From Actinomycetota bacterium (lineage in GTDB: Bacteria > Actinomycetota > Acidimicrobiia > Acidimicrobiales > JAJPHE01), in the NCBI GenBank assembly GCA_027315345.1, contig DAHUYE010000036.1:1-64000 (forward strand): a DNA stretch of 64,000 nt. The letters run 5' to 3'. The position numbers and the translations under genes were made by a program. Below are positions 1-64,000 of this stretch, piece after piece. Every line of letters starts with the position of its first letter. Positions within the stretch are counted from its first letter, which is position 1. The notes below the pieces were generated by a model. It was not told the origin of the DNA, did not search any database, and saw nothing but the letters and a program-made list of their open reading frames with translations.

Positions 1-40
1 CTGCGATCCCGCAGGAGGAAGCATCCGCCCAGCGCCGTTG

Positions 41-132
41 ATTATGCCGAGTCCGAATGAGGCCTCACCTCGCTGGCCAGGGCCAACCCGGCAGACGCCG
101 GCCTACTCGGCATAATCCGCTACTCGGCATAA
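41..132. repeat. Three copies of TTATGCCGAGTA-like 12-mer at a probable element end
   Basis: The 12-mer TTATGCCGAGTA occurs twice on the minus strand (121-132 and 103-114, separated by 6 nt), and a near copy (TTATGCCGAGTC) lies inverted on the plus strand at 42-53. Direct and inverted copies of one short motif at a boundary are typical of tyrosine-recombinase or transposase binding sites. The relaxase reading frame next door loses family similarity at about 160-165, just outside these repeats. I therefore read this as the terminus of an element that extends beyond the left edge. Identity of the element is unknown. Confidence 0.5.
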
Positions 133-467
133 GCCCATAAATCCCGAATTCGGAATAAGGGGGACGAGACCACGATCTCCATCCCCGGCCGGGCTGTCTT
201 GACCAGGCGTTCCCCGGTGGTGGGATCGAGTGCCCCGCCCTCGGCGAATAGCGCCTCGTACTGCGCCGCGCCCACGGCGCCGGACAGGCCCAGGGCCATC
301 GCCCCGGAGCCGCCCCACACCAGGGGCGTCTCGCCGTGGCTGGCGAAGTAGCGCATTGACACGGAGGCCTCGTCGAGTTCTGGGTCGCCGAGGCGGGGGG
401 CGTCCAGGCCGACATTGCGGCGGTGGTAGCGGGTCGAGTCCCGTCCCATCATGGCCATGCGAGCCAT
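120..467 (-). pseudogene. Truncated MobF/TrwC-type relaxase, N-terminal fragment
   Basis: The ATG at 467 has a clear AGGAGG seven nt upstream. The 115-residue product resembles the start of TrwC/MobF conjugative relaxases: a YF...GETPLVWGG stretch, an ALGLSGAV segment, then a PTTGERLV stretch leading into a VVSSP motif. In the family that last motif continues into KSVS and a large relaxase plus helicase body. Here the frame runs into unrelated residues and stops at 120, beside recombinase-like repeats. So the gene appears interrupted by a second element, leaving only the N-terminus and no catalytic histidines. It marks the flanking DNA as the remains of a conjugative or mobilizable element. 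Confidence 0.6.
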
Positions 468-784
468 CCCGACACCTCCTCTCGTTCCGTGACGATCCCG
501 GCCGGGCAACCCCCGGAGGGGTTGCAACCCTGGTTCCGATTCTTGGGTCTTTCAGGGGTTATGCCAGGTCGATGTGACCGCCGTAAAGGTTTATTTCGTG
601 GGCGGTATTTGGCGGCAGATGACGGTATGGAATGGTCAGTTCAACGAGGTAACAAGCGAGCTGGACGTTGTGGAGGGTGCCGGGGTTCGCGGTGCTCCTC
701 GTCACGATCCCGCTCCCGCCAGGAATGGCCCGTAGGACCGCGCAGATCGGCGCGTGAGCGGAGGGCTGCGGAGAAACGGGCCCG

Positions 785-827
785 TGTCCGAAGAACCGGG
801 ACGCAGCCCGATGTCCGAAGAACGGGG
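785..827. repeat. Direct repeat TGTCCGAAGAAC(C/G)GGG, two copies
   Basis: TGTCCGAAGAACCGGG at 785-800 recurs as TGTCCGAAGAACGGGG at 812-827, a 27-nt period with 15 of 16 positions identical. On the other strand each copy reads CCC(C/G)GTTCTTCGGACA, and a TGTC precedes the first. Repeated transposase-binding motifs near a TG...CA terminus are characteristic of some insertion sequences, notably IS21-type ends. No transposase is present, so at best this is a remnant end. Confidence 0.35.
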
Positions 828-949
828 ACAGCGGGGTTTCCACCGCGAGACAGGGCCGGTCCCGGGAGCCTAGTAAGGCAAATGAACGCTTGGGCCAGCC
901 GTTGTGACGGCTCCCGTCCCAGTTGGGCCGGGGTTCTGGGCCGCGGACC

Positions 950-1009
950 TGTGACGGTCACTTGTGACGGTAGTTGTGACGGTAGTTGTGACGGTAGTTG
1001 TGACGGTTC
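950..1009. repeat. TGTGACGGT iteron array (5 copies)
   Basis: TGTGACGGT occurs at 950-958, 963-971, 975-983, 987-995 and 999-1007. The last four copies are at an exact 12-bp period (unit TTGTGACGGTAG). A partial copy TGTGACGG lies at 903-910. A helical-period (about 11-12 bp) array just upstream of an excisionase/integrase pair suggests binding sites for an element-encoded replication, excision or regulatory protein. The Val-Thr repeat peptide read through it is an artefact of translating the array. Confidence 0.6.
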
Positions 1010-1164
1010 GCTATGGCACAACTTCAGCGACGGGGGGCGGCGCCCCATGCAAAAGCTCGTCCAGGTCGGGGACCACTGGACGAGCCCTTCAGGTTCGGTC
1101 CCCCTATCAAGTTCTCGTCCCGAACGGCCCGGCCGTCGGGCGGAGTGTCAAAGGAGCAACCGAG

Positions 1165-1515
1165 ATGTCAAACCTTCCCGCACCCTCTTCGGAGCACGAG
1201 CCACCCCTGACCATCGAGGAGGCGGCCGCCTTCTTGAACGTCACCGAGCGCTGGGTCCGCCGGGCGGTCTACGAGTCCCGCCTGCCCTACTACAAGATCG
1301 GACACAATGTCCGGCTCAGCCTTGATGACCTGAGGGCCTACCTGGCCTCGACGAGAGTGGAAGCGCCCGCCCCCGCCCCGATGGTGTCCAGGGCGCCTCT
1401 TCCCTTGCGCCCGTCTGGCCTCCCTGGAGGGACGCGTCGCCCGGGGGATCGATGGACGCGGCGACCGGGGGAGCCTCCCGCCGGGCGCCCGGGCTCAGGC
1501 GGGAGGTCTGGTTGA
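1165..1515 (+). CDS. Excisionase-like MerR/HTH_17 DNA-binding protein
   Basis: ATG at 1165 follows AAGGAG (1151-1156) with 8-nt spacing. The 116-aa product has an N-terminal winged-helix domain of the excisionase/HTH_17 type at about residues 14-55: an LTIEEAAAFLNV helix, a WVRRAVYESRLPYYKIG recognition region, then an RLSLDDLRAYLAS segment. These proteins bind attachment-site DNA and steer integrase toward excision, or act as small regulators. The C-terminal half is Pro/Arg/Gly-rich and without a recognisable fold, so the stop may lie in degenerate sequence. It lies 121 nt before the integrase, the usual xis-int order. Confidence 0.75.
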   Translation: MSNLPAPSSEHEPPLTIEEAAAFLNVTERWVRRAVYESRLPYYKIGHNVRLSLDDLRAYLASTRVEAPAPAPMVSRAPLPLRPSGLPGGTRRPGDRWTRRPGEPPAGRPGSGGRSG

Positions 1516-1636
1516 TACCCCTCTGCGCCGTGCCGCCCATCGCCCAGGGCATCGCCAGGCGCTGGCTGTAACAAGGCATCGTTAGCCTCGGGACCCAGCA
1601 AGAAGGCGGGGCTCCGGCCCCGTACCGGGAGGACGC

Positions 1637-2746
1637 ATGGCTCATGTCGAGAAGCGGGGGGCAAACCGCTGGCGGGCTCGTTTCCGGGATCCGGACGGGC
1701 GGGAACGATCCAGGACCTTCAGCCGGCGGATCGACGCCGAGCGCTGGTTGGCGACTGTATCGACAGACATCCTCAGAGGCGCCTACATCGACCCAAGCGC
1801 CGGCCAGGTCACCTTCGGCCGGTATGCGCTCGAGTGGCAGACGATTCAGGTTCACCGACCGAGCACGGAACTGCTCGTCGACCGGCACCTCCGGAACCAC
1901 CTGCTTCCCTTCTTTGAGCACAGGCCAATAGCCGCCGTGCGGCCGACCGACATCCAAGGATGGGTCAAGGATCGCTCGACCGTGCTGGGGCCCCGGACAG
2001 TCGAGCTTGCCTACCGCTACCTGGCCGCCATCTTCAGGGCCGCCGTCGAGGACAGGCTGATCGCGTCCAGCCCTTGCCGTGGCATCAAGCTGCCCCGTGC
2101 CGCGACGGAGGAGATCGTCCCTCTCCAGACTAAACAGGTCCTCGCCCTGGCCGCAGCCGTCCCGGATCGCTACCGGGCCATGGTCTTGTTCGCGGCCGGT
2201 ACCGGGGTGCGCCAGGGAGAGGCCTTCGGCCTGAGCGTCCCCCGGCTGGACATGCTCCGCCGGACAGTGCGGATCGACCAACAGATCGTCTGGCTGCCGC
2301 GAACTGGGGCGCAGCTCGGCCCGCCCAAGACCAAGGCCAGCAACCGGACCATCCCGCTGCCCGAAGTCACCATTGATGCGCTGGCCGCGCACCTGGCTGC
2401 CTTTCCGGCGGCGGGGGAGTGGGACCTCGTCTTCACCAACCCCCGTGGTGAGCCCATCTCTCGCAGCACCTTCGGCGACATCTGGCGGGGGGCTGTGCGC
2501 CGGGCTGGCGCGCCGGAGGGAACCGGTTTCCATGATCTCCGCCATTACTACGCCAGTCTCCTGATCCGTCACGGGGAGTCGGTCAAAGTGGTTCAGGCCC
2601 GCCTCGGGCACGCCAGCGCCACCGAGACGCTGGACACCTACAGCCACCTTTGGCCCGACGCCGAGGACCGGACCCGGCTGGCCGTGGACAGCGTCCTTGG
2701 CACCACCCCCGTCGAGGCAGCTGACGGGGACGGCGTCGGCGGGTGA
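1637..2746 (+). CDS. int: Tyrosine-recombinase phage-type integrase
   Basis: This 369-aa protein catalyses site-specific integration or excision of the element. Residues about 1-60 form an Arg-rich arm-binding region. Residues about 65-150 are the SAM-like core-binding domain. The catalytic domain starts near 165, with the first Arg in GTGVRQGE, a Lys in the PPKTKASNRTIPL strand, the HDLRH box near 302 and the LGHA...TLDTYSH box carrying the nucleophilic Tyr. All catalytic residues are present. Its GTGA overlap with the next gene implies co-translation with the downstream unknown pair. The nearest candidate chromosomal target is the rnpB 3' end, about 860 nt downstream. Confidence 0.93.
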   Translation: MAHVEKRGANRWRARFRDPDGRERSRTFSRRIDAERWLATVSTDILRGAYIDPSAGQVTFGRYALEWQTIQVHRPSTELLVDRHLRNHLLPFFEHRPIAAVRPTDIQGWVKDRSTVLGPRTVELAYRYLAAIFRAAVEDRLIASSPCRGIKLPRAATEEIVPLQTKQVLALAAAVPDRYRAMVLFAAGTGVRQGEAFGLSVPRLDMLRRTVRIDQQIVWLPRTGAQLGPPKTKASNRTIPLPEVTIDALAAHLAAFPAAGEWDLVFTNPRGEPISRSTFGDIWRGAVRRAGAPEGTGFHDLRHYYASLLIRHGESVKVVQARLGHASATETLDTYSHLWPDAEDRTRLAVDSVLGTTPVEAADGDGVGG

Positions 2747-3186
2747 GCTGTGGCCGGGAGGATCAGCGACCGAGGCTGCGGGACGAGCCGGCTCCCGACG
2801 ACGACGCCGTTGTGATCCGGGGCGGCACTGACTCGTTGGCCAAGCTGTGGGCTCACGGCCTGCGCACCCAGCGGGCGTGGTGCCTCGACGGCGTGCCCAT
2901 CTTCGGGATATCCGTCTTTGCCGTCATGGACGACATCGGGCCCGGCTCGGCCAGGGCGATCCTGGGCCGGCGCCTGGTGACCTACCGGTCCGTTCATGTG
3001 ACGAGCGTGGGTCGGCTGCTGGAGTCCGGCCGCTTGCTCCTGGCCACCGGCCGGCGGCCTCACTTCACCGTGGTGCTCCCGTCCGACGACGACGAGGCGC
3101 TGAGCGGGCTGCTTGATGTCCTCGGCCCGGTGCAGGACAATCAGGAGTACCTGGCGGCCCGGTGGGGCCGGGGGAGCGAACGGTGA
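2743..3186 (+). CDS. Integrase-linked hypothetical protein A
   Basis: The GTG start overlaps the integrase stop (GTGA), and its own stop overlaps the next GTG, so the three genes are translationally coupled. The 147-aa product has an Asp-rich N-terminus, a DAVVIRGGTDS motif, a DGVPIFGISVFAVMDDIG core, a long middle helix and a RPHFTVVLPSDDDE segment near residue 105. I cannot name a family. From memory, proteins with the RGG and GISVF signatures recur next to integrases in actinobacteria, always paired with a smaller acidic protein, and have no assigned function. No membrane segment or signal peptide is visible. A later start around the RGG motif cannot be excluded. Confidence 0.65.
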   Translation: MSCGREDQRPRLRDEPAPDDDAVVIRGGTDSLAKLWAHGLRTQRAWCLDGVPIFGISVFAVMDDIGPGSARAILGRRLVTYRSVHVTSVGRLLESGRLLLATGRRPHFTVVLPSDDDEALSGLLDVLGPVQDNQEYLAARWGRGSER

Positions 3187-3455
3187 GCATGACCCTGGAC
3201 ATAGGCGCCGATCTCAACGACGAGGACGAGACCGGCTTCGTCTGGACCTTCCTGGACGAGGCAGTAGACCCGTCCGTCATCGTGCCGGGTGCCATCATCC
3301 TGGCCGGAGACCCGGACGACCCCGCCGTGGTTCAGGTGGTGGATCTGGAGGAGCGGCCGGCCGGGACGATCGTCCATCTGCGCCCGCTCCCGGGGCGCTT
3401 CGAGGACTACGAGACCTTCGTCCGTCGCCTCCAGCCCTCCCCCGAGCGGGCCTGA
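3183..3455 (+). CDS. Integrase-linked hypothetical protein B, acidic partner
   Basis: The GTG at 3183 overlaps the preceding stop (GTGA), which fixes the start. The 90-aa product is very acidic: a DLNDEDETGFVWTFLDEA stretch, a VIVPGAIILAGD strand and a VVDLEERPAGTIVHLRPLPG segment ending in a short helix. The alternating hydrophobic strands suggest a small beta-rich fold. The pairing with protein A, their sizes and tight coupling resemble a toxin-antitoxin or element-maintenance pair, but nothing in either sequence proves this. Function is unknown. Confidence 0.65.
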   Translation: MSMTLDIGADLNDEDETGFVWTFLDEAVDPSVIVPGAIILAGDPDDPAVVQVVDLEERPAGTIVHLRPLPGRFEDYETFVRRLQPSPERA

Positions 3456-3540
3456 TTCCAGCTCCCGGAGACGGTCACGCTCAGTGACCGCCGGCGCCCC
3501 CGAGGGGCCGAGTGTCGTCGCTGGATCCAACTTTGTGAAA

Positions 3541-3564
3541 AATTCCCGCGGCCTGTACGCGGCC
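3541..3564 (-). terminator. Weak hairpin with T-tract downstream of rnpB
   Basis: Read on the minus strand, a 5-bp CCGCG/CGCGG stem (plus-strand arms 3546-3550 and 3558-3562) is followed by GGGAATTTTT. It lies about 50 nt beyond the rnpB 3' end, where the RNA's terminator would be expected. The stem is short. Confidence 0.3.
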
Positions 3565-3610
3565 TGGGGTTGCTTGCAAAAGTATAAACGCCCTGGTCAG
3601 AGGCCATAAA

Positions 3611-3989
<379 letters not shown>

Positions 3990-4119
3990 GCCTTCAAGGT
4001 TACGGGATAATCCCCGGCGTGGACCGGGAGACCGTGGCCGTCTACAAGGTCGGGCCGGCCATGGGCCGCCCCGGGCCCGGCGGGTGGCAAAATACACGGA
4101 TGTCATTTGAGGGGGAGGG

Positions 4120-5178
4120 GTGTCACACCTGGACGGCACCATGGCGGGCGTGACCGCGCCCTACGCCCAGACTCTTCTCCCCCCTGGCGGCGCCCCGGAG
4201 GCCGCTGCCGCCACCAGTATTGACGCCGTGGCCGAGCGGCTGGCGGGGCTCCTGCTGGGCGGTCAGGTCAGCCTGGACGACGCCGCCGGCTCCGAGCTGG
4301 AGTTCGAGCCGGTCGTCACCCTGCGGCCCCTGGGGCCGCCCGAGCCCAGCCCCGAGGTCTGGGCCGTGGACGGCGGCCAGGCTCTGGTGGCCGACGCCCG
4401 CTGCCTGCAGGTCGTGGTCACCCGCTCGGCCACCGTCTGCTTCCGCCACGGCCGCTGTGAGGTGGAAGAGGTTGGGGACCTGCAGGCCCACCTGCTCGGG
4501 GCCGGTTCCTCCCGGTTCGGTCTGGAGGAGGTGGGCCTGGAACTGGAGGATGGGATTCCGGTTGACATCAACCTGCTGCGGGACTGGGCCGAGTGGGTGG
4601 CGGCCCGGGCCTGCGTGGAGCGGGCCGTGCCGGGTTCACTGGTCCTGCTCGACGGTGACTTGGTGCCCGACTGGCGCTCGCCGGCCGGGCTGGCAGCGGC
4701 CCTCTTCGCGGCGGCCGCCGAGCGGGACGTCACGGTCGTCGGCCTGACCAAGCACTCCTCGCTCTCCCGCGGCGGCGCTCCGCTGGTCGGCCAGCTGGAG
4801 TTGGAGGCGGCCCGGGAGCTGGGCCGCACCCGGTGGTGGGCCCCGGTGGCCCGCACCAAGGCCGGATCGCGTTGGCCCGACCTACAGGTGGTGGTGGCCG
4901 GCCTGGATCCCGACTCCCGCTATGCCTTCCGGATCGACCTACCCGCCGCCACCGAGCCAGAGGTGGCCCTGGCCCGGTTGGCATCGGTCTGCAACGACGC
5001 CGCCTTCCCCGGCTATCCGTACCCGCTCTCGGTGGCCGACCGCCTGGCCGCCTGCCCGGGATGGGTCCGAGCCGAGGCCTGGCTGGCCCTGGACGAGGCC
5101 CTGGAGCGGGCCGGGGTGGAGTCCGAAGCCAGGCAGAGGGCCTTCGATGATCGACACCGGCTGATGGAGCGGGCATGA
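4120..5178 (+). CDS. nurA: NurA-domain 5'-3' nuclease
   Basis: NurA is a single- and double-strand DNA nuclease that works with the HerA translocase to resect DNA ends. The 352-aa protein has the family layout: an N-terminal helical region, then motif I WAVDGG at about residues 80-86 with the metal-binding Asp. A VLLDGDLVPDWR motif lies near 173, a GLTKHSSLSR motif near 205, and a C-terminal DRLAACPGWVRAEAWLALDEAL helix precedes the end. The GTG at 4120 is preceded by a GAGGG Shine-Dalgarno; ATG 4141 is an alternative. The end overlaps herA by four nt (ATGA). It heads the nurA-herA-mre11-rad50 operon. Confidence 0.8.
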   Translation: MSHLDGTMAGVTAPYAQTLLPPGGAPEAAAATSIDAVAERLAGLLLGGQVSLDDAAGSELEFEPVVTLRPLGPPEPSPEVWAVDGGQALVADARCLQVVVTRSATVCFRHGRCEVEEVGDLQAHLLGAGSSRFGLEEVGLELEDGIPVDINLLRDWAEWVAARACVERAVPGSLVLLDGDLVPDWRSPAGLAAALFAAAAERDVTVVGLTKHSSLSRGGAPLVGQLELEAARELGRTRWWAPVARTKAGSRWPDLQVVVAGLDPDSRYAFRIDLPAATEPEVALARLASVCNDAAFPGYPYPLSVADRLAACPGWVRAEAWLALDEALERAGVESEARQRAFDDRHRLMERA

Positions 5179-6782
5179 GGGTGGATGAGGGAGAGGGCGG
5201 CTTCGCCGTCGAGGGGCCGGCCGAGGTCAGGGGCCGGTTGTTCGGCCGGAACGTGCTGGAGGCGGTCTTCCGCTCGGCCCCGGACGAGGACCTCTTCCTG
5301 GGCGAGTTGCTGGTGGGGGTGGACGAGGCCACCGGGCGGCGTTACCTGTTCCGCATCGTGGATGTCACCTACGGCACCGAACACCGGGAGCCGGGCTGGG
5401 CCGAGCGGGTGGCCGGGACGCTGCTGACCGATGATGTGCGGGGCGAGACCGGCGCCCACATCGTCAACGAGCCGGGCCGGCGGACCTACCGGGTGGCCGA
5501 ATGTCGCTGCCTGGGTTACCTCAGCCCGGACGGGCGTAGCTTCCGCAAGCCCAAGAGCCTTCCCACCCAGTTCTCCCGGGTGGTGGCTCCCGAACCGTCC
5601 GACTTCGCCTTTCTGGCCACCCGCATGGGTGACCTTCCGGTGGGCCACCTCCGCAGTGGCGAAGCCGAGGTCGATTTCGAGGTCGGCATTCCTGGGACCA
5701 GCCTGGCCAGTCACGTGGGCATCTTCGCCACCACCGGTATGGGCAAGTCCAACCTCATGCGGGTGATAGCCGGCTCGGTCATGCAGCGGGGCGGCCGCTA
5801 CGGACTGCTCATCGTGGATCCGCACGGGGAGTACCGACCGGCCCTGGCGGCGCATCCCTGGGCGGGGGAGAGGCTGCGCACCTACGCGGCCCGGGCCCTG
5901 CCCGGGACATCCAGTCTCAAGGTGAGCCTGGCCGAGCTGTCCATCGATGACCTGCGCACGGCCTATGAGTGGAGCCGGCCTCAGGAGGAGGCCCTCTTCG
6001 AGCTGGAGCGCCACTATGACTCGGACGGATTGGCCTGGCTGCTGGCCCTGGCCCAGATAGACGATCTACCCGGCTTCCGGGATGCCGAGCTCGACGGGCG
6101 CATTGCCCTGTCGACCCTGCAGGTGGTGCACCGCCGGGCCCGGCGCATCGTCGGGCTGTCCTGTATCGCCACCGATCCGCATGTTTCGGTTGGTTCGGCG
6201 GTGCTGCGCGACCTGTCCGAGGGCATGGTGGTGCTCATCGACGTCAGCGGTCTCGGCTCCACCGAGGAGGTCCTGATCGCGTCCTACCTGACCCGGCGCG
6301 TCCTGAACGAGTGGTCGGCCGCCTACCTGGAGAACCCGGAGCTGCACGAGAGGCTTCCGGTGGTGAGCATCGTCCTGGAGGAGGCCCAGCGGGTGCTGGG
6401 CTCGAGCAAGGACAAGGAATCCAACGTCTTCCCCCGCCTGGCCCGGGAGGGCCGGAAGTTCAAGGTCGGGCTCACGGCCGTGACCCAGCAGCCCAAGCTC
6501 CTGGATGACGAGCTGCTGTCCCAGTTCAACACCTTCTTCATCCTCGGCCTGGCCGATGAGAAGGACCGCAACATCCTGAAGGCGTCATCCAAGGCCGACC
6601 TGTCGGCCCTGGGGCCGGAGATCCAGACGCTGATGCCGGGGGAGTGCCTGGTGGCCAATCTGTCGGCTCCCTTCGCCGTGCCGGCCACCATCCACCTGTA
6701 CGAGGATCTGGTCCGCCGGGTCTCACCGCCTCCGGCGGCCCGGCCCGCGGCGGCGGCCAACGTGGCCGCCCTGGTGGACTGA
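5175..6782 (+). CDS. herA: HerA-like DNA translocase ATPase
   Basis: HerA is a hexameric FtsK/HerA-superfamily ATPase that pumps DNA into the NurA nuclease. The 535-aa protein has an N-terminal HAS-barrel-like beta domain (about residues 10-140), Walker A ATTGMGKS at about 185-192, an LLIVDPHGEY segment soon after, Walker B SIVLEEAQR at about 397-405, a sensor-like AVTQQPKLLDDELLSQ stretch and the ADEKDRN motif that supplies the trans-acting arginine. All hallmark residues are present and the length fits archaeal HerA (about 500 aa). ATG 5175 overlaps the nurA stop, so production is coupled. Confidence 0.9.
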   Translation: MRVDEGEGGFAVEGPAEVRGRLFGRNVLEAVFRSAPDEDLFLGELLVGVDEATGRRYLFRIVDVTYGTEHREPGWAERVAGTLLTDDVRGETGAHIVNEPGRRTYRVAECRCLGYLSPDGRSFRKPKSLPTQFSRVVAPEPSDFAFLATRMGDLPVGHLRSGEAEVDFEVGIPGTSLASHVGIFATTGMGKSNLMRVIAGSVMQRGGRYGLLIVDPHGEYRPALAAHPWAGERLRTYAARALPGTSSLKVSLAELSIDDLRTAYEWSRPQEEALFELERHYDSDGLAWLLALAQIDDLPGFRDAELDGRIALSTLQVVHRRARRIVGLSCIATDPHVSVGSAVLRDLSEGMVVLIDVSGLGSTEEVLIASYLTRRVLNEWSAAYLENPELHERLPVVSIVLEEAQRVLGSSKDKESNVFPRLAREGRKFKVGLTAVTQQPKLLDDELLSQFNTFFILGLADEKDRNILKASSKADLSALGPEIQTLMPGECLVANLSAPFAVPATIHLYEDLVRRVSPPPAARPAAAANVAALVD

Positions 6783-6865
6783 TGAGGGCGGTGCCCACGG
6801 CGGCTGCCGCTGCCGCGGCGGCGGTGTCAGCGGCTCCGGTCGCGCCAGATGGGGGTGCGTCATGA
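6782..6865 (+). CDS. Possible 27-aa Ala-rich coupling ORF
   Basis: This frame starts with an ATG that overlaps the herA stop (TGATG) and ends with a TGA that overlaps the mre11 ATG (ATGA). It exactly bridges the 79-nt gap between two large genes otherwise joined by tight overlaps. The peptide is mostly Ala, Pro and Val with no recognisable domain. It may be a translational-coupling leader or simply chance in GC-rich DNA. No separate ribosome-binding site is obvious. Confidence 0.3.
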   Translation: MRAVPTAAAAAAAAVSAAPVAPDGGAS

Positions 6866-7977
6866 AAGTGGCCGCCCTGGGCGACGCCCACCTGGGCCGC
6901 TCCTACTACCCGGCCACCCGGGCCGACGGGGTGAACCAGCGGGAGGCCGACTTCGAGGAGTCCTTCACCGCCGCTGTAGATCTGGCCCTGGCCCAGGAGC
7001 CGGATCTGATCGTGTGGCTGGGGGACATCTTCGACCATCCCCGTCCCACCTTCCGTTCCTACCGGGTCGCCCAGCGCGCCCTCGCCCTCATACGCGAGCA
7101 CGGGGTCCAGGTCGCCCTCATCACCGGTAACCACGACACGCCCCGCCTGCCCGGCACCGGCAGCCCGTACTCCGCCCTGTCCGACAGCTTCCCGGAGTTC
7201 CACTTCGCCCACCGGCTGGCCTACGAGCGCTTCGATCTCGGCGGCCTGGTCGTCCACGCCGTGCCTCAGATGCTCACGGTGGAGGCGACTCTGGAGGCCC
7301 TGGCCACCGCCGACGCCGAGCGCTCGCTGACCGCTTCCAACCTCCTGCTCACCCATCCGCGCATCACCCAGGTCGAGCCCCGCTACTCCGACATCAACGA
7401 GATCGAGGTGGACGCCGGCCGGCTGCGCTCCGACTTCGTGCTGTTGGGCCACTACCACTTCCATGCCGAAGTGGCCGAGAGGATCTGGTACGCCGGATCC
7501 ACCGACACCTTCTCTTTCGCCGATGATCCGGACAAGGCCAAGGGCATAGTCGTCCTCGACACCGACACCGGGGCCTGCCGGCATCTGGCCCTGACCGGCC
7601 AGCGTCCCCTGGTGACCCTGGAGACGGTCGAGGCCCTGGGTCTTTCCCCGGCCGAGGTGCGGGCGCTGGTGTTGGAGCGCGTGTCGGCGGTGCCGGACGG
7701 CGCCGTGGCCCGCCTCTACATCGATTCGGTGGATGCCGAGGCCTACCGGCTGCTGGACCTGGAGGAGGTCCGGGCGGCGGCGGCGGGGGCGCTGCAGCTC
7801 AAGCTGGAGCCGACCTTCACCGACTCGGCCACTCTGGTCGCCCTCCCCGATCTCGGTTCCATGCCCGCCCAGTGGGAGCGGTATCTCGACGGCCAGGACC
7901 TGACCGGATTCGACCGGGAGCGGTTGCTGCACCTCGGCCACGAGTACCTCTCCCAGGCGGTAGAGAGCGCTCTGTGA
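6862..7977 (+). CDS. Mre11/SbcD-family DNA repair phosphoesterase
   Basis: This is the Mn-dependent nuclease subunit of the Mre11-Rad50 (SbcCD) end-processing complex. In 371 aa the calcineurin-like motifs are complete: GDAHLG (about 7-12), GDIFDH (about 54-59), GNHD (about 93-96), LLTHPR (about 162-167) and GHYHFH (about 195-200). The capping region and a C-terminal helix that would contact Rad50 follow. The length matches archaeal Mre11 and SbcD. It sits between herA and rad50, and its stop overlaps the rad50 GTG. Whether to call it Mre11 or SbcD is a matter of phylogeny; the HerA/NurA context favours an Mre11-like role. Confidence 0.9.
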   Translation: MKVAALGDAHLGRSYYPATRADGVNQREADFEESFTAAVDLALAQEPDLIVWLGDIFDHPRPTFRSYRVAQRALALIREHGVQVALITGNHDTPRLPGTGSPYSALSDSFPEFHFAHRLAYERFDLGGLVVHAVPQMLTVEATLEALATADAERSLTASNLLLTHPRITQVEPRYSDINEIEVDAGRLRSDFVLLGHYHFHAEVAERIWYAGSTDTFSFADDPDKAKGIVVLDTDTGACRHLALTGQRPLVTLETVEALGLSPAEVRALVLERVSAVPDGAVARLYIDSVDAEAYRLLDLEEVRAAAAGALQLKLEPTFTDSATLVALPDLGSMPAQWERYLDGQDLTGFDRERLLHLGHEYLSQAVESAL

Positions 7978-10256
7978 GGCTTACCCGGCTCTACATGCGC
8001 AACTTCCGGGTCTACGAGGAACCGGTGGAACTGGAGATGCCCCCCGGGCTGGTGGGCATCTTCGGGCGCAACGGGGCCGGTAAGTCGACCCTGCTGGAGT
8101 CGATCACCTGGACTCTCTGGGGCAAGGCCCGCACGGCCAAGGACCAGATCCGCACCTCGGGGGTGAACGCCGACTGCGTCACCGAGGTGGAGTTCGAACA
8201 CGAGGGCCATCTGTATCTGGTCCGGCGCACCCTGACCGGCATGAACCACACCGTCAAGGCCGAGGCCCAGTCGGACGGGGCCCAGGTGGCCGAAGGGGTC
8301 CGGGATGTGGCCAAGTACGTCCACTCCATCCTGGGTATGGACGACGTGGCCTTCCGGGCCTCGGTCTTTGCCGAGCAGAAGCAATTGGCCGCCTTTTCCT
8401 CCCAGGCGCCGGCCGAACGGCGCAAGCTGGTCATGCAGCTGCTCGGCATAACGCCACTGGACGGGGCTCGGGAGCAGTCGCGCAAGGACGCCCGGTCCGC
8501 GTCAGAGCGACTGACCCAGCTGCGGGCACTGCTGCCGGACCGCACCGAGCTGGAGAAGGAGGTGGACGCGGCTGCGGCGGCATCGGCCGCCGCCACCGCT
8601 GCTTCGGCCGCCGCGGCCCGGACTGCCGATGAGGCCAAGGCGGTTGCCACCGCCGCCGGCACCCGCCTGGACCAGCTGGCCGAGGTCGGCCGGGAGTACG
8701 ACTCGCTGGTCAAGGAAGGCAAGGCGCTGCGGGAGAAGCGCGACGAAGGCGCCGTCCGCCTGGCCCGCCTGCAGTCCGAGGTGACCGATCTGGCTCTGGC
8801 GTCGGAGAGCTTGGCCGAGCTGGCCCCCGTGGCCGAGGGACTGGCCGCGGCCGAGGGGCGCCTGGTCCTGGTTCAGGCCGTCACCGCCTCGGCTCGTGCC
8901 CTGGCCCAGCTCCCCCCGCCCGAACCGGTGGTGGATCCAGATCAGCTCAGCCCGGCCGTGGAGGAGGCGCGCGCCGTGGCCGAGTCGGTCCGGGCGGAAC
9001 TCTCCCAGACCGACGGGCGGCTGGCCGCCGCCCGGGCGTCCGTCCAGCGGGCCCGGGAGGTAGTGGCCCGCACCGACGTACTCAACGACCAGGCCGACTG
9101 TCCCCTGTGCGGTCAGGCTCTGGGCGACGCCTTCGAGAACGTCCTGTCCCACCGCCGCCTCGAACTCGACCAGGCCCAGGCCGAGCTGACCGGGCTGGAG
9201 CAGGCCCAAGCCGTCCTGGCCGCGGCGGTGGCCCGGGCCGAGGGGGAACTGAAGAAGCAGACGGCGGTGCTGGAGTCGGCCCGGAAGGCCTGGATGCTCT
9301 ATCAGCGCGCCGCCGAGCGCCGAGAGGCGGCCGTCGAGGCCCACCGGCGGGCGGTGGAGGCTCTGGGTGGGGAACCGGGCGACGGGGAGGAGCGTTCCCT
9401 GATAGCGGCGGTGGAGTCCGGGCGGGCGGCGGCGGCCGAGTGCGCCCGGCTGACCGGACGGCTCGAGCGCCGCCAGGCGGCGGCCAAGGAGGCTCAGGAC
9501 GAGTCGGATCAGCTGGCCACTCTCGAGTCCGAGCTGATCAACCTGCGGGACAAGGTGAAGGCCCTGGACTTCAAGCCCGAGGAGCTGGCCCGGGCCCGGG
9601 AGGCCGCCACCGCCGCGGCCAAGGCGTCGGAGCAGGCCACGGCCGAGTTCCAGCGGCTGTCGGCTCTGGCCCTGGCCGCCGATGCCGCCCTCTCGGGTGA
9701 GCGTCACCGGTTGGCCGACGCCGACCAGCAGCACGAACGCCTCGGAGCCCTGGCCGAAGAAGCCCGCCACCTGGGCCGGCTGTCCGAGCTGCTCAACGTG
9801 TTCCGCAACACGGTGGTGGCATCCGTGGGTCCGACGCTGTCGGCCCAGGCCGCCGACCTGTTCTCAGAGTTGACCGACCGGGAGTATGAGCGTCTCGAGG
9901 TGGACCCGGACAGCTACGAGATCCAGATCCGTGACGCCGGGGTCTCCTACGGGATGGACCGCTTCAGCGGGTCCGAGACCGATCTGGCCAACCTGGCCCT
10001 GCGGGTGGCCATCAGTGAACACGTCCGCTTCCAGTCCGGAGGCACGGTCGGCCTGTTGGTGTTGGATGAGGTGTTCGGGCCGCTGGACGAGGAGCGCAAG
10101 GAGCGGATGCTGCTGGCCCTGGAGAGGTTGAGGGGCCGGTTCCGTCAGGTGCTGGTGGTCACCCACGACGCCGAGATAAAAGAGCAGCTGCCGTCCGCCA
10201 TCGAGGTGCTGAAGCTGCCCGGGCGCCGGGCCACCGCCCGGATCGTCAACGCCTGA
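7974..10256 (+). CDS. Rad50/SbcC-family SMC-like ATPase
   Basis: This is the ATPase partner of Mre11 that tethers and opens DNA ends. The GTG at 7974 overlaps the mre11 stop and gives a 760-aa protein starting directly with the conserved RLTRLYMRNF strand. Walker A is GRNGAGKST at residues 31-39. Long Ala/Glu-rich coiled coils flank a zinc-hook CPLC at about 376-379. The C-terminal lobe has a signature FSGSETDLANLALR near 662 and Walker B LLVLDEVFGPLD near 695, then a THDAEI switch. It is shorter than E. coli SbcC (1048 aa) and closer to archaeal Rad50. The signature has SGS where SGG is usual. Confidence 0.92.
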   Translation: MRLTRLYMRNFRVYEEPVELEMPPGLVGIFGRNGAGKSTLLESITWTLWGKARTAKDQIRTSGVNADCVTEVEFEHEGHLYLVRRTLTGMNHTVKAEAQSDGAQVAEGVRDVAKYVHSILGMDDVAFRASVFAEQKQLAAFSSQAPAERRKLVMQLLGITPLDGAREQSRKDARSASERLTQLRALLPDRTELEKEVDAAAAASAAATAASAAAARTADEAKAVATAAGTRLDQLAEVGREYDSLVKEGKALREKRDEGAVRLARLQSEVTDLALASESLAELAPVAEGLAAAEGRLVLVQAVTASARALAQLPPPEPVVDPDQLSPAVEEARAVAESVRAELSQTDGRLAAARASVQRAREVVARTDVLNDQADCPLCGQALGDAFENVLSHRRLELDQAQAELTGLEQAQAVLAAAVARAEGELKKQTAVLESARKAWMLYQRAAERREAAVEAHRRAVEALGGEPGDGEERSLIAAVESGRAAAAECARLTGRLERRQAAAKEAQDESDQLATLESELINLRDKVKALDFKPEELARAREAATAAAKASEQATAEFQRLSALALAADAALSGERHRLADADQQHERLGALAEEARHLGRLSELLNVFRNTVVASVGPTLSAQAADLFSELTDREYERLEVDPDSYEIQIRDAGVSYGMDRFSGSETDLANLALRVAISEHVRFQSGGTVGLLVLDEVFGPLDEERKERMLLALERLRGRFRQVLVVTHDAEIKEQLPSAIEVLKLPGRRATARIVNA

Positions 10257-10263
10257 CGGGGCA

Positions 10264-10286
10264 CTCGGCTCGTCGGCGGAGCCGAG
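10264..10286. terminator. Hairpin between convergent rad50 and murA
   Basis: An 8-bp perfect stem CTCGGCTC (10264-10271) / GAGCCGAG (10279-10286) with a 7-nt loop lies between two convergent genes, 8 nt after the rad50 stop and just after the end of murA on the other strand. It is a likely bidirectional terminator, though without a clear T-tract. Confidence 0.5.
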
Positions 10287-10293
10287 GACTGAC

Positions 10294-11616
10294 TCAATCG
10301 GCGGAGCCGAACTCCTGAATGCGCAGGCCCAGCTCGGCGAACTTCTCGTGCACCCGGTCATAGCCCCGCTCCAGCTGGTGGATACCGCGGATGGTCGAGG
10401 GCCCGTCGGCCACTGCCGCCGCCAGGATGTAGGCGAAGCCGGCCCGGATGTCGGGCATGTCCAACCGGCCTCCCCGTAGCTGGGTGCGGCCCCGGACGAC
10501 GGCGGAGTGGCGCCAGTCGGTCTCGTGGAACCGGCACGGGCCACCTCCGAGACACTGGTCGTACAGCTCCACCTGGGCTCCCATGGCATCCAGGGCCTCG
10601 ACGTAGCCGAGGCGGTCCTCGAACACCGTCTCGTGCAGCACGGACATGCCCGGTACCTGGGTGAAGAGAACGACCAGGGGAGGCCCCCAGTCGGTCATGA
10701 ACCCGGGATGGGTGGAGGTCCCCACCGCAATGGACCGGAGTTCACCCGGCGCCACGGTGACGCTGTCCTCGGTGATGTCGAAGGACGCGCCCATGCGTCG
10801 GAGGGTGGACAGCGCCGTCACCAGGCGGTCCTGGCTGCAGCCACTGACTTGTACCCGTCCGCCGCTGGCCAGGCCGGCCACCAGATAGGAGAAGGCCTCG
10901 ATGCGGTCGCCCCCCAGCTCCTGGCGGGCCCCGCTCAGCTTGGGGGTGCCTTCGATCACGTAGCGCCGGTCGGGGCGCATTTCGATGCCCGCCCCCATGC
11001 GCTGGAGGAACAGGGCCAGTTCCACCACCTCGGGCTCCATGGCCGCGTTCTCTATGACGGTGCGGCCCTCAGCCACCGCCGCCGTGAGCAGGATGGTCTC
11101 GGTGGCGCCCACGCTCGGGAAGGGCAGGCGGACGCGGGTGCCCTGGAGCCGGGTCGCCTTGGCGTGGATGGCGTCATCGGTGACGGTCACCTCGGCGCCG
11201 AAGCTGCGTAGGGCCTCGAGGTGAAAGTCCACCGGCCGCCCCCCGATCTGATCACCACCCGAGAGGGGTACCGAGACCTCACCCATCCGGTGCAGAAGAG
11301 GGCCCATCATGAGGATCGGGATGCGGTTGGTGCGGAAGTACCCGACCGGGACGCTGCCGGTGCAGATGTCGGAGGGGTCCACCACGACCGTGTCCCCCTC
11401 CCGGCCCACCCCGGCGCCGACCGAGGTCAGCATGCCGGCGGTGATGTCCACCTCGGTGACCATGGGAGCGTTGAGGATGTAGCTGGGGGAGTCGCCCAGC
11501 AGGCCGGCCACCATCAGCTTGGTGACGGCGTTCTTGGAGCCGGCCACCCGCACGTCACCGTGGAGAGGACCGGTGGGCTCCACCTCCCAGAAGACCTCGT
11601 CCCCGAGCAGGCTCAC
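10294..11616 (-). CDS. murA: UDP-N-acetylglucosamine 1-carboxyvinyltransferase, fosfomycin-insensitive type
   Basis: MurA transfers enolpyruvate from PEP to UDP-GlcNAc, the first committed step of peptidoglycan synthesis. The 440-aa enzyme shows the SKNA motif (Lys28, Asn29), the FRTNR region of the PEP site, GGDQIGGRPVDFH, FPSVGATE and the DIRAG strand with its catalytic Asp. The residue matching E. coli Cys115 is Asp122, the same replacement that makes the mycobacterial enzyme insensitive to fosfomycin. The GTG at 11616 overlaps the stop of an upstream small ORF (GTGA), and it leaves the usual short leader before the first strand. An in-frame upstream start exists at 11676. Confidence 0.9.
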   Translation of the reverse strand: MSLLGDEVFWEVEPTGPLHGDVRVAGSKNAVTKLMVAGLLGDSPSYILNAPMVTEVDITAGMLTSVGAGVGREGDTVVVDPSDICTGSVPVGYFRTNRIPILMMGPLLHRMGEVSVPLSGGDQIGGRPVDFHLEALRSFGAEVTVTDDAIHAKATRLQGTRVRLPFPSVGATETILLTAAVAEGRTVIENAAMEPEVVELALFLQRMGAGIEMRPDRRYVIEGTPKLSGARQELGGDRIEAFSYLVAGLASGGRVQVSGCSQDRLVTALSTLRRMGASFDITEDSVTVAPGELRSIAVGTSTHPGFMTDWGPPLVVLFTQVPGMSVLHETVFEDRLGYVEALDAMGAQVELYDQCLGGGPCRFHETDWRHSAVVRGRTQLRGGRLDMPDIRAGFAYILAAAVADGPSTIRGIHQLERGYDRVHEKFAELGLRIQEFGSAD

Positions 11617-11834
11617 CCGTCCATACTGCCAGTCCTCCGCCCCCCGCCCGGACCTCCCAGCCGGCGCACTATCCACCGACCGATCCGCCCGGACAGACCG
11701 ACCCGACCCGCCCCCGAGCTGCCGGCGCCGGCCACCTGGCGCCGGGTGGCCCGGTTGACCCGACCGCCGCCCCGGCCCCGGGGGTAGATGGGAAAACGCT
11801 GGTAGCGGTGGTAGTCCCGCAGGTTGCCCGGCAC
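11613..11834 (-). CDS. Small Arg/Gly-rich basic ORF between prpD-like gene and murA
   Basis: This 73-aa frame starts with GTG nine nt after the MmgE/PrpD stop and ends in a TGA overlapping the murA GTG. Placement in a tightly coupled operon is the main support. The product is strongly basic, with a YHRYQRFPIYPRGRGGGR N-terminus followed by Arg-rich helices, and no recognised domain. It could be a nucleic-acid-binding peptide, a coupling leader, or a chance frame. No clear Shine-Dalgarno is visible. Confidence 0.35.
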   Translation of the reverse strand: MPGNLRDYHRYQRFPIYPRGRGGGRVNRATRRQVAGAGSSGAGRVGLSGRIGRWIVRRLGGPGGGRRTGSMDG

Positions 11835-11843
11835 CCGCTCAGG

Positions 11844-13214
11844 CTACGACCGGCAGGCCGCCATCAGCCCGGACAGGTCTGCGGCGTCGTCCAGGCCCTT
11901 GACCAGGTCGGCCACGGCTCCGGCCCCGGCCCGGCCCAGCACGGGGACGGCCAGGGCCATGAACTTCTCCTCCAGGCGCCGGCCCTGCCAGTCCAGATCG
12001 GCTTCCGGAACGGAGACGTCATGGGCCACCGCGAGCACGGAGCCGTCGCCGCGGGTGACCTCCACCGCCGTGGGTCCGGCCCCCGAGCGGTCCGCGACCA
12101 CGGCAATCCGGTCCCGGAGTTCCACCAGGGCCGGGTCAGCCGCCACCGCATCGGTGAAGCTCTGAGGGGCCGAGGTGTCGATGCCGGCCAGGGCCAGGGC
12201 GGCGGTGTGGCGAAGGCTGAACTTCACCTCCAGACCGGTGGCCGGCTCGGGGATGGCGCACATTCCCATCTGCATGGCATCGGCGTGGATCGTGACCGAG
12301 GCGATGTCATCTGGGGCGAGGGCCTCGGCCGCCCGCAGGCGGGTCAGCCCCTCGATGGACGAGTGGGTCTGGAAACAGGAGGCGTGGTACTTGAACAGGT
12401 TGGACCTCAGATGCCAGCCCTCGGCCGGAGCGGCCAGGCCCCGGTGGGCATCGAAGCCGTCGGCGTGGGTGGCGGCCAGTCCCTGGTCGGTCTCCACCGC
12501 CTCGGGGTGGGCGCTGAAGCCCTGGCCGGCCAGCACCGCCGCCAGCAGCCCGGCGGCGGCGGCCCGGCCGGCGTGGAAGGGCTTGGCCATGGTCCCGAAC
12601 ATCGACTTGAGCCCGGCCGCCTGGGTGCAGGCCAGGCCCAGGGCGATGGCGGTGGTACTGGTATCCAGACCGAGCAGGTTGGCGCAGGCGGCGGCGGCGC
12701 CGAGGGTCCCGGCCGTGCCGGTGGCGTGGAAGCCGCGCAGGTAGTGCGAGGGACCAAGAGCCCGGGAGACGGAGCACTCCGTCTCGTAGCCGGCCACGAA
12801 GGCGGTCAGCGCCTCCGCCCCGGTGGCCCCGGTCAGTTCGGCCAGGGCCAGGACAGCGGGTAGGACCGGAGCGGTGGGATGGCCGAGCATGGCGGTGTTG
12901 ACGTCGTCGTAGTCGAGGGCGTGGCCGGCGGTGCCGTTCACCAGGGCGGCGTGGTCGGCCGGCAGCTGGAGGTCCCGGCCGATGACGGTGCACCCTGAGG
13001 CGGCACCGGGTCCCGCCGCGCCGGGGCCGGCCAGGCGCCCGAGGCTGTCCACCAGCATGGTGGTGGCCGGCTCGGCGCTGCCGGCCAGGGTCACCCCCAG
13101 CCAGTCGAGGACGCACTGCTGGGCCCGGATCACCAGGTCGGAGTCCAGGTCCCGGCGCCGCAGGCCGGCGGCCCGCCGGGCCAGCTCGGCCGTGAAACCC
13201 GGCTCCGAGGTCAT
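11844..13214 (-). CDS. MmgE/PrpD family protein
   Basis: The MmgE/PrpD family includes 2-methylcitrate dehydratase and cis-aconitate (itaconate-forming) decarboxylase. ATG 13214 overlaps the upstream lyase stop (ATGA), giving 456 aa. Family features are visible: a DWLGVTLAGS segment near residue 35, an ALVNGTAGHALDYDDVN motif near 95, a GHPTAPVLPAVLAL motif, a FHATGTAGTLGAAAACANLLGL motif and a KPFHAGRAAAAGLLAA motif, then the C-terminal FKYHASCFQTHSSIEGL segment. Substrate cannot be read from sequence. In Pseudomonas an MmgE/PrpD gene sits inside the itaconate-degradation operon, and the neighbours here match that setting, so an aconitate/itaconate or methylcitrate-like substrate is plausible. 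Confidence 0.85.
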   Translation of the reverse strand: MTSEPGFTAELARRAAGLRRRDLDSDLVIRAQQCVLDWLGVTLAGSAEPATTMLVDSLGRLAGPGAAGPGAASGCTVIGRDLQLPADHAALVNGTAGHALDYDDVNTAMLGHPTAPVLPAVLALAELTGATGAEALTAFVAGYETECSVSRALGPSHYLRGFHATGTAGTLGAAAACANLLGLDTSTTAIALGLACTQAAGLKSMFGTMAKPFHAGRAAAAGLLAAVLAGQGFSAHPEAVETDQGLAATHADGFDAHRGLAAPAEGWHLRSNLFKYHASCFQTHSSIEGLTRLRAAEALAPDDIASVTIHADAMQMGMCAIPEPATGLEVKFSLRHTAALALAGIDTSAPQSFTDAVAADPALVELRDRIAVVADRSGAGPTAVEVTRGDGSVLAVAHDVSVPEADLDWQGRRLEEKFMALAVPVLGRAGAGAVADLVKGLDDAADLSGLMAACRS

Positions 13215-14128
13215 GCCAGTCCGGCCTGCTCGGCCCGGGTCAGCACCGTTTCGAAGATCCGGGCCGTGGCGGCGTCGATCATCATGCCGTTGAGGCTGGC
13301 TGCCCCGGCTCCGGCCGCCTCCGCCTCCCGTACTGCTGCCACCACCGCCCTGGCTTGGGTGATCTCCCGCTCGGTGGGGGAGTAGACCTCGTTGGCCGGA
13401 GCGATCTGGGAGGGGTGGATGGCCCACTTTCCCACCGCCCCGAGCGTGGCCGACCACCCCGCCTCCCGCCGGTAGCCCTCCTCGTCCTTGAAGTTGGCGT
13501 ACGGGCCGTCGATGGCGTCGATCCCGGCCGCCCGGGCGGCCACGATCATCCGGTTGCGGGCGTAGTGCCACATGTCCCCGGGATAGCGGTCCCCGCCGCC
13601 CCCGATGTGTCCGGCCCGGATGCCCTGGCTGGCCGAGAGGTCCCCGACTCCGAGGATGAGCGCCTCCAGGCGTTCACAGCAGCGGGCGATCTCCTCCACC
13701 CGGGCCAGGGCCTCGGTTTCCTCGATGAGGACCTCGATGCCGATGCCGCCGATGGGCAGGCCCAGTTTCATCTCCCGCTGGGTCAGCAGGGTGTCGATGA
13801 ACCACACGTCCCGAGGGGCCTTGACCTTGGGGACGATGATCACGTCCAGGGCCGGCCCGGCCGCATCCAGGATCTCGACCACGTCGTCATGGCACCACCG
13901 GGTGTGGGTCCCATTGATCCGCACCGCTTTGGTCTTGGTGCCCCAGTCCAGCCCGGTCAGGGCCTCGGCCACCGGCCGGCGGGCGCCTTCCTTCTGGTCG
14001 GGGGCCACCGAGTCCTCCAGGTCGAGGAAGACCAGGTCGGCGGGGCTAGCCGCGGCTCCCGCCATCATCTTCGGGCTGGTGCCAGGGGTGGAGAGCTCCG
14101 AACGGCGCAACCGGAAGGAGCGGCTCAT
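13211..14128 (-). CDS. HpcH/HpaI (CitE-like) acyl-CoA lyase, malyl/citramalyl-CoA lyase type
   Basis: Family members cleave beta-hydroxyacyl-CoAs in a Mg-dependent retro-Claisen reaction, for example citramalyl-CoA to acetyl-CoA and pyruvate, or methylmalyl-CoA to propionyl-CoA and glyoxylate. ATG 14128 overlaps the cofE stop; 305 aa. Seen: the STPGTSPKMM start, the LDLEDSVAPDQK metal-site motif, AVRINGTHT with the substrate Arg, IEVLIEET with the catalytic Glu, GVGDLSAS, and WHYARNRMIVAARAAGIDAIDGPY followed by GKWAIHPSQI. The WHY and DGPY segments are more like malyl-CoA lyases than plain CitE. Neighbouring hydratases and a CoA-transferase support a C5-dicarboxylate role. Confidence 0.87.
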   Translation of the reverse strand: MSRSFRLRRSELSTPGTSPKMMAGAAASPADLVFLDLEDSVAPDQKEGARRPVAEALTGLDWGTKTKAVRINGTHTRWCHDDVVEILDAAGPALDVIIVPKVKAPRDVWFIDTLLTQREMKLGLPIGGIGIEVLIEETEALARVEEIARCCERLEALILGVGDLSASQGIRAGHIGGGGDRYPGDMWHYARNRMIVAARAAGIDAIDGPYANFKDEEGYRREAGWSATLGAVGKWAIHPSQIAPANEVYSPTEREITQARAVVAAVREAEAAGAGAASLNGMMIDAATARIFETVLTRAEQAGLA

Positions 14129-14910
14129 TCCTGCACCGTCCGGTAGAGATCCTCCTCCGGGGTCCGCACCAGATCGGCGGCCCTTCCCTGGCCCCATTGG
14201 AACGGCGCTCCCCGGACCACGACCACCGGCAGGCCCTCGTCCGCCTCGCCTCCCACCAGGGCGGCGGCGCTGGCCAGTTGGTCGGCGGAGGGTACGAAAG
14301 TGGCCTCCAGGACCCGTCCGTAGAGGTCAGCGTCACCCCGCTTGTCGATCAGCGCTACCAGGCCGGACACCCCGATGGCCACGCCGACGTTGCCCCTCCG
14401 GAAGGGACGGCCGTGGGTGTCGGCCACCACCACCGCCAGACGGATGCCCAGCGACTCCTCCAGGCCGGACCGGATGGCGTCGGCGGAGGCGTCCGGGTCG
14501 AGAGGCAGGGCCAGGACGGTCTGCTCCGGGCCGGAATGGTTGGAGCGGTCCAGGCCGGCGTTGGCGGAGGTGAAGCCGAGCCGGTGGCGCACGACCAGCA
14601 CGTTGGGCGCCGCCCGGGACACCTCGGTCGACTCGGTCAGGACGGCCTCGATGAAGCCGGCCTCCTTGCCCGTGACCTCGGCCAGGGCCAGCGCCCGGGG
14701 TGACGGGGTCAGGCTGGCCAGGTCGATGATCCGGCCCTCGGCCTTGGAGATGATCTTGCTGGCGATGACGACCACGTCGGCCTCGGCCAGGGTCAGGGCG
14801 GCCCCGTCCAGGGCGTCGAGGATGAGTTGTTCGACCTTGTCACCCTCGGCCACCTCACCGATGCCCGGCACGGCGAAGATGCGCACCTCCGGCGCCGGTC
14901 CCCCCCTCAC
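14125..14910 (-). CDS. cofE: Coenzyme F420-0:L-glutamate ligase, stand-alone
   Basis: CofE adds gamma-linked glutamates to F420-0 using GTP. The 261-aa protein has the family motifs: IGEVAEGD near residue 17, an ADVVVIASKIISKAEGRI strand-turn, ESTEVSR, RHRLGFTSANAGLDRSN, a VVVADTHGRPFRRGNVGVAIGV stretch and an IDKRGDADLYGR stretch. In mycobacteria this activity is the N-terminal half of FbiB fused to a nitroreductase-like domain; here it ends after the CofE domain, as in archaea. GTG 14910 overlaps the CoA-transferase stop. Its location inside an acyl-CoA operon is odd. An LLM-family oxidoreductase at 40235 may be an F420 user. Confidence 0.88.
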   Translation of the reverse strand: MRGGPAPEVRIFAVPGIGEVAEGDKVEQLILDALDGAALTLAEADVVVIASKIISKAEGRIIDLASLTPSPRALALAEVTGKEAGFIEAVLTESTEVSRAAPNVLVVRHRLGFTSANAGLDRSNHSGPEQTVLALPLDPDASADAIRSGLEESLGIRLAVVVADTHGRPFRRGNVGVAIGVSGLVALIDKRGDADLYGRVLEATFVPSADQLASAAALVGGEADEGLPVVVVRGAPFQWGQGRAADLVRTPEEDLYRTVQE

Positions 14911-16172
14911 TCCGGCCCTGCCTCGGGCCAGCCTGACTCCGTCGCCAGCACCGACTCATTGTGCTCCCCGAGGACGGGGGCCCGCCGGTAGACACCCGGC
15001 GGGGTGGCCGACATGTGGATGGGCGGGGCCGGAAAGACGCCGGGGCGCGGGGAGCCGGGATGCTCGATGGCCACCAGCATGTTGCGGGCCTGCAGATGGA
15101 CATCGGCGAAGAGCGCCGGAGCGTCGTTGACCGGGCCCACCGGCACCCGCCCGGCCAGGGCGCCGACTATCTCGGCGGTGGTGCGGGTCGACGTCCACTC
15201 GGTGATGGCTGACAACACGAAGGCCCGGTTGGCCACCCGCACCCGGTTGTCGGCACTGCGCTCGTCGTTGATCAGATCCTCCCTCCCCATCACCTGGCAA
15301 AGAATGGACCAGTGGGGCGGGGTCGGGGCGGCTATGGCGCAGGCGCCGTCGAGGGTCGGGAAGATGTCGAAGGGATTGAACTGCGGGTGGCTGTTGCCGG
15401 TGGGACGGCTGACCACGCCGGCGTAGGACCAGCGGTACACGGCGGCTTCGCACAGAGCCACCAGGGCGTCGTACATCCCTACGTCCACAAACTGCCCTTC
15501 CCCGGTCATCTGGGCGTGATGGATGGCGGCGGTGATGCCCAGCGCCGCCATGGTGGCCGGGTAGAGATCACCGATGCTCGGACCGGTCCTCACCATCGGG
15601 CCGCCGGGAGGGCCGGTGATCGACACCACCCCGCTCATGGCCTGGGCCACCACATCGAAGGCCGGCCAGTCGCTGTAGGGACTCTCACCGCTGCGAGGGT
15701 CACCGAAGCCGCGGATGGCGCCGTAGACCAGCTTGGGGTTGCGGGCCGAGAGCATCTCCCAGCTCAGTCCGAAACGCTCCATCACCCCGGCCCGGTAGTT
15801 CTCCACCACCGCGTCGGCGTTGTCGATCAGGTTGAGGAGGCGGTCCCGGTCGGCGCTGTCCTTGAGGTCCAGGACGATGCCGCGCTTGTTGCGGTTGACG
15901 CTGGCGAAGTAGGCGCCGAAGTGGTGGCTCTCGTCCTCCCGCATGAAGGGCCCGCCGAAGCGGGGCATGTCCCCGCTGGGCGGCTCCACCTTGATGACGT
16001 CGGCGCCGAGATCGGCCAGGAGCATGGTGCAGAACGGTCCGGCCAGGGCCTGGGTCAGATCCACGATGCGGACGTCCTTGAGGGGCCCGTGACGACCGTC
16101 GGCCATGGGCGCGGCCCGCTCGTGGGCCCGGGTGTGATCAGCGGGTTCGGCTCCCGGCTGGCTGGGGCTCAT
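14907..16172 (-). CDS. CaiB/BaiF family III CoA-transferase
   Basis: These enzymes move CoA between carboxylic acids through an aspartyl-CoA anhydride. The 421-aa protein opens with a KDVRIVDLTQALAGPFCTMLLADLGADVIKVE stretch, then the RNKRGIVLDLK and VENYRAGVMERFGLSW motifs. The catalytic Asp is in IGDLYPATMAALGI near residue 205, preceded by a GPSI turn, and GEGQFVDVGMYDALV follows. Full length for the family. Donor and acceptor are unknown. Between two hydratases and a lyase, an itaconate or mesaconate CoA-transferase (or intramolecular mesaconyl-CoA transferase) is the most economical reading. ATG 16172 overlaps the upstream MaoC stop. Confidence 0.88.
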   Translation of the reverse strand: MSPSQPGAEPADHTRAHERAAPMADGRHGPLKDVRIVDLTQALAGPFCTMLLADLGADVIKVEPPSGDMPRFGGPFMREDESHHFGAYFASVNRNKRGIVLDLKDSADRDRLLNLIDNADAVVENYRAGVMERFGLSWEMLSARNPKLVYGAIRGFGDPRSGESPYSDWPAFDVVAQAMSGVVSITGPPGGPMVRTGPSIGDLYPATMAALGITAAIHHAQMTGEGQFVDVGMYDALVALCEAAVYRWSYAGVVSRPTGNSHPQFNPFDIFPTLDGACAIAAPTPPHWSILCQVMGREDLINDERSADNRVRVANRAFVLSAITEWTSTRTTAEIVGALAGRVPVGPVNDAPALFADVHLQARNMLVAIEHPGSPRPGVFPAPPIHMSATPPGVYRRAPVLGEHNESVLATESGWPEAGPE

Positions 16173-16690
16173 CGGGACCAGTGGCTCCTTCGCTTGATCA
16201 ACACGGTGCGCTCGCCCTCGAAGACCACTCGATCGTCCTGGGTCAGTCCCCAGTGATGAAAGCGGACCCGGCCGGCGTCGGGGTGGGCGGGATCGTCCTG
16301 CGTGCCCACCACCTCGGTGAACGCCCGGAGAGTGTCACCGTGGTGGACGGGGGCCAGGAACCTCAACTCGTCGAGGGACACTTCGGCCAGGGCGTTCTCG
16401 GCCGTGTCCTGGCTGGTCAGGCCGATCACCATCGAGGCGGTGATGAGTCCGAACACCACTCGGCCCTCCCCCAGGGGACCGCCCCGCAGGTAGTGCTCGT
16501 TCCAGTGGGCCTGAGCGGTGTTCATCACCAGCTTGGACATCCAGCCGTTCTCCACCTCGCCCACGGTGGCGGCCCGGGCGTGGGCCATCTTCTGACCCAC
16601 CTGGAAGTCCTCGAAGTACCCACTCGGCCCGGTCAGGGCGGCCAGGGCCGGAGCGAGAGGGGGAGCGTCGCCCCGCTTCGGGTCACTCAC
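16169..16690 (-). CDS. MaoC-like hotdog dehydratase 1
   Basis: The 173-aa protein has a single MaoC/hotdog domain: FEDFQVGQKMAHARAATVGEVENGWMSKL at the N-terminus, the HWNEHYLRGGPLGEGRVVFGLITASMV segment in place of the usual D...PxHxD helix, and LRFLAPVHHGDTLRAFTEVVGTQ leading into the last strands. It lacks the textbook Asp-His hydratase dyad spacing, so it may be the partner subunit of MaoC-like protein 2 encoded upstream. Paired MaoC subunits form mesaconyl- or itaconyl-type hydratases in several bacteria. GTG 16690 overlaps the acyl-CoA dehydrogenase stop. Confidence 0.78.
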   Translation of the reverse strand: MSDPKRGDAPPLAPALAALTGPSGYFEDFQVGQKMAHARAATVGEVENGWMSKLVMNTAQAHWNEHYLRGGPLGEGRVVFGLITASMVIGLTSQDTAENALAEVSLDELRFLAPVHHGDTLRAFTEVVGTQDDPAHPDAGRVRFHHWGLTQDDRVVFEGERTVLIKRRSHWSR

Positions 16691-17919
16691 GACAGGGGGC
16701 TGCGGGGTAGGAGCCGGTCGGAGATGATCCGCTGTTGGATCTGGCTGGTGCCCTCGAAGATGGTGGTGAGCCGGGCATCCCGCCAGTGCCGCTCCACCTG
16801 GCGCTCGGTGGTGTAGCCGTTGCCACCGTGGATCTGAATGCCTTCACCGGTGACCTCCACCGCCATCTCGGTGGCCAGCAGTTTGACCATGGCCGCCTCC
16901 CGCTCACAGGGCTGGCCGATGTCGATGAGGTGGGCCACCTGCCGGTAGAAGGCCCGGGCCTGCTCCACCCGGGCGGCCATGGTCGCCAGCATGAACCGGA
17001 TGGCCTGGAAGTCCCCGATGGGATGGCCGAACTGGACCCGCTCCTGGACGTAGGCGACGCAATCCTCCACTGCCGCCCGGGCCAGGCCCACTGCCCGGGC
17101 GGCGGTGTGCACCCGGGCCACGTTGAGCCCGGCCTGGGTGGCGGCAAAGGCGGAGCGGCCGCCGCCGCCCAGTCGGGCCGGGGCCGGGACCCTCAGGCCG
17201 TCGAACTCGAGGTCCCAGGTAAGAAAGCCGTGATATCCGATCTTGTCGATGGGCCGGCCGGTCAGGCCGAGAGGGAACGAATCGCGTTCCTTCTCGATGA
17301 CCACGGTCATCAGCCCGGCCGAGCGCCGCTCGCCCTGGGCCGGCTCGCGCAGGCGGCACAGCAACTGGATGAAGTCGGCGGCTTTGGCGTTGCCGATCCA
17401 GCGTTTGCGGCCCGTGATGACCAGATGATCTCCATCCACCACCGCCCGGGTGGAGACGTTGGCCAGGTCCGACCCGGCGTCGGGTTCGGACAGGGCGGCG
17501 GCGCCGATCCACTGGCCCCGGGCCGAAAGACGCAACAGGCGCTCCCGGTTGGCGGCGTCACCGATGTTGGTGCCCATGCCCTGGGCCCGGGCGATGATGC
17601 TGGCCACGCTCATCCAGGCCCGGGCCAGCTCCTCGGCGATCATGCAGTACTCGAAGACGCCCAGTCCCATCCCCCCGTACTCGGCCGGGATGGTGATTCC
17701 GAAGTAGCCCTGCTCACCGATGCGGTCCAGGAACCACCGGGGGATCTCCTCTTTCCGGGGATCCAGTTCGTTGGCCAGGGGCAATACCTCTTCCATGGCG
17801 AAGCGGCGGGCCTCGGCCTGGATTTCCGCCCGCCGGCCGGTATTCCACGGATCGGGCAGGTCGGGCGGGACCGCCGCCAGCGCCGTTACGTCGGTGACGT
17901 CGGGGACCGGATCGGTCAC
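16687..17919 (-). CDS. Acyl-CoA dehydrogenase
   Basis: FAD enzyme that introduces a 2,3-double bond into an acyl-CoA. The GTG at 17919 overlaps the upstream MaoC stop and gives 410 aa, a standard length. Seen: the helical N-domain with GYFGITIPAEYGGMGL, the FAD/substrate region ALSEPDAGSDLANVSTRA, RWIGNAKAADF, the RVQFGHPIGDFQAIRFMLATMA stretch, the IHGGNGYTTERQVERHWRDARL stretch and the TIFEGTSQIQQ motif whose Glu is the catalytic base. Active by sequence. The operon suggests a branched or C5 acyl-CoA substrate; a homologous gene occurs in the Pseudomonas itaconate operon. Confidence 0.9.
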   Translation of the reverse strand: MTDPVPDVTDVTALAAVPPDLPDPWNTGRRAEIQAEARRFAMEEVLPLANELDPRKEEIPRWFLDRIGEQGYFGITIPAEYGGMGLGVFEYCMIAEELARAWMSVASIIARAQGMGTNIGDAANRERLLRLSARGQWIGAAALSEPDAGSDLANVSTRAVVDGDHLVITGRKRWIGNAKAADFIQLLCRLREPAQGERRSAGLMTVVIEKERDSFPLGLTGRPIDKIGYHGFLTWDLEFDGLRVPAPARLGGGGRSAFAATQAGLNVARVHTAARAVGLARAAVEDCVAYVQERVQFGHPIGDFQAIRFMLATMAARVEQARAFYRQVAHLIDIGQPCEREAAMVKLLATEMAVEVTGEGIQIHGGNGYTTERQVERHWRDARLTTIFEGTSQIQQRIISDRLLPRSPLS

Positions 17920-18413
17920 CGCGCCCTCCGGGCCACCAGATTGGTGCGGCGGTAGTCGAGGACCAGTTGGCCGCGCTGGTTGTGGACCTCGGTATGCCAG
18001 GTGACGATGCCGGTTCCGGGCCGGCTGACCGATTCCCTCCGGCTGAGCACGGTGGAGGTGGCGGTGATGGTGTCGCCCGGATGCACCGACCGATGAAAGT
18101 TGGCGTGGTCGACTCCGAGGAACGGCCCGCCCGCTTCGGACAGGTCCTCCACCGACAGGCCCACGGCCGTGCAGAGCACCAGCATCGGATTGACCACCAC
18201 ATCCGGGTGACCGTGCGCCTCGGCGAACTCGGCGTTCAGATGCATCGGGTTCCAGTTGCACGTGGCCGTGCTGAAGGCGACGTTGTCCGACTCGGTGATG
18301 GTCCGGCCCCAGTGATGCACCAGGACCTGCCCGTCGCTGAAGTCCTCGTAGTGGTGCCCGTGGGTGACCAGGGGAAAGGAGCTCTGGTCGAACCCGTCCC
18401 CTGTGGCGGTCAT
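17916..18413 (-). CDS. MaoC-like hotdog dehydratase 2
   Basis: A 165-aa MaoC-domain protein. YEDFSDGQVLVHHWGRTITESDNVAFSTATCNWNPMHLN carries the family's substrate loop and NPMHLN catalytic helix (Asp replaced by Asn, His retained). FHRSVHPGDTITATSTVLSRR and a WHTEVHNQRGQLVLDYRR stretch complete the hotdog. It resembles C5-enoyl-CoA hydratase subunits such as itaconyl- or mesaconyl-CoA hydratases. It starts the CoA gene run: ATG 18413 is 5 nt after the FGGY kinase stop, and the stop overlaps the acyl-CoA dehydrogenase start. Confidence 0.82.
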   Translation of the reverse strand: MTATGDGFDQSSFPLVTHGHHYEDFSDGQVLVHHWGRTITESDNVAFSTATCNWNPMHLNAEFAEAHGHPDVVVNPMLVLCTAVGLSVEDLSEAGGPFLGVDHANFHRSVHPGDTITATSTVLSRRESVSRPGTGIVTWHTEVHNQRGQLVLDYRRTNLVARRAR

Positions 18414-18418
18414 TGGAC

Positions 18419-19867
18419 TCAGAAGTCGATGCCGGATAGCTCGGGGATCGAGGCCAGCGAGCGGGACCGGGCCTCCAGCCAGCGCTCCCGGCTGGACCCG
18501 GCGCCGGCGCCGGGTTCGACCACCTTCCGGGGGGCCCAGGTGGCGGCCAGCTCGTCCTCATCCGCCCAGGTCCCGGCGGCCAGGCCGGCCATGAAGGCGG
18601 CTCCCAGGGTGGTGGCCTCCAGCACCGGGGAGACCTCGACCGGCCTGGCGGTGGCGTCGGCCAGGGCCCGGATGAAGGTGGCGTTGGCACTCATGCCTCC
18701 GTCCACCCGCAGGGCGGGGATGGACAGCCCGCTGTCGGCCTCGGCCGCCTCCAGCAGGTCGGCGCCCCGGTGGGCCACTCCCTCCAGCACGGCCCGTACC
18801 ACGTGGGCCCGGTTCGATCCCCGCGTCAGTCCGAGCAGGGTTCCCCGGGCCCCGAAGTCCCACACCGGGGTCCCCATGCCGAGCAGGGCTGGTACGAACC
18901 ACACGTCCCCGGTGTCCGCTACCGAGGCCGCCACGGCGTCGGACTCCTCGGCGGTGGCGATGATGCCCAGGTCGTCCCGGAGCCACTCCACCGCCGAGCC
19001 GGCCGACAGCATGATCGCCTCCATGCCCCAGGAGATCCGCCCCTCCCGGCGCCAGGCGGCTATGGGAAAGGTGCCGGCCTGGCCTCGGTGGGAGAAGGCC
19101 GGACGCTCGGCACCGGTGCAGACGTCCAGCATCCCCCCGGTTCCGAATGTCGCCTTGGCCAGCCCGGCCCGGGTGCAGCCCTGGCCTACTAGCGACGCCT
19201 GCTGGTCCCCGATCAGCCCGGCTATGGGCGGCGCCCCGTCCAGGGCGGTGGCCGGCCCGAAGGCGCCGGTGGAGTCGACCAGGGCCGGCATCGACGCCGG
19301 TGACACCCGCAGGGCCTCCAGGACCGAGACGTCCCAGCCCCGCCCGTCCGGTTCCATCAATCCGGTGGTCCCGGCGTTGCTGGGGTCGGTGACGTGCAGA
19401 GCCCCCTCGGACAGCACCCAGGCGATCCAGCTGTCGACGGTGCCGAAGCACAGGTCGGCCTTCCGGTCCGGATCAACCTGATCGAGGATGTCGAGAAGCT
19501 TGGTGGCCGACATGTTGGGGGCGAAACGCAGACCCTGCTCCCGCAGCACCAGGCAGGCCCCCACCGTGCGCAGGTCCTGCCAGCCCTGTCCGGGGGCCAC
19601 CGGCCGGCCCGTGGCCCGGTCCCAGACCACCGTGCTGGCCCGCTGGTTGGCGATCCCCACCGCCTCCACCGGGCCGCCCTCGGCCAGCGACCGGCGGGCC
19701 ACCTCCAGGGCCGCCTCGGCCATGACCGTGGCATCGAACTCCACCAGCCCCGGGGCGGGGGAGGCCGGCAGCACCTGGCGGTGGTGCACATGCTCGACGG
19801 TGGCGTCGGGCCGGACCACCGCCGCCCGCACCCCGCTGGTGCCGACGTCGACCACCAGGATGCTCAC
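18419..19867 (-). CDS. FGGY-family carbohydrate kinase, glycerol-kinase-like
   Basis: Two-domain ASKHA-fold kinase. The GTG at 19867 overlaps the upstream membrane-protein stop (GTGA) and yields 482 aa beginning right at the phosphate-1 motif DVGTSGVRAAVV. ANQRASTVVWDRATGRP, the LCFGTVDSWIAW strand, the GLIGDQQASLVGQG catalytic-Asp region, FGTGGMLDVCTG and RVDGGMSAN (adenosine site) are all in place. Glycerol kinase is the closest general type, but a separate, more canonical glpK lies at 42815. The glpD and AGPS-like neighbours suggest a glycerol or glycerol-ether-like polyol substrate. Confidence 0.82.
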   Translation of the reverse strand: MSILVVDVGTSGVRAAVVRPDATVEHVHHRQVLPASPAPGLVEFDATVMAEAALEVARRSLAEGGPVEAVGIANQRASTVVWDRATGRPVAPGQGWQDLRTVGACLVLREQGLRFAPNMSATKLLDILDQVDPDRKADLCFGTVDSWIAWVLSEGALHVTDPSNAGTTGLMEPDGRGWDVSVLEALRVSPASMPALVDSTGAFGPATALDGAPPIAGLIGDQQASLVGQGCTRAGLAKATFGTGGMLDVCTGAERPAFSHRGQAGTFPIAAWRREGRISWGMEAIMLSAGSAVEWLRDDLGIIATAEESDAVAASVADTGDVWFVPALLGMGTPVWDFGARGTLLGLTRGSNRAHVVRAVLEGVAHRGADLLEAAEADSGLSIPALRVDGGMSANATFIRALADATARPVEVSPVLEATTLGAAFMAGLAAGTWADEDELAATWAPRKVVEPGAGAGSSRERWLEARSRSLASIPELSGIDF

Positions 19868-20283
19868 CGGGGCCGCCCCGTCCAACGCTGGACGCCGTAG
19901 CCACCTAGGACTGCGGCGGACACGCTGAGGGCTCCCATCATGGCCAGGCTCAGAACGGAGGCAGTGTGAATGGGAGCCCCGGTCGCCAGGCTGAACACCA
20001 CCGCGCCGACGGCTATGACGAAGTAGGCGTAGGTGGCGGCGCCGGCGCTGTGGGACAGCCGCAGGTCACGGCTGGCGGCGGCCGCCACGGCCCCGCCGAT
20101 CAGGAAGGCGGCCAGGATCACGCCTATCGCCACCAACCACAGGTTGGACACCCGCCCGACCTGATGCCCGGCCTCGACCCAGCGGATGACGACGATGGGC
20201 GGCACGGCCAGGACCAGGGTCACCAGGACGGCCCGGCGAAGAACCCGGCGTTCCAGGAGCGCCGGGTGCGACCTCACGGCCAT
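19864..20283 (-). CDS. Four-helix integral membrane protein
   Basis: A 139-aa protein with four predicted membrane spans: about residues 17-34 (VLVTLVLAVPPIVVI), 48-72 (LWLVAIGVILAAFLIGGAVAAAA), 83-103 (AATYAYFVIAVGAVVFSLA) and 110-130 (VLSLAMMGALSVSAAVLGGY). ATG 20283 has GGAG five nt upstream; GTG 20277 forming a GTGA overlap is the alternative. It has no recognised family. Its place between an AGPS-like flavoprotein and an FGGY kinase makes a supporting role in lipid metabolism or transport possible, but this is only context. Confidence 0.7.
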   Translation of the reverse strand: MAVRSHPALLERRVLRRAVLVTLVLAVPPIVVIRWVEAGHQVGRVSNLWLVAIGVILAAFLIGGAVAAAASRDLRLSHSAGAATYAYFVIAVGAVVFSLATGAPIHTASVLSLAMMGALSVSAAVLGGYGVQRWTGRPR

Positions 20284-21782
20284 GCCGGCTCCGGGGCGAA
20301 GGCAGACACCAGTCCCAGCTTGCCCGGGTTGAGGATGCCCTTGGGGTCGAGGGCCGTCTTGAGGGAGGCCAGGACCGGATAGGCGTCTCCCAGGGAGGCG
20401 CGCAGGGCTCCGGCTCGCAGCAGGCCGATCCCGTGGTGGTGGCTCACGGCCGCCCCGGCGGCCACCACCTCCTCCATGACCGCCTCCCAGGACCGGCGGT
20501 AGTAGTCGTCCCCCCAGGACGGAGCTGCATCCTCGGCCGGCCGGGCCGCGAAGGTGAAGTACAGACACGCTCCGTCGCTGTAGGCGTGGGACTGGTGAGC
20601 GGTGGCAGCCATGGTCCCGTCGATGGCCTTGAGCCGGTCGGTGACCCGCCGGTAGAGGCCGTCCAGCACCGCCCAGCGGCCGGCCATCTCAACCGTGTCG
20701 ACCACGAAGCCCCGCGACACCAGGGCCCCGAGGGCGGAGACGTCGTTGCGGTGCCCGAGCCAGCGCTGGACCAGGGCCGGGTCCTCGGGCCGGGCCCCGC
20801 CGGTCCGGCATACCTCCTCGACCACGTCCATGACGGCATCGACCAGGCGGGGGTCGCCCTCGTCCAGCACGATCAGGACGCAACGACCGGACAACTCGAA
20901 GGAACGCTGGGACTCGGCCGGGTCGTAGAGGCGCAGCACGGCCGGAGTCGCCCCCCGGCGCATGATCAGCCGGCACGCCTCCAGGCCGGCTCCGAAGTCA
21001 TCGAAGCTCCAGGCTGACCGGGACTCGGCCGGAGGCACCGGGTGAATCCGGAGGCTGGCCTCGGTGATCACGGCCAGCGTCCCCTCCGACCCCACCAGCA
21101 GCTGGGTGAGATCGGGCCCGGCCGCGCTGCGGGGCGCCCGCCCGCCGGTGTGGATGACGGTGCCGTCGGCCAGCACCGCCTCCAGGCCGAGGACCATGTC
21201 CTCGATCTTTCCGTAGCGGGTCGAGTACTGGCCGGCCGAGCGGCAGGCCAGCCAGCCCCCGACCGTGGACAACTCCACCGACTGGGGCCAGTGACCGAGG
21301 GTAACGCCGTGGTCGGCCCGCAGGGCGGCCTCCAGCTCGTGGCCGAAGGTCCCGGCCCCGACCCGCAGGACGAGGGAGGTGTCGTCCACCTCCCGGATGC
21401 CGGCCAGGCCGCACAGGTCCAGCACCACCCCGCCCGCCGTCGGCACGCTGCCGCCGCAGACCCCGCTGCGCCCCGCCGCCGGGGTCACCGGAACGCCGGC
21501 CCGGTTACAGGCGGCCAGTACCGCCGAGACCTGCTGGGTCGAGAACGGCCGCACCACGGCCGCGGCCCGGGCCGGGACCTGGCCCGTCGCCGCCCAGCGC
21601 AGTCCCAGCGGCCACCAGTCCCGGCTCCACTCCGCCCGCTCCAGAGAGTCGGTGTCCACCGCCGCCCCGCTGGCCGCCAGCTGATCCAACAGGCCGTCGG
21701 GCAGGCCGGGAGCGCCGGTGCCGATCCGCAGGGGTCCGTCGGGATCGGCCAGCGGGACCGGGACGGTGCTGGGCCGGCTCAA
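20274..21782 (-). CDS. FAD-linked oxidase, alkyl-DHAP synthase-like
   Basis: A 502-aa VAO/PCMH flavoprotein. The N-terminal FAD domain has VRPFSTQQVSAVLAACNRAGVPVTPAAGRSGVCGGSVP, a GHWPQSVELSTVGGWLACRSAGQYSTRYG stretch and VGSEGTLAVITEASL. The C-terminal half ends with VSHHHGIG and LKTALDPKGILNPGKL, both typical of alkyldihydroxyacetonephosphate synthase (AGPS) and D-lactate/glycolate oxidase relatives. AGPS swaps the acyl chain of acyl-DHAP for an alkyl chain to make ether lipids. The HHH motif and the glpD neighbour favour an AGPS-like enzyme, but a plain 2-hydroxyacid dehydrogenase is not excluded. The start at 21782 is TTG. Confidence 0.78.
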   Translation of the reverse strand: MSRPSTVPVPLADPDGPLRIGTGAPGLPDGLLDQLAASGAAVDTDSLERAEWSRDWWPLGLRWAATGQVPARAAAVVRPFSTQQVSAVLAACNRAGVPVTPAAGRSGVCGGSVPTAGGVVLDLCGLAGIREVDDTSLVLRVGAGTFGHELEAALRADHGVTLGHWPQSVELSTVGGWLACRSAGQYSTRYGKIEDMVLGLEAVLADGTVIHTGGRAPRSAAGPDLTQLLVGSEGTLAVITEASLRIHPVPPAESRSAWSFDDFGAGLEACRLIMRRGATPAVLRLYDPAESQRSFELSGRCVLIVLDEGDPRLVDAVMDVVEEVCRTGGARPEDPALVQRWLGHRNDVSALGALVSRGFVVDTVEMAGRWAVLDGLYRRVTDRLKAIDGTMAATAHQSHAYSDGACLYFTFAARPAEDAAPSWGDDYYRRSWEAVMEEVVAAGAAVSHHHGIGLLRAGALRASLGDAYPVLASLKTALDPKGILNPGKLGLVSAFAPEPAWP

Positions 21783-21837
21783 GTCGGAGGCCTCAAGTCG
21801 GGGCCAGGGCCGTGGGTGGCGAGGGCGGTTAGGGAGC

Positions 21838-23577
21838 TCACGCTGGGGAGGCTGCCCCGGCCCGGCGCTCCTCGTCCACCAGAGCCAGGAACCGGGCCGT
21901 CTCGGCGGCTGTGTCCGCCTCGCTCCAGCCCAGTTCCGGGGCCACCAGGGCGGCCACGGCCGGGGCGGCGGCGGCCGTCGCCTCTCGGTCCAGGATCAGC
22001 GCTCGGGTCCGGCGGGAGAGGATGTCCTCCAGGGTGCAGGCCATCTCCGCCCGCACCGCCCAGACCGCTTCGGCGGCCAGGTAGGGCAGGCCCGGCACCA
22101 GAGGCTCGGTCAGTTCGGGCCGCTCGGTCATGAGCGCCACCACCTGCCAGGCGTCCGAGCCGTGGCGCGAGACCAGGTGCTCGGCCGCCTCCGGCCCGGT
22201 GGTGCCGGCCAGGGTGGAGGCGCCGGTGGCCGGGTCCACCGCCCCGTGCAGGCGCAACCGCTTGGTCGGGCTGCGCCGCCGCCCCGCGCCCGAACCGGCC
22301 CGGGAGCCGGAAGGGGAGCCACGGCTGGAACCGGATCCACCCCCGCCCGGCGCCGAGCGCAGCACCGCCTGAGCCGCGTCGACGGCATCGGCGGCCATCC
22401 GCCGGTAGGTGGTCAGCTTGCCCCCGGTCACGGTGACCATCCCGTCGGCCGAGGTGGTCACGGCGTGGCGGCGGGACAGGTCGGCGGTGCGTTCGGTGGC
22501 GGCCGCCTTGATGAGCGGCCGCAGGCCGGCCCATGAGCCCAGGATGTCCGACTCACTGACCGGAGTCGACACCGAGGCGTTGACGGCGTCGAGCAGATAG
22601 CGGATGTCCTCCCCGGTGCACTGCGGTTCCTCCAGCCGTCCGGAGTAGTCGGTGTCGGTGGTGCCCACGTAGACCCGCTGGCCCCACGGCACCACGAAGA
22701 CCGACCGCCGGTCGCTGGGCACCGGCAGCACCACGGCCACCTCGGTGGGAAGCTTTTCGTAGGGGAGGGTGATGTGGACGCCCTTGGCCGGGCGGATGGT
22801 GTCGGGATGGACCCCTTCGCCCAGCTGCCTGACCTCATCGGACCAGACCCCGCCGGCGTTTACGACCACCCCCGCCCGCACCTCGATGCCCCCGGTCGGC
22901 GGTCCCTGGCCCAGGTCGGAGTCGCCCAGGCGGACCCCGCTGACCCGCCCGGCGCCATCCCGAAGGACCCCGGCCACCGGGGCGTGGTTGATCGCCACCC
23001 CGCCGTGGTCCAGGACGGCGCTGCGGGCCAGGGTGAGGGTGAGCCGGGCGTCATCGGCCCGGGCGTCCCAGTAGATGAATCCGGCCACCAAGCGGTCGGT
23101 GCGCAGCGTCGGCATCAGCCGGGACGCCTCCTCCCGCCCGATGCGCCGGTGCCGCTTACCGATGCGCAGGCCCCCGATGACGTCGTAGCCCCACAGCCCG
23201 GTCGAATACACCTTGGCCACGCTCTTGTTGACGGCCCCGTCCCGCCCGAAAAGAGGGATCAGGAAGGGCAGCGGGCTCACCAGGTGGGGGGCGTTGGCCA
23301 GCAGCCGCTGACGCTCGACCAGGGCCTCATGGACCAGCCCGTAGTCCCGGGCCGACAGCAGATAGCGCAGGCCGCCATGGACCAGCTTGGAGGACTTGGA
23401 GGACGTCCCCACGGCGAAGTCACCCTTCTCCACCAGGGCCGCCTTCATCCCCCGGGCCGAGGCGTCGAGGAGAACCCCCGCCCCGGTGACGCCCCCGCCC
23501 ACCACCAACAGGTCGAATGTGGTGTCCCGGAGGGCTTGGAGGGCGGGCTCCCTCGAGAACGGTTGGGGGCTGGTCAT
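21838..23577 (-). CDS. glpD: FAD-dependent glycerol-3-phosphate dehydrogenase
   Basis: Oxidises glycerol-3-phosphate to DHAP and feeds electrons to the quinone pool at the membrane. The 579-aa protein starts with the dinucleotide fold LLVVGGGVTGAGVLLDASARG and SSKSSKLVHGGLRYL, followed by the ARADDARLTLTLARSA region, WAGLRPLI and VTVTGGKLTTYRRMAADAVDA. The C-terminal helical domain (ERPELTEPLVPGLPYLAAEAVWAVRAEMACTLEDILSRRTR) is intact. A 30-residue Gly/Ser/Arg-rich insertion (about residues 400-432) links the two domains and looks disordered. It is the first gene of the long minus-strand run and diverges from the Fur-family regulator. Confidence 0.93.
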   Translation of the reverse strand: MTSPQPFSREPALQALRDTTFDLLVVGGGVTGAGVLLDASARGMKAALVEKGDFAVGTSSKSSKLVHGGLRYLLSARDYGLVHEALVERQRLLANAPHLVSPLPFLIPLFGRDGAVNKSVAKVYSTGLWGYDVIGGLRIGKRHRRIGREEASRLMPTLRTDRLVAGFIYWDARADDARLTLTLARSAVLDHGGVAINHAPVAGVLRDGAGRVSGVRLGDSDLGQGPPTGGIEVRAGVVVNAGGVWSDEVRQLGEGVHPDTIRPAKGVHITLPYEKLPTEVAVVLPVPSDRRSVFVVPWGQRVYVGTTDTDYSGRLEEPQCTGEDIRYLLDAVNASVSTPVSESDILGSWAGLRPLIKAAATERTADLSRRHAVTTSADGMVTVTGGKLTTYRRMAADAVDAAQAVLRSAPGGGGSGSSRGSPSGSRAGSGAGRRRSPTKRLRLHGAVDPATGASTLAGTTGPEAAEHLVSRHGSDAWQVVALMTERPELTEPLVPGLPYLAAEAVWAVRAEMACTLEDILSRRTRALILDREATAAAAPAVAALVAPELGWSEADTAAETARFLALVDEERRAGAASPA

Positions 23578-23638
23578 GCCGGGTTCAGCTTGTCATACCC
23601 CGTCGCCCTTGCGGCCAGGTGGGCCATGGCTGCTATTC

Positions 23639-23666
23639 AACAACAGTTGTCGATAAACAACTATTG
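23639..23666. promoter_or_regulatory. Candidate Fur/PerR operator
   Basis: Two quasi-palindromic CAAnnnTTG half-repeats, CAACAGTTG (23641-23649) and CAACTATTG (23658-23666), are spaced 17 bp apart. The first is within the perfect palindrome ACAAC-A-GTTGT (23640-23650). This AT-rich island lies between divergent glpD and the fur-like gene, just upstream of the regulator's GTG, the usual site for autorepression. Confidence 0.45.
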
Positions 23667-23673
23667 CGGTAGC

Positions 23674-24135
23674 GTGAGGACTGTGCGGAGTCCGGAGGAG
23701 TTGACCGACCTGTTCCGGCGCCAGGGGCGCAAGGTGACCCCTCAGCGTCAGGCCATCTTCGGGATCCTGCATGAAAATCCCGCCCACCCCACTGCCGACG
23801 CCGTCTACGCCGTGGCCAGGGTAACCATGCCCACCATCTCGCTGCGGACCGTGTACCAGACCCTCAACGACCTGGCCGACATGGGGGAGGTCCAGATGCT
23901 CGACCTCGGGACCGGTTCGGTACGGTTCGACCCGGACTGCGGCCCCCATCACCACCTGGTGTGCGGGGAGTGTGGGGCGGTGAGGGATGTCTTCGCCGAC
24001 TTCAGCGGGCTGACGGTGCCCGATGGCCAGGACCACGGCTTCCTGGTCGGTGGGGCCGAGGTGGTCTTCCGGGGCCGGTGCGACCGGTGCCGGTTGGTTT
24101 CTTCAACTTCTTCAATTTCAACTGACAACAACTAG
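23674..24135 (+). CDS. Fur-family regulator, PerR-like
   Basis: Metal-dependent repressor. The GTG at 23674 lies just past the putative operator and gives 153 aa; GTG 23683 is an alternative. The winged-helix domain (about 5-80) has [13 protein letters not shown] and [19 protein letters not shown]. The dimerisation domain has the metal site [18 protein letters not shown] and a C-terminal CDRC, forming the four-Cys structural zinc. Adjacent rubrerythrin (14 nt downstream) suggests control of the peroxide response, so PerR is more likely than an iron-uptake Fur. The peroxide-sensing assignment is inference from context. Confidence 0.87.
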
Positions 24136-24148
24136 AGAGGAAGGCGCC

Positions 24149-24568
<420 letters not shown>

Positions 24569-24576
24569 CACGCAAC

Positions 24577-24623
24577 TGCACCACCGGGCGCCGTCCGCTC
24601 CCCGGGCGGCGGCCGGTGGTGCA
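24577..24623 (+). terminator. Strong hairpin between rubrerythrin and DUF3501 genes
   Basis: A perfect 11-bp stem TGCACCACCGG (24577-24587) / CCGGTGGTGCA (24613-24623) with a GC-rich inner stem starts 9 nt after the rubrerythrin stop. No T-tract follows, so it may be an attenuating or mRNA-stabilising structure that keeps rubrerythrin expression above that of the next gene. Confidence 0.6.
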
Positions 24624-24674
24624 CCCATTCGATTCACGCCGACGGGGGGAGGCGCTGGAAGGACTGAGCAGAAG

Positions 24675-25274
24675 ATGAAGCTGACCCTCGATGACATCGC
24701 CGACCTGAGGGCCTACGAACGCGAGCGGGACGAGTTCCGGGCCCGGATCATTGAGCTCAAGCGGATCCGGCGGGTCTCGGTGGGACCGGTCGTCACCCTG
24801 GTCTTCGAGAACCGGGACACCATCCGCTTCCAGATCCAGGAGATGGCCCGGGCCGAGCGCATCCTCACCGATGAGGGCATCCAGGCCGAACTGGATGTCT
24901 ACAACGCCCTGATCCCGTCGGCCGGACAGCTCTCCGCCACCCTCTTCGTGGAACTGACCTCGGAAGAGGAGATGCGCCACTGGCTGCCCCGCCTGGTGGG
25001 GATCGAGCGCTCGGTGGTGGTCCGGGTCGGGGGGACGGAAGTCCGTTGCATCCCTGAGGAGGAGCACGAGGCCCAGCTCACCCGGGACGCCATAACGGCA
25101 TCCGTCCACTACATCCGCTTCGAATTCACTCCCGAGCAGGTGGAGGCCTTCTCCGCCGGCCCGGCCCACCTGGCGGTGGACCACCCTGACTACAGGGAGG
25201 AGACCGAGTTGTCCGAAGCGACCCGAATGTCCCTGCTGGGCGACCTCCGCGGCGGGAATGGGGGCCCATCGTGA
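24675..25274 (+). CDS. DUF3501 family protein
   Basis: A 199-aa protein with the DUF3501 signature: [61 protein letters not shown] and the [10 protein letters not shown] motif, followed by an acidic region and the [15 protein letters not shown] segment. The function of the family is unknown. Its frequent partner is rubrerythrin, which is directly upstream here, so a role in peroxide or iron-sulfur redox metabolism is inferred. ATG 24675 matches the family N-terminus. Confidence 0.85.
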
Positions 25275-25285
25275 CAACGGTCACA
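25270..25285. promoter_or_regulatory. CRP-like palindrome upstream of whiB
   Basis: CGTGACAACGGTCACA fits the CRP consensus TGTGA-N6-TCACA at 9 of 10 defined positions, with a perfect GTGAC/GTCAC inverted repeat. It overlaps the DUF3501 stop and lies about 290 nt before whiB. In M. tuberculosis the whiB1 promoter is a known cAMP-CRP target, which makes the position suggestive. Confidence 0.4.
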
Positions 25286-25577
25286 TGCAGGTCAAAGTGG
25301 CTTTTAGGCCTGTCGGAACCGGGTCTGGCGGCCCATACTGGAGGGAATCTGGACGGCCGGAGCCGTGTTGTTCAATACTCCGGCGTCCCGGATCGGGTGT
25401 CGGTGCCAACTTCGGCGCCGGCTCCACTCCCGGTTCCGGCCCCGGATTCGGATTGGATTCCGGCTTCGGCGGTTTCGGGTCGGGAGTATCTAACCCCGGC
25501 CCCGGGTAACCACCTTTGGCCGGCACCGGGTGCCCCCTCCCGGTCGGCTGCGAGCATCAAGAGGAAGTGATTGGCCA
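25286..25577. other. Intergenic leader of whiB, low-complexity
   Basis: About 290 bases with no supported gene. A plus-strand Gly/Ser/Pro-rich frame (25258-25509) reflects repeated GG(C/T)TCCGG-like triplets, not a recognised protein. The segment probably holds the whiB promoter and a long 5' leader. Confidence 0.4.
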
Positions 25578-25811
25578 GTGAACAACCTGACGTGGCGGAA
25601 GCGTGCGGCCTGCCAGGGCGTAGACCCAGACGTCTTCTATCCGGTCTCGGAGGAGGACGCCGACACGGCTAAGGCGGTGTGCGCCCAGTGCCCCGTGCGG
25701 GAGGCGTGCCTGGAGTACGCGCTGGCCTACCGGGAACGTGACGGAGTGTGGGGCGGTGCCACCGAGCGTGAGCGCCGGCGCATCGTCCGCCAGCGCCGCA
25801 AGACGGCCTGA
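25578..25811 (+). CDS. WhiB-family iron-sulfur transcription factor
   Basis: WhiB proteins bind a nitric-oxide- and oxygen-sensitive [4Fe-4S] cluster and partner with sigma factors; they are confined to actinobacteria and their phages. GTG 25578 follows GAGGAAG. The 77-aa product has the four cluster cysteines (AACQG, then CAQC and ACLEY), the GVWGG turn and a basic ERERRRIVRQRRK tail for DNA. Its small size fits the WhiB1/WhiB2 group; which of the two I cannot say. A CRP-like site lies upstream. Confidence 0.92.
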   Translation: MNNLTWRKRAACQGVDPDVFYPVSEEDADTAKAVCAQCPVREACLEYALAYRERDGVWGGATERERRRIVRQRRKTA

Positions 25812-26023
25812 CCCCCTAAGCCACCGCCGCCTGGCCGGGTGGCCACTCAGGGTGGGCCGGAGTGAGGGATGCAACTCAACGACACACCCCCGGATTTTGT
25901 GTTTTGTCGTCTGGTGGTGAATGGTTATTCGTTCCTTAACACTTCTGAAATATAAAATCGGCCGGGGCTTCAACTTGTATGTGCCGGGGTCCCGCCGCTG
26001 AGGGCCGGCCGGCTTCTCTCTCC

Positions 26024-26029
26024 TATCCT
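26024..26029 (+). promoter_or_regulatory. -10 element of a leaderless promoter
   Basis: TATCCT ends 7 nt before the ATG at 26037, so transcription would begin at or next to the start codon. No Shine-Dalgarno is present. Confidence 0.5.
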
Positions 26030-26036
26030 CCCGGGC

Positions 26037-27233
26037 ATGGACTTCGAGCTACCCGAGGAACTGGCCAGTCTCCAGGAGACGGTCAGGCGCATCGCCCAGG
26101 ACAAGATCAAGCCCCGGGCCCGGGAGATCGATGAAAGCGGGGATTACCCCCAGGACGTCTTCGAGGTCTTCCGGGACGCCGGCGTGCTCGGGCTGTGTAT
26201 CCCGACCGAGTACGGCGGGTCCGGCGCCGGGATTCTCGGACTGACCATCGCCATCGAGGAGGTGGCCAAGTACTCCAACACGGCCGCCTTGATGCTGCTG
26301 CTGACCCGGCTGCCCACCGGCCCGGTGATGATCGCCGGGTCGGAGGACCAGAAGCAGAAGTACCTGCCCGGGATCGCCGACGGGTCACTGCGGGCCGCCT
26401 TCGGGCTGTCCGAGCCCCAGGCCGGAAGTGACGTCATGGGTATGCGGACCCGGGCCGAGTCGGATGGCGCCGGCGGCTGGATCCTCAACGGCACCAAGTG
26501 CTGGATGTCCGGAGTGGTACAGGCCGACTGGTACACCGTCTTCGCCAAGACCCCGCCACCCGATGACCAGCGTGCCCCGGTGGATGTGACCGCCCGGCGC
26601 CACGACGCCGTCACCGCTTTCATCGTCGAGCGCAGCTGGGACGGGGTGGAGGTCGGAAACACCGACCGCAAGATGGGTGTCCGGGGCGTCGACACCGGCG
26701 AATTGCTCCTCAACGACGTCCATGTCCCCGCCCAGAACGTGATCGGCGAAGTCGGCGGCTTCCGCCTGGCCATGCTCGGGCTCAACTCGATGCGTCCCAT
26801 CGTGGCCGCTCGGGGCATCGGCCTGGCCGAGGGAGCCCTCATGTACGCCACCGACTACGTCCAGGAGCGAGCCGCCTTCGGGCGCACCATCGCCGACTTC
26901 CAGGGCATTCAGTGGGAGATCGCCAAGGTGGCCGTGGATATCGAAGCCGCCCGCCTGCTCACCTACCGGGCCGCCTGGCTGGCCGACCAGGGCCGGTTCA
27001 CCAAGGAGTGGGTGCCGTTCCTGTCCATGGCCAAGTACCACGCCACCGAACTGGCGGTGCGGGCGTCAGGTCTGGCCGTGCAGCTCCTGGGGGCGGCGGG
27101 CTACATGAAGGACCACCCCACTGAGCTCTGGTACCGCGACGCCAAGCAGTTGACCATCGTGGAGGGGACGTCCCAGGTCCAGCTCGGGCTGATCGCCCGG
27201 GGGGTCCTGGACCGGGACCTCTGGTGGGACTGA
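26037..27233 (+). CDS. Acyl-CoA dehydrogenase
   Basis: FAD-dependent 2,3-desaturation of an acyl-CoA, feeding beta-oxidation. The 398-aa protein is full length: VLGLCIPTEYGGSGAGILGL in the N-domain, a FGLSEPQAGSDVMGMRTRAES FAD loop, KCWMSGVVQADWYTVF, RAAFGRTIADFQGIQWEIAK, an LLGAAGYMKDHPTELWYRDAK helix and TIVEGTSQVQ with the catalytic Glu. It differs clearly from the acyl-CoA dehydrogenase at 16687. A short linker then leads to trpD on the same strand. Chain-length preference is not readable. Confidence 0.9.
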   Translation: MDFELPEELASLQETVRRIAQDKIKPRAREIDESGDYPQDVFEVFRDAGVLGLCIPTEYGGSGAGILGLTIAIEEVAKYSNTAALMLLLTRLPTGPVMIAGSEDQKQKYLPGIADGSLRAAFGLSEPQAGSDVMGMRTRAESDGAGGWILNGTKCWMSGVVQADWYTVFAKTPPPDDQRAPVDVTARRHDAVTAFIVERSWDGVEVGNTDRKMGVRGVDTGELLLNDVHVPAQNVIGEVGGFRLAMLGLNSMRPIVAARGIGLAEGALMYATDYVQERAAFGRTIADFQGIQWEIAKVAVDIEAARLLTYRAAWLADQGRFTKEWVPFLSMAKYHATELAVRASGLAVQLLGAAGYMKDHPTELWYRDAKQLTIVEGTSQVQLGLIARGVLDRDLWWD

Positions 27234-27262
27234 GCAGGTGGGACTGAGCACGTGGGGCTGAG
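27224..27262 (+). repeat. 14-bp tandem repeat across the acd-trpD junction
   Basis: GTGGGACTGAGCA(G/C) is repeated at 27224-27237 and 27238-27251, with a third partial copy (GTGGGGCTGAG) from 27252. The array spans the acyl-CoA dehydrogenase stop and the trpD start, and each unit carries a GTG. Confidence 0.75.
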
Positions 27263-28334
27263 TCCCACCGAGGAGGACCCCTCGGAACTGGAGGCCATCG
27301 GGGGATGGCGGCACATCCTGGGCCGGCTGACCCGCCACGAGGACCTGAGCGCGGCCGAGGCCCGAGCGGCCATGGGCGAGGTGCTGTCCGGGAACGCCAC
27401 CAACGCCCAGATAGCCGGATTCGTCATCGGCCTGCGGATGAAGGGCGAGTCGGTGGAGGAACTGACCGGCCTGGTCGGTTCCATGCTCGAACACGCCGTT
27501 CCCGTCAAGGCCCCGGCGGGAGTGATCGACACGTGCGGGACGGGCGGGGACGGGAGCCACTCCATCAATGTGTCCACCATCGCCGCCTTCGTGGTAGCTG
27601 GCACCGGCCAGATCGTGTGCAAGCACGGGGGCCGGGCCGCCTCCTCGGCGGCCGGTTCGGCCGACGTGATGGAAGCCCTGGGGGTGGCCATCGACCTGGG
27701 CCCGGCCGGGGCGGCCCGCTGCCTGGAGGAGGCCGGGATGGCCTTCCTCTTCGCTCCCCGCTACCACCCCGCCTTGCGCCACGCCGCTCCGGTCCGCAGC
27801 GAACTCGGCGTGCGCACCACCTTCAACTTCCTCGCCCCCCTCGCCAACCCGGCCCGACCCACCCGACAGATGGTGGGCGTGAGCGATCGCACCATGGCCG
27901 ACAAACTGATCGGTGTCCTGGCCGCCAACGGCACCCAGCGGGCCCTGGTCGTCTACGGCCACGACGGGCTGGACGAGCTGACCACTACCACCTCCTCCAC
28001 CGTGGTCGACATGCACGCCGGGGAGGCGGTTCGTTCCTATGACATCGATCCGGCCTCCCTGGGCCTGGCCCCGGCTTCCGCCACCGACCTGCGAGGAGCG
28101 GACCCCGAGACCAACGCCTCCTTTGCCCGAGCCGTGCTCGAGGGTCGCCCCGGGCCACACCGGGACATCGTCCTGCTCAACGCCGCCGCCGCGCTGGTGG
28201 CGGCCGGGTCGGCGGCAGACATCGCCGCCGGCCTGGGACTGGCCGAGGAGTCCATATCCAGCGGGGCGGCCGCCGGCGCCCTGGACCGCCTGATCCGGGT
28301 GTCCCAAGCCGTAGCCGCCGAAGGGATGACATGA
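27252..28334 (+). CDS. trpD: Anthranilate phosphoribosyltransferase
   Basis: Joins anthranilate to PRPP in tryptophan synthesis. The 360-aa protein has the helical N-domain (LSAAEARAAMGEVLSG, QIAGFVIGLRMKGES), the pyrophosphate loop DTCGTGGDGSHSINVST, CKHGGRAASSAAGSADVMEALG, the FAPRYHPALRHAAPVRSELGVRTTFNFLAPLANP segment and the metal-site DELTTTT. Start taken as GTG 27252. No other trp gene is in the window, so it is detached from a trp operon, as in mycobacteria. Its end overlaps the next gene by ATGA. Confidence 0.93.
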   Translation: MGLSPTEEDPSELEAIGGWRHILGRLTRHEDLSAAEARAAMGEVLSGNATNAQIAGFVIGLRMKGESVEELTGLVGSMLEHAVPVKAPAGVIDTCGTGGDGSHSINVSTIAAFVVAGTGQIVCKHGGRAASSAAGSADVMEALGVAIDLGPAGAARCLEEAGMAFLFAPRYHPALRHAAPVRSELGVRTTFNFLAPLANPARPTRQMVGVSDRTMADKLIGVLAANGTQRALVVYGHDGLDELTTTTSSTVVDMHAGEAVRSYDIDPASLGLAPASATDLRGADPETNASFARAVLEGRPGPHRDIVLLNAAAALVAAGSAADIAAGLGLAEESISSGAAAGALDRLIRVSQAVAAEGMT

Positions 28335-28624
28335 TCGAAATCCGGGTGTTCAGCCTGAAGACGGGCGTGTCCGAAGCCGACTTCCTGGCTGCCGACGTGC
28401 GGGTGCAGACCGAGTTCGCCCCCTTCCAGCCCGGTTTCATCCGCCGCACCACCGCCCGCGGTGAAGGCAACGACAGCTGGCTGGTGCTGACACTGTGGGG
28501 TTCGGCCGGATTGGCCTCGGAGGCGGCCGAAACACTGAGGACCGACCCGGCCGGAGCCGCCTTCATGGACCTGATCGATCCGGCTACGGAACGGGTGGCC
28601 CGCTTTCAGGAACTGGGAGGCTGA
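28331..28624 (+). CDS. Small hypothetical protein, possible dimeric alpha/beta-barrel
   Basis: A 97-aa protein translationally coupled to trpD (ATGA). The pattern MIEIRVFSLKTG, a central helix (SEADFLAADVRVQTEFAPFQPGFIRR), a strand SWLVLTLWGS and a second helix resembles ferredoxin-like dimeric alpha/beta-barrel proteins (antibiotic-monooxygenase or NIPSNAP-like). No catalytic residues can be assigned. Confidence 0.65.
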   Translation: MIEIRVFSLKTGVSEADFLAADVRVQTEFAPFQPGFIRRTTARGEGNDSWLVLTLWGSAGLASEAAETLRTDPAGAAFMDLIDPATERVARFQELGG

Positions 28625-28662
28625 GCGCCGTCGGCCGGCGGCGTGCCGACGTCGGGCCGGCG

Positions 28663-29016
28663 TTACTGCTGGACCAGGGTGACCGGATTGCCCTCGGGGT
28701 CTTCGATGCCGGCAATGGTCGGCCCGCCGGGGACGTCGAAGGGGTCGAAGGTCTTCCGGCCCCCCAGCTCTACGGCCCGGGCTTGGGACGTGGCCAGGTC
28801 AGCCACCTGGACGTAGAGCACCACCCGGCTCTGCGCCCCCTCCAGGATGTGGCCGGCCGGGCCGGGTTCGGGTCCTCCGAAGCCGGGAGAGATGGTCATG
28901 ATCGGGCCGGCTCCGATGTCCCAGTTGAACAGCTCGGCGTAGAAGACCTTGATCAATTCAGGTTGGCGGGCCTGGATCTCCCAGTGCACCACCGGACGGG
29001 CCCAGTCCCGGCTCAC
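28663..29016 (-). CDS. VOC-superfamily (glyoxalase-like) protein
   Basis: A 117-aa vicinal-oxygen-chelate domain: VVHWEIQARQPELIKVFYAELFNWDI at the N-terminus with the metal His, an RVVLYVQVADLATSQARAVELGG helix-strand and the terminal GIEDPEGNPVTLVQQ with the usual Glu/Asp. One betaalphabetabetabeta pair is complete. Substrate unknown. Its GTG overlaps the stop of the upstream Lrp-like gene, so the two are co-translated. Confidence 0.82.
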   Translation of the reverse strand: MSRDWARPVVHWEIQARQPELIKVFYAELFNWDIGAGPIMTISPGFGGPEPGPAGHILEGAQSRVVLYVQVADLATSQARAVELGGRKTFDPFDVPGGPTIAGIEDPEGNPVTLVQQ

Positions 29017-29294
29017 TCCGACCCCAGATCCCAGATGGCCTCAAGATCGTGGCGGCTGTGGGCCTTGAAGGCCACCAGGGTCTTGGTGGAGCGGATGCCG
29101 TCCAGACAGGCGATCCGCCGGGTGACCACCTCGGCCAGCTCATCGTGGTGCCGGACCCGCACGATGGCCACCAGATCGGTCGACTCACCGGCCACCGAGT
29201 AACACTCGGCCACGCCCGGGGTGGCGGCCAGCTCCTCGGCCAGGTCGGCTATCCGAGATGGCTCGGCGTCGATGAGGACGAAGGCGTTGAGCAT
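29013..29294 (-). CDS. Stand-alone Lrp/AsnC ligand-binding domain protein
   Basis: A 93-aa RAM-type domain: MLNAFVLIDAEPSRIADLAEELAATPGVAECYSVAGESTDLVAIVRV, then DELAEVVTRRIACLDGIRSTKTLVAF. It has the dimerisation and effector core of Lrp/AsnC regulators without the DNA-binding helix-turn-helix. Such proteins may sense amino acids or modulate a full-length Lrp. ATG 29294 is preceded by TAACGT and 7 nt, so it is probably leaderless. A homologous gene is found near trpD in other actinobacteria. Confidence 0.85.
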   Translation of the reverse strand: MLNAFVLIDAEPSRIADLAEELAATPGVAECYSVAGESTDLVAIVRVRHHDELAEVVTRRIACLDGIRSTKTLVAFKAHSRHDLEAIWDLGSE

Positions 29295-29301
29295 TGCTCC
29301 C

Positions 29302-29307
29302 ACGTTA
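29302..29307 (-). promoter_or_regulatory. -10 element of a leaderless promoter
   Basis: TAACGT on the minus strand ends 7 nt before the ATG at 29294. It overlaps the stop codon of the upstream exonuclease gene. Confidence 0.4.
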
Positions 29308-31068
29308 GGCCGGGGCGGAGGCGCCGACCGGGGCGAAGTCGGGGATGGAAAGGGCCCGGACCGACCAACCGTGTTCACAGTCGATGATCCTCACCCGGGC
29401 CGGGTTGGACTCGAGCCATGACAGCAGCGCCGCCGCCTCATCGGCCAACTCGGGCGGCAGCGGAGCGGGCCAGCGCCCGGCATCCTCAGGCCGCGGCCCG
29501 AGACCCCGGGCCAGCCTTCCCCACGGGTTGTCGACGCTGCCCCTGGAACCGCCGTCCAGGGTGCCGGAGGCAACGTCAGTGTCCGTGTCGTCAGCGGTGG
29601 AGGCATCGTGGAGTCGCCCGTCCAGTAACACGGCCCGGACCTGACCGTCGACCTCCAGGGTGACCCGCCCGGCCGAGCGCAGAGAGTCGATGCGGCGCTG
29701 GCGGCTGAGGGCCCGGGCCAGCGCCCCGGCGCGGTCGCGAAGATCGGCGGCCTCTTCGAACCGGCCGGCATCGGCCAGCCACCGCATCCGCTCGGCCAGG
29801 GGCTCGAGCAGGGGGCGGGGGTCGACGGTCAGACCCACGATGACGGACTCCACGATCGGGCGGTACTCGGCCTCGGTCAGACTTCCGGTGCAGGGACAGG
29901 GCTTGAGCCCGAGGGCTCGGGTTGGACAGTGCGGGCGGGCTCCCCCGCCGGCGCCACCCCGGCCCGTGCCGATCCGGCCCCGGCAGGCCCGGATGGGCAC
30001 GGCGGTTTCGATCGCCTCCACCACCACCCGGGCCGTACGGGCCGAACCCACCGGTCCGAGGTAGATGCACCCGTCCCCGCTACGGGCTCGCTTGACCACC
30101 GACAGGCGGGGGTAGCGCTCGTCGAGGGTGAGCCGGACGTAGGAGTAGCGCTCCCAACCTTTGCCCTGACGGTTGAAGCGGGGCCGGAGGTGACGTATGA
30201 GCCTGGCCTCCAGGGCCACCGCCTCCAGTGCTCCTTCGCTCTCGATGTGGTCGATCGAAGCCGTCTGGCGCAGCAACCCTCCGATCTTCCGCCGCTCGTC
30301 GGTGGAGAAGTAGGACCTCACCCTCTGGCGCAGGTTGACGGCTCGCCCCACATAGAGCACGTGGCCGGCGGCGTCCTTGAACAGGTAGACACCCGGAGCC
30401 CTGGGCAGCCGGTTGGTGAGCCGGAGCTTGCCCGCCTCCGGGTGACCGGTCATCTGGGGCAGAGCGAGCAGGTCGTCCAGGCCCAGGACCCCGAGCGTCC
30501 CGGCCCGCTCGAGCAGATAGTGGAGCAACTCCCCGGTGGCCAGCGCGTCGTCCAGGGCCCGGTGGGTTGGTTGGTGGCTCAGGCGCAACTGACGGGCGAG
30601 GGTCCCGAGCCGGCAGTCCCTCACCTCGTCCCGCACCAGGCGGCGGGCCAGGGAGCAGGTGTCCACGATGGGGTTGCCCATCCTCCCCAGGCCGGCCCGG
30701 AGCCGTGCCGCGTCCAGGAAGCTGACATCGAAGCGAACGTTGTGACCGACCACGACGGCATCGCCGATGAACTCAATGAGCGATGCCAGCACCGGCTCGA
30801 TCTGCGGGGCCGGCCCTACCATGGAGTCGGTGATGCCGGTCAGGTAGGTGATCTGGGGCGGGATGGCCACCCCGGGGTTGACCAGGGTCTGGAAGCGCCC
30901 CAGGCACTGGCCGCCCCTGAGCTTCACGGCCCCAACCTCGGTGATGGCGCAAGTGGCGGCCGAGGCGCCTGTCGTCTCGAGGTCCACCACCACGAAGGTG
31001 ACCTCCGACAACGGCCGGCCCGCCTCGTCCAGAGAGCGCTGGCGGGCAAGGAGGCTCGAGTCCGGCAC
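29305..31068 (-). CDS. DEDDh exonuclease fused to UvrC-like GIY-YIG domain
   Basis: A 587-aa two-nuclease protein. Residues about 20-185 form a DnaQ/PolC-epsilon 3'-5' exonuclease: FVVVDLETTG (ExoI), VVVGHNVRFDVSFLD (ExoII) and THRALDDALAT (ExoIII). Residues about 215-300 form a GIY-YIG nuclease domain as in UvrC/Cho: PGVYLFKDAAGHVLYVGRAVNLRQRVRSYF and EALEARLIRHLRPRFN-like segments. A UVR-like helical pair (RFEEAADLRDRAGAL) follows, then a low-complexity tail. The architecture matches mycobacterial Rv2191-type proteins, presumably acting in DNA repair. The GTG start follows TACAGT by 6 nt, which suggests a leaderless transcript. Confidence 0.9.
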   Translation of the reverse strand: MPDSSLLARQRSLDEAGRPLSEVTFVVVDLETTGASAATCAITEVGAVKLRGGQCLGRFQTLVNPGVAIPPQITYLTGITDSMVGPAPQIEPVLASLIEFIGDAVVVGHNVRFDVSFLDAARLRAGLGRMGNPIVDTCSLARRLVRDEVRDCRLGTLARQLRLSHQPTHRALDDALATGELLHYLLERAGTLGVLGLDDLLALPQMTGHPEAGKLRLTNRLPRAPGVYLFKDAAGHVLYVGRAVNLRQRVRSYFSTDERRKIGGLLRQTASIDHIESEGALEAVALEARLIRHLRPRFNRQGKGWERYSYVRLTLDERYPRLSVVKRARSGDGCIYLGPVGSARTARVVVEAIETAVPIRACRGRIGTGRGGAGGGARPHCPTRALGLKPCPCTGSLTEAEYRPIVESVIVGLTVDPRPLLEPLAERMRWLADAGRFEEAADLRDRAGALARALSRQRRIDSLRSAGRVTLEVDGQVRAVLLDGRLHDASTADDTDTDVASGTLDGGSRGSVDNPWGRLARGLGPRPEDAGRWPAPLPPELADEAAALLSWLESNPARVRIIDCEHGWSVRALSIPDFAPVGASAPA

Positions 31069-31074
31069 GCCCAG

Positions 31075-31080
31075 ACTGTA
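31075..31080 (-). promoter_or_regulatory. -10 element of a leaderless promoter
   Basis: TACAGT on the minus strand is followed by CTGGGC and then the GTG at 31068. The same CTGGGC-GTG junction follows the -10 of plsC at 42025. Confidence 0.5.
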
Positions 31081-31128
31081 GCGAACAGACGTTCGTACCT
31101 GCCCGGCCAGGAGAACCGGCCCCGGTGG

Positions 31129-31332
31129 CTAGGGCAACGGCTGGACGGCCCGGCCGTGTCCGCACCAGCGGCAGGTCACCTCTTCGACCGTCTCGGAGAG
31201 GAGTTCCTCATCCTCGACCCGGAGCTCACCCCCCACGCTGTAGTGGTGAAAGGCCCGCGTCCGCCGGGTGGTGGTCACGTCGAAGCGGGTCAGGTTCCCA
31301 CAGGCGTCGCAGCGGTAGCGGACGTCGCTCAT
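31129..31332 (-). CDS. Small zinc-ribbon protein
   Basis: A 67-aa protein with two CxxC knuckles, YRCDACGNLTRFDV at the N-terminus and VTCRWCGHGRAVQ at the C-terminus, flanking a basic and acidic middle. It forms a single zinc ribbon. ATG 31332 begins right before the first knuckle. Function unknown; nucleic-acid or protein binding is possible. It diverges from the DUF885 gene. Confidence 0.75.
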   Translation of the reverse strand: MSDVRYRCDACGNLTRFDVTTTRRTRAFHHYSVGGELRVEDEELLSETVEEVTCRWCGHGRAVQPLP

Positions 31333-31380
31333 AGCGGCTGACGGTACTGGCTGGCGGGAGCCGGTCAGGTCGACGGTTAT

Positions 31381-31386
31381 TAGTGT
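31381..31386 (+). promoter_or_regulatory. -10 element of a leaderless promoter
   Basis: TAGTGT ends 7 nt before the GTG at 31394, with no Shine-Dalgarno between. Confidence 0.4.
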
Positions 31387-31393
31387 CCAAGCG

Positions 31394-32890
31394 GTGAATC
31401 CCCGCATACGGGCCGTGCACGACATGGGCGTGCCCGAAGCGCGGGAGTACGCCGGTCTGCACGACTACGACGGGACGATTCAGGATCTGTCTCCTACCGG
31501 CGTGGCCGCCGGTCTGGCCCGGCTGGGGAAGGGGCCCGCCGAGGCGGACTCCCATGACGAGGCCCACCTGGTCGCGGCCGAGGCCAGGAACCGGATCCTC
31601 TACGGAACGGCCGAGGTCCATCGCTGGAATCCCGGCTACCACCTCTCCAACTTGGACCTGGCGTCCTACGACCGGGAGTACGCCCCGGCCGCGCAGCGGG
31701 ACGAGGCCAGGCGGGCCCACCTCGCCCTCTGGCCCGATGCCGTCGACGCCGCCGTGTCCGCGCTGGACCAGATGACGGCGCCGGTGGCCCGCAGCCTGCT
31801 TCCCGCCGCAACCGGCCTGGGCGCCTTTCTTCCCGGCGACGAATCGGCGCCGGAACCGGCCCGGGCCCTGCAGCGCTTGGTCGCCCACATCCAGCGGGCC
31901 GCCGAGGAGGGCAGCCCGGACCCGGCCCTGGGGTCGACCCTTCTGAGCCAGCTCCTCGGGCAGACGGAGGCCACCAGCGTCGACCTAGCCCGCCTCGAGG
32001 TGACCGCCGAGCGCGAAGCCGAACGCCTGATGGGAGTGCTGACCGAGGCCTGTGGGCGTCTTGAACCCGGGGCCAAGGTGGCCGAGGTGGTCAAACGGCT
32101 CTCGGCGGATCATCCCGATGCGGACGGAGTGGCCGGAGAGGCGGAGAGACTGATCGCGGAGGCGGGGGACTTCGCCGTGGGGGCGGGTCTGCTGCCGGCC
32201 CTGGAGGGGGAGTGCCGGGTGGGCCCGGCCCCGGAGTCCCGCCGGACGGCCATGGCGATGATGTCGTGGTCGGCTCCCTATGAGGAGGACGCCCCGTCCT
32301 GGTACTACGTGACGCCGCCCGATCCGAGTTGGTCGGCCGAGGATCAGGAGGCATGGCTGGAGGTCTTCAGCTACACGACGCTGCCGGCCATCACCGTGCA
32401 CGAGGTGACGCCGGGGCATTTCGCCCATGGCCGCATGCTGCGCCGGGCCCGCAGCGACGTGCGTCGGGGTCTGTTCTTCGACGCCTTCATCGAGGGCTGG
32501 GCCCACTACGCCGAGGAACTGATGATGGAGGAGGGGTTCCGGGCCGAGGACCCCCGATACACCATCGGCGTCTGCATCGAGGCGCTGGTGCGGGTCACCC
32601 GGCTGAAGGCGTCCCTCGGGATCCACTCCGGGACCATGACCGTCGATGACGCCACCCGCGCCTTCGAGGAGTCGGCCTTCCTGTCCGGCCCGGCGGCCCG
32701 GAGCGAGGCCGACCGGGCCACCTACGACCCCACCTACGGCCGGTACACCTGGGGCAAGTTGGAGATCCTGCGCCTGCGCGACGAGGCGGTGGCGGCCTGG
32801 GGTGAGCGCTACTCACACCTCCGCTTCCACCAGGCGCTGATGGCTCTGGGCGCCCCGCCCCTGGGCTTGATCGGGGACATCCTCAGCTGA
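31394..32890 (+). CDS. DUF885 family metallopeptidase-like protein
   Basis: A 498-aa protein of the DUF885 family, related to M3/M32-type gluzincins. The zinc signature HEVTPGHFAHG lies near residue 335 and EGWAHYAEELMMEEG near 370, giving two His and a downstream Glu ligand. The N-terminal two thirds are helical. No signal peptide, so it is probably cytoplasmic. It may hydrolyse peptides; the substrate is not deducible. Confidence 0.85.
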   Translation: MNPRIRAVHDMGVPEAREYAGLHDYDGTIQDLSPTGVAAGLARLGKGPAEADSHDEAHLVAAEARNRILYGTAEVHRWNPGYHLSNLDLASYDREYAPAAQRDEARRAHLALWPDAVDAAVSALDQMTAPVARSLLPAATGLGAFLPGDESAPEPARALQRLVAHIQRAAEEGSPDPALGSTLLSQLLGQTEATSVDLARLEVTAEREAERLMGVLTEACGRLEPGAKVAEVVKRLSADHPDADGVAGEAERLIAEAGDFAVGAGLLPALEGECRVGPAPESRRTAMAMMSWSAPYEEDAPSWYYVTPPDPSWSAEDQEAWLEVFSYTTLPAITVHEVTPGHFAHGRMLRRARSDVRRGLFFDAFIEGWAHYAEELMMEEGFRAEDPRYTIGVCIEALVRVTRLKASLGIHSGTMTVDDATRAFEESAFLSGPAARSEADRATYDPTYGRYTWGKLEILRLRDEAVAAWGERYSHLRFHQALMALGAPPLGLIGDILS

Positions 32891-32950
32891 GGCCGCCGGG
32901 GCGGTGTCACAGGCCGCTGCCATGCTCAGCCTGAGGCAGAAAGGACCCCG

Positions 32951-33169
32951 ATGCGCCATCACTTCCCCGATTCCCGCACTCTCACCATCAGCTGCTCGGA
33001 CTGCGAGATGCAGGGCACCAGCGTGTGTGAGGACTGCGTCGTGAGCTTCATCATCGACCGTGAGCCTGACGATGCGGTTGTGATCGACGCTTCCGAGGCC
33101 CGGGCCGTGCGTCTGCTCGCCTCGGCCGGTCTGCTGCCTGGCCTCCGGCACGTGCCCCGCACCGGTTAG
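32951..33169 (+). CDS. Small hypothetical protein with two Cys pairs
   Basis: A 72-aa protein beginning MRHHFPDSRTLTISCSDCEMQ and then CEDCVVSFIID, so two CxxC pairs lie 12 residues apart and could bind zinc or iron. The rest is a helix and a short basic tail. AAAGGA upstream of ATG 32951 could act as a ribosome site. No family recognised; it is probably lineage-specific. Confidence 0.65.
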   Translation: MRHHFPDSRTLTISCSDCEMQGTSVCEDCVVSFIIDREPDDAVVIDASEARAVRLLASAGLLPGLRHVPRTG

Positions 33170-33283
33170 CCGCTCGGGTCGTTGACCCGGCCCGGCCGGC
33201 GGGTATGCACCGATGGCGCTGGTGAGGCTGATACCTTCGCCATTCGAATCAGCCCGGCAGGCGGGTCTCGAGTGGGGGCAAGT

Positions 33284-34969
33284 GTGCAGGAGCTCCACCT
33301 CGTCGGGATGACGAGGGACCTGGATGGCCTCATATTCAGTGTTCGGAAGGGGTCGAGGTCCGGCGGCTTCGTCGTGCCCATCGATCGGCCCCTGTTGGAC
33401 ACCCTGGAGTCGGCGTCCCGCCTGAGGAGCGAAGGCTCCCAGTCCAGACCCCGGGCCCGTTCGGCATCGGCCCCCGGGGAGCCGGGCGGGGCATCCCGGT
33501 CGTCGCGTCAGGAGAGTCAGCTCACCCCCCGGGAGATGCAGGCCCGTCTGCGGGCCGGCCACTCCATCCAGCAGGTGGCCCGGGTGGCCGGGGTCAGCAC
33601 CGAGTGGGTGGAGCGGTTCGAGGCGCCGGTGGCGGCGGAGCGGAGCCGGGTCATCGAGACCGCCTTCGGGATGACATCGACCAAAGCCCGGGTGGGGGAG
33701 TCGGCGCTACCGCTGGCTGACTCGGTGAGGGTCAATCTCCGGGAGAAGGGCGTGTCCCAGGAGCCGGCGGCCGAGGGGTGGTCGGCCCTGAGCCTGGATG
33801 GGGACCGCTGGCTCGTCCGCTATGAGTACGTCTCCCGCCGCCGGCCCCAGATGGCCGAGTGGGAGGTTGACTTCGAGACCCGGACCCTGACACCGCGGAA
33901 CCGGACCGCCACCGAGTTGGGATATGTGGACTCGGCCCGCCGCCGCCTCCCGCCGCCCCCGGCCACACCCGTCCCGTCCCCCGAGTCCGTGCCGGCCGGG
34001 GACGACTCGGGCGCCTCCCGCAACCTGTCCATGGCCAGGCCGATTATCGACATCGAGGAGGAAGAGGAGGAGGCGGAAGCGCCCCGGCGGCGTTCTTCCC
34101 GCCCGACCTCGCCGGCCCGCAAGGCCGCCGCCAAGAAGACGACCGCCAAGAAGGCGGCGACGGCCAGCAGGACCACGGCGCGCAAGACCACGGCGCGCAA
34201 GACCACGGCGCGTCGAGCGACACCGACGCGCCGAGCGACACCGACGCGCAAGGCGACGGCCGCCCGCAAGACACCCACGCGGAAGACTGCGACTGCGACC
34301 CGCAAGGCGACTGCGACCCGCAAGGCGACGACGGCCCGCAAGGCCGCTCCCCGCCGGCCGTCCGTGCCGCGCAAGGCCGCGCCCCGGAGGGCCGCGCCCC
34401 GTAAGGCTCCCGCCGCTCGCAAACCTGCTCCCCGCAAGACGGTGGCCCGGAAGGCGGCGCCGCGCAAGGCCGCCGCCCGGGACCGCTCGGGCCGGCCACG
34501 AAACACGGCCCCGGCCCAGCCGACCCTGGAGTCGCCCTTCGCTCGGCGCTCGGAATCGGCGGCCCCGCCCAACCGGCCCCTGACCGGCCGGGTCAGCGCC
34601 ACCAGCGCGCCGATCCCGGAGGTCGTCATCCATACCGGCACGGCGTCCGACCCTTCACCGCCCACCACCCCGGTGGCGGCTCCGGTCTCCACTCCGACCA
34701 CGCCTCCGGACGGCACCGCGGCCCTCGGACCGGCGCCGGGTCGAGCGGCGGCGGGGACTGCGGGCAGCGGAGGACCGGCTGGCCCGCCGGCCGTGCCTCG
34801 GCCCAGCACTGTCCCCGCCACCCACTCCACGCCGCCGGTCGTGGTCCGGACCCAGCCGGCGGCGGGCACCCCGGCGCCCCGCCCGGCCCCCGGTCCCCGT
34901 CCCGCCGCTCCGCCGGCCGACGCCGGCCCGCGCTGGCGTCGCTTCACCCGTCCCCTCCGCTCCCGGTGA
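33284..34969 (+). CDS. SepH-like (DUF3071) division regulator with histone-H1-like tail
   Basis: SepH binds FtsZ and promotes Z-ring assembly in actinobacteria. The GTG at 33284 starts the family motif VQELHLVGM; 561 aa. Residues 1 to about 212 form the DUF3071 part, including LTPREMQARLRAGHSIQQVARVAGVSTEWVERFEAPV (helix-turn-helix-like) and WLVRYEYVSRRRPQMAEWEVD. An acidic IDIEEEEEEAE stretch follows near 255. Residues about 278-405 are a run of AxRKTxARK/ATPTRK repeats like histone H1 or HupB tails. A Pro-rich disordered end closes the protein. SepH orthologues usually lack so long a basic block; it may contact the nucleoid or the membrane. Confidence 0.82.
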   Translation: MQELHLVGMTRDLDGLIFSVRKGSRSGGFVVPIDRPLLDTLESASRLRSEGSQSRPRARSASAPGEPGGASRSSRQESQLTPREMQARLRAGHSIQQVARVAGVSTEWVERFEAPVAAERSRVIETAFGMTSTKARVGESALPLADSVRVNLREKGVSQEPAAEGWSALSLDGDRWLVRYEYVSRRRPQMAEWEVDFETRTLTPRNRTATELGYVDSARRRLPPPPATPVPSPESVPAGDDSGASRNLSMARPIIDIEEEEEEAEAPRRRSSRPTSPARKAAAKKTTAKKAATASRTTARKTTARKTTARRATPTRRATPTRKATAARKTPTRKTATATRKATATRKATTARKAAPRRPSVPRKAAPRRAAPRKAPAARKPAPRKTVARKAAPRKAAARDRSGRPRNTAPAQPTLESPFARRSESAAPPNRPLTGRVSATSAPIPEVVIHTGTASDPSPPTTPVAAPVSTPTTPPDGTAALGPAPGRAAAGTAGSGGPAGPPAVPRPSTVPATHSTPPVVVRTQPAAGTPAPRPAPGPRPAAPPADAGPRWRRFTRPLRSR

Positions 34970-36036
34970 GGGGAGGGCCGGCTCGGGCCGTCCCCGACCC
35001 GGCCGAGATCCTCGAACTCGCCCATCGGTCGGGCATCGACGTGGCCGGTTTCGCCGACGCGTCGGCGTTCGGTGACGCCCGGGCCGAGATAGAGCGACGC
35101 AAGGCCGCCGGCCTTCACGGCGGGATGGCCTTCACCTACCGGAATCCCTCCCGTTCCACCGACCCTTCCCGGGCCCTGGAGGGGGCCCACTCGCTGGTGG
35201 TGGGAGCCAGGTCCTACCGGAGTTCAGACCCGCCCAGGCGACCTCGCCCCACCGCGGTGGGCACGGTGGCCCGTTACTCCCGGACCGACCACTATCTCCC
35301 CCTCCGCCAGGGTCTGGAGGTGGTGGCCGGCCGGCTCCGCTCGATGGGCTGGGCGGCGAAGGTACTGGTCGATGACAACGCCCTGGTGGACCGGGCCGCC
35401 GCCTACCGGGCCGGTCTGGGCTGGTTCGGTAAGAACACCGTCCTTCTCCTGCCCGGGCGGGGTTCATGGTTCGTACTGGGCTCGGTGGTCACCGATGCTC
35501 CTCTGGCGTTCGAGCCGGCTCCGGCCGTACCGGACGGGTGCGGGACCTGCACCCGGTGCATGATCGCCTGTCCCACCGGGGCCCTCGACCAGGCCGGCGT
35601 GCTGGATGCCCGCCGCTGCCTGGCCTGGCTGCTGGAGGCGCCGGGCGACTTCCCCGAGGAGCACCGGGCCGCCCTGGGCGGGCGCATCTACGGGTGCGAC
35701 GTGTGCCAGGAGGTCTGTCCTGTCAACCGGCGGGTCGACCGGGCCGACCCGCCGCCGCCGGCCGGGGACGAGGAGGAGGCGTGGGTGGATCTGGTCGAGC
35801 TGCTGCGCGGCGATGACTCCACACTTCTGAACCGTTTCGGTCGTTGGTACATCCCGGGTCGGGACGTGCGCCACGTCCGCCGCAACGCCCTGGTCGCTCT
35901 GGGCAACGTGGGCCAGGCCGCTGACCCGTCGGTCCAGGCCGTGCTGGCCGACGCCATGAGCAGTGGCGACCCGATGTTGAGCGGGCACGCCCGATGGGCG
36001 GCCGAGCGACTGACCCGGATCGGGCCGGCCCGGTGA
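34966..36036 (+). CDS. queG: Epoxyqueuosine reductase
   Basis: Cobalamin-dependent iron-sulfur enzyme for the last step of queuosine tRNA modification. GTG 34966 overlaps the sepH stop; 356 aa. Seen: the N-terminal cobalamin domain with DNALVDRAAAYRAGLGWFGKN near 140, a double [4Fe-4S] ferredoxin domain (CGTCTRCMIACPTGAL near 190 and GCDVCQEVCPVNR near 243), and C-terminal HEAT-like helices (RRNALVALGNVG). No other queuosine gene is in the window. B12 is also required by nrdJ at 44631, consistent with B12 availability. Confidence 0.9.
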   Translation: MRGGPARAVPDPAEILELAHRSGIDVAGFADASAFGDARAEIERRKAAGLHGGMAFTYRNPSRSTDPSRALEGAHSLVVGARSYRSSDPPRRPRPTAVGTVARYSRTDHYLPLRQGLEVVAGRLRSMGWAAKVLVDDNALVDRAAAYRAGLGWFGKNTVLLLPGRGSWFVLGSVVTDAPLAFEPAPAVPDGCGTCTRCMIACPTGALDQAGVLDARRCLAWLLEAPGDFPEEHRAALGGRIYGCDVCQEVCPVNRRVDRADPPPPAGDEEEAWVDLVELLRGDDSTLLNRFGRWYIPGRDVRHVRRNALVALGNVGQAADPSVQAVLADAMSSGDPMLSGHARWAAERLTRIGPAR

Positions 36037-37172
36037 CCCACCTCCTTATCACCAACGACTTCCCTCCCAAGGTCGGGGGCATCCAGTCCTATCTGTGGGA
36101 GTTGTGGCGCCGGCTGGATCCGGCCCGCTTCGAGGTGCTCACCACCGCCCACCCGGAGGCGGCCGACTTCGACGCCCAGCAGCCCTTCAAGGTCCACCGT
36201 TCGGCGGAGACGCAGTTCCTGCCCACCCCCGGAATGGTCAGGGCGATCAAAACCCGGATAGCCGAGTCTCGCCCCGATCTGGTGGTCCTCGATCCCGCTC
36301 TGCCCATCGGGCTGGTCGGGCCCCGCCTGGGCCGGCCCTACGCCCTGGTTCTCCACGGCGCCGAGGTGACGGTGCCCGGGCGGGTCCCGCTCACCCGCCA
36401 GCTGCTCGGTCACGTCCTGCGCCGGTCGGTCCATGTGGTGGCGGCCGGCGGCTACCCCGCCGCCGAAGGGGAGCGGGCGGCCGGTCCGGGCCGGATGCCA
36501 CCGGTCACGGTCATCCCTCCGGGCATCGACGGGGTGCGGTTCCACCCCCTGGAGGCGGGGGAGCGCGCCGCCGCCCGGCAGCGTTTTGGCCTCACCGATC
36601 ACGCCCTGGTCGTCTCCAGCGTCAGCCGCCTGGTCCCCCGCAAGGGCATGGACGTGCTCATCGACGCCGCCGGCGCCCTGGCCGGGGAGTTCCCCGACCT
36701 GACCGTCCTCATCAGCGGGGAGGGCCGGGACCGGGAGCGGCTGGAGAAGAGGATCAAAGCCAACTCGGCCCCGGTCCGGCTGTTGGGCGCCGTGCCCAAC
36801 GCCGACCTTCCCGCCCTCTACGGCTGTTCGGACGTCTTCGCCATGCTGTGCCGGAACCGCTGGGCCGGCCTGGAGCAGGAGGGCTTCGGCATCGTCTTCC
36901 TGGAGGCGGCCGCCTGTGGGGTGCCCCAGGTCGCCGGCCAGAGCGGAGGATCGGCCGAGGCCGTACTGGACGGCCGCACCGGCCTGGTGGTGGGCGACCC
37001 CCAGCACGCGGACGGGCCCCGGGGAGCCACGGCCGCCCTGCGCCGCCTCCTGGCCGAACCGGAACTGCGGGCCCGGATGGGGTCGGCGGCCCGCCGGCGG
37101 GTTCTGGACGAGCTCTCCTACGACCTCCTGGCCGCCCGTCTGGGGGAGGCCCTGGCCACTGTCGGGGGCTGA
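36033..37172 (+). CDS. GT4 glycosyltransferase, PimB-like mannosyltransferase
   Basis: Likely transfers mannose from GDP-mannose to phosphatidyl-inositol mannoside at the inner membrane face. The GTG at 36033 overlaps queG (GTGA) and yields 379 aa starting HLLITNDFPPKVGGIQSYLWELWRRL, the PimB signature. The GT-B C-domain has VIPPGIDGVRFHP, VSSVSRLVPRKGMDVLIDA, the nucleotide strand VRLLGAVPNADLPALYGCSDVFAM, and the EGFGIVFLEAAACGVPQVA catalytic loop. The similarity is general to the PimB'/PimA group, so the exact acceptor is uncertain. Neighbours (SRPBCC, ArsA, plsC) parallel the mycobacterial pimB' locus. Confidence 0.85.
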   Translation: MTHLLITNDFPPKVGGIQSYLWELWRRLDPARFEVLTTAHPEAADFDAQQPFKVHRSAETQFLPTPGMVRAIKTRIAESRPDLVVLDPALPIGLVGPRLGRPYALVLHGAEVTVPGRVPLTRQLLGHVLRRSVHVVAAGGYPAAEGERAAGPGRMPPVTVIPPGIDGVRFHPLEAGERAAARQRFGLTDHALVVSSVSRLVPRKGMDVLIDAAGALAGEFPDLTVLISGEGRDRERLEKRIKANSAPVRLLGAVPNADLPALYGCSDVFAMLCRNRWAGLEQEGFGIVFLEAAACGVPQVAGQSGGSAEAVLDGRTGLVVGDPQHADGPRGATAALRRLLAEPELRARMGSAARRRVLDELSYDLLAARLGEALATVGG

Positions 37173-37256
37173 GCGGACCCGGCGCGCTTACCGCAGTTAG
37201 CGACTTGAAGCCCCGGCGGGGGTAGATTCTCTGCCCTGCAAGGCGAAAGGGCGAAG

Positions 37257-37736
37257 TTGGCCGAGCACACGACTCAGAGGGTGACGGTGCGGGGGACAGC
37301 ACGGAGCTGTTTCGCCGTGGTCACGGATTTCGAGAGCTATCCGCAGTGGGCGGGGGACATCAAGGCCGTCACGGTGGAGGACACCGACGCCGAGGGGCGG
37401 GCCACCCGGGTCACCTGGCGGACGGCCGCCTTCGGGCGCAGCACCACCTACACCCTGGACTACGACTACTCCGAGGCGCCCTCGGCGGTGTCGTGGAAGG
37501 AGAGCCGGGGGGACATCACCAGCCGGCTGGACGGGTCCTACCGATTCGAGGAACTGGGCGGCGGGGAGACCGAGGTCATCTACAGCCTCGACGTGGAGTT
37601 GAGGGTTCCCATCCCCGGCTTCGTCAAGCGCCGGGCCGAGTCGCGGATCGTCGCCACCGCCCTGCGCGAGTTCAAGGCCCGGGTGGAGAACGGGACGCCG
37701 GCCGAGGCCAGTGAGGAGCCGACCCCGGCCTCGTGA
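37257..37736 (+). CDS. SRPBCC (START/Coq10-like) lipid-binding protein
   Basis: A 159-aa helix-grip domain: VRGTARSCFAVVTDFESYPQWAGDIKAVTVEDTD at the N-terminus, the central beta sheet with WKESRGDITSRLDGSYRFEEL, and the C-terminal helix VKRRAESRIVATALREFKARVE. It probably binds a hydrophobic ligand. The TTG at 37257 has GAAAGG upstream, and a TAGATT (37223-37228) could be the -10. Its stop overlaps the ArsA gene start. Homologues precede ArsA-like genes in mycobacteria and streptomycetes. Confidence 0.85.
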   Translation: MAEHTTQRVTVRGTARSCFAVVTDFESYPQWAGDIKAVTVEDTDAEGRATRVTWRTAAFGRSTTYTLDYDYSEAPSAVSWKESRGDITSRLDGSYRFEELGGGETEVIYSLDVELRVPIPGFVKRRAESRIVATALREFKARVENGTPAEASEEPTPAS

Positions 37737-38926
37737 GGGTCCTGCTCTTCACGGGGAAGGGCGGCGTCGGGAAGACCACGGTGGCGGCGGCCACCGCCTT
37801 GCGTTGCGCAGCGATGGGTCGCCGGACGGTGGTGGTCTCCACGGACCCCGCCCATTCCCTGGCCGACTCCCTGGACCGGCCGCTGCGGAGCAGCCCCACT
37901 CCGGTGTCCGACTCGCTCTGGGGCCTGCAGATCGACGCCACCGAACGCCTGGAGGAGACCTGGGGCGAGGTGCGGGAGTACATGACCCGCCTGTTCGACT
38001 GGGCCGGCCTGGACGCCGTCGAGGCCGAGGAGCTGGCCGTCCTGCCCGGTCTGGACGAACTGTTCGCCCTGACCGACATCAACACCCTGGCCCGCAGCGG
38101 GGACTACGACGTGGTCATCGTCGACTGCGCCCCGACCGCCGACACCATCCGCCTCCTCAGCCTGCCCGAGGTCCTGGCCTGGTACATGCAACGGGTCTTC
38201 CCGGTGGAACGGCGGGTCATGAAGCTGGCCCGGCCGGTGTTGTCCCGCATGACATCCCTGCCCCTGGCGTCGGAGCCGGTCTTCGACGGGGCCGAGCGCC
38301 TGTACCGCCGGCTGGAGGGGGTCCGCGAGCTGCTGGCCGATCGCGAGACGACCAGCCTACGCCTGGTGCTCAACCCGGAGAAGATGGTCATAGCCGAGGC
38401 CCGCCGCACCGCCACCTACCTCGGCCTGTTCGGCTATCACGTCGACGCCGTGGTGGCCAACCGCCTGCTGCCGGATTCCATCAGCGATCCGTGGTTCAAG
38501 GCCTGGAAGGAGTCCCACGCCTCCTACCTGGAGGAGATCGAGCAGGGCTTCGCCCCCCTGCCGGTGCTGCGGGGTGAACTGGCCCCAGAGGAACTGGTCG
38601 GTCCGGCCCTGCTGGAGGAATTCGCCCACGGCCTCTACGGGCAGATGGACCCGGCCGCCATCATGTATGCCGATGAGACGGTGCGGGTCGAGGCCAAAGG
38701 GGAGGGCCGGGTGCTGGCTCTGAGGTTGCCGTTCGTGGAGAAGGAGGAGCTCGATCTCGGCCGCCACGGTGATGAGTTGCTGGTCCGGGTCGGCCCCTAC
38801 CGGCGCCCGGTGAGTCTGCCCGACAGCCTGCGGCGCCGGCAGGTGGAGTCGGCCCGGGTGGAGGGTGACTGGCTGGAGATCACTTTCGGCCCGGTGAAGA
38901 CCGGGCAGGAGGAGGACCGGACGTGA
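37733..38926 (+). CDS. ArsA/GET3-family ATPase
   Basis: A 397-aa deviant-Walker P-loop ATPase. FTGKGGVGKTT at residues 6-16, TDPAHSLADSLD (switch I), the IVDCAPTADTIRLL stretch (switch II), and a C-terminal HSP20/alpha-crystallin-like beta domain (VLALRLPFVEKEELDL...LLVRVGPYRRPVSLP). It lacks the metal-binding cysteines of arsenite pumps, so it is unlikely to confer arsenite resistance. A membrane-protein-handling or chaperone role is possible. GTG 37733 overlaps the SRPBCC stop. Confidence 0.88.
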   Translation: MRVLLFTGKGGVGKTTVAAATALRCAAMGRRTVVVSTDPAHSLADSLDRPLRSSPTPVSDSLWGLQIDATERLEETWGEVREYMTRLFDWAGLDAVEAEELAVLPGLDELFALTDINTLARSGDYDVVIVDCAPTADTIRLLSLPEVLAWYMQRVFPVERRVMKLARPVLSRMTSLPLASEPVFDGAERLYRRLEGVRELLADRETTSLRLVLNPEKMVIAEARRTATYLGLFGYHVDAVVANRLLPDSISDPWFKAWKESHASYLEEIEQGFAPLPVLRGELAPEELVGPALLEEFAHGLYGQMDPAAIMYADETVRVEAKGEGRVLALRLPFVEKEELDLGRHGDELLVRVGPYRRPVSLPDSLRRRQVESARVEGDWLEITFGPVKTGQEEDRT

Positions 38927-39225
38927 GCGATCAGGGTTTCTATGAGGATCACGCCTGGGAGCTGCCGGCCGACCCGGTAGGCGACTCGGGAGCGGCGGCG
39001 CTGGCCCATCTGCAGGCCGCCGTGTTGGAGATGGTGGCCGCCTCCCGGGCCGCTCTGGACGTAGTGGAAAAGCTGGTCAAGGACCCCGAGGCTCTGGCCC
39101 CCCTCGTCAACACGGCTTCGGGCCTGGGCCAGGTGCTGGCCGACATGATCCGGGCCCAGGCCCGCCCGGCCGGTGGCCAGGGCGAGCCGTCCCCGGGTGG
39201 GGTCCAACACATCCGCATCTCGTGA
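38923..39225 (+). CDS. Small hypothetical protein in ArsA operon
   Basis: A 100-aa protein coupled on both sides (GTGA to the ArsA gene, ATG/GTG overlap to the glucokinase gene). It has an acidic N-terminus, a long amphipathic helix (AALAHLQAAVLEMVAASRAALDVVEKLVKDPEAL) and a short Pro-rich tail. Helix-only proteins of this size recur after ArsA-like genes in actinobacteria, but no function is known. Confidence 0.7.
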   Translation: MSDQGFYEDHAWELPADPVGDSGAAALAHLQAAVLEMVAASRAALDVVEKLVKDPEALAPLVNTASGLGQVLADMIRAQARPAGGQGEPSPGGVQHIRIS

Positions 39226-40238
39226 CCGGTCCCGACCCGGGCCGGGCGGTATCCATCGGCATCGACGTGGGCGGCACCAAGGTCCTGGGGGTGGCCCTGG
39301 CCGCCGACGGCCGGGTGGTCTCCGAGCACCGGGTGCCGACTCCCTCGGGCGCGGCCGAGCTCATCCAATCCCTGCTCGACGTGGTCGGCGTGCTGGACGC
39401 CCTGACCGGGCTGGCCGATCTGCCCGTGGGAGTGGGCGCCCCCGGCATGGTCACCCGGACGGGTGAGGTCCTCTTCGCCCCCAACCTGGCCGGCGCCCAC
39501 CACCTGGCCCTGGCCCAGCGGCTGGCGCATGGCCTCTCGGCCCGGCGCCGGCTGATGGTGGACAACGACGCCACCTGTGCCGGCTGGGGCGAGGTCGTCC
39601 ATGGCGCCGCCCGCGGCGCCGGGGATGCCGTGATCGTGACCCTCGGGACCGGAATCGGGGGAGGGATAGTCACCGGCGGTCAGCTGCTGCGGGGGGCCAA
39701 CGGCTTCGCGGGCGAGATCGGCCACATGGTCATCGACCCCTCCGGCCCCATCTGCCCCTGCGGCCGGGCGGGCTGCTGGGAGCGCTATGCCTCCGGTTCC
39801 GGTCTCGGCCGTCTGGCCCGGGACGCCGCCCACGCCGGGCGCAGCGCCCGCCTGGTCGAGCTGGCCGGCGGGGATCCGGAGTCGGTCCGGGGAGAGCACG
39901 TGACCCAGGCGGCCGGCGAAGGTGACCCGGGCGCCCTGGAGGTGATGGACCGCTTCTCCTGGTGGCTGGCGGCCGGGCTGGCCAACCTGGCCAACGCCTT
40001 CGACCCTTCCGTCATCGTGATCGGCGGGGGCCTGGTCGAAGCCGGGGAGATCCTCATGGGACCGACCCGACGCGACTTCCTGGCCCTGGTCGAGGCAGGC
40101 AGCACCCGGCCCGGGATCGGCATCCTTCCTGCCGCCCTGGGCGAACGGGCCGGCGCCATAGGCGCCGCCGCCCTGGCCGCCGACGGGCCCGCCGGGCGGG
40201 ACGGCCACGGGCGGGGCAGGGGCCCCGCCGGGCAATGA
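39222..40238 (+). CDS. glk: ROK-family glucokinase
   Basis: Phosphorylates glucose at C6 with ATP. The 338-aa protein has IGIDVGGTKVLGVAL (ATP phosphate loop), APGMVTRTGEVLFAPNLAGAHHL, the catalytic DNDATCAGWGE, LGTGIGGGIVTGGQLLRGANGFAGEIGHMVI and the ROK zinc motif CPCGRAGCWERYASG. In Streptomyces the orthologue GlkA mediates carbon catabolite repression. The tail is Gly/Arg-rich. Its stop overlaps the LLM gene (ATGA). Confidence 0.88.
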   Translation: MTGPDPGRAVSIGIDVGGTKVLGVALAADGRVVSEHRVPTPSGAAELIQSLLDVVGVLDALTGLADLPVGVGAPGMVTRTGEVLFAPNLAGAHHLALAQRLAHGLSARRRLMVDNDATCAGWGEVVHGAARGAGDAVIVTLGTGIGGGIVTGGQLLRGANGFAGEIGHMVIDPSGPICPCGRAGCWERYASGSGLGRLARDAAHAGRSARLVELAGGDPESVRGEHVTQAAGEGDPGALEVMDRFSWWLAAGLANLANAFDPSVIVIGGGLVEAGEILMGPTRRDFLALVEAGSTRPGIGILPAALGERAGAIGAAALAADGPAGRDGHGRGRGPAGQ

Positions 40239-40939
40239 GAATCGGCGTGACGCTTCCGCAGTTCCGGGACGAGGGCGAGTCGGCCGTAGAGGCCGCCCGG
40301 TGGGCGGAGGCGGCCGGCCTCGACGGTGTCTTCGTCTTCGATCACCTCTGGCCCATGGGCAGCCCCGACCGCCCGATCATCTCCGCCCTGCCCCTCCTCG
40401 GGGCGCTGGTGGCCGAGACCGAGTCCATCCACATCGCTTCCCTGGTCATGCGGGTGGGGCTGGTGCCCGATCCCGTCCTGGTCGAACAACTCCTGGCCCT
40501 GGCCCGGATGAGCGGGGGCCGGACCATCGCCGGGTTGGGTACGGGGGACCACCTGTCGGCCGCCGAGAACCTGGCCTTCGGTGTGCCCTATCCCCCCGCC
40601 GCCGACCGGCGGGCCTCACTGGAAGCCTGTGCTGCCGCCCTGCTGGCCGCCGGCGTGCCGGTCTGGATCGGGGCCGGCGCCGGCGTAAGGCCGGCCACGC
40701 GGGCGGTGGCGATTCGGACCGGGGCCGTCCTCAACGTCTGGCAGGAGAAGGGGGAGCCGGCCCTGGAGCCGGACGACGAGGTGGAACAGACCTGGGCCGG
40801 CCCGGTCAGGGGATCGGTGGCGGAGATGGCCGAGCGGCTGGCCCGGATCCGGGACGCCGGCGCCACCTGGGCCGTCTGCGCCTGGCCGGGCTCACTGGAG
40901 GACGTGGCCGAGGCGGCCGCCCTCGTGCGCTGGGGCTGA
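40235..40939 (+). CDS. LLM-class flavin/F420-dependent oxidoreductase
   Basis: A bacterial luciferase-like TIM barrel. ATG 40235 overlaps the glucokinase stop; 234 aa. MRIGVTLPQF, AARWAEAAGLDGVFVFDHLWP, the HIASLVMRVGLVPDPVLVEQLLALARMSGGRTIAGLGTGD core and the VPVWIGAGAG strand are typical. It is shorter than usual (about 300 aa): the barrel's insertion loops are reduced. Cofactor is FMN or F420; the local cofE supports F420. Substrate unknown. Confidence 0.8.
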   Translation: MRIGVTLPQFRDEGESAVEAARWAEAAGLDGVFVFDHLWPMGSPDRPIISALPLLGALVAETESIHIASLVMRVGLVPDPVLVEQLLALARMSGGRTIAGLGTGDHLSAAENLAFGVPYPPAADRRASLEACAAALLAAGVPVWIGAGAGVRPATRAVAIRTGAVLNVWQEKGEPALEPDDEVEQTWAGPVRGSVAEMAERLARIRDAGATWAVCAWPGSLEDVAEAAALVRWG

Positions 40940-40944
40940 CCCCG

Positions 40945-41544
40945 TCAGACGGGGAGGCGCGCCCCGAGCAGGCCGTCCAGGCAGAAATCCACCGCCGCGT
41001 CGGCGACCTCGGACGGGCGGCCGTCCTGTTCGACCAGGAAGGTCCCGGACAGCTGGTTGGTCACGCCCAGGATGGCGTGGGCCAGGACGGAGGGATCGGT
41101 CTGGCGGACCCGGCCCTGGGTGATGGCTTCGTTGATATGGCGGACCACATCGCTGACCGCCGTCTGCTGGCCGCGGCGCAGATAGGGGGCGAAGCGTTCC
41201 TCCGAGGCGGCGAAGCGGAACAGTCCCCACAGATGCCGGTTCTGGCCCACCCAGTCCATGGTGGCCCGGATGCCCAGCTCTATCCGCCTGACCGGGTCGG
41301 CCTCGTTCTCGATGTAGCTCTGCTGGAGCCGGCGCAGGCTGCGCTGGGAGTCGGCCAGGATCTCCAGGAGCAGGGCCTCCTTACTCTCGAAGTACCAGTA
41401 GAAGACCCCCTTGCCCACGTTCATCCCGTCCACGATCTCGGCCACCGAGGTGGGGTCGTAGCCGTTGCGGGCGAACAGCCGGGCGGAGTAGTCCATCAGC
41501 TGCCGCCGGCGTTCGAGCCCCCGGGCGGTGAGGCGACGGTCCAT
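40945..41544 (-). CDS. TetR/AcrR-family regulator
   Basis: A 199-aa repressor. The N-terminal helix-turn-helix (residues about 10-55) has QLMDYSARLFARNGYDPTSVAEIVDGMNVGKGVFYWYFESKEALL. The C-terminal half is the ligand and dimer domain. A perfect palindrome lies 25 nt upstream of its ATG, a likely autoregulatory operator. The nearest regulated candidates are itself and the small Cys-containing gene at 41607. Ligand unknown. Confidence 0.88.
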   Translation of the reverse strand: MDRRLTARGLERRRQLMDYSARLFARNGYDPTSVAEIVDGMNVGKGVFYWYFESKEALLLEILADSQRSLRRLQQSYIENEADPVRRIELGIRATMDWVGQNRHLWGLFRFAASEERFAPYLRRGQQTAVSDVVRHINEAITQGRVRQTDPSVLAHAILGVTNQLSGTFLVEQDGRPSEVADAAVDFCLDGLLGARLPV

Positions 41545-41568
41545 ACCGACGGTGAAGGTACGGGTGAG

Positions 41569-41584
41569 TTGACCGGGCGGTCAA
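41569..41584. promoter_or_regulatory. Palindromic operator upstream of tetR
   Basis: TTGACCGGGCGGTCAA is a perfect TTGACCG-GG-CGGTCAA inverted repeat, 25 nt before the TetR start codon. Its length and symmetry are standard for TetR-family dimers. Confidence 0.65.
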
Positions 41585-41606
41585 GATCTCCCGCCCCGGG
41601 CTGGGG

Positions 41607-41834
41607 TCAGCCGGCCGCCGAACGTGAGGCGGCGTCGTCCTCGCTCACCACGGCCGCCGGGGTGGCCGGACGGCCGGCCGGACGGCCGGCCGGGAAGCAG
41701 CCCCCCCACTTCCGGTGCAGGTAGAACAGCCGCTCGGCGGAGAAGTCCGCCGGCCTCACCAGGACCTGCCCGCAGTCGGGGCAGATGCTCGACACTTCGG
41801 CGCCAGGTTCACCGGACTTCGACTTCATAGGCAT
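41607..41834 (-). CDS. Small CxxC-containing protein
   Basis: The ATG at 41834 (or 41828) follows a GAGGGGGG purine tract. The 75-aa product has one CPDCG knuckle, a single GGC further on and a Pro/Ala/Gly tail with repeated GRPAGRP. It may be half of a zinc ribbon. No family recognised. Confidence 0.55.
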   Translation of the reverse strand: MPMKSKSGEPGAEVSSICPDCGQVLVRPADFSAERLFYLHRKWGGCFPAGRPAGRPATPAAVVSEDDAASRSAAG

Positions 41835-42024
41835 TTCCCCCCTCGGAGGTTCCCTCCGAGACTCGTCTGTCACGCCAGACCTGCCTACCCGTTACGGAGG
41901 AATTGCACCCCAAAATCCCTCAAAAGGCAACTGGAAGTTTGATCCATTTGCCAGGGAATGCGTACGGGGAGAGCTTTCACGCGGCCGTAACGCTCCGGCA
42001 AGGTAAAACGCGGGTCGCCTCCGC

Positions 42025-42030
42025 TATCCT
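42025..42030 (+). promoter_or_regulatory. -10 element of a leaderless promoter
   Basis: TATCCT is followed by CTGGGC and then the GTG at 42037, with no room for a Shine-Dalgarno. Confidence 0.5.
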
Positions 42031-42036
42031 CTGGGC

Positions 42037-42750
42037 GTGGCCTACTGGATCGTGAAGTTCATCCTCACGCCGGTACTGCGGTTCTTCTATCGGGTCCGGA
42101 TCGAGGGCAGGGACAACGTCCCGGCCGAGGGGCCGGTCATTTTGGCCGGAAACCACATCTCCTTCTGTGATTCCATTTTCCTGCCATTGGTCATGCGGCG
42201 CCGGGTCACGTTCGTGGCCAAGGCCGAATATTTCGAAGATCCTAAAACAGCCTGGTTCTTCCGGGCGGTGGGCCAGATCCCCATAAAGCGGGCCGGCGGC
42301 AACGCTGCCATGCGGGCCCTGGAGACGGCCAAGGAGGTGCTGGAGCAGGGTGGCCTGTTCGGCATCTACCCGGAGGGCACCCGCTCCCCGGACGGCCGCC
42401 TGTACAAGGGCCACACCGGCGTCGCCCGTTTGGCCGTGGACACCGGGGCCCCCGTGGTGGCCGTGGCCATGATCGGAACGGCCGAGGTCCAGCCCATCGG
42501 CCAGATCATGCCGAAGCTGTTCCGGACGGTGACGGTCAAGTTCTCCGAGCCGATGTACTTCGGCCGGGACCTGACCGAAGCCGCCCCCATGAAGCTGCGC
42601 CAGGTCACCGATGAGATCATGTTCACCCTCCGGGAGCTGTCGGGCCAGGAGTACGTGAACCGCTACGCCAAGCGGGGCGAGGCGGTGGGGGAGGCCGAGG
42701 TCAGCCATCCCCAGCCCGTGACCGGGCTCAGCCCGGCCATGGCCAGCTAG
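42037..42750 (+). CDS. plsC: 1-acyl-sn-glycerol-3-phosphate acyltransferase
   Basis: Makes phosphatidic acid by acylating lysophosphatidate at the membrane. The 237-aa protein has an N-terminal hydrophobic segment (WIVKFILTPVLRFFYRV), motif I GNHISFCDS (NHx4D near residue 39-44), motif II FVAKAEYF, and motif III IYPEGTRSPDG near 110. Complete for the family. It may provide lipid for the glycerol-phosphate genes. Homologues sit near the ArsA-like gene in mycobacteria. Confidence 0.9.
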   Translation: MAYWIVKFILTPVLRFFYRVRIEGRDNVPAEGPVILAGNHISFCDSIFLPLVMRRRVTFVAKAEYFEDPKTAWFFRAVGQIPIKRAGGNAAMRALETAKEVLEQGGLFGIYPEGTRSPDGRLYKGHTGVARLAVDTGAPVVAVAMIGTAEVQPIGQIMPKLFRTVTVKFSEPMYFGRDLTEAAPMKLRQVTDEIMFTLRELSGQEYVNRYAKRGEAVGEAEVSHPQPVTGLSPAMAS

Positions 42751-42781
42751 AGCCGGACAACCCGCCCGCCGGGGCCCGGCG

Positions 42782-42800
42782 CCCGGCCCTTCCGGGTTTC
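42782..42800 (+). terminator. Hairpin with short T-run after plsC
   Basis: CCCGG (42782-42786) pairs with CCGGG (42792-42796), followed by TTTCT, between convergent plsC and glpK. The stem is only 5 bp. Confidence 0.4.
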
Positions 42801-42814
42801 TCGGGCGGCGCGCC

Positions 42815-44335
42815 TCAACGCCGGGCCCAGCCCCGGGCCCGCTCCAAAGCCCGGTGCCAGCCCGCCATCCGGGCATCGGCCACGTCGGGTCCGACGCCCG
42901 GATCGAAGCGGGCGTCGGCCCGCCACTGATCGGACAGTTCGTCCAGGGATCCCCAGACCCCCTCGGCCAGCCCGGCCAGCCAGGCCGCCCCCAGGGCGGT
43001 GGTGTCCACCACGGCCGCCCGGGCCACCGGGGCCTGGAGCAGGTCGGCCTGGAACTGCAGCAGCAGGTCCATGACCGAAGCCCCGCCGTCGACCCGCATG
43101 GCGCCGACCTCGGCCCCCGAGGCCCGGGCCATGGCCTGGACCACGTCCCGGGTCTGGAAACCCATGGCCTCCACCGCCGACCGGGCCAGGTGGGCCCGCC
43201 CCGAGCCCCGGGTCAGCCCGACGATGGCGCCCCGGGCGTCGGGGTCCCAGTAGGGGCTGCCCATCCCGGCCAGGGCGGGTACGAAGTAGACCCCCTCGGT
43301 GTCGGCGACGGTGGCCGCCAGCGGCCCGGTCTCGGCCGCCTCGGTGATGATGCCGAGCCCGTCCCGCAGCCACTGGATGGCGGCGCCGGTGACGAACACC
43401 GATCCCTCCAGGGCGTAGGCCACCCGGGGCACGCCGGCCGGTCGGGGGACCTGGCCCAGGTCCCAGGCCACGGTGGCCAGCAGGCCCTCGGGGGACCGGG
43501 GGCGGTCCGAGCCCACGTTCATGAGCACGAAGCTGCCGGTGCCGTAGGTGTTCTTGGTCATGCCCGGGGTGAAGCAGGCCTGTCCGAACAGCGCCGCCTG
43601 CTGGTCCCCGGCCACCCCGGAGATCGGGGTGCCGGCCGGCAGTGCCCCGAAGGCACGGGCCGTCACCCCGAAGCGCCCACTGGACGGCATCACCTCGGGC
43701 AGGCTCCGGGCCGGTAGGCCGAAGAGATCGACCAGCTCGGCATCCCACGCCAGGGCCCCGATGTCGAAGGCCAGGGTGCGGGAGGCGTTGGTGACATCGG
43801 TGGCCAGGATGCCCCGGCCGGCCCCGCCGGTGAGCTGGTAGAGGACCCAGGAGTCCACCGTGCCCAGGGCCAGGCCGGCGCCGGGTTCCACCCCGCCCGG
43901 GCCGAGCATCCATTCCCACTTGGTGGCGGAGAAGTAGGAGTCCAGGACCAGCCCGGTGCGCTCCCGGATGACGGGGAGGCGGCCGGCGTCCCTCAGGGCG
44001 TCGCAGCGGTCGGCGGTGCGCCGGTCCTGCCAGACGATGGCCCGGTGCCGCGGCCGGCCCGTCGCCCGGTCCCAGGCCAGGGCCGTCTCCCGCTGGTTGG
44101 TGATACCGATGGCGGCCACCGGGCCCCGACCGGCGGCGTCGAGGCGGCCGGCCACCTCGGCCAGGGTGTCGGCCACCCCGGTCCAGATCTCCTCCGGGTC
44201 GTGCTCCACCCAGCCCGGGGCCGGGTAGTGCTGAGTCAGCTCCCGGTAGGCCTGATCCACGGGCGTGCCCGTCTCATCGAAGGCGATGGTCCGGATGCCG
44301 GTGGTCCCCGCATCGATGGCCAGCACGGTCCCCAT
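42815..44335 (-). CDS. glpK: Glycerol kinase
   Basis: Phosphorylates glycerol. ATG 44335 gives 506 aa starting MGTVLAIDAGTTGIRT. Glycerol-site residues are present: ITNQRETALAWDRATG, IVWQDRRTADRC, SGVAGDQQAALFGQ with the catalytic Asp, KNTYGTGSFVLMN, YALEGSVFVTGAAIQWLRDGL and RVDGGASVMDLLLQFQADLL. Full length and more canonical than the FGGY kinase at 18419. Its product is the substrate of GlpD at 21838, although the two genes are 20 kb apart. Confidence 0.92.
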   Translation of the reverse strand: MGTVLAIDAGTTGIRTIAFDETGTPVDQAYRELTQHYPAPGWVEHDPEEIWTGVADTLAEVAGRLDAAGRGPVAAIGITNQRETALAWDRATGRPRHRAIVWQDRRTADRCDALRDAGRLPVIRERTGLVLDSYFSATKWEWMLGPGGVEPGAGLALGTVDSWVLYQLTGGAGRGILATDVTNASRTLAFDIGALAWDAELVDLFGLPARSLPEVMPSSGRFGVTARAFGALPAGTPISGVAGDQQAALFGQACFTPGMTKNTYGTGSFVLMNVGSDRPRSPEGLLATVAWDLGQVPRPAGVPRVAYALEGSVFVTGAAIQWLRDGLGIITEAAETGPLAATVADTEGVYFVPALAGMGSPYWDPDARGAIVGLTRGSGRAHLARSAVEAMGFQTRDVVQAMARASGAEVGAMRVDGGASVMDLLLQFQADLLQAPVARAAVVDTTALGAAWLAGLAEGVWGSLDELSDQWRADARFDPGVGPDVADARMAGWHRALERARGWARR

Positions 44336-44452
44336 GGCCCGGCGAAGGTAGCCGTCCCCGGCCGGGACCGCCCCATCTCCTCGTGCCTGTTCGCACGAAC
44401 GCAAACCTTCGCGAGCACCCCGCTGAGCAGGATATTCGTGCCCGGGGATCCA

Positions 44453-44482
44453 TTGACATCCCGGTAGTTACGGTGGTGTAAT
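44453..44482 (+). promoter_or_regulatory. Sigma-70-type promoter of nrdJ
   Basis: TTGACA at 44453-44458 and TGTAAT at 44477-44482 are separated by 18 nt, close to the vegetative consensus and about 150 nt ahead of the nrdJ start. Confidence 0.55.
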
Positions 44483-44500
44483 TACCCCTCATCTCGCGGT

Positions 44501-44530
44501 AAGATCTTGTCCGACCACAAGATGTTGTGT
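44501..44530. promoter_or_regulatory. Inverted repeat / candidate NrdR boxes before nrdJ
   Basis: ATCTTGT (44504-44510) and ACAAGAT (44517-44523) form a 7-bp inverted repeat. CCACAAGATGTTGTGT (44515-44530) resembles an NrdR box (ACAnnnnnnTTGT core), and AAGATCTTGT (44501-44510) is a weaker copy. NrdR is the usual repressor of ribonucleotide reductase genes. A hairpin in the 5' leader is the alternative reading. Confidence 0.35.
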
Positions 44531-44630
44531 GTCAGCGTCGGTAGGCAGGGTCCGGGCCACGAAGTCCCAGAGCAGTATCCCGCCTGGTCATCCAGGCCCG
44601 GAACGCCAGTCAGAAAGGCTCCTACACAGC

Positions 44631-47600
44631 ATGGCCATCGCCCCGCAGCGGCTCGGAATCGGTATCCGTCGGCACTTCACCACCCCTGGTGTCGATCCTT
44701 ACGACGAAGTCGTCTGGGAGCGCCGCGACGCCCGGATCACCAACTACCGCGACGGCAGCGTCGCCTTCGAGCAGCTGGGGGTCGAGGTCCCGGCCTCGTG
44801 GAGTGTGAACGCCACCAACATCCTGGCCCAGAAGTACTTCCGGGGCACCCTGGGCACACCCGAGCGTGAGTACTCGCTGCGCCAGGTGGCCGATCGGGTG
44901 GTCGACACCATCACCGCCTGGGGGACCAAGGACGGCTACTTCCTGGACCGGGAGGAGGCCGAGGCGTTCTCCGCCGAGCTCAAGCACCTCATCATCCACC
45001 AGAAGGCCGCCTTCAACTCCCCGGTCTGGTTCAACATCGGCGTGAAGGGTGTGCCGCAACAGGCCTCAGCTTGTTTCATCCTGTCCGTCGAGGACACCAT
45101 GGACTCGATCCTCAACTGGTACGTGGAGGAGGGGACCATCTTCAAGGGAGGTTCGGGGGCGGGCATCAACCTCTCCCGCATCCGGTCCTCCCAGGAGCTC
45201 CTCCAGGGCGGTGGCACCGCCTCCGGGCCCGTGAGCTTCATGCGGGGGGCCGACGCCTCGGCCGGGACCATCAAGTCCGGTGGCAAGACCCGCCGGGCGG
45301 CCAAGATGGTCATCCTCAACGCCGACCACCCGGATGTGGAGGACTTCATCTGGTGCAAGGCGGTGGAGGAGCGCAAGGCCCGCGTGCTGCGCGACGCCGG
45401 CTTCGACATGGATCTGGACGGTAAGGACTCGCACTCCACCCAGTACCAGAACGCCAACAACTCCGTCCGGGTGACCGATGACTTCATGCAGGCCGTCGTC
45501 GACGACGCCGACTGGCACCTGCGGGCCGTAACCGATGGGTCGATCCTGCGCACCATGAAGGCCCGGGATCTGTTCCGGCAGATCAGCGAGGCGGCCTGGG
45601 AGTGCGCCGACCCCGGCATGCAGTTCGACACCACCATCAACCGCTGGCACACGTCGTCGAACACCGGCCCCATCAACGGCAGCAATCCATGTTTTACCGG
45701 TGACTCGCTGGTTCATACCGACAAGGGCCTCATCGCCTTCAAGGAGCTGTTCCAGAGGGCCAACGAGGGCGAGACATTCGGTGTCTACACGCACGACGCC
45801 ACCAACGTCGAGTCCCCGGCACAGCGGATCGAGCTGACCACGCCTGAGGCCTTCATGATCACCGGCGTCAATGACATCGTGCGACTCCGCTTCGACAACG
45901 GATCGGAGTTGCGATGCACTCCCGGGCACAAGATCTTCACCATCAACCGGGGTTACGTGGAGGCAGCCCAGCTGACATCAGAGGACAAGGTCAAGGCCCT
46001 CGATCTTCCGACTCCTGCGACTGCGGCTGAGTACATACTCCCGGTGTCAACCGAGTTGGCCGACTACCTGACCAAGGGAGATCACTCGGACCAGCTTCAC
46101 CTACCGGAGGCTTGGACAACAGAGTTCGCCCACTATCTCGGCTGGTTGGTGGGGGACGGCTCGACGTCCGGATCGACCACGGCCACCATCTACGGCTCTG
46201 CCGAGGACCGTACCTATGTCCTTCCTCGCCATCAGGAACTGGTCGAATCCATCAACGCGCATCGGCCCCTGAAGCTCTCGGAGCAGGCGAACGGGACAGC
46301 TCAGCTCCGCCTCAGCCGCCGGCCCTTTAAGCGCTTCCTGGAGGCCCTCGGACTGGGATCGGTCAAGGGAGCCGAAAAGCGTGTCCCTTGGTCCGTTCAG
46401 CAGGCGCCGAGTGAGATGGTCGGAGCTTTTCTGCAGGGACTGTTCGATGCCGATGGATGCGTCCGCCGAGATGATTCGAAGGGCTCTTACGTCGGTCTGG
46501 GTTCTATCTCCAAGGAACTGCTGCAAGGCGTCCAAACCCTGCTGTCCACCCTGGGTGTGTCGAGCCGCATCTACCGCTCGCAGGGTGGATCCGATTCGGG
46601 CCATCTCCCCTACACCGCGGTCGATGGCACTACGCGGAGCTATGGCCGGGCGCCCAGCTATGACCTCCGCATCTCCTCCAGGTCCATCGCTGCCTTTGCT
46701 GCCACGGTCGGCTTCGGCCTTCCCCGTAAATCAGAGGCTCTGAGCGCACTGGTAGCCGAGTGCGGGTTCTATGACACCGACAGGAGCATCCGCCTGATCG
46801 AGCGTTCGGAGGAGGGCCGGGAACTCACCTACAACCTGAGCGAGCCCCGCAACCATTCCTACGTGGTCAACGGTGTCGTGGTGAGGAACTGCTCCGAGTA
46901 CATGCACCTGGACAACAGCGCCTGCAACCTGGCCAGCCTGAACCTGCTGACCTTCCTGCAGGACGATGGCAGCTTCGACGTCGAGGGCTTCCGGGCGGCG
47001 GTGGAGGTCATCTTCACCGCCCAGGAGATCCTGGTCGGTAACGCCGATTACCCGACCGAGAGCATTGCGGCCACGTCGCGGCGCTTCCGTCAGCTCGGGA
47101 TCGGATACGCCAACCTGGGTGCCCTGCTCATGGCCCAGGGACTTCCCTACGACTCCGATGAGGGCCGGGCCTGGGCGGCGGCCATCACCGCTCTCATGAC
47201 CGGGCACTCCTACGCCACCTCGGCCCGGACGGCGGCCCGGATGGGCCCCTTCGCCGGCTACACCGAGAATGCCGAGCCCATGCTCAAGGTCCTGCGCATG
47301 CACCGGGCTGCCGTGGCCGACATCGATGAGGAGGTCGTTCCCACCAGTCTCCTCACCGCCGCCCAGGAAGCCTGGGAGCTGGCCGTGGAGACGGCGGAGC
47401 AGTACGGCGTGCGCAACTCGCAGGCGTCGGTCCTGGCTCCGACCGGATGTCTGGTGGGGGGAACGCTCGTCCCGACCGGTCGCGGTCTGGTCAGGCTCGG
47501 TTCCCTGGGCGACGTCGATGGGGAGAAGTGGCAGGACCTCAGCACGGCCGTTCAGACGGATGAGGGTCCCAAGGAAGCGACCAAGTTCTTCGTCAACGGC

Positions 47601-49967
47601 GTCGCCAATGTCGTGACAGTCGACACCGGCCGTGGCTTCCGCATCCAGGGCACGCCCGAACACAGGATCAAGGTGGTCACCGAGGGGAAGGGGCAGTGGG
47701 AGTGGCGCCGCTTCGGCGAGATTCGCCCAGGCGACCTCGTTCCCCTGGCACTCGACCAGTTGGTGGGCCGGCCTCAGGTGACTCCACTTCCCCCGCTGCC
47801 CGAGGCCTACTGGACCAGCGATCACTCGACCCGCGTACCTCGGCAGATGACGCCTGAGCTGGCCGAGCTGATCGGCTACTTCATGGGTGATGGCTCGCTG
47901 CACTCCAGGGGCCTGCGCTTCTGTGTCTCCGAAGGCGACTTTGATGTCGTTGAGCGACTTGAGCTCCTCGGCAAGGAGCTGTTCGGGTTGCCGGCGGCCG
48001 TGGCCGCCAAGGCCGGATACACCGAGGTGCGGTTCGACTCGGTAAGGCTGGTCCTCTGGTGGGAGGCGTGCGGCTTCGCCAAGACGCTTCCCGTCGTGGA
48101 TCACTCCGGGAAGGGGTACTTGCCGCGAATCCCCGACGCCGTCCTCCACAGCAACGACCGTGTGGTCTATTCGGCCTTCCTTCGGGGGTTGTTCGAGGCT
48201 GACGGGACCGTCACCAACGGCTATCCGGTCTGGTCCACGACCAGTCTGGAGTTCTCACGTGATGTGCAGAGCCTGCTGCTGGCCCTCGGCTTTGTGACCA
48301 CCCGCAAGGTCGATACCGTCCGGACCGGGTGGGGGAGGTCCCCGCTGGCCGCCCTGCGGCTGCTCAATCTGGCCGCCAACAGCCGCTGGCAGGAGGAGAT
48401 CGGCTTCATGGGCGACCGCAAGAACTACGCCGTACGGTCAGCCACAGCCACACAGGCAAGCCGGCACGATCACATCCCTCTGACGCGAGAGATGGTGGAC
48501 CGTCTGGCCCCGTCCAATGACCGGCTGCGGAAGGTCCTCTTGCTGGAGGTCGGCCGGGGCACGGTTTCCCGCCGGATCGCATCGGAGCTGTATGAGCGGA
48601 CCCATGACGCCGAGCTCGGTCACCTGCTGTCCTTCTTCTACGATCGGGTGGTAAGTGCTGAGCTCGGTGACGATGAGCTCACCTACGACATCTCCGTTCC
48701 CGCCAATGTGACCTACGTGGCCAACGGGTTTGTCAGTCACAACACCATCGGCCTGCTCATGGACTGCGACACCACTGGCGTGGAGCCCGATCTCGGCTTG
48801 GTCAAGCTCAAGAAGCTGGTGGGCGGAGGGACCATGTCCATCGTCAACCAGACCGTGCCCCGGGCGCTGGAGCGGTTGGGCTACAGCCCCGAGCAGATCG
48901 ACTCGATCATCGCCTACATCGATGAGAACAAGACCATCCTGGGTGCTCCCCAGCTGGCCGTCGAGCATCTGCCCGTCTTTGCCTGCTCGATGGGTGACAA
49001 CGTCATCCATTACCGGGGCCACGTGCGGATGATGGGCGCCGTTCAGCCCTTCATCTCCGGGGCAATCTCCAAGACGGTCAACATGCCCGAGGAGGCAACC
49101 GTCGAGGAGATCGAGCAGCTGCACATCGAGGCCTGGCAGCTCGGTCTCAAGGCCGTGGCCATCTACCGTGACAACTGCAAGGTGGCCCAGCCGCTCTCGA
49201 CGGCCAAGAAGGATGGCGCCGAGGCTCCCATGGGGGCAGCCGAAGTGACGGCGGCGGCCAATCCGGTCCTGGCCGCCAAGATTGCCGAGCTGGAGAAGGC
49301 CCTGGCTGTCCAGACCGTGATCGTCAAGCAGCCCATCCGGGAGCGTCTGCCCAAGCGGCGCCGGTCCAACACCTTCAAGTTCCGGGTGGCCGACTGCGAG
49401 GGCTATGTCCATGTCGGTGAGTACGAGGACGGCCGTCCCGGTGAGTTGTTCCTCAAGATCTCCAAGCAGGGTTCCACCCTGGCCGGGATAATGGACGCCT
49501 TCGGGATCGCCATCTCCATGGGCCTGCAGAACGGCGTACCGCTCTCGACCTACGTGAAGCAGTACACCAATATGCGCTTCGAGCCGGCCGGCATGACCGA
49601 TGATCCCGATCTGCGGCTGGCCACCAGCCTGGTGGACTACATCTTCCGGCGCCTGGCCGTGGACTACATGCCCTACTCGGAGCGGGTCGAACTGGGCATC
49701 CTGACTTCGGACGAGCGGACCCAGCCCACCCTCCCGGGTGTGGATGAGATCGCCACGCCGACCGTTGGCATCATCGAGGAGACCACCCGGGTGGAGCCGG
49801 ACCCCCAGCCCACAGTGGTGGCCGCCCCGGTGGAGGAGGGGCCCGTCGTTCTGGGCCGGACCGAGGTCAAGGATGCGCCCTATTGCTACCAGTGCGGCAA
49901 TGCCATGCAGCGGGCTGGCTCCTGCTACGTCTGCGCCAGCTGTGGCACCACCAGCGGCTGTTCCTAG
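44631..49967 (+). CDS. nrdJ: Class II (adenosylcobalamin-dependent) ribonucleotide reductase with two inteins
   Basis: Reduces ribonucleotides to deoxyribonucleotides without oxygen, using a B12 radical. ATG 44631 gives a 1778-aa precursor; removing the inteins (400 and 432 aa) leaves 946 aa, normal for NrdJ. Extein motifs: FNSPVWFNIG and the first redox Cys in QQASACFI, TIFKGGSGAGINLS, the split NGSNP/CSEYMHLDNSACNLASLNL with the radical-site N-C-E triad, the split LAPTG/TIGLLMDCDTTG phosphate loop, and the Cys-rich tail YCYQCGNAMQ...CYVCASCG that delivers electrons. Both inteins interrupt the active site, so activity requires splicing. Confidence 0.95.
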   Translation: MAIAPQRLGIGIRRHFTTPGVDPYDEVVWERRDARITNYRDGSVAFEQLGVEVPASWSVNATNILAQKYFRGTLGTPEREYSLRQVADRVVDTITAWGTKDGYFLDREEAEAFSAELKHLIIHQKAAFNSPVWFNIGVKGVPQQASACFILSVEDTMDSILNWYVEEGTIFKGGSGAGINLSRIRSSQELLQGGGTASGPVSFMRGADASAGTIKSGGKTRRAAKMVILNADHPDVEDFIWCKAVEERKARVLRDAGFDMDLDGKDSHSTQYQNANNSVRVTDDFMQAVVDDADWHLRAVTDGSILRTMKARDLFRQISEAAWECADPGMQFDTTINRWHTSSNTGPINGSNPCFTGDSLVHTDKGLIAFKELFQRANEGETFGVYTHDATNVESPAQRIELTTPEAFMITGVNDIVRLRFDNGSELRCTPGHKIFTINRGYVEAAQLTSEDKVKALDLPTPATAAEYILPVSTELADYLTKGDHSDQLHLPEAWTTEFAHYLGWLVGDGSTSGSTTATIYGSAEDRTYVLPRHQELVESINAHRPLKLSEQANGTAQLRLSRRPFKRFLEALGLGSVKGAEKRVPWSVQQAPSEMVGAFLQGLFDADGCVRRDDSKGSYVGLGSISKELLQGVQTLLSTLGVSSRIYRSQGGSDSGHLPYTAVDGTTRSYGRAPSYDLRISSRSIAAFAATVGFGLPRKSEALSALVAECGFYDTDRSIRLIERSEEGRELTYNLSEPRNHSYVVNGVVVRNCSEYMHLDNSACNLASLNLLTFLQDDGSFDVEGFRAAVEVIFTAQEILVGNADYPTESIAATSRRFRQLGIGYANLGALLMAQGLPYDSDEGRAWAAAITALMTGHSYATSARTAARMGPFAGYTENAEPMLKVLRMHRAAVADIDEEVVPTSLLTAAQEAWELAVETAEQYGVRNSQASVLAPTGCLVGGTLVPTGRGLVRLGSLGDVDGEKWQDLSTAVQTDEGPKEATKFFVNGVANVVTVDTGRGFRIQGTPEHRIKVVTEGKGQWEWRRFGEIRPGDLVPLALDQLVGRPQVTPLPPLPEAYWTSDHSTRVPRQMTPELAELIGYFMGDGSLHSRGLRFCVSEGDFDVVERLELLGKELFGLPAAVAAKAGYTEVRFDSVRLVLWWEACGFAKTLPVVDHSGKGYLPRIPDAVLHSNDRVVYSAFLRGLFEADGTVTNGYPVWSTTSLEFSRDVQSLLLALGFVTTRKVDTVRTGWGRSPLAALRLLNLAANSRWQEEIGFMGDRKNYAVRSATATQASRHDHIPLTREMVDRLAPSNDRLRKVLLLEVGRGTVSRRIASELYERTHDAELGHLLSFFYDRVVSAELGDDELTYDISVPANVTYVANGFVSHNTIGLLMDCDTTGVEPDLGLVKLKKLVGGGTMSIVNQTVPRALERLGYSPEQIDSIIAYIDENKTILGAPQLAVEHLPVFACSMGDNVIHYRGHVRMMGAVQPFISGAISKTVNMPEEATVEEIEQLHIEAWQLGLKAVAIYRDNCKVAQPLSTAKKDGAEAPMGAAEVTAAANPVLAAKIAELEKALAVQTVIVKQPIRERLPKRRRSNTFKFRVADCEGYVHVGEYEDGRPGELFLKISKQGSTLAGIMDAFGIAISMGLQNGVPLSTYVKQYTNMRFEPAGMTDDPDLRLATSLVDYIFRRLAVDYMPYSERVELGILTSDERTQPTLPGVDEIATPTVGIIEETTRVEPDPQPTVVAAPVEEGPVVLGRTEVKDAPYCYQCGNAMQRAGSCYVCASCGTTSGCS
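45690..46889 (+). other. Intein 1 in NrdJ (400 aa, LAGLIDADG endonuclease type)
   Basis: An in-frame insertion that splices itself out of the protein. It starts with Cys in CFTGDSLVHTDKGLI (block A) and has LRCTPGHKIF (block B). The LAGLIDADG motifs are LGWLVGDGST and FLQGLFDADGC, both with their acidic residues. It ends HSYVVNGVVVRN before extein CSEYM. The terminal Asn is present, but the residue before it is Arg where His is usual. The +1 nucleophile is the Cys expected to be the thiyl-radical residue. Confidence 0.93.
47448..48743 (+). other. Intein 2 in NrdJ (432 aa, LAGLIDADG endonuclease type)
   Basis: A second in-frame intein, from CLVGGTLVPTGRGLV (block A) through GTPEHRIKVV (block B). 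The endonuclease motifs LIGYFMGDGSL and FLRGLFEADGTV are intact. It ends TYVANGFVSHN with canonical His-Asn, before extein Thr. It splits the conserved APTG/TIG phosphate-binding loop. Sequence differs from intein 1, so the two are independent insertions and not a duplication. Confidence 0.94.
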
Positions 49968-49995
49968 GTAGGTCGCACCGCATCACGGGACTCAG

Positions 49996-50036
49996 GGCCC
50001 CGCCAACGACCCGCACAGGCGGTCGGGGGCGGGGCC
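49996..50036 (+). terminator. Two-tier hairpin after nrdJ
   Basis: GGCCCCGCC (49996-50004) pairs perfectly with GGCGGGGCC (50028-50036), and inside it CGACC (50007-50011) pairs with GGTCG (50021-50025). It starts 29 nt after the nrdJ stop and is followed by TTA, not a long T-tract. Confidence 0.7.
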
Positions 50037-50173
50037 TTACCCGTGGCCGACCCCGGAGGGGCCGGACCGCCGCCACCCTGGCCGGCCCGAAGGCATAGGA
50101 ATTTCTCGCCCGGCGCGGTTGATCCGCCCGACAGAGCCCCACCAACCCTTCAGACCGCACCGAGGGGTGAGCC

Positions 50174-52489
50174 ATGGGCATGATTCGCAGGATCTGGGCA
50201 GACATGAGGACTCCGGAGCACCGGGTGCGGACACTGGTCACCGGAGCCGTCGTCCTCGTCCTGGCCGCCGGCGGAGGCGCGGCCGTGGCCATGCCGGGCG
50301 CCCCGGTGGCGTCGGTCCGATCCGAGCCGCCCGCCACGACCACCACCGCGGTTCCGGTGTCGACCACCAGCTCCATTGCGACCACGACCAACCCCGCTCC
50401 GGCCCCGGCCGTCCCGCACGCGGCCGCACCGGTCTCCCTGGTCGCCTACGGCGGCTGCACCCAGCTCCTGAACCAGGTCAAGACCGAGGCCCTGGCCGAG
50501 GTGGGCCCCTACGGGCTGGCCCAACCGGGTGGCTCGGGCGGGACCCCTACGGTCGCCTCCGGGACCGCCTCGTCCGGCGCCGCCCCGGCCCCGGAGGCGG
50601 CCACCGCCGCCCCGGCGTCGGGTGCCTCGAGCCCGACCGGCGCCTCCAACTCTCCCGATCTGGGCCCCGCCTCGGCCTCCTACTCCGGCACCAATGACCA
50701 GGAGGCGGGCGTGGACGAGCCCGATCTGACCAAGACCGATGGCCGGCTGCTGCTCGTGGTCCGCCACAATCCGGTCGGGCTGGAAGTGGCCGATGTCAGC
50801 ACTTCCACCCCACATCTGGACGGCTTCATCGCCTTGCCCCAGGTCGGTTATGACCCCCAACTGCTGGTGACGGGGGGGTACGCCGTCATCATCGGCCAGG
50901 GCCAGTGGGATGCCTCGTCCAACCAGACGGGCACCGAGGTGGACGTCATCAGTCTCAGCGACCCCGCCCACCCGTCGATCGTGCGCTCCTTCGATCTCCA
51001 GGGAGCCGAGCAGGGGGCCCGCCTCATTGCCGGACGGATTCTGGTGGTGCTGCAGGGTCAGCCCAACCTGCCCTTCGTCGATCCGTCCGGATCGAGCCCG
51101 GGCGAGTTGAACGCCGCCACCAGCCAGAACCGGGCCATCGTCAGGTCCTCCGCGCTCTCGAACTGGCTGCCGGCCGTGTCGGCTTCCCCGGGTAATCGGA
51201 CCCAGCTGGCGTCGTGCCAGGCGGCCCTGCACCCGACCGTGGCCTCGGGCCTGGGGACAGTTTCGGTGGTGAGCCTCAACCCGGCGTCAAGTCAGCCCGG
51301 TCCGGAAGTGACCGTGGTCGGCAACGCCTCGAGCGTCTACGCCAGCACCAAGGCCCTCTATGTCGCCACCTCCCCGTGGGCCGATCAGATCTACATGCGG
51401 CCGGAGATGGGGACGGCCATGCCGGGCCCGGGCGGACCGGCGCCGTCATCGGCGGACGGGATCACCACCGACATCCACGGATTCGACCTCTCCGATCCGG
51501 CCGCTCCGCGCTACCTCGGTTCCGGCGTGGTCCCCGGCACCCTTATCGGCCAGTACGCCCTGTCCGAGTACAACGGTGACCTGCGGGTGGCAACCACGGT
51601 CGGCCAGGCCACCCCCGCTCCCGGCGAAGGCAGCGCCCCCAGTCAGCTGTCCGACAGCCGGGTGACCGTACTGGCGCCCGAGGCCGGGGCGCTGGTCCCG
51701 GTGGGCAGCATCGGCGGGCTGGGCCAGGGCGAGAAGATCTATGGGGTCCGCTTCGTCGGGCCGCTCGGTTACGTGGTCACCTTCAATCAGACCGATCCCC
51801 TCTACGTGGTGGACCTGAGTGATCCGGCCCACCCCACTCTGGACGGGCAGCTGGCCCTGACCGGATACTCCTCGTTCCTGCAGCCGTTGGGCGGTTCCCT
51901 TCTGCTCGGTGTCGGTGAGGCCGTGGACTCCAACCTGCGCCAGACCGGCCTGCAGCTATCCGTGTTCGACGTGTCCAATCCGAACCGCCCGGTGCTGCGC
52001 TCCCGGGTGGAGATCAACGGGGCCAACTCCTCGGCCCAGAACGACCCCCACGCCCTCCTGTGGTGGCCCGGCCGCCGGCTGGTGGCCATGCCCGTCACCG
52101 ACTACCAGCAGGCGCAGCCAGCGGGGGGCGGGGCGGGGTCGTCCACCAACTCCTCGGGCTCGTCCGGCTCCGAGTTCAACGGCCTGATCGTCTGGCATGT
52201 CGACAACAACGGCTCCCTGCAGCAGGTGGCCCAGTTCGCCCAACCTCAGCCCCAGTCGGCTCAGCCCAGCCCGGGTGGGTGTGACACGTGCACCAGTTCC
52301 GGCGGAGCCTCGGCCCGCCCGGCCCCGGCGCCCGGCGGCGGGACCATGATGTATGTCCCGCTCTCCAACGGGATAGAGCGGGCCGTGGTGGTCGGGGATC
52401 TGCTCTACACCGCCTCGGATACGGGCATCATGGCCACCAACATGGACTCCTGGGCCCAAGCCGCCTGGCTGGCCTACCCGGCGTCCTGA
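50174..52489 (+). CDS. Secreted/membrane-anchored beta-propeller domain protein
   Basis: A 771-aa protein with an N-terminal signal or anchor (about residues 18-42, VRTLVTGAVVLVLAAGGGAAVAM), a Thr/Pro/Ala-rich linker, and the PF09826-type entry motif TNDQEAGVDEPDLTKTDG near 175. Repeated beta-propeller blades follow (VISLSDPAHPS, GFDLSDPAAPRY, VVDLSDPAHPT, VFDVSNPNRP). GAGGGGTGAGCC precedes the ATG. Its role outside the cell is unknown. The ECF sigma factor starts 16 nt after its end, so the three genes to 53925 may be one unit. Confidence 0.85.
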   Translation: MGMIRRIWADMRTPEHRVRTLVTGAVVLVLAAGGGAAVAMPGAPVASVRSEPPATTTTAVPVSTTSSIATTTNPAPAPAVPHAAAPVSLVAYGGCTQLLNQVKTEALAEVGPYGLAQPGGSGGTPTVASGTASSGAAPAPEAATAAPASGASSPTGASNSPDLGPASASYSGTNDQEAGVDEPDLTKTDGRLLLVVRHNPVGLEVADVSTSTPHLDGFIALPQVGYDPQLLVTGGYAVIIGQGQWDASSNQTGTEVDVISLSDPAHPSIVRSFDLQGAEQGARLIAGRILVVLQGQPNLPFVDPSGSSPGELNAATSQNRAIVRSSALSNWLPAVSASPGNRTQLASCQAALHPTVASGLGTVSVVSLNPASSQPGPEVTVVGNASSVYASTKALYVATSPWADQIYMRPEMGTAMPGPGGPAPSSADGITTDIHGFDLSDPAAPRYLGSGVVPGTLIGQYALSEYNGDLRVATTVGQATPAPGEGSAPSQLSDSRVTVLAPEAGALVPVGSIGGLGQGEKIYGVRFVGPLGYVVTFNQTDPLYVVDLSDPAHPTLDGQLALTGYSSFLQPLGGSLLLGVGEAVDSNLRQTGLQLSVFDVSNPNRPVLRSRVEINGANSSAQNDPHALLWWPGRRLVAMPVTDYQQAQPAGGGAGSSTNSSGSSGSEFNGLIVWHVDNNGSLQQVAQFAQPQPQSAQPSPGGCDTCTSSGGASARPAPAPGGGTMMYVPLSNGIERAVVVGDLLYTASDTGIMATNMDSWAQAAWLAYPAS

Positions 52490-52505
52490 CCGGGTTGGCC
52501 TGCCA

Positions 52506-53063
52506 TTGACCCTCGACCCCGCCTTCTCCTCTGAGGAAGTCGACCTTCTCCTCTCCGCCGCATCCGGTGACCCCACCTCGGTGCGCCGGCTCCTGGACGA
52601 GGTGGCCCCGGTGGTGTACGGATTCATCTTCGCCCGGGTCGGCGGGTCCCCGGTGGTAGCCGAGGATCTTCTTCAGGAGACGCTCTGCGAGGCGGTGCGA
52701 TCGGCGTCGGGCTTCCGGGGCGATTCCTCTCTGGCCACCTGGATGTGCGCCATCGCCAAACGACGTCTGGCCCGGCACTACGAGGCCGAGCGCAAGGCCG
52801 AAGTCGCCCGGCACGGTCTGCAGCTGGTGACCGAGGAGGACGAGGACCCGGAAGTGGAGCGGCTGGATCGCCAGGATGAAGTGGCCCGCGCCCTGGGCCG
52901 GCTCTCACCGTTGCACCGGCAGGTGCTGGTCCTCAAGTACCTCGATGACATGTCGGTGGAAGCCATTGCCCGCCAGTTGGGCCGCAGCCGGACCCAGATC
53001 CAGTCCCTGCTGCAGCGGGCGCGGCAAGGACTACGCAGCGAATTGGAGAGCGAAGATGGCTGA
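52506..53063 (+). CDS. ECF-type RNA polymerase sigma factor
   Basis: A 185-aa sigma-70 family protein with region 2 (VVAEDLLQETLCEAVRSASGFRGDSSLATWMCAIAKRRLARHY) and region 4 (LGRLSPLHRQVLVLKYLDDMSVEAIARQLGRSRTQIQSLLQRARQGL) joined by an acidic linker. The start at 52506 is TTG. Its stop overlaps the next gene (ATGGCTGA), the usual link to a cognate membrane regulator. Target promoters are not evident. Confidence 0.9.
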   Translation: MTLDPAFSSEEVDLLLSAASGDPTSVRRLLDEVAPVVYGFIFARVGGSPVVAEDLLQETLCEAVRSASGFRGDSSLATWMCAIAKRRLARHYEAERKAEVARHGLQLVTEEDEDPEVERLDRQDEVARALGRLSPLHRQVLVLKYLDDMSVEAIARQLGRSRTQIQSLLQRARQGLRSELESEDG

Positions 53064-53925
53064 ACAGCCGGCCGATATGGCCGAGGTCCTGCAGGGCATC
53101 GACCGTCCCCGCCCGCTGCCCGCCGGCCTTCGGGACCGACTCGAGATGGCCCTCTCCTCCGTGGCCCCTCCCGGTGCGGAGGAGGCGGCCCGGGCGCTTC
53201 CGCCCGGTCTCTCCGATCGGCTGAGCGGCCTCATCCTGGCCGAGGTGGGCCGACCCGGGGGCGAGATGGAAGCGAGGCGCTCAGCGGTCCGATGGGCCGG
53301 CCGCTGGCAGGGCGTTCTGGCCGGTGCGGCCGCTGCCGGCCTTCTGGTGGCCGCCGGGGTGGGGATCGGCCTCCATTCCGCCGGGCCGTCACGGAACTCG
53401 GCCACCGCCACGGGCTCGGCTCACCGGGGTGGCTCGGCATCCAATTCCAGCGGCATCAGTTCCGGCTCGCCCCTGAGCCCGACGGCCGCCCCGGCCCTAC
53501 CGGGAGTGGTAGGCGGAGCGCCGTCGACGGTCAGCCCCACCAGCTCCACTGCCACCGCCTCCGGCTCTGCCTCGGCCGGTTCAGCGACCGCCGCCGGCGG
53601 ATCGACGGGGACCCAGCCGGCCCCCGCTCCTCCCTCGGCCGCGGCCGAAGCCGCTCCGAGCGCCGCCCCTCAGGTCCGGTCCCTCAGCCCTACCCAGGGA
53701 CCGACCACCGGGGGCACCTGGGTCACCATCACCGGCATCAACCTGAGCGGCGCTACCGCCGTCCACTTCGGTACGACCGCCGCCAGCCAGATGGCGGTGG
53801 AGCCCAACGGCCAGGTCAGGGCTCTATCTCCGGCTCACCTGCCCGGATCGGTGGATGTGGTCGTCACCACATCGGAGGGCACCTCACCCACCACCCCAGG
53901 TGACGTCTTCGACTTCACCCCCTAG
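53056..53925 (+). CDS. Single-pass membrane protein with IPT/TIG domain, putative anti-sigma partner
   Basis: A 289-aa protein. Residues 1 to about 75 are cytoplasmic and helical (MAEVLQGIDRPRPLPAGLRDRLEMAL). One membrane span lies at about 92-112 (GVLAGAAAAGLLVAAGVGIGL). A long Ser/Thr/Ala-rich stalk follows, then a C-terminal IPT/TIG Ig-like domain (VRSLSPTQGPTTGGTWVTITGINLSGATAVHFG) facing outside. Position and topology suggest an anti-sigma factor, but there is no zinc-binding HxxxCxxC, so this is inference. An IPT/TIG sensor domain in that role is unusual. Confidence 0.7.
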   Translation: MAEQPADMAEVLQGIDRPRPLPAGLRDRLEMALSSVAPPGAEEAARALPPGLSDRLSGLILAEVGRPGGEMEARRSAVRWAGRWQGVLAGAAAAGLLVAAGVGIGLHSAGPSRNSATATGSAHRGGSASNSSGISSGSPLSPTAAPALPGVVGGAPSTVSPTSSTATASGSASAGSATAAGGSTGTQPAPAPPSAAAEAAPSAAPQVRSLSPTQGPTTGGTWVTITGINLSGATAVHFGTTAASQMAVEPNGQVRALSPAHLPGSVDVVVTTSEGTSPTTPGDVFDFTP

Positions 53926-53998
53926 TCCGTAGTTGGCCGACAGTTTGTCGACGCTTCGTGGAACCGGCTGTCGAGCATGTACACGCCCCTGCACCCCG

Positions 53999-54967
53999 TT
54001 ACGGGCCGAGGCGCCCCAGGATCTCCTTGGATGTGATCGCCCCCGGGGGCCATCCCTCCCTCACGGCCTGCCTGGCCAGCAGACAGACCAGCTCGTTGGC
54101 CGGGGTGGGCACCCGGTGGAGCCGGCCCAGGAGGACGATCTCCCCGTTGAGGAACTCGGTTTCGATGGCGCCGGTGCCCCGGGCCAGGCTCTGCCACGAG
54201 GAGTCACCCAGTCTTTCGGCGCCGTTAACCTTCCCGAGCTGGAGGTGTTGGCCGCGCCGCTCGCGGTCCTCCTCGGCCGAGGCGTAGTCGATGCCGGCCG
54301 CCTGGTAGCAGGACTCGGCCTCCTCCCGCAGTCTCCGGTTGAGCGGGCCCCCCCTCTCCTCCGGGCCGCACAGAGCGCTGATGACGTTGCCCAGGTTCAT
54401 CAAGAGCTTGGTGTACTTCCAACGCATCACGTCGGCCCGGACCTCGCTGTCGATGGTGGAGCGCCGGAAGGCTTCGGCCACGGCCGAGGCGGTGGCGTCG
54501 GTGCCGGAGGGATAGCGGCCGATATCGAGGATGGCTGAGGTCGGAGCGGAATAGGCGATGACCACGCCCGGCTCCATGTGGCCGGCCGGGCAGGCGACGA
54601 AGACCCCGTACACCGACTCGAAGCTGCGCAACATCACCCGCTCGTTGACCACGCCGTTCTGGAGACAGACGATGGCCACCGAAGGCGGTGCGGAGCGGAC
54701 CAGGGCGTCGCGGGCGGCGGATGTGTCCTGTCCTTTGACGGCCAGGAGGACGACGTCGTCATTCCTCCAGTCGATCTCGGCCGGATGCTCCCTCACCTCC
54801 GGGTGCAGGGTGACACTGCCGGCGGGGGAGTCGATCCGCAGGCCGTGCTCGGCCAAGGTCGCCCGGTGTCGGCCCCGGGCCAGCAAACTCACCTCATGAC
54901 CGCTCTCGGCCAGGCGGCCCCCGACCACCCCTCCGATGGCGCCGGCCCCGTAGACGATGAACCTCAT
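53999..54967 (-). CDS. Ketopantoate reductase (PanE/ApbA)-family oxidoreductase
   Basis: A 322-aa NADPH-dependent enzyme. Rossmann start MRFIVYGAGAIGGVVGGRLAESGHEVSLLARG, the DDVVLLAVKGQDTSAARDAL and VCLQNGVVNERVM motifs, then the all-helical C-domain with KYTKLLMNLGNVISAL (catalytic Lys region) and the NGEIVLLGRLHRVPTPANELV stretch. Could be the pantothenate-pathway enzyme or a related ketoacid reductase; no pan gene is nearby. Confidence 0.85.
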   Translation of the reverse strand: MRFIVYGAGAIGGVVGGRLAESGHEVSLLARGRHRATLAEHGLRIDSPAGSVTLHPEVREHPAEIDWRNDDVVLLAVKGQDTSAARDALVRSAPPSVAIVCLQNGVVNERVMLRSFESVYGVFVACPAGHMEPGVVIAYSAPTSAILDIGRYPSGTDATASAVAEAFRRSTIDSEVRADVMRWKYTKLLMNLGNVISALCGPEERGGPLNRRLREEAESCYQAAGIDYASAEEDRERRGQHLQLGKVNGAERLGDSSWQSLARGTGAIETEFLNGEIVLLGRLHRVPTPANELVCLLARQAVREGWPPGAITSKEILGRLGP

Positions 54968-55020
54968 CCAGCCGAGCTTAGGTAAACGGTTGCGTTCCGG
55001 CCCCGGGCTGACAGGCCAGA

Positions 55021-55860
55021 ATGGGCCGGGTGCGGAGTACAGCGACCGGCGTCGCCATGGTGGCTCTCCTGGGCCTGGCCGGGGCCGGATGTGCAGCCGG
55101 GTCCAAGCCCCCGGGTCCGCCGGTCGGCCCCGCCGCCGCCTTCGTCCCCATTATCGAGCCCTTCGACCCGGGGCACCCGGCTCTGGCCCGGACCGGCGGA
55201 GGAACCTGTTCGGATGCTCAGACCACCGTGGCCATGGAGAACTGCTACGAGGCCAACGCCGAGAATGCCGACGCGGCCATCGATTCGCTGAGAAGGTCAC
55301 AGTTTGCCGTCGCCACCGCCGCGGGCAAGGCGGCCATCAACGCCGACGATGAACGCTGGATCAAGGGCCGGCCTCAGATATGTGCCGCCGCCTATCAGAG
55401 CGGGGGCAGCATCGATGAGGTGGATATCGCCTCGTGCCTGGCCGACGTCAGCGTCGCCCGGCTGGACGGGCTGCGGGGCGTTGCGCCCGAGGGGCACCTG
55501 CAGGGGACGGACAACACCGACGTCAGCCAGCTGGCCTACTTCACTGCCGCCGACGGCACCCGCGTAGGTCTCATCCACACCCACGGAGACCAGACCGGAG
55601 GGGCGGTGGTGGCCTGGGTGATCATCGGGGGCTACCGCGGCTACCGGGTCGAGCCGGCCCAGTTCCGCTATGTGGACGGAAGCTTCACCGACCTCGGCAT
55701 TCTCCAGGATGGCTCCGCCGCCGGCCACCAGGTCGGGGTCGGAAGGATGTACCAGTTCAGTGTCGACTATTCCCGCCTGGCCTCCGATCCGGGGGCGGCC
55801 AACGCGACGGGCGGATTCGACGTCGGGGCCGGGGGCGTGACCGAGGCCGTCTTCCGCTGA
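55021..55860 (+). CDS. Lipoprotein with LprI/DUF1311-like domain
   Basis: A 279-aa protein with a lipobox signal (VAMVALLGLAGAGC). A Cys-rich helical domain follows (CSDAQTTVAMENCYEANAENADAAIDSLR...W...PQICAAAYQSGGSIDEVDIASCL...RLDGL) that fits lysozyme-inhibitor LprI-type DUF1311 domains. A C-terminal beta domain follows. LprI in M. tuberculosis inhibits lysozyme. Function here is by analogy only. Confidence 0.75.
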   Translation: MGRVRSTATGVAMVALLGLAGAGCAAGSKPPGPPVGPAAAFVPIIEPFDPGHPALARTGGGTCSDAQTTVAMENCYEANAENADAAIDSLRRSQFAVATAAGKAAINADDERWIKGRPQICAAAYQSGGSIDEVDIASCLADVSVARLDGLRGVAPEGHLQGTDNTDVSQLAYFTAADGTRVGLIHTHGDQTGGAVVAWVIIGGYRGYRVEPAQFRYVDGSFTDLGILQDGSAAGHQVGVGRMYQFSVDYSRLASDPGAANATGGFDVGAGGVTEAVFR

Positions 55861-55873
55861 CCGGACCGACGGT

Positions 55874-56392
55874 TCAGGCGGTGGGTGCCTTGGCCTCCAG
55901 CATGTAGCCCCGACCGGGGAGGGTGTGGATGGAAAGTCCGGTCTGCGCCAGCCGGCGGCGCAGTCGCAGGACCTGGATGCGTAGGTTGCCCCGGCTGTCG
56001 GTTCCACTTCCCCAGCCCGCCGCCAGCAGCTCATCGGTGGCCACCGCTTCTCCCAGCCGGTCGAGCAGGAGCCGGAACAGCCGGGCCTCCAGGGGAGGAA
56101 GGTCGACCCAGCGGTCGCCCATGTGCAGAATGCCCATGGAGTCGAGGTGGGGCCGCTCCTGGCCGCTGTGGAAGCGGAGGCGCTTCAGCAGGGCGGTTGC
56201 CCGGGCCGAGATGTCCTCCTCCGAGGCCGGCAGCCTGACCCAGTCCTCTAGGCAACCCTCGACCGGGGGTAGCTCGGCTCCGCTTTCCACCAGGTAAAGG
56301 CGGCCCGGCCCGGCCGCCCCCTGCAGAGCGACGGGTGGTCCCGGCCAGGGGATGAAAGCGACCCCGTCCACGCCAAGGTCAGATGCCGTCAC
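55874..56392 (-). CDS. Winged-helix (OmpR/PhoB-type) DNA-binding protein without receiver domain
   Basis: A 172-aa protein. Its C-terminal ~95 residues form an OmpR-type winged helix: LHMGDRWVDLPPLEARLFRLLLDRLGEAVATDELLAAGW and the GNLRIQVLRLRRRLAQTGLSIHTLPGRGYML region. The N-terminal part is short and lacks the receiver Asp/Lys residues, so it is not a normal response regulator. GTG 56392 follows GGAAG. It diverges from a TolB-like lipoprotein gene across a palindrome-rich spacer it may bind. Confidence 0.82.
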   Translation of the reverse strand: MTASDLGVDGVAFIPWPGPPVALQGAAGPGRLYLVESGAELPPVEGCLEDWVRLPASEEDISARATALLKRLRFHSGQERPHLDSMGILHMGDRWVDLPPLEARLFRLLLDRLGEAVATDELLAAGWGSGTDSRGNLRIQVLRLRRRLAQTGLSIHTLPGRGYMLEAKAPTA

Positions 56393-56439
56393 GGCCTCGC
56401 TTCCACCCCGGGTCCGGTCCGGACACAGAGCTACCTTGT

Positions 56440-56524
56440 CCCGGGGATGTTTCCCCGGGTTTGCCCGATCGTTACGGTCACGCGAACTCCCGATAGTTCG
56501 GTTTCGTTTCGGCCCGGGCCGAAA
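56440..56524. promoter_or_regulatory. Three palindromes in divergent intergenic region
   Basis: CCCGGGGA/TCCCCGGG (56440-56447 and 56452-56459), CGAACT/AGTTCG (56483-56488 and 56495-56500) and an 18-bp perfect palindrome TTTCGGCCCGGGCCGAAA (56507-56524) lie between the winged-helix gene and the TolB-like lipoprotein gene. Confidence 0.65.
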
Positions 56525-56587
56525 AACATTCACGCCCAGGCGGTGGGGCGCGTCCGATCCACCCCAAATGTGGCGCGAAGGTATGTC

Positions 56588-58099
56588 ATGGGGTTGATGA
56601 ACGGCGGACCCTCGAGAATCCAGATCACGACGGGACGCGCCTATCGCGCCACCGTCACCGCTGGGCTGGTGGTGATGCTGCTGACGGCGGCCTCCTGTGG
56701 CACCGCCGCCGGCTCTCGGCGCGCCTCGACCCACGGATCGACCGGTGCGGGCGTAACCGGTTCGCCGGCGCGGGCCGCTGCCCGCGGAATGGCCAGCGGG
56801 GCGCCCCCCACCTCGACAGCCAGCCCCGCCGGCGGGACCGGGGTTGACGTCGGGAGTGGCTCGACCCCGGTCACCAGCGGCCGTACCTCGGACGGTCCGC
56901 CCACGACGGTGGCCACCGCCGACCGCCAGCCCCAGATCGACGCCTCTGCTCTGAGTGGCACCCGGCTGGCTTTCGTCTCCGGCCTTGGGCTGTGGGAGGT
57001 GAACTCCGGCGTCCTGAATGAGGTGGCCGACCCCACCGGGTTTGTTCCCTCCCACCCGGTCTTCTCCGCCGATGGTCGCTGGCTGGCCTTCCTGGAGACG
57101 CCGTCGGGTTCCTCCACTGCCGCGCCCGAGCTTTGGTTGGCCACCTCGGCCGGCCGGTCCGCCCACGTGGTCAGCGCCGCTCCCGACCCCGAGTCCCTGC
57201 AGTGGTCCCCGTCGGGGGCGAAGCTGCTCGTCACCACGGCCGGAGCCACCGGGCCGGCCGAGGTGCTGGTGGTGGATCCGAGTGGGTCGACCACCCAGTT
57301 GGGCTCGGGGCTGGTGGCCTCGGCAGCCTGGTCGCCGGACGGCACCGAGGTCGGTGTCTCTCTCACCAATCACGGGGCCGCCGGCTTCACCTCCGTCATC
57401 GAGTCCGTCCCCGCCAGCGGTGGGCTGCCGACGGTGTGGCAGACCAACACCCAGGACGTCCTGGAGGTGGCGGAGTGGTGGAGCGGATGGGGGATCATCT
57501 ACTGGGACGACCCCGATGGCTCGGCGTCCATAGCCGCCGATGGCCTTCAGCTGGACGCCCTCTCGGGGGCGGCGCAGACCCCGCATCCGTTGGCCGACAC
57601 CCTGGTTCGATCCGACTGGCTGGCCGCCGGGCCCGAGGGCGCCGCCGCCCTGGTGGAGGGAGGGGACCGGCTGGAGTGGGACGGCAAGACAGTGGCCGTC
57701 TGCAAGCCCTACGGCTGCCAGTCGGTCCCGACGCCGAGCGGGTCGGTCACGGTCGACCCGGCGCTGTCGGCCCAGGGCCAGCTGGCCTACGTGCAGGGCA
57801 GCGCCAGCCAGAGCTTCGATTCGGGTCCCGCCGCCGTGTCCGCCTGGGAGGCGGGGCACAGCCTGTGGGTCCAGCCGGCTGGGTCCCGCTCACCCGTGCA
57901 GCTGGTCGGCGGCGCCGGAGCCAACGCCCCGGTCTGGTCATCCGACGGCCGGCGGCTCATGTTCGTCAAGGACGCTGCTCTGTGGATGCTCCCGGCCACC
58001 GGCGGCACGCCCGTGGAAGTGGCCTCAGATCTGAGCGTCCCGCCCTCGTACTACGGCCAGGTCCAGTGGCTGTTCCAGTTCGCCTGGGCCCCGGCCTGA
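56588..58099 (+). CDS. TolB-like WD40/beta-propeller lipoprotein
   Basis: A 503-aa protein with an N-terminal lipobox (VTAGLVVMLLTAASC), a Ser/Thr/Gly/Pro linker, and TolB-like propeller blades such as HPVFSADGRWLAFLETP, SLQWSPSGAKLLVT, AAWSPDGTEVGVS and PVWSSDGRRLMFVKDAALWML. GAAGG upstream of ATG 56588 supports the start. Probably an extracytoplasmic scaffold or sensor; in some actinobacteria such lipoproteins (LpqB) pair with two-component systems. The divergent winged-helix gene fits a regulatory link. Confidence 0.82.
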   Translation: MGLMNGGPSRIQITTGRAYRATVTAGLVVMLLTAASCGTAAGSRRASTHGSTGAGVTGSPARAAARGMASGAPPTSTASPAGGTGVDVGSGSTPVTSGRTSDGPPTTVATADRQPQIDASALSGTRLAFVSGLGLWEVNSGVLNEVADPTGFVPSHPVFSADGRWLAFLETPSGSSTAAPELWLATSAGRSAHVVSAAPDPESLQWSPSGAKLLVTTAGATGPAEVLVVDPSGSTTQLGSGLVASAAWSPDGTEVGVSLTNHGAAGFTSVIESVPASGGLPTVWQTNTQDVLEVAEWWSGWGIIYWDDPDGSASIAADGLQLDALSGAAQTPHPLADTLVRSDWLAAGPEGAAALVEGGDRLEWDGKTVAVCKPYGCQSVPTPSGSVTVDPALSAQGQLAYVQGSASQSFDSGPAAVSAWEAGHSLWVQPAGSRSPVQLVGGAGANAPVWSSDGRRLMFVKDAALWMLPATGGTPVEVASDLSVPPSYYGQVQWLFQFAWAPA

Positions 58100-58114
58100 G
58101 GCACCGGCGGCGCC

Positions 58115-58927
58115 TCAGTCCAGGGCGGCGGCCAGGTGCCCTGTCACCAGGGCGTTCCATTGATCGGGCGTCTCGAAGTAGGGGGAGTGGCCGGCCCCTT
58201 CCACCACCTCCACCCGGGCGCCCGGCACGGACGCCGCCACCCGGTGGATCCAGGCGGGCGGGAAGATCTCGTCCTCGCTGCCGACGATGAACAGCACCGG
58301 GCAGTTGATGCCCGCCGTCTCGGCGGCGGTGAAGGTGGTGGTGGTCAGCCCGGTCAGGGCCCCGGCCCGCTCGGCGTTGGGCAGGCCCCAGCCCCCGAGC
58401 TGCTGGTAAAGCAGGGCCCGGTCGGGATGGGCGCTCCGGAAGGCCGCCCCCAGGGCGGGATGGTCGCCCACCACCGGCTGGGCCTGCCTGGGCAGGGAGC
58501 GGCGCTGCGTCCACTCCGGCACCGGGATGCCGCCCAAGGTGTCGGCCAGCACCAGGCTGGCCACCAACTCGGGCCGGGCCAGGGTCAGTCCCATGGCGGC
58601 CCACCCGCCCATGGACTGGCCCACCACGTGGGCTCGTTCGACCCAGAGGTGGTCGAGAAGGGCAGCCAGGTCAGCGGCCGCCACCGAGGGAGAAGCCGCT
58701 CCGGAGCGGTTGGTGGAGCGCCCGAAGCCCCGCTGGTCCCAGGTGACCACCCGGAAGGCCCGGCAGAACCAGGCCACCTGCTGGAACCAGACGGCGTGAG
58801 TCCCGCCGGCGCCGTGGCCCAGCACCAGCCAGGGGGCGGGTTCCTCCCCGCAGACCTCGTAGTAGAGCTGCTCTCCCTCCCGCTCCAGGAAGCCGGTGGT
58901 GCGCGGAACGCCGAATTCGCTCATCAT
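58115..58927 (-). CDS. Alpha/beta-hydrolase
   Basis: A 270-aa serine hydrolase: LVLGHGAGGTHAVW oxyanion loop, nucleophile elbow GQSMGG near residue 110, the acid residue in VLFIVGSEDEIF, and the catalytic His in GAGHSPYFE. Cytoplasmic. Typical of esterases or ring-cleavage C-C hydrolases; substrate unknown. Starts ATGATG at 58927, divergent from the ABC transporter genes. Confidence 0.88.
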   Translation of the reverse strand: MMSEFGVPRTTGFLEREGEQLYYEVCGEEPAPWLVLGHGAGGTHAVWFQQVAWFCRAFRVVTWDQRGFGRSTNRSGAASPSVAAADLAALLDHLWVERAHVVGQSMGGWAAMGLTLARPELVASLVLADTLGGIPVPEWTQRRSLPRQAQPVVGDHPALGAAFRSAHPDRALLYQQLGGWGLPNAERAGALTGLTTTTFTAAETAGINCPVLFIVGSEDEIFPPAWIHRVAASVPGARVEVVEGAGHSPYFETPDQWNALVTGHLAAALD

Positions 58928-59022
58928 CCCTTACCGGGCCGGCGGGTCACCGGCCGACACTATGTGACCGATGCCACTCCTGGCGCCCGGCGCCGGCCTT
59001 GGGCCGGAGAGGGAGGCTCCTC

Positions 59023-59028
59023 TACCCT
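59023..59028 (+). promoter_or_regulatory. -10 element of a leaderless promoter
   Basis: TACCCT is followed by GCGGGG and then the ATG at 59035. The GGGG could also act as a weak ribosome site. Confidence 0.45.
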
Positions 59029-59034
59029 GCGGGG

Positions 59035-60006
59035 ATGCCCACCAACGCCATCGAGGCCGAAGGCCTGGTCCTGCGGTACAAGGGCGGCGTCCTGGCGCTC
59101 AACGGGGTCGATCTGGCCGTGGAGGAGGGCACCGTTTTCGGCCTGCTAGGCCCGAACGGGGCGGGCAAGACCACCGCCGTGCGCATCTTCACCACCACCC
59201 TGGTGCCGGATTCGGGCTGGGCCCGGGTACTGGGCCTGAACGTGGTCGAACACGCCGAGGAGGTCCGGGCCAGCATCGGGCTGGCCGGGCAGTTCGCGGC
59301 CGTGGACGAGAACCTCACCGGCTACGAGAACCTGCGGCTCATCGGTCAGCTGAACCAGTTGGGCCGGCGCCGCTCGGCCCAGCGCAGCCGGGAGCTGTTG
59401 AGCCGTTTCGGGCTGGACGAGACGGCCAACCGTCCGGCCAAGACCTTCTCGGGCGGCCAGCGCCGCCGCCTGGATGTAGCTGCCTCGCTGGTGGCCCGGC
59501 CCTCCATTCTTTTCCTGGACGAGCCCACTACCGGGCTGGATCCCCAGAGCCGGAACGACCTCTGGGTGATGATCGAGGAGCTGGTGGCCGAGGGCACCAC
59601 CGTGCTGCTGACCACCCAGTACCTGGAGGAGGCCGACCGGCTGGCCAGCATCGTGGCCGTGGTCGACCATGGGAAGGTGATAGCTCAGGGGACTCCGGAG
59701 GAGCTCAAGTCCAAGATGGGCCGTACCGTCCTGGAACTGGAGATGTCCAGCCCCGCCGACGCCGCCGCAACCGCCGAGGCCCTGGAGCGTCTCAGCGGTG
59801 AGGCCCCCCAGCTGAGCGGAGCCAAGGTCGAGATCAAGGTGGACAACGGGGCCGAGTTCCTGACCCGGGCCCTGCGCTCGCTGGACCGGCGCAAGCTGGT
59901 GCCGCTGCACCTGGCCCTGCGCGAGCCGAGTCTGGACGACGTGTTCCTGTCCCTCACCGGCCACCGGGCTGAGGAAGAGCCGGCCCGGCAGGAGGTCAAG
60001 CCATGA
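59035..60006 (+). CDS. DrrA-family ABC transporter ATP-binding protein
   Basis: A 323-aa ABC ATPase: Walker A GLLGPNGAGKTTAVRIF, Q-loop, signature TFSGGQRRRLDVAASLV, Walker B ILFLDEPTTGLDPQSR and the H-loop LLTTQYLEEADRL. The C-terminal extension with REPSLDDVFLSLTGH is typical of daunorubicin-resistance DrrA exporters. It is coupled to the permease by ATGA. Substrate, a drug or lipid, is unknown. Confidence 0.92.
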   Translation: MPTNAIEAEGLVLRYKGGVLALNGVDLAVEEGTVFGLLGPNGAGKTTAVRIFTTTLVPDSGWARVLGLNVVEHAEEVRASIGLAGQFAAVDENLTGYENLRLIGQLNQLGRRRSAQRSRELLSRFGLDETANRPAKTFSGGQRRRLDVAASLVARPSILFLDEPTTGLDPQSRNDLWVMIEELVAEGTTVLLTTQYLEEADRLASIVAVVDHGKVIAQGTPEELKSKMGRTVLELEMSSPADAAATAEALERLSGEAPQLSGAKVEIKVDNGAEFLTRALRSLDRRKLVPLHLALREPSLDDVFLSLTGHRAEEEPARQEVKP

Positions 60007-60878
60007 GCGCCACCACCGCCACCATCCCGGTCCCTCTGGTCGGTCACCGGGAGCCCCCGGCGGCCCCTTCGGCTATGCGCCGGCTTCGGAGGGCCGTAGG
60101 CGACTCGCTGGCCATCACCGAACGGAACCTGATCGGGTTCGTGCGGGTGCCCGAGTCGCTGTTCTTCCTCTCGGTGCAGCCCATCATGTTCGTGCTGCTG
60201 TTCCGCTACGTCTTCGGGGGTGCGATCAAGATCCCCGGGGTCGACTACACCAACTACCTGATGCCGGGCATCTTCGTGCAGACGGCCGCCTTCGGATCCA
60301 TCAGCACCGCCGTGGGCATGGCCGAAGATCTCCAGAAGGGACTGATCGAACGCTTCCGGGCCTTGCCCATGGCCCGCTCGGCGGTGATGGCCGGACGCAG
60401 CCTGGCCGACCTGTGCCGGGCCATGCTGGTCATCGTCATCATGACCGGGGTGGGCTTCGCGGTCGGGTTTCGGCCCCACGGCGGCGTGCTGGGCTTCTTC
60501 GCCGGGATCGGCATCCTGCTGCTGTTCGCCCAGGCCATGTCCTGGGGCTTCTCTCTCATCGGCCTGACCGCCCCCAACAGCGAGACGGCCCAGGTCATGG
60601 CTTTCCCCGTCATCTTCCCCCTGACCTTCGCCTCGTCCGCCTTCGTGGCCATTCCGTCCCTGCCGTCCTGGCTCCAGCCTTTCGCCCGGAACCAGCCCGT
60701 GTCCCAGATCATCGACGCGGTGCGGGACCTGATGTTGGGCAACAACGTCCACGTCCCGACGGTCCTGCTCTCGGGAGGCTCCACCTCCCACGCCGCCCTA
60801 TTGGCCATCCTGTGGTGTCTGGCACTAGTGGGTGTGCTCGCCCCGTTGGCGGTGCGGCGCTACCGTCGGGCCGTGTGA
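60003..60878 (+). CDS. DrrB-family ABC transporter permease
   Basis: A 291-aa ABC-2 type permease with about six membrane spans. The first segments are SLFFLSVQPIMFVLLFRYVFGGAI and YTNYLMPGIFVQTAAFGSISTAVGMAEDLQKGLIERFRALPMARSAVMAGRSLADL, which includes the conserved cytoplasmic E-loop. Later spans include GFFAGIGILLLFAQAMSWGFSLIGL, and the conserved NQPVSQIIDAVRDLMLG lies before the last spans. Forms the membrane part of the exporter with the upstream ATPase. Confidence 0.9.
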   Translation: MSATTATIPVPLVGHREPPAAPSAMRRLRRAVGDSLAITERNLIGFVRVPESLFFLSVQPIMFVLLFRYVFGGAIKIPGVDYTNYLMPGIFVQTAAFGSISTAVGMAEDLQKGLIERFRALPMARSAVMAGRSLADLCRAMLVIVIMTGVGFAVGFRPHGGVLGFFAGIGILLLFAQAMSWGFSLIGLTAPNSETAQVMAFPVIFPLTFASSAFVAIPSLPSWLQPFARNQPVSQIIDAVRDLMLGNNVHVPTVLLSGGSTSHAALLAILWCLALVGVLAPLAVRRYRRAV

Positions 60879-61255
60879 GCGAAGACAACAGCCCGGCCGG
60901 GGTCGTAGCCCGGTTCATAAGCGCCTGGCCCGAGGGCGATGCCGCCGCTCTGGCCTCCTTCTTCACCGACGACGCCGTCTATCACAACATCCCGATGGAG
61001 CCGATCGTGGGGCGGGAGGCGATCGGGGCCACCTTCGCCGCTTTCATGGGGATGGCCGAGCGGATCGAGTTCGAGACCCTTCACACCGCTGTGGAAGGGT
61101 CGATCGTGATGACCGAGCGGATCGACCGCTTCATCAGCCCGGCTCGAACCGTCACCCTCCCGGTCATGGGGACCTTCGAGGTGGTGGACGGAAAGATCCG
61201 GGCCTGGCGCGACTACTTCGACCTGGCCCAGTTCACCACCCAGATGTCGGCCTGA
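60875..61255 (+). CDS. Limonene-1,2-epoxide-hydrolase-like NTF2 protein
   Basis: A 126-aa NTF2-fold protein; GTG 60875 overlaps the permease stop. VVARFISAWPEGDAAALASFFTDDAVYHNIPMEPIVGREAI opens the fold. MTERIDRF supplies Arg and Asp, and WRDYFD the second Asp, of the Asp-Arg-Asp epoxide-hydrolase site. Mycobacterial and Rhodococcus homologues hydrolyse epoxides of terpene or sterol type. Coupling to an exporter may mean a shared detoxification role. Confidence 0.85.
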   Translation: MSEDNSPAGVVARFISAWPEGDAAALASFFTDDAVYHNIPMEPIVGREAIGATFAAFMGMAERIEFETLHTAVEGSIVMTERIDRFISPARTVTLPVMGTFEVVDGKIRAWRDYFDLAQFTTQMSA

Positions 61256-62490
61256 GCACCCCGGAGTCCTCCTATCGGGCCCTCTGGGCCGTGCCGGGCC
61301 TGGCCCGTTCAGTGGCCTCGGCCCTGTTGGCCCGCACCGCCGCCGCCATGCAGGCGGTGGTGGTCGTGCTGTTCGTGCTCAGCCGCTTCCACTCCCCGGC
61401 CCTGGCCGGCCTGACGGTGATGATGGCCTCCCTGCCCGGCCTGTTGGTCAGCCCCATGGCCGGCGCCCTTCTCGACCGGGTGGCCCGGATACCGCTGATG
61501 GCCCTGGACTACTCGGTGGGCGGCTCGGCCCTGCTCGTTCTCACCGTGCTGGCCCTCACCCACCACCTGCCCCGCTGGGCCCTGCTGCTGACGGTGGGAA
61601 CCGCCGCCCTCTCCACGCCCCTCTCGGCCACGGGCATGAGGGCCCTGTTCCCGACCCTGGTGCCGCGTCATCTCTGGGACCGGGCCAACGCCATCGACAG
61701 CGGCGGCTACGTGGTGGCCGCCGTCATGGGCCCAGGCCTGGCCGGCCTGGCCGTGGCCACCCTGGGATCGACGGTGGGCCTGATCGTGCCGGCCGGGTTG
61801 CTGGTCGGGGCGGCCGTGCTGCTGGCCGGCGTGCGCCTGCCCGCCTCGGTTCAGGCCGAGCCGGTCCACCTGTTGGTCGACGCCGGGCGGGCCCTGGTCT
61901 ATGTGTGGCGCCACCCGACCCTGCGCATGCTGGCCGTGACCGTGTCGGTGCTCAACCTGGGCTGGGGCGTCGAGAGCGTCGGACTGCCCGTGCTGGTGCT
62001 GCGGCGGTTGCACGGGGGCGCCCCCACCGTGGGGCTGCTTTTTGCCGTCATGGGCCTGGCCGGCATCGTGGCAGCGCTGGTGGTGGGGAGACTGGGTTCG
62101 GAAGGCCGGGAGCGCCGCTTCCTTTCCATCGGCTGCGCCGTGACCGTGCCGATGATGGCCGGTCTGGCCGTGTTGCACTCCGAGGTCCTGCTGGCCGGCT
62201 GCATGGTCCTAGGGGGGTTGGCCAGCGGACCGGTGGACGTGGGTATCTTCTCTCTCCGTCAGCGGGTCACCGACCCGCAATGGTTCGGACGGGCCTTTGC
62301 TGTGTCCATGAGTCTCAACATGCTCGGTCTCCCCATCGGGGCCGCCCTGGCCGGCCCGATACTGGCCCATTCCGTTACGGCCGGCTTCCTGGCCGCCGCC
62401 GCCGTCCTGCTGGTGGCTTCCCTGCTGCCGAACCTGATGGGCGACCGGACCGCCCCGGCCACCGTCATCCACGCCGGGGGCCACCGCTGA
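61252..62490 (+). CDS. MFS transporter with possible CTG start
   Basis: A roughly 412-aa major-facilitator transporter with about ten to twelve spans and the motif SPMAGALLDRVARIPLMAL. The conserved SYRALWAVPGLARSVASALLARTAAAM N-terminus extends upstream of the first GTG (61291). The only in-frame start that retains it is CTG 61252, which overlaps the preceding stop (CTGA). Either CTG is used or the gene starts at 61291 with a shorter N-terminus. Substrate unknown. Confidence 0.8.
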   Translation: MSTPESSYRALWAVPGLARSVASALLARTAAAMQAVVVVLFVLSRFHSPALAGLTVMMASLPGLLVSPMAGALLDRVARIPLMALDYSVGGSALLVLTVLALTHHLPRWALLLTVGTAALSTPLSATGMRALFPTLVPRHLWDRANAIDSGGYVVAAVMGPGLAGLAVATLGSTVGLIVPAGLLVGAAVLLAGVRLPASVQAEPVHLLVDAGRALVYVWRHPTLRMLAVTVSVLNLGWGVESVGLPVLVLRRLHGGAPTVGLLFAVMGLAGIVAALVVGRLGSEGRERRFLSIGCAVTVPMMAGLAVLHSEVLLAGCMVLGGLASGPVDVGIFSLRQRVTDPQWFGRAFAVSMSLNMLGLPIGAALAGPILAHSVTAGFLAAAAVLLVASLLPNLMGDRTAPATVIHAGGHR

Positions 62491-62657
62491 TGCTGGTCAT
62501 CTGGGATTTCATCCTGGCCGGGCTGGTGTTCCTGTTCTTCCTGGTCCTGACCTGGCTCGTGCTCTGGCCCCACGGGGAGTCCTGGCTGCCCGATGAGCTC
62601 CGTGACGACCGAGGCGAGGCCTCCGGCTGGCGTACCGCCGCGCCGGCGGGCGACTGA
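62490..62657 (+). CDS. Small single-pass membrane protein
   Basis: A 55-aa peptide beginning MLVIWDFILAGLVFLFFLVLTWLVLW, one membrane helix, then an acidic, polar tail. ATG 62490 overlaps the MFS stop (TGATG), so translation is coupled. It may be an accessory subunit of the transporter. Confidence 0.65.
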   Translation: MLVIWDFILAGLVFLFFLVLTWLVLWPHGESWLPDELRDDRGEASGWRTAAPAGD

Positions 62658-62666
62658 GCCGGGCCC

Positions 62667-63875
62667 TCAGAAGGCGGTGGAGCAGAAGGGGGCCTGATTG
62701 GCCCCGAAGAACAGGTCGGCCCGGTCCCGGTCGAAGCCGGCCGCCGCCCCGATCACGCCGGCGTCGACCAGCACGGACGGGTTGACGCCCCCGAGCACCA
62801 GGCTGCCCAGGCCGGCCGGGCCCATGGTGAGATCGGGATCGCTCCCGGTCGGGGCCGGCCGGCATTCGGCCCCGTCGGGTGATCCCTCCACCGACCAGGT
62901 GGCGGCGTTCCACGGACACAACTCGTCTTCGATCCTGATGGCCAGCCGGTCGGCCACCCGGTAGCGGCGGGCGGACAGCACGGCCGCGGCGTCCACCGGC
63001 CTGACCCACAACCAGTCGCGGACCGAACGGGCCCGCAGCACCCGGGGATCGGCCAGCAGCCAGCGCAGTTCGTCCTCCACCGGCCTGACCCGGAAGTACA
63101 CCGACTCGATCAGATCCACTTCCAGCAGGAAGCGCAGCAGAGCCGAGCGGGCGGCGGGGGAGTGGGCCACCAGTTCGTCCACCCGCAGGCGGTTCTGGCT
63201 CACGCCCGGCTCCCACTTCACCTCGACGCCGTAGATGGCGTACCCGTCATCGATGCCCTCACTGCGGTGCACCACGGCGAAGTTCTTGGCCATGTCCCTG
63301 GAGTTGGCCAGCGCCCACCAGCCATCCGGCCGGGACAACTCGCCCACCTGGGTCCGGGCCACCGGCTCGTACAACTCGGGCAGCGTCTTGCGAGCCTCGT
63401 CCTGGCTGAGCAGCCGGGTGTCGCCCACCGGGATGGGCTGGCGCAGGGCCCGAGCCCGCCCGGGGATGACGAAGTCGGCGGCCATGGTGGCCGGCCCGTA
63501 GCCGAAGCGGGAGTAGATGGTGGCCTCGCTGGCGGTCAGCACGGCCAGGGGCACCCCGGCCCCCCGCACGGCGGCCAGCTGCTCGGCCATCATGGCGCTC
63601 AACACACCCCGGCGGCGGTGGGTGGGGCTGACCGAGACCGAGGTGACGGCGGCGGTGGGCAGGCGGACGGCGCCGGGGAGGGTCAATTCGGCAGGGTAGG
63701 AGCCGGCCGTGCCCACGATACGACCGTCCTGGCGGGCGGCCAGGAGATCGCACCAGTCGAAGAAGTCGAGCTCGGCCTGAGTGGTGGTTTCCGGAATCTC
63801 CCCGAAGCCGGCCCGGAAGACGCGCTCGAACTCGGCGTAATCGTCACTCTGGACCGGGGATACCTCGAAGGCCAC
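62667..63875 (-). CDS. Eis-like GNAT N-acetyltransferase
   Basis: A 402-aa enzyme with the Eis layout: N-terminal GNAT (VSVSPTHRRRGVLSAMMAEQL acetyl-CoA loop), a second GNAT-like domain and a sterol-carrier-like C-domain. The C-terminus is Phe, whose carboxylate is the general base in Eis. Mycobacterial Eis acetylates aminoglycosides and host proteins; here the substrate is unknown. No regulatory site is evident in the short 5' region seen. Confidence 0.88.
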   Translation of the reverse strand: MAFEVSPVQSDDYAEFERVFRAGFGEIPETTTQAELDFFDWCDLLAARQDGRIVGTAGSYPAELTLPGAVRLPTAAVTSVSVSPTHRRRGVLSAMMAEQLAAVRGAGVPLAVLTASEATIYSRFGYGPATMAADFVIPGRARALRQPIPVGDTRLLSQDEARKTLPELYEPVARTQVGELSRPDGWWALANSRDMAKNFAVVHRSEGIDDGYAIYGVEVKWEPGVSQNRLRVDELVAHSPAARSALLRFLLEVDLIESVYFRVRPVEDELRWLLADPRVLRARSVRDWLWVRPVDAAAVLSARRYRVADRLAIRIEDELCPWNAATWSVEGSPDGAECRPAPTGSDPDLTMGPAGLGSLVLGGVNPSVLVDAGVIGAAAGFDRDRADLFFGANQAPFCSTAF

Positions 63876-63884
63876 GCCGACTGT

Positions 63885-64000
63885 CTAGCCCCTGGCCGTT
63901 TCGGCCGCCCCGGAATTGAGCCCGGCCCCGGGCCCGGGTGCCTCGGCGCAGCCGATGCGGGAGTCGGCCAGGCCCAGGTACAACCGCCATCGCCCCTCGA
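63885..64000 (-). CDS. C-terminal fragment of a gene running off the window
   Basis: The minus-strand frame ending at TAG 63885-63887 has 37 codons to the window edge with strong GC3 bias (RLYLGLADSRIGCAEA region). Too short to name. Its stop is 9 nt from the Eis-like start. Confidence 0.5.
   Translation of the reverse strand, partial: EGRWRLYLGLADSRIGCAEAPGPGAGLNSGAAETARG

Follow-up and report, generated by a model that had tools for sequence, protein, structure and literature searches.

Operator and centromere arrays are built from direct repeats of 10–12 bp, the usual plasmid iterons are longer than 12 bp, excisionases often bind short direct repeats, and the clt loci of Streptomyces-type AICEs hold repeats that are read by the FtsK-like TraB and measure 8 bp, compared with a 12-bp period at the locus described here. 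In the oriT of R388, one inverted repeat is occupied by the relaxase and others by TrwA and IHF (PMC4814116), and direct and inverted repeats are described as abundant in oriT regions in a second source (PMC4853378). For the 63 MOBF relaxases of a Mycolicibacterium plasmid survey, blastn recovered no known oriT (PMC8190616). The T4SS-type actinobacterial ICEs with TrwC (Ghinet et al. 2011; PMC3218068) share with the present element an integrase, a small HTH gene, TrwC, and the 3′ end of an RNA gene as the site of integration; they differ from it in targeting a tRNA gene, where this element targets rnpB, and in that the element here is incomplete. The window, meaning the whole stretch of 64,000 nucleotides that was analysed, corresponds to G000:C24:1-64000, C24 being the window's contig.

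The 12-bp-period array and its surroundings

Five exact copies of TGTGACGGT on the + strand, with starts at 950, 963, 975, 987, and 999 and spacings of 13, 12, 12, and 12 bp, form an array (950..1007) with the unit TGTGACGGTAGT; the first-pass annotation had counted five copies with four at an exact 12-bp spacing, and those four are copies 2–5. A sixth, imperfect copy (TGTGACGGC) lies apart from the others at 903..911 on the same strand. The array is confirmed as a real feature: it was the top of the 61 rows that TRF gave for the window (950-1007, period 12, 4.8 copies, score 100), and its lag-12 self-identity reached 37/46, compared with 31 in the remainder of the window; none of 60 simulated 64-kb sequences exceeded 30. 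Another repeat, near 34.2 kb, also attains 37, at lags 15 and 18. Single TGTGACGGT sites at no more than one mismatch are not enriched in the window (18 found, 13.5 expected), so the feature that exceeds chance is their clustering. The array is closed by an inverted half-unit (996..1023), which reads AGTTGTG, 14 nt, and CACAACT. As a single strand, the array stretch of the window does not fold significantly (z = −0.08), the values for three sister loci described below being −3.36 (C22), −1.99 (C30), and −1.63 (C50). Because the window begins at position 1 of C24, the array lies 950 bp from a contig end. Its placement between a relaxase remnant and xis, as annotated at first pass, agrees with a TrwC fragment at 120-467 on the − strand and an HTH_17 gene that begins at 1165.

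This HTH_17 (excisionase-like) gene (1165..1515, + strand) is followed by a tyrosine integrase gene (1637..2746, + strand) and by rnpB, which specifies a bacterial class A RNase P RNA and is the putative integration target (3612..3983, − strand). A 27-bp attachment core (3611..3637, + strand), situated at the 3′ end of this gene, is identical to C63:3265-3291 (L119), a recurrence with an E-value of about 1e-6. Two CGCGGCCT repeats, 11 bp apart (3547..3565, + strand; starts 3547 and 3558), are candidate arm-type sites of the integrase, and on the C63 side three more stand at +137, +147, and +157 from the core, 10 bp apart and in the same orientation; only these clusters count as evidence, since the 8-mer GCGGCCTG is common by itself, with 15 occurrences over both strands of the window. 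With the core and the arm-like repeats in hand, the earlier reading of an iteron-like array in an integrated element is supported, and we read the arrangement as an element that probably entered the 3′ end of rnpB by means of its own tyrosine integrase, with C63:1-3291 as its other end. The parts of the element that were seen are C63:1-3291 and window 1-3637, and the middle is joined to neither of them in the assembly. To our knowledge, the 3′ end of rnpB is an unusual integration target.

Two palindromic sites, TGTCCGAAGAACNGGGACR, start at 785 and 812, 27 bp apart (785..830, + strand). The palindrome family TGTCCGANNANCNGGGACA is present at exactly this spacing on five contigs (the window's own, C30, C50, C39, and C52), and on C39 the palindromes are situated inside an open frame (L053 632-1201) that gave only sub-threshold winged-helix matches.

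The interrupted relaxase gene and a candidate oriT

The frame at 120..467 (− strand) encodes the N-terminus of a TrwC (MOBF) relaxase; it matches the TrwC profile at positions 6-83 or 16-83 of 286 and stops at 120. An insertion end with TACTCGGCATAA repeats (1..132) cuts the gene at about 132, so that the "relaxase remnant" of the first-pass annotation, correct as to the truncated frame, is rather an interrupted gene at a contig end, the contig ending inside the insertion. Ends with TACTCGGCATAA were found in or beside relaxase genes on eight contigs (C24, C39, C40, C88, C34, C96, C75, and C61), some of which may represent the two sides of one insertion. The N-terminal relaxase halves on C24, C39, and C88 all stop at LFRIRD, and CCGAATTCGG stands at the break point in both the window and C88. 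The copy of the insertion on C88 (L055 7739-13968), about 6.2 kb long, encodes IstA, IstB, and three tyrosine recombinases, a composition that seems to recall the recombinase-trio (RIT) elements. C61 and the right part of C88 carry the same relaxase subfamily; because insertion copies intervene, neither firmly links the window to the C-terminus of its relaxase.

The two relaxase parts on C88 look like different subfamilies, for which reason this contig is perhaps a misassembly or a recombinant between insertion copies; it was used only for reading the insertion. TrwC relaxase genes or pieces of them (PF08751) occur at 19 places in the 3.8-Mb genome itself, many of them at contig ends.

Upstream of the relaxase start, the hairpin GCAACCCC-CGGA-GGGGTTGC (506..525, + strand) is a candidate for the relaxase-binding stem of an oriT, and it runs into a degraded nic-like motif, TTGCAACCCTGGTT (522..535, + strand), of which the consensus among relatives is TTGCAATCGTGTTC. 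The match in the window has four mismatches to TTGCAATCGTGTTC, no better than the best shuffles, and is named for its place. With the N-terminus of the window's relaxase as query, matches were obtained in 32 of 397 genomes of the order, its own included, at 44 places; 41 of these lie outside its own genome, and loci were read for 29 of the 41 (L082-L110). The motif was counted in the 28 loci with at least 100 nt upstream, L094 having been dropped with 20 nt; L087 and L101 offered only 246 and 266 nt, and the 28 are not independent, as L088/L089 and L103/L104 have identical upstream sequences over the stretch inspected. Within 400 nt of the match start, 26 of the 28 outside loci contain TTGCAATCGTGTTC at no more than three mismatches (none in nine, one in nine, two in five, and three in three, the last a level that the best shuffles attain), and by the same limits it was not found at L100 and L109. 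The motif is intact in C22, C50, and C30. A perfect stem of at least five pairs ending at the motif was present at 25 of the 26 outside loci and in the window, compared with a shuffled rate of 5%, a count that omits L100 and L109, both without the motif. When the four loci of the genome itself are included, the figure is 26/30: L085 is without a perfect stem, C22 and C50 have an imperfect stem only, and C30 is cut by a contig end.

The hairpin and TTGCAATCGTGTTC upstream of this TrwC relaxase subfamily are likely to represent an oriT. The likeness to the MOBF oriT of R388, the origin used by TrwC, lies in a TrwC-family relaxase, a hairpin directly before a conserved motif, and repeats in the same intergenic region, and the R388 nic sequence reads differently from TTGCAATCGTGTTC. 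The core of a MOBF oriT is a hairpin followed by a nic motif next to the relaxase; the array differs in being neither hairpin nor motif, and it is not the oriT core, since hairpin and motif adjoin the relaxase elsewhere (506-535), with the hairpin kept and the motif degraded. A literature search with 12-letter pieces of TTGCAATCGTGTTC returned nothing related by title. A useful by-product of the analysis is thus a testable candidate for the oriT on which a group of TrwC-type relaxases would act.

Sister loci in the same genome

An array of this type precedes an HTH_17 gene at three further loci of the genome (C30, C22, and C50), and a TrwC relaxase adjoins it at two of the three, the C30 contig ending before its relaxase. 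The main array of each of the four loci consists of uniform units, which are of a GAC type (TGTGACGGT) in C24 and C30 and of a GCC type (TGTGCCGGT) in C22 and C50; the main array of C50 has two units only. The arrays of C24 and C30 align over 47 bp at 98% identity, and blastn left their flanks otherwise unaligned. Further 12-bp clusters are present at the sister loci (TGTCCCAGGTTC; TTGTGCCGGTAGTTGTACCGG; TTCCCCAATTCC in C22), and C30, C22, and C50 each hold several clusters of direct repeats separated by a short A-run. At 4/4 loci, a partial inverted unit stands behind the last units, its letters differing and its complementarity kept over 7 bases in C24, 8 in C30, 10 in C22, and 8 in C50. Its pairing partner is the last unit in C24 and the penultimate one in C30, C22, and C50, and the match was attained by 16 (C24), 13 (C30), 1 (C22), and 7 (C50) of 2000 shuffled flanks.

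In C22, C30, and C50 the final units are followed by TGCGTATGACTACCGG, which resembles the nic site of R388. It was rejected as a nic site, being private to those three places: the pattern GTTCGN{0,4}TGCGTATGACTA occurred in 1/298 genomes of the order, the genome itself, and only at these positions, in contrast to the hairpin and TTGCAATCGTGTTC that 26 of the 28 homologous relaxase loci have in common.

Beyond the four loci, the array was not recovered. The two-unit pattern TTGTNMCGGTNNTTGTNMCGGT was found at 10 places, on C22, C24, C30, and C50, and was absent from the 396 other genomes among the 397 of the order, its reversed control giving three matches in other genomes; the exact unit pair was present in 1/59 genomes, again its own. 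No plasmid or phage sequence was matched by window 1-1700 in blastn. The array search of viral_contigs gave one match (L027), which looks like a coding repeat, and a degenerate TTCG-ended pattern gave none there; the search of genome_contigs gave five, all over open frames of at least 100 residues with four-residue repeats, a criterion that, used alone, would also count the array of the window. A literature search for two array units returned nothing related by title. The check proposed at first pass, a search for the same array in other integrated elements, was borne out by the three sister loci and failed in the other genomes searched; the evidence for conservation of the array thus comes from four related loci within a single genome. 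Weaker matches on C41 of the same genome were dropped, as they look like a repetitive gene, and the C22 region weakly matches C95 and C7 (E about 1e-4) outside the array.

Possible functions of the array

The array looks functional, and it is of a known general kind, ordinary on its own. The reading that we favour, to which we give not quite an even chance, is that of an operator-like docking locus with multiple sites for a predicted DNA-binding protein encoded by the element. Such a locus would occupy the control region of the rnpB-integrated element between two halves, a mobilisation half (oriT, relaxase) read leftwards and a recombination half (HTH_17, integrase) read rightwards. Several copies of the protein would sit next to one another on the direct 12-bp units, the terminal inverted half-unit would fix the edge of the complex, and the most likely effect would be to regulate the two divergent operons or to partition the circle after excision; protein, binding, and effect are what we infer. 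Operator and centromere arrays resemble the locus in their short tandem direct repeats of uniform units, and the locus differs from them in its closing inverted half-unit and in that no partition genes were recognised. Neither window 400-1700 nor L019 8900-10682 yielded a sigma-70-like promoter, a negative that means little in a genome of 70% G+C. The array is not needed for transfer in general, since a strong 12-bp array is lacking from the 1.5 kb read in most of the relatives that combine a close relaxase with the oriT motif.

Possible, though doubtful in our estimation, is a wider claim, by which the region would be an undescribed type of transfer control region. It would combine a new MOBF nic type (hairpin and TTGCAATCGTGTTC), spread across many genera of the order, with an iteron-like array confined to one lineage and closed by an inverted half-unit, and the binder of the array would define a compatibility group (GAC versus GCC) among related elements in one genome. 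Several related elements with two array types in one genome provide a natural system for asking how DNA-binding proteins are kept apart.

It is somewhat unlikely that the array instead belongs to oriT as an accessory segment, occupied by a relaxosome protein while the relaxase nicks at the hairpin and TTGCAATCGTGTTC beside its own gene. Array and oriT candidate share one intergenic region, and precedent comes from R388, with relaxase, TrwA, and IHF on separate repeats in the account cited above (PMC4814116), and from the general richness of oriT regions in repeats noted in the second source (PMC4853378); the array, however, lies about 415 bp beyond the motif. Repeats lie past the motif at the motif-bearing loci L102 (3.6 copies of an 11-bp unit, score 80) and, with 10-bp units, L099 (score 40) and L093 (score 35), whereas the stronger 12-bp arrays outside the genome (scores 47-61, other units) belong to L100 and L109, the two loci without the motif, and the other 12-bp rows, at L095, L097, and L099, score just 37-42. 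An 11-bp array was also recorded by TRF upstream of the relaxase at L107 (score 52). With TRF rows in several relatives, short repeats are not rare in this region; the unit of the window is nonetheless private.

It is unlikely that the excised circle replicates from the array as an iteron-type origin, with the initiator encoded in the unassembled part of the element. The array does consist, as plasmid iteron arrays do, of tandem direct repeats at fixed spacing with a unit that is uniform within the main array, and the several repeat clusters of C30, C22, and C50, with their A-runs, would suit an origin. Its 12-bp units, however, fall below the usual size of plasmid iterons, and the accompanying signals differ from those of an origin: nothing in the region of the window comes within one mismatch of a DnaA box (in C30 one site does, with a single mismatch), and AT-rich sequence is absent from the array, the AT content of the region peaking (48% in 50 nt) at about 543-668, past the oriT candidate and away from the array. 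No initiator gene was recognised nearby, and none among the proteins scanned with Pfam from window 1-3637 and C63:1-3291, between which the middle of the element is missing. The reading keeps its share of probability because the element is partly unassembled.

Binding of the array by the HTH_17 protein, as an excisionase, or by the integrase is quite improbable. The HTH_17 product had been put forward at first pass as a possible binder; its gene is immediately downstream of the array and excisionases often target short direct repeats, but comparison of the four loci does not support the proposal, array type being unmatched by HTH_17 type there. C24 and C30 share their units and differ both in HTH_17 (32/70 identical) and in recombinase class, which is tyrosine in C24 and serine in C30 and C22 (Resolvase and Recombinase domains), whereas C30 and C22 have nearly the same HTH_17 (71/86 identical) and different units. 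The site type does not change with the HTH_17 type among these loci, and because array type follows neither HTH_17 nor recombinase class, HTH_17 is not supported as the binder. As for the integrase, clusters of CGCGGCCT stand at both att ends and the array at neither; TGTGACGGT, which would have to serve as the arm-type site, does not occur at the C63 end and is 2.6 kb away from the core.

That the array is a product of chance or a coding repeat without function is extremely improbable, given that it stands in the same place at four loci, each time with a terminal inverted half-unit, that its repeat signal exceeds simulation, and that the sister loci differ in ways unlike those of a gene. Open frames do span the array in all four loci, with the forward reading (V[TP]VV)n; that of the window reads (VTVV)n in frame with HTH_17, and the five genome_contigs matches and the viral match to the array patterns resemble coding repeats. 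In the alignments of C22, C50, and C30, however, most gap lengths are not divisible by three, the phase changes, and the mismatches are distributed over the three codon positions (48, 50, and 36 for C22/C30; 12, 13, and 16 for C22/C50; 15, 7, and 15 for C50/C30), on which ground we take the array not to be a gene; the stretch does not behave as coding sequence. A Pfam scan of the C30 frame over the array gave no match. The frames across the array run to 397 residues in C30 and 404 in C22 and are partly alike, and the HTH_17 gene has start signals of its own, AAGGAG and the ATG at 1165.
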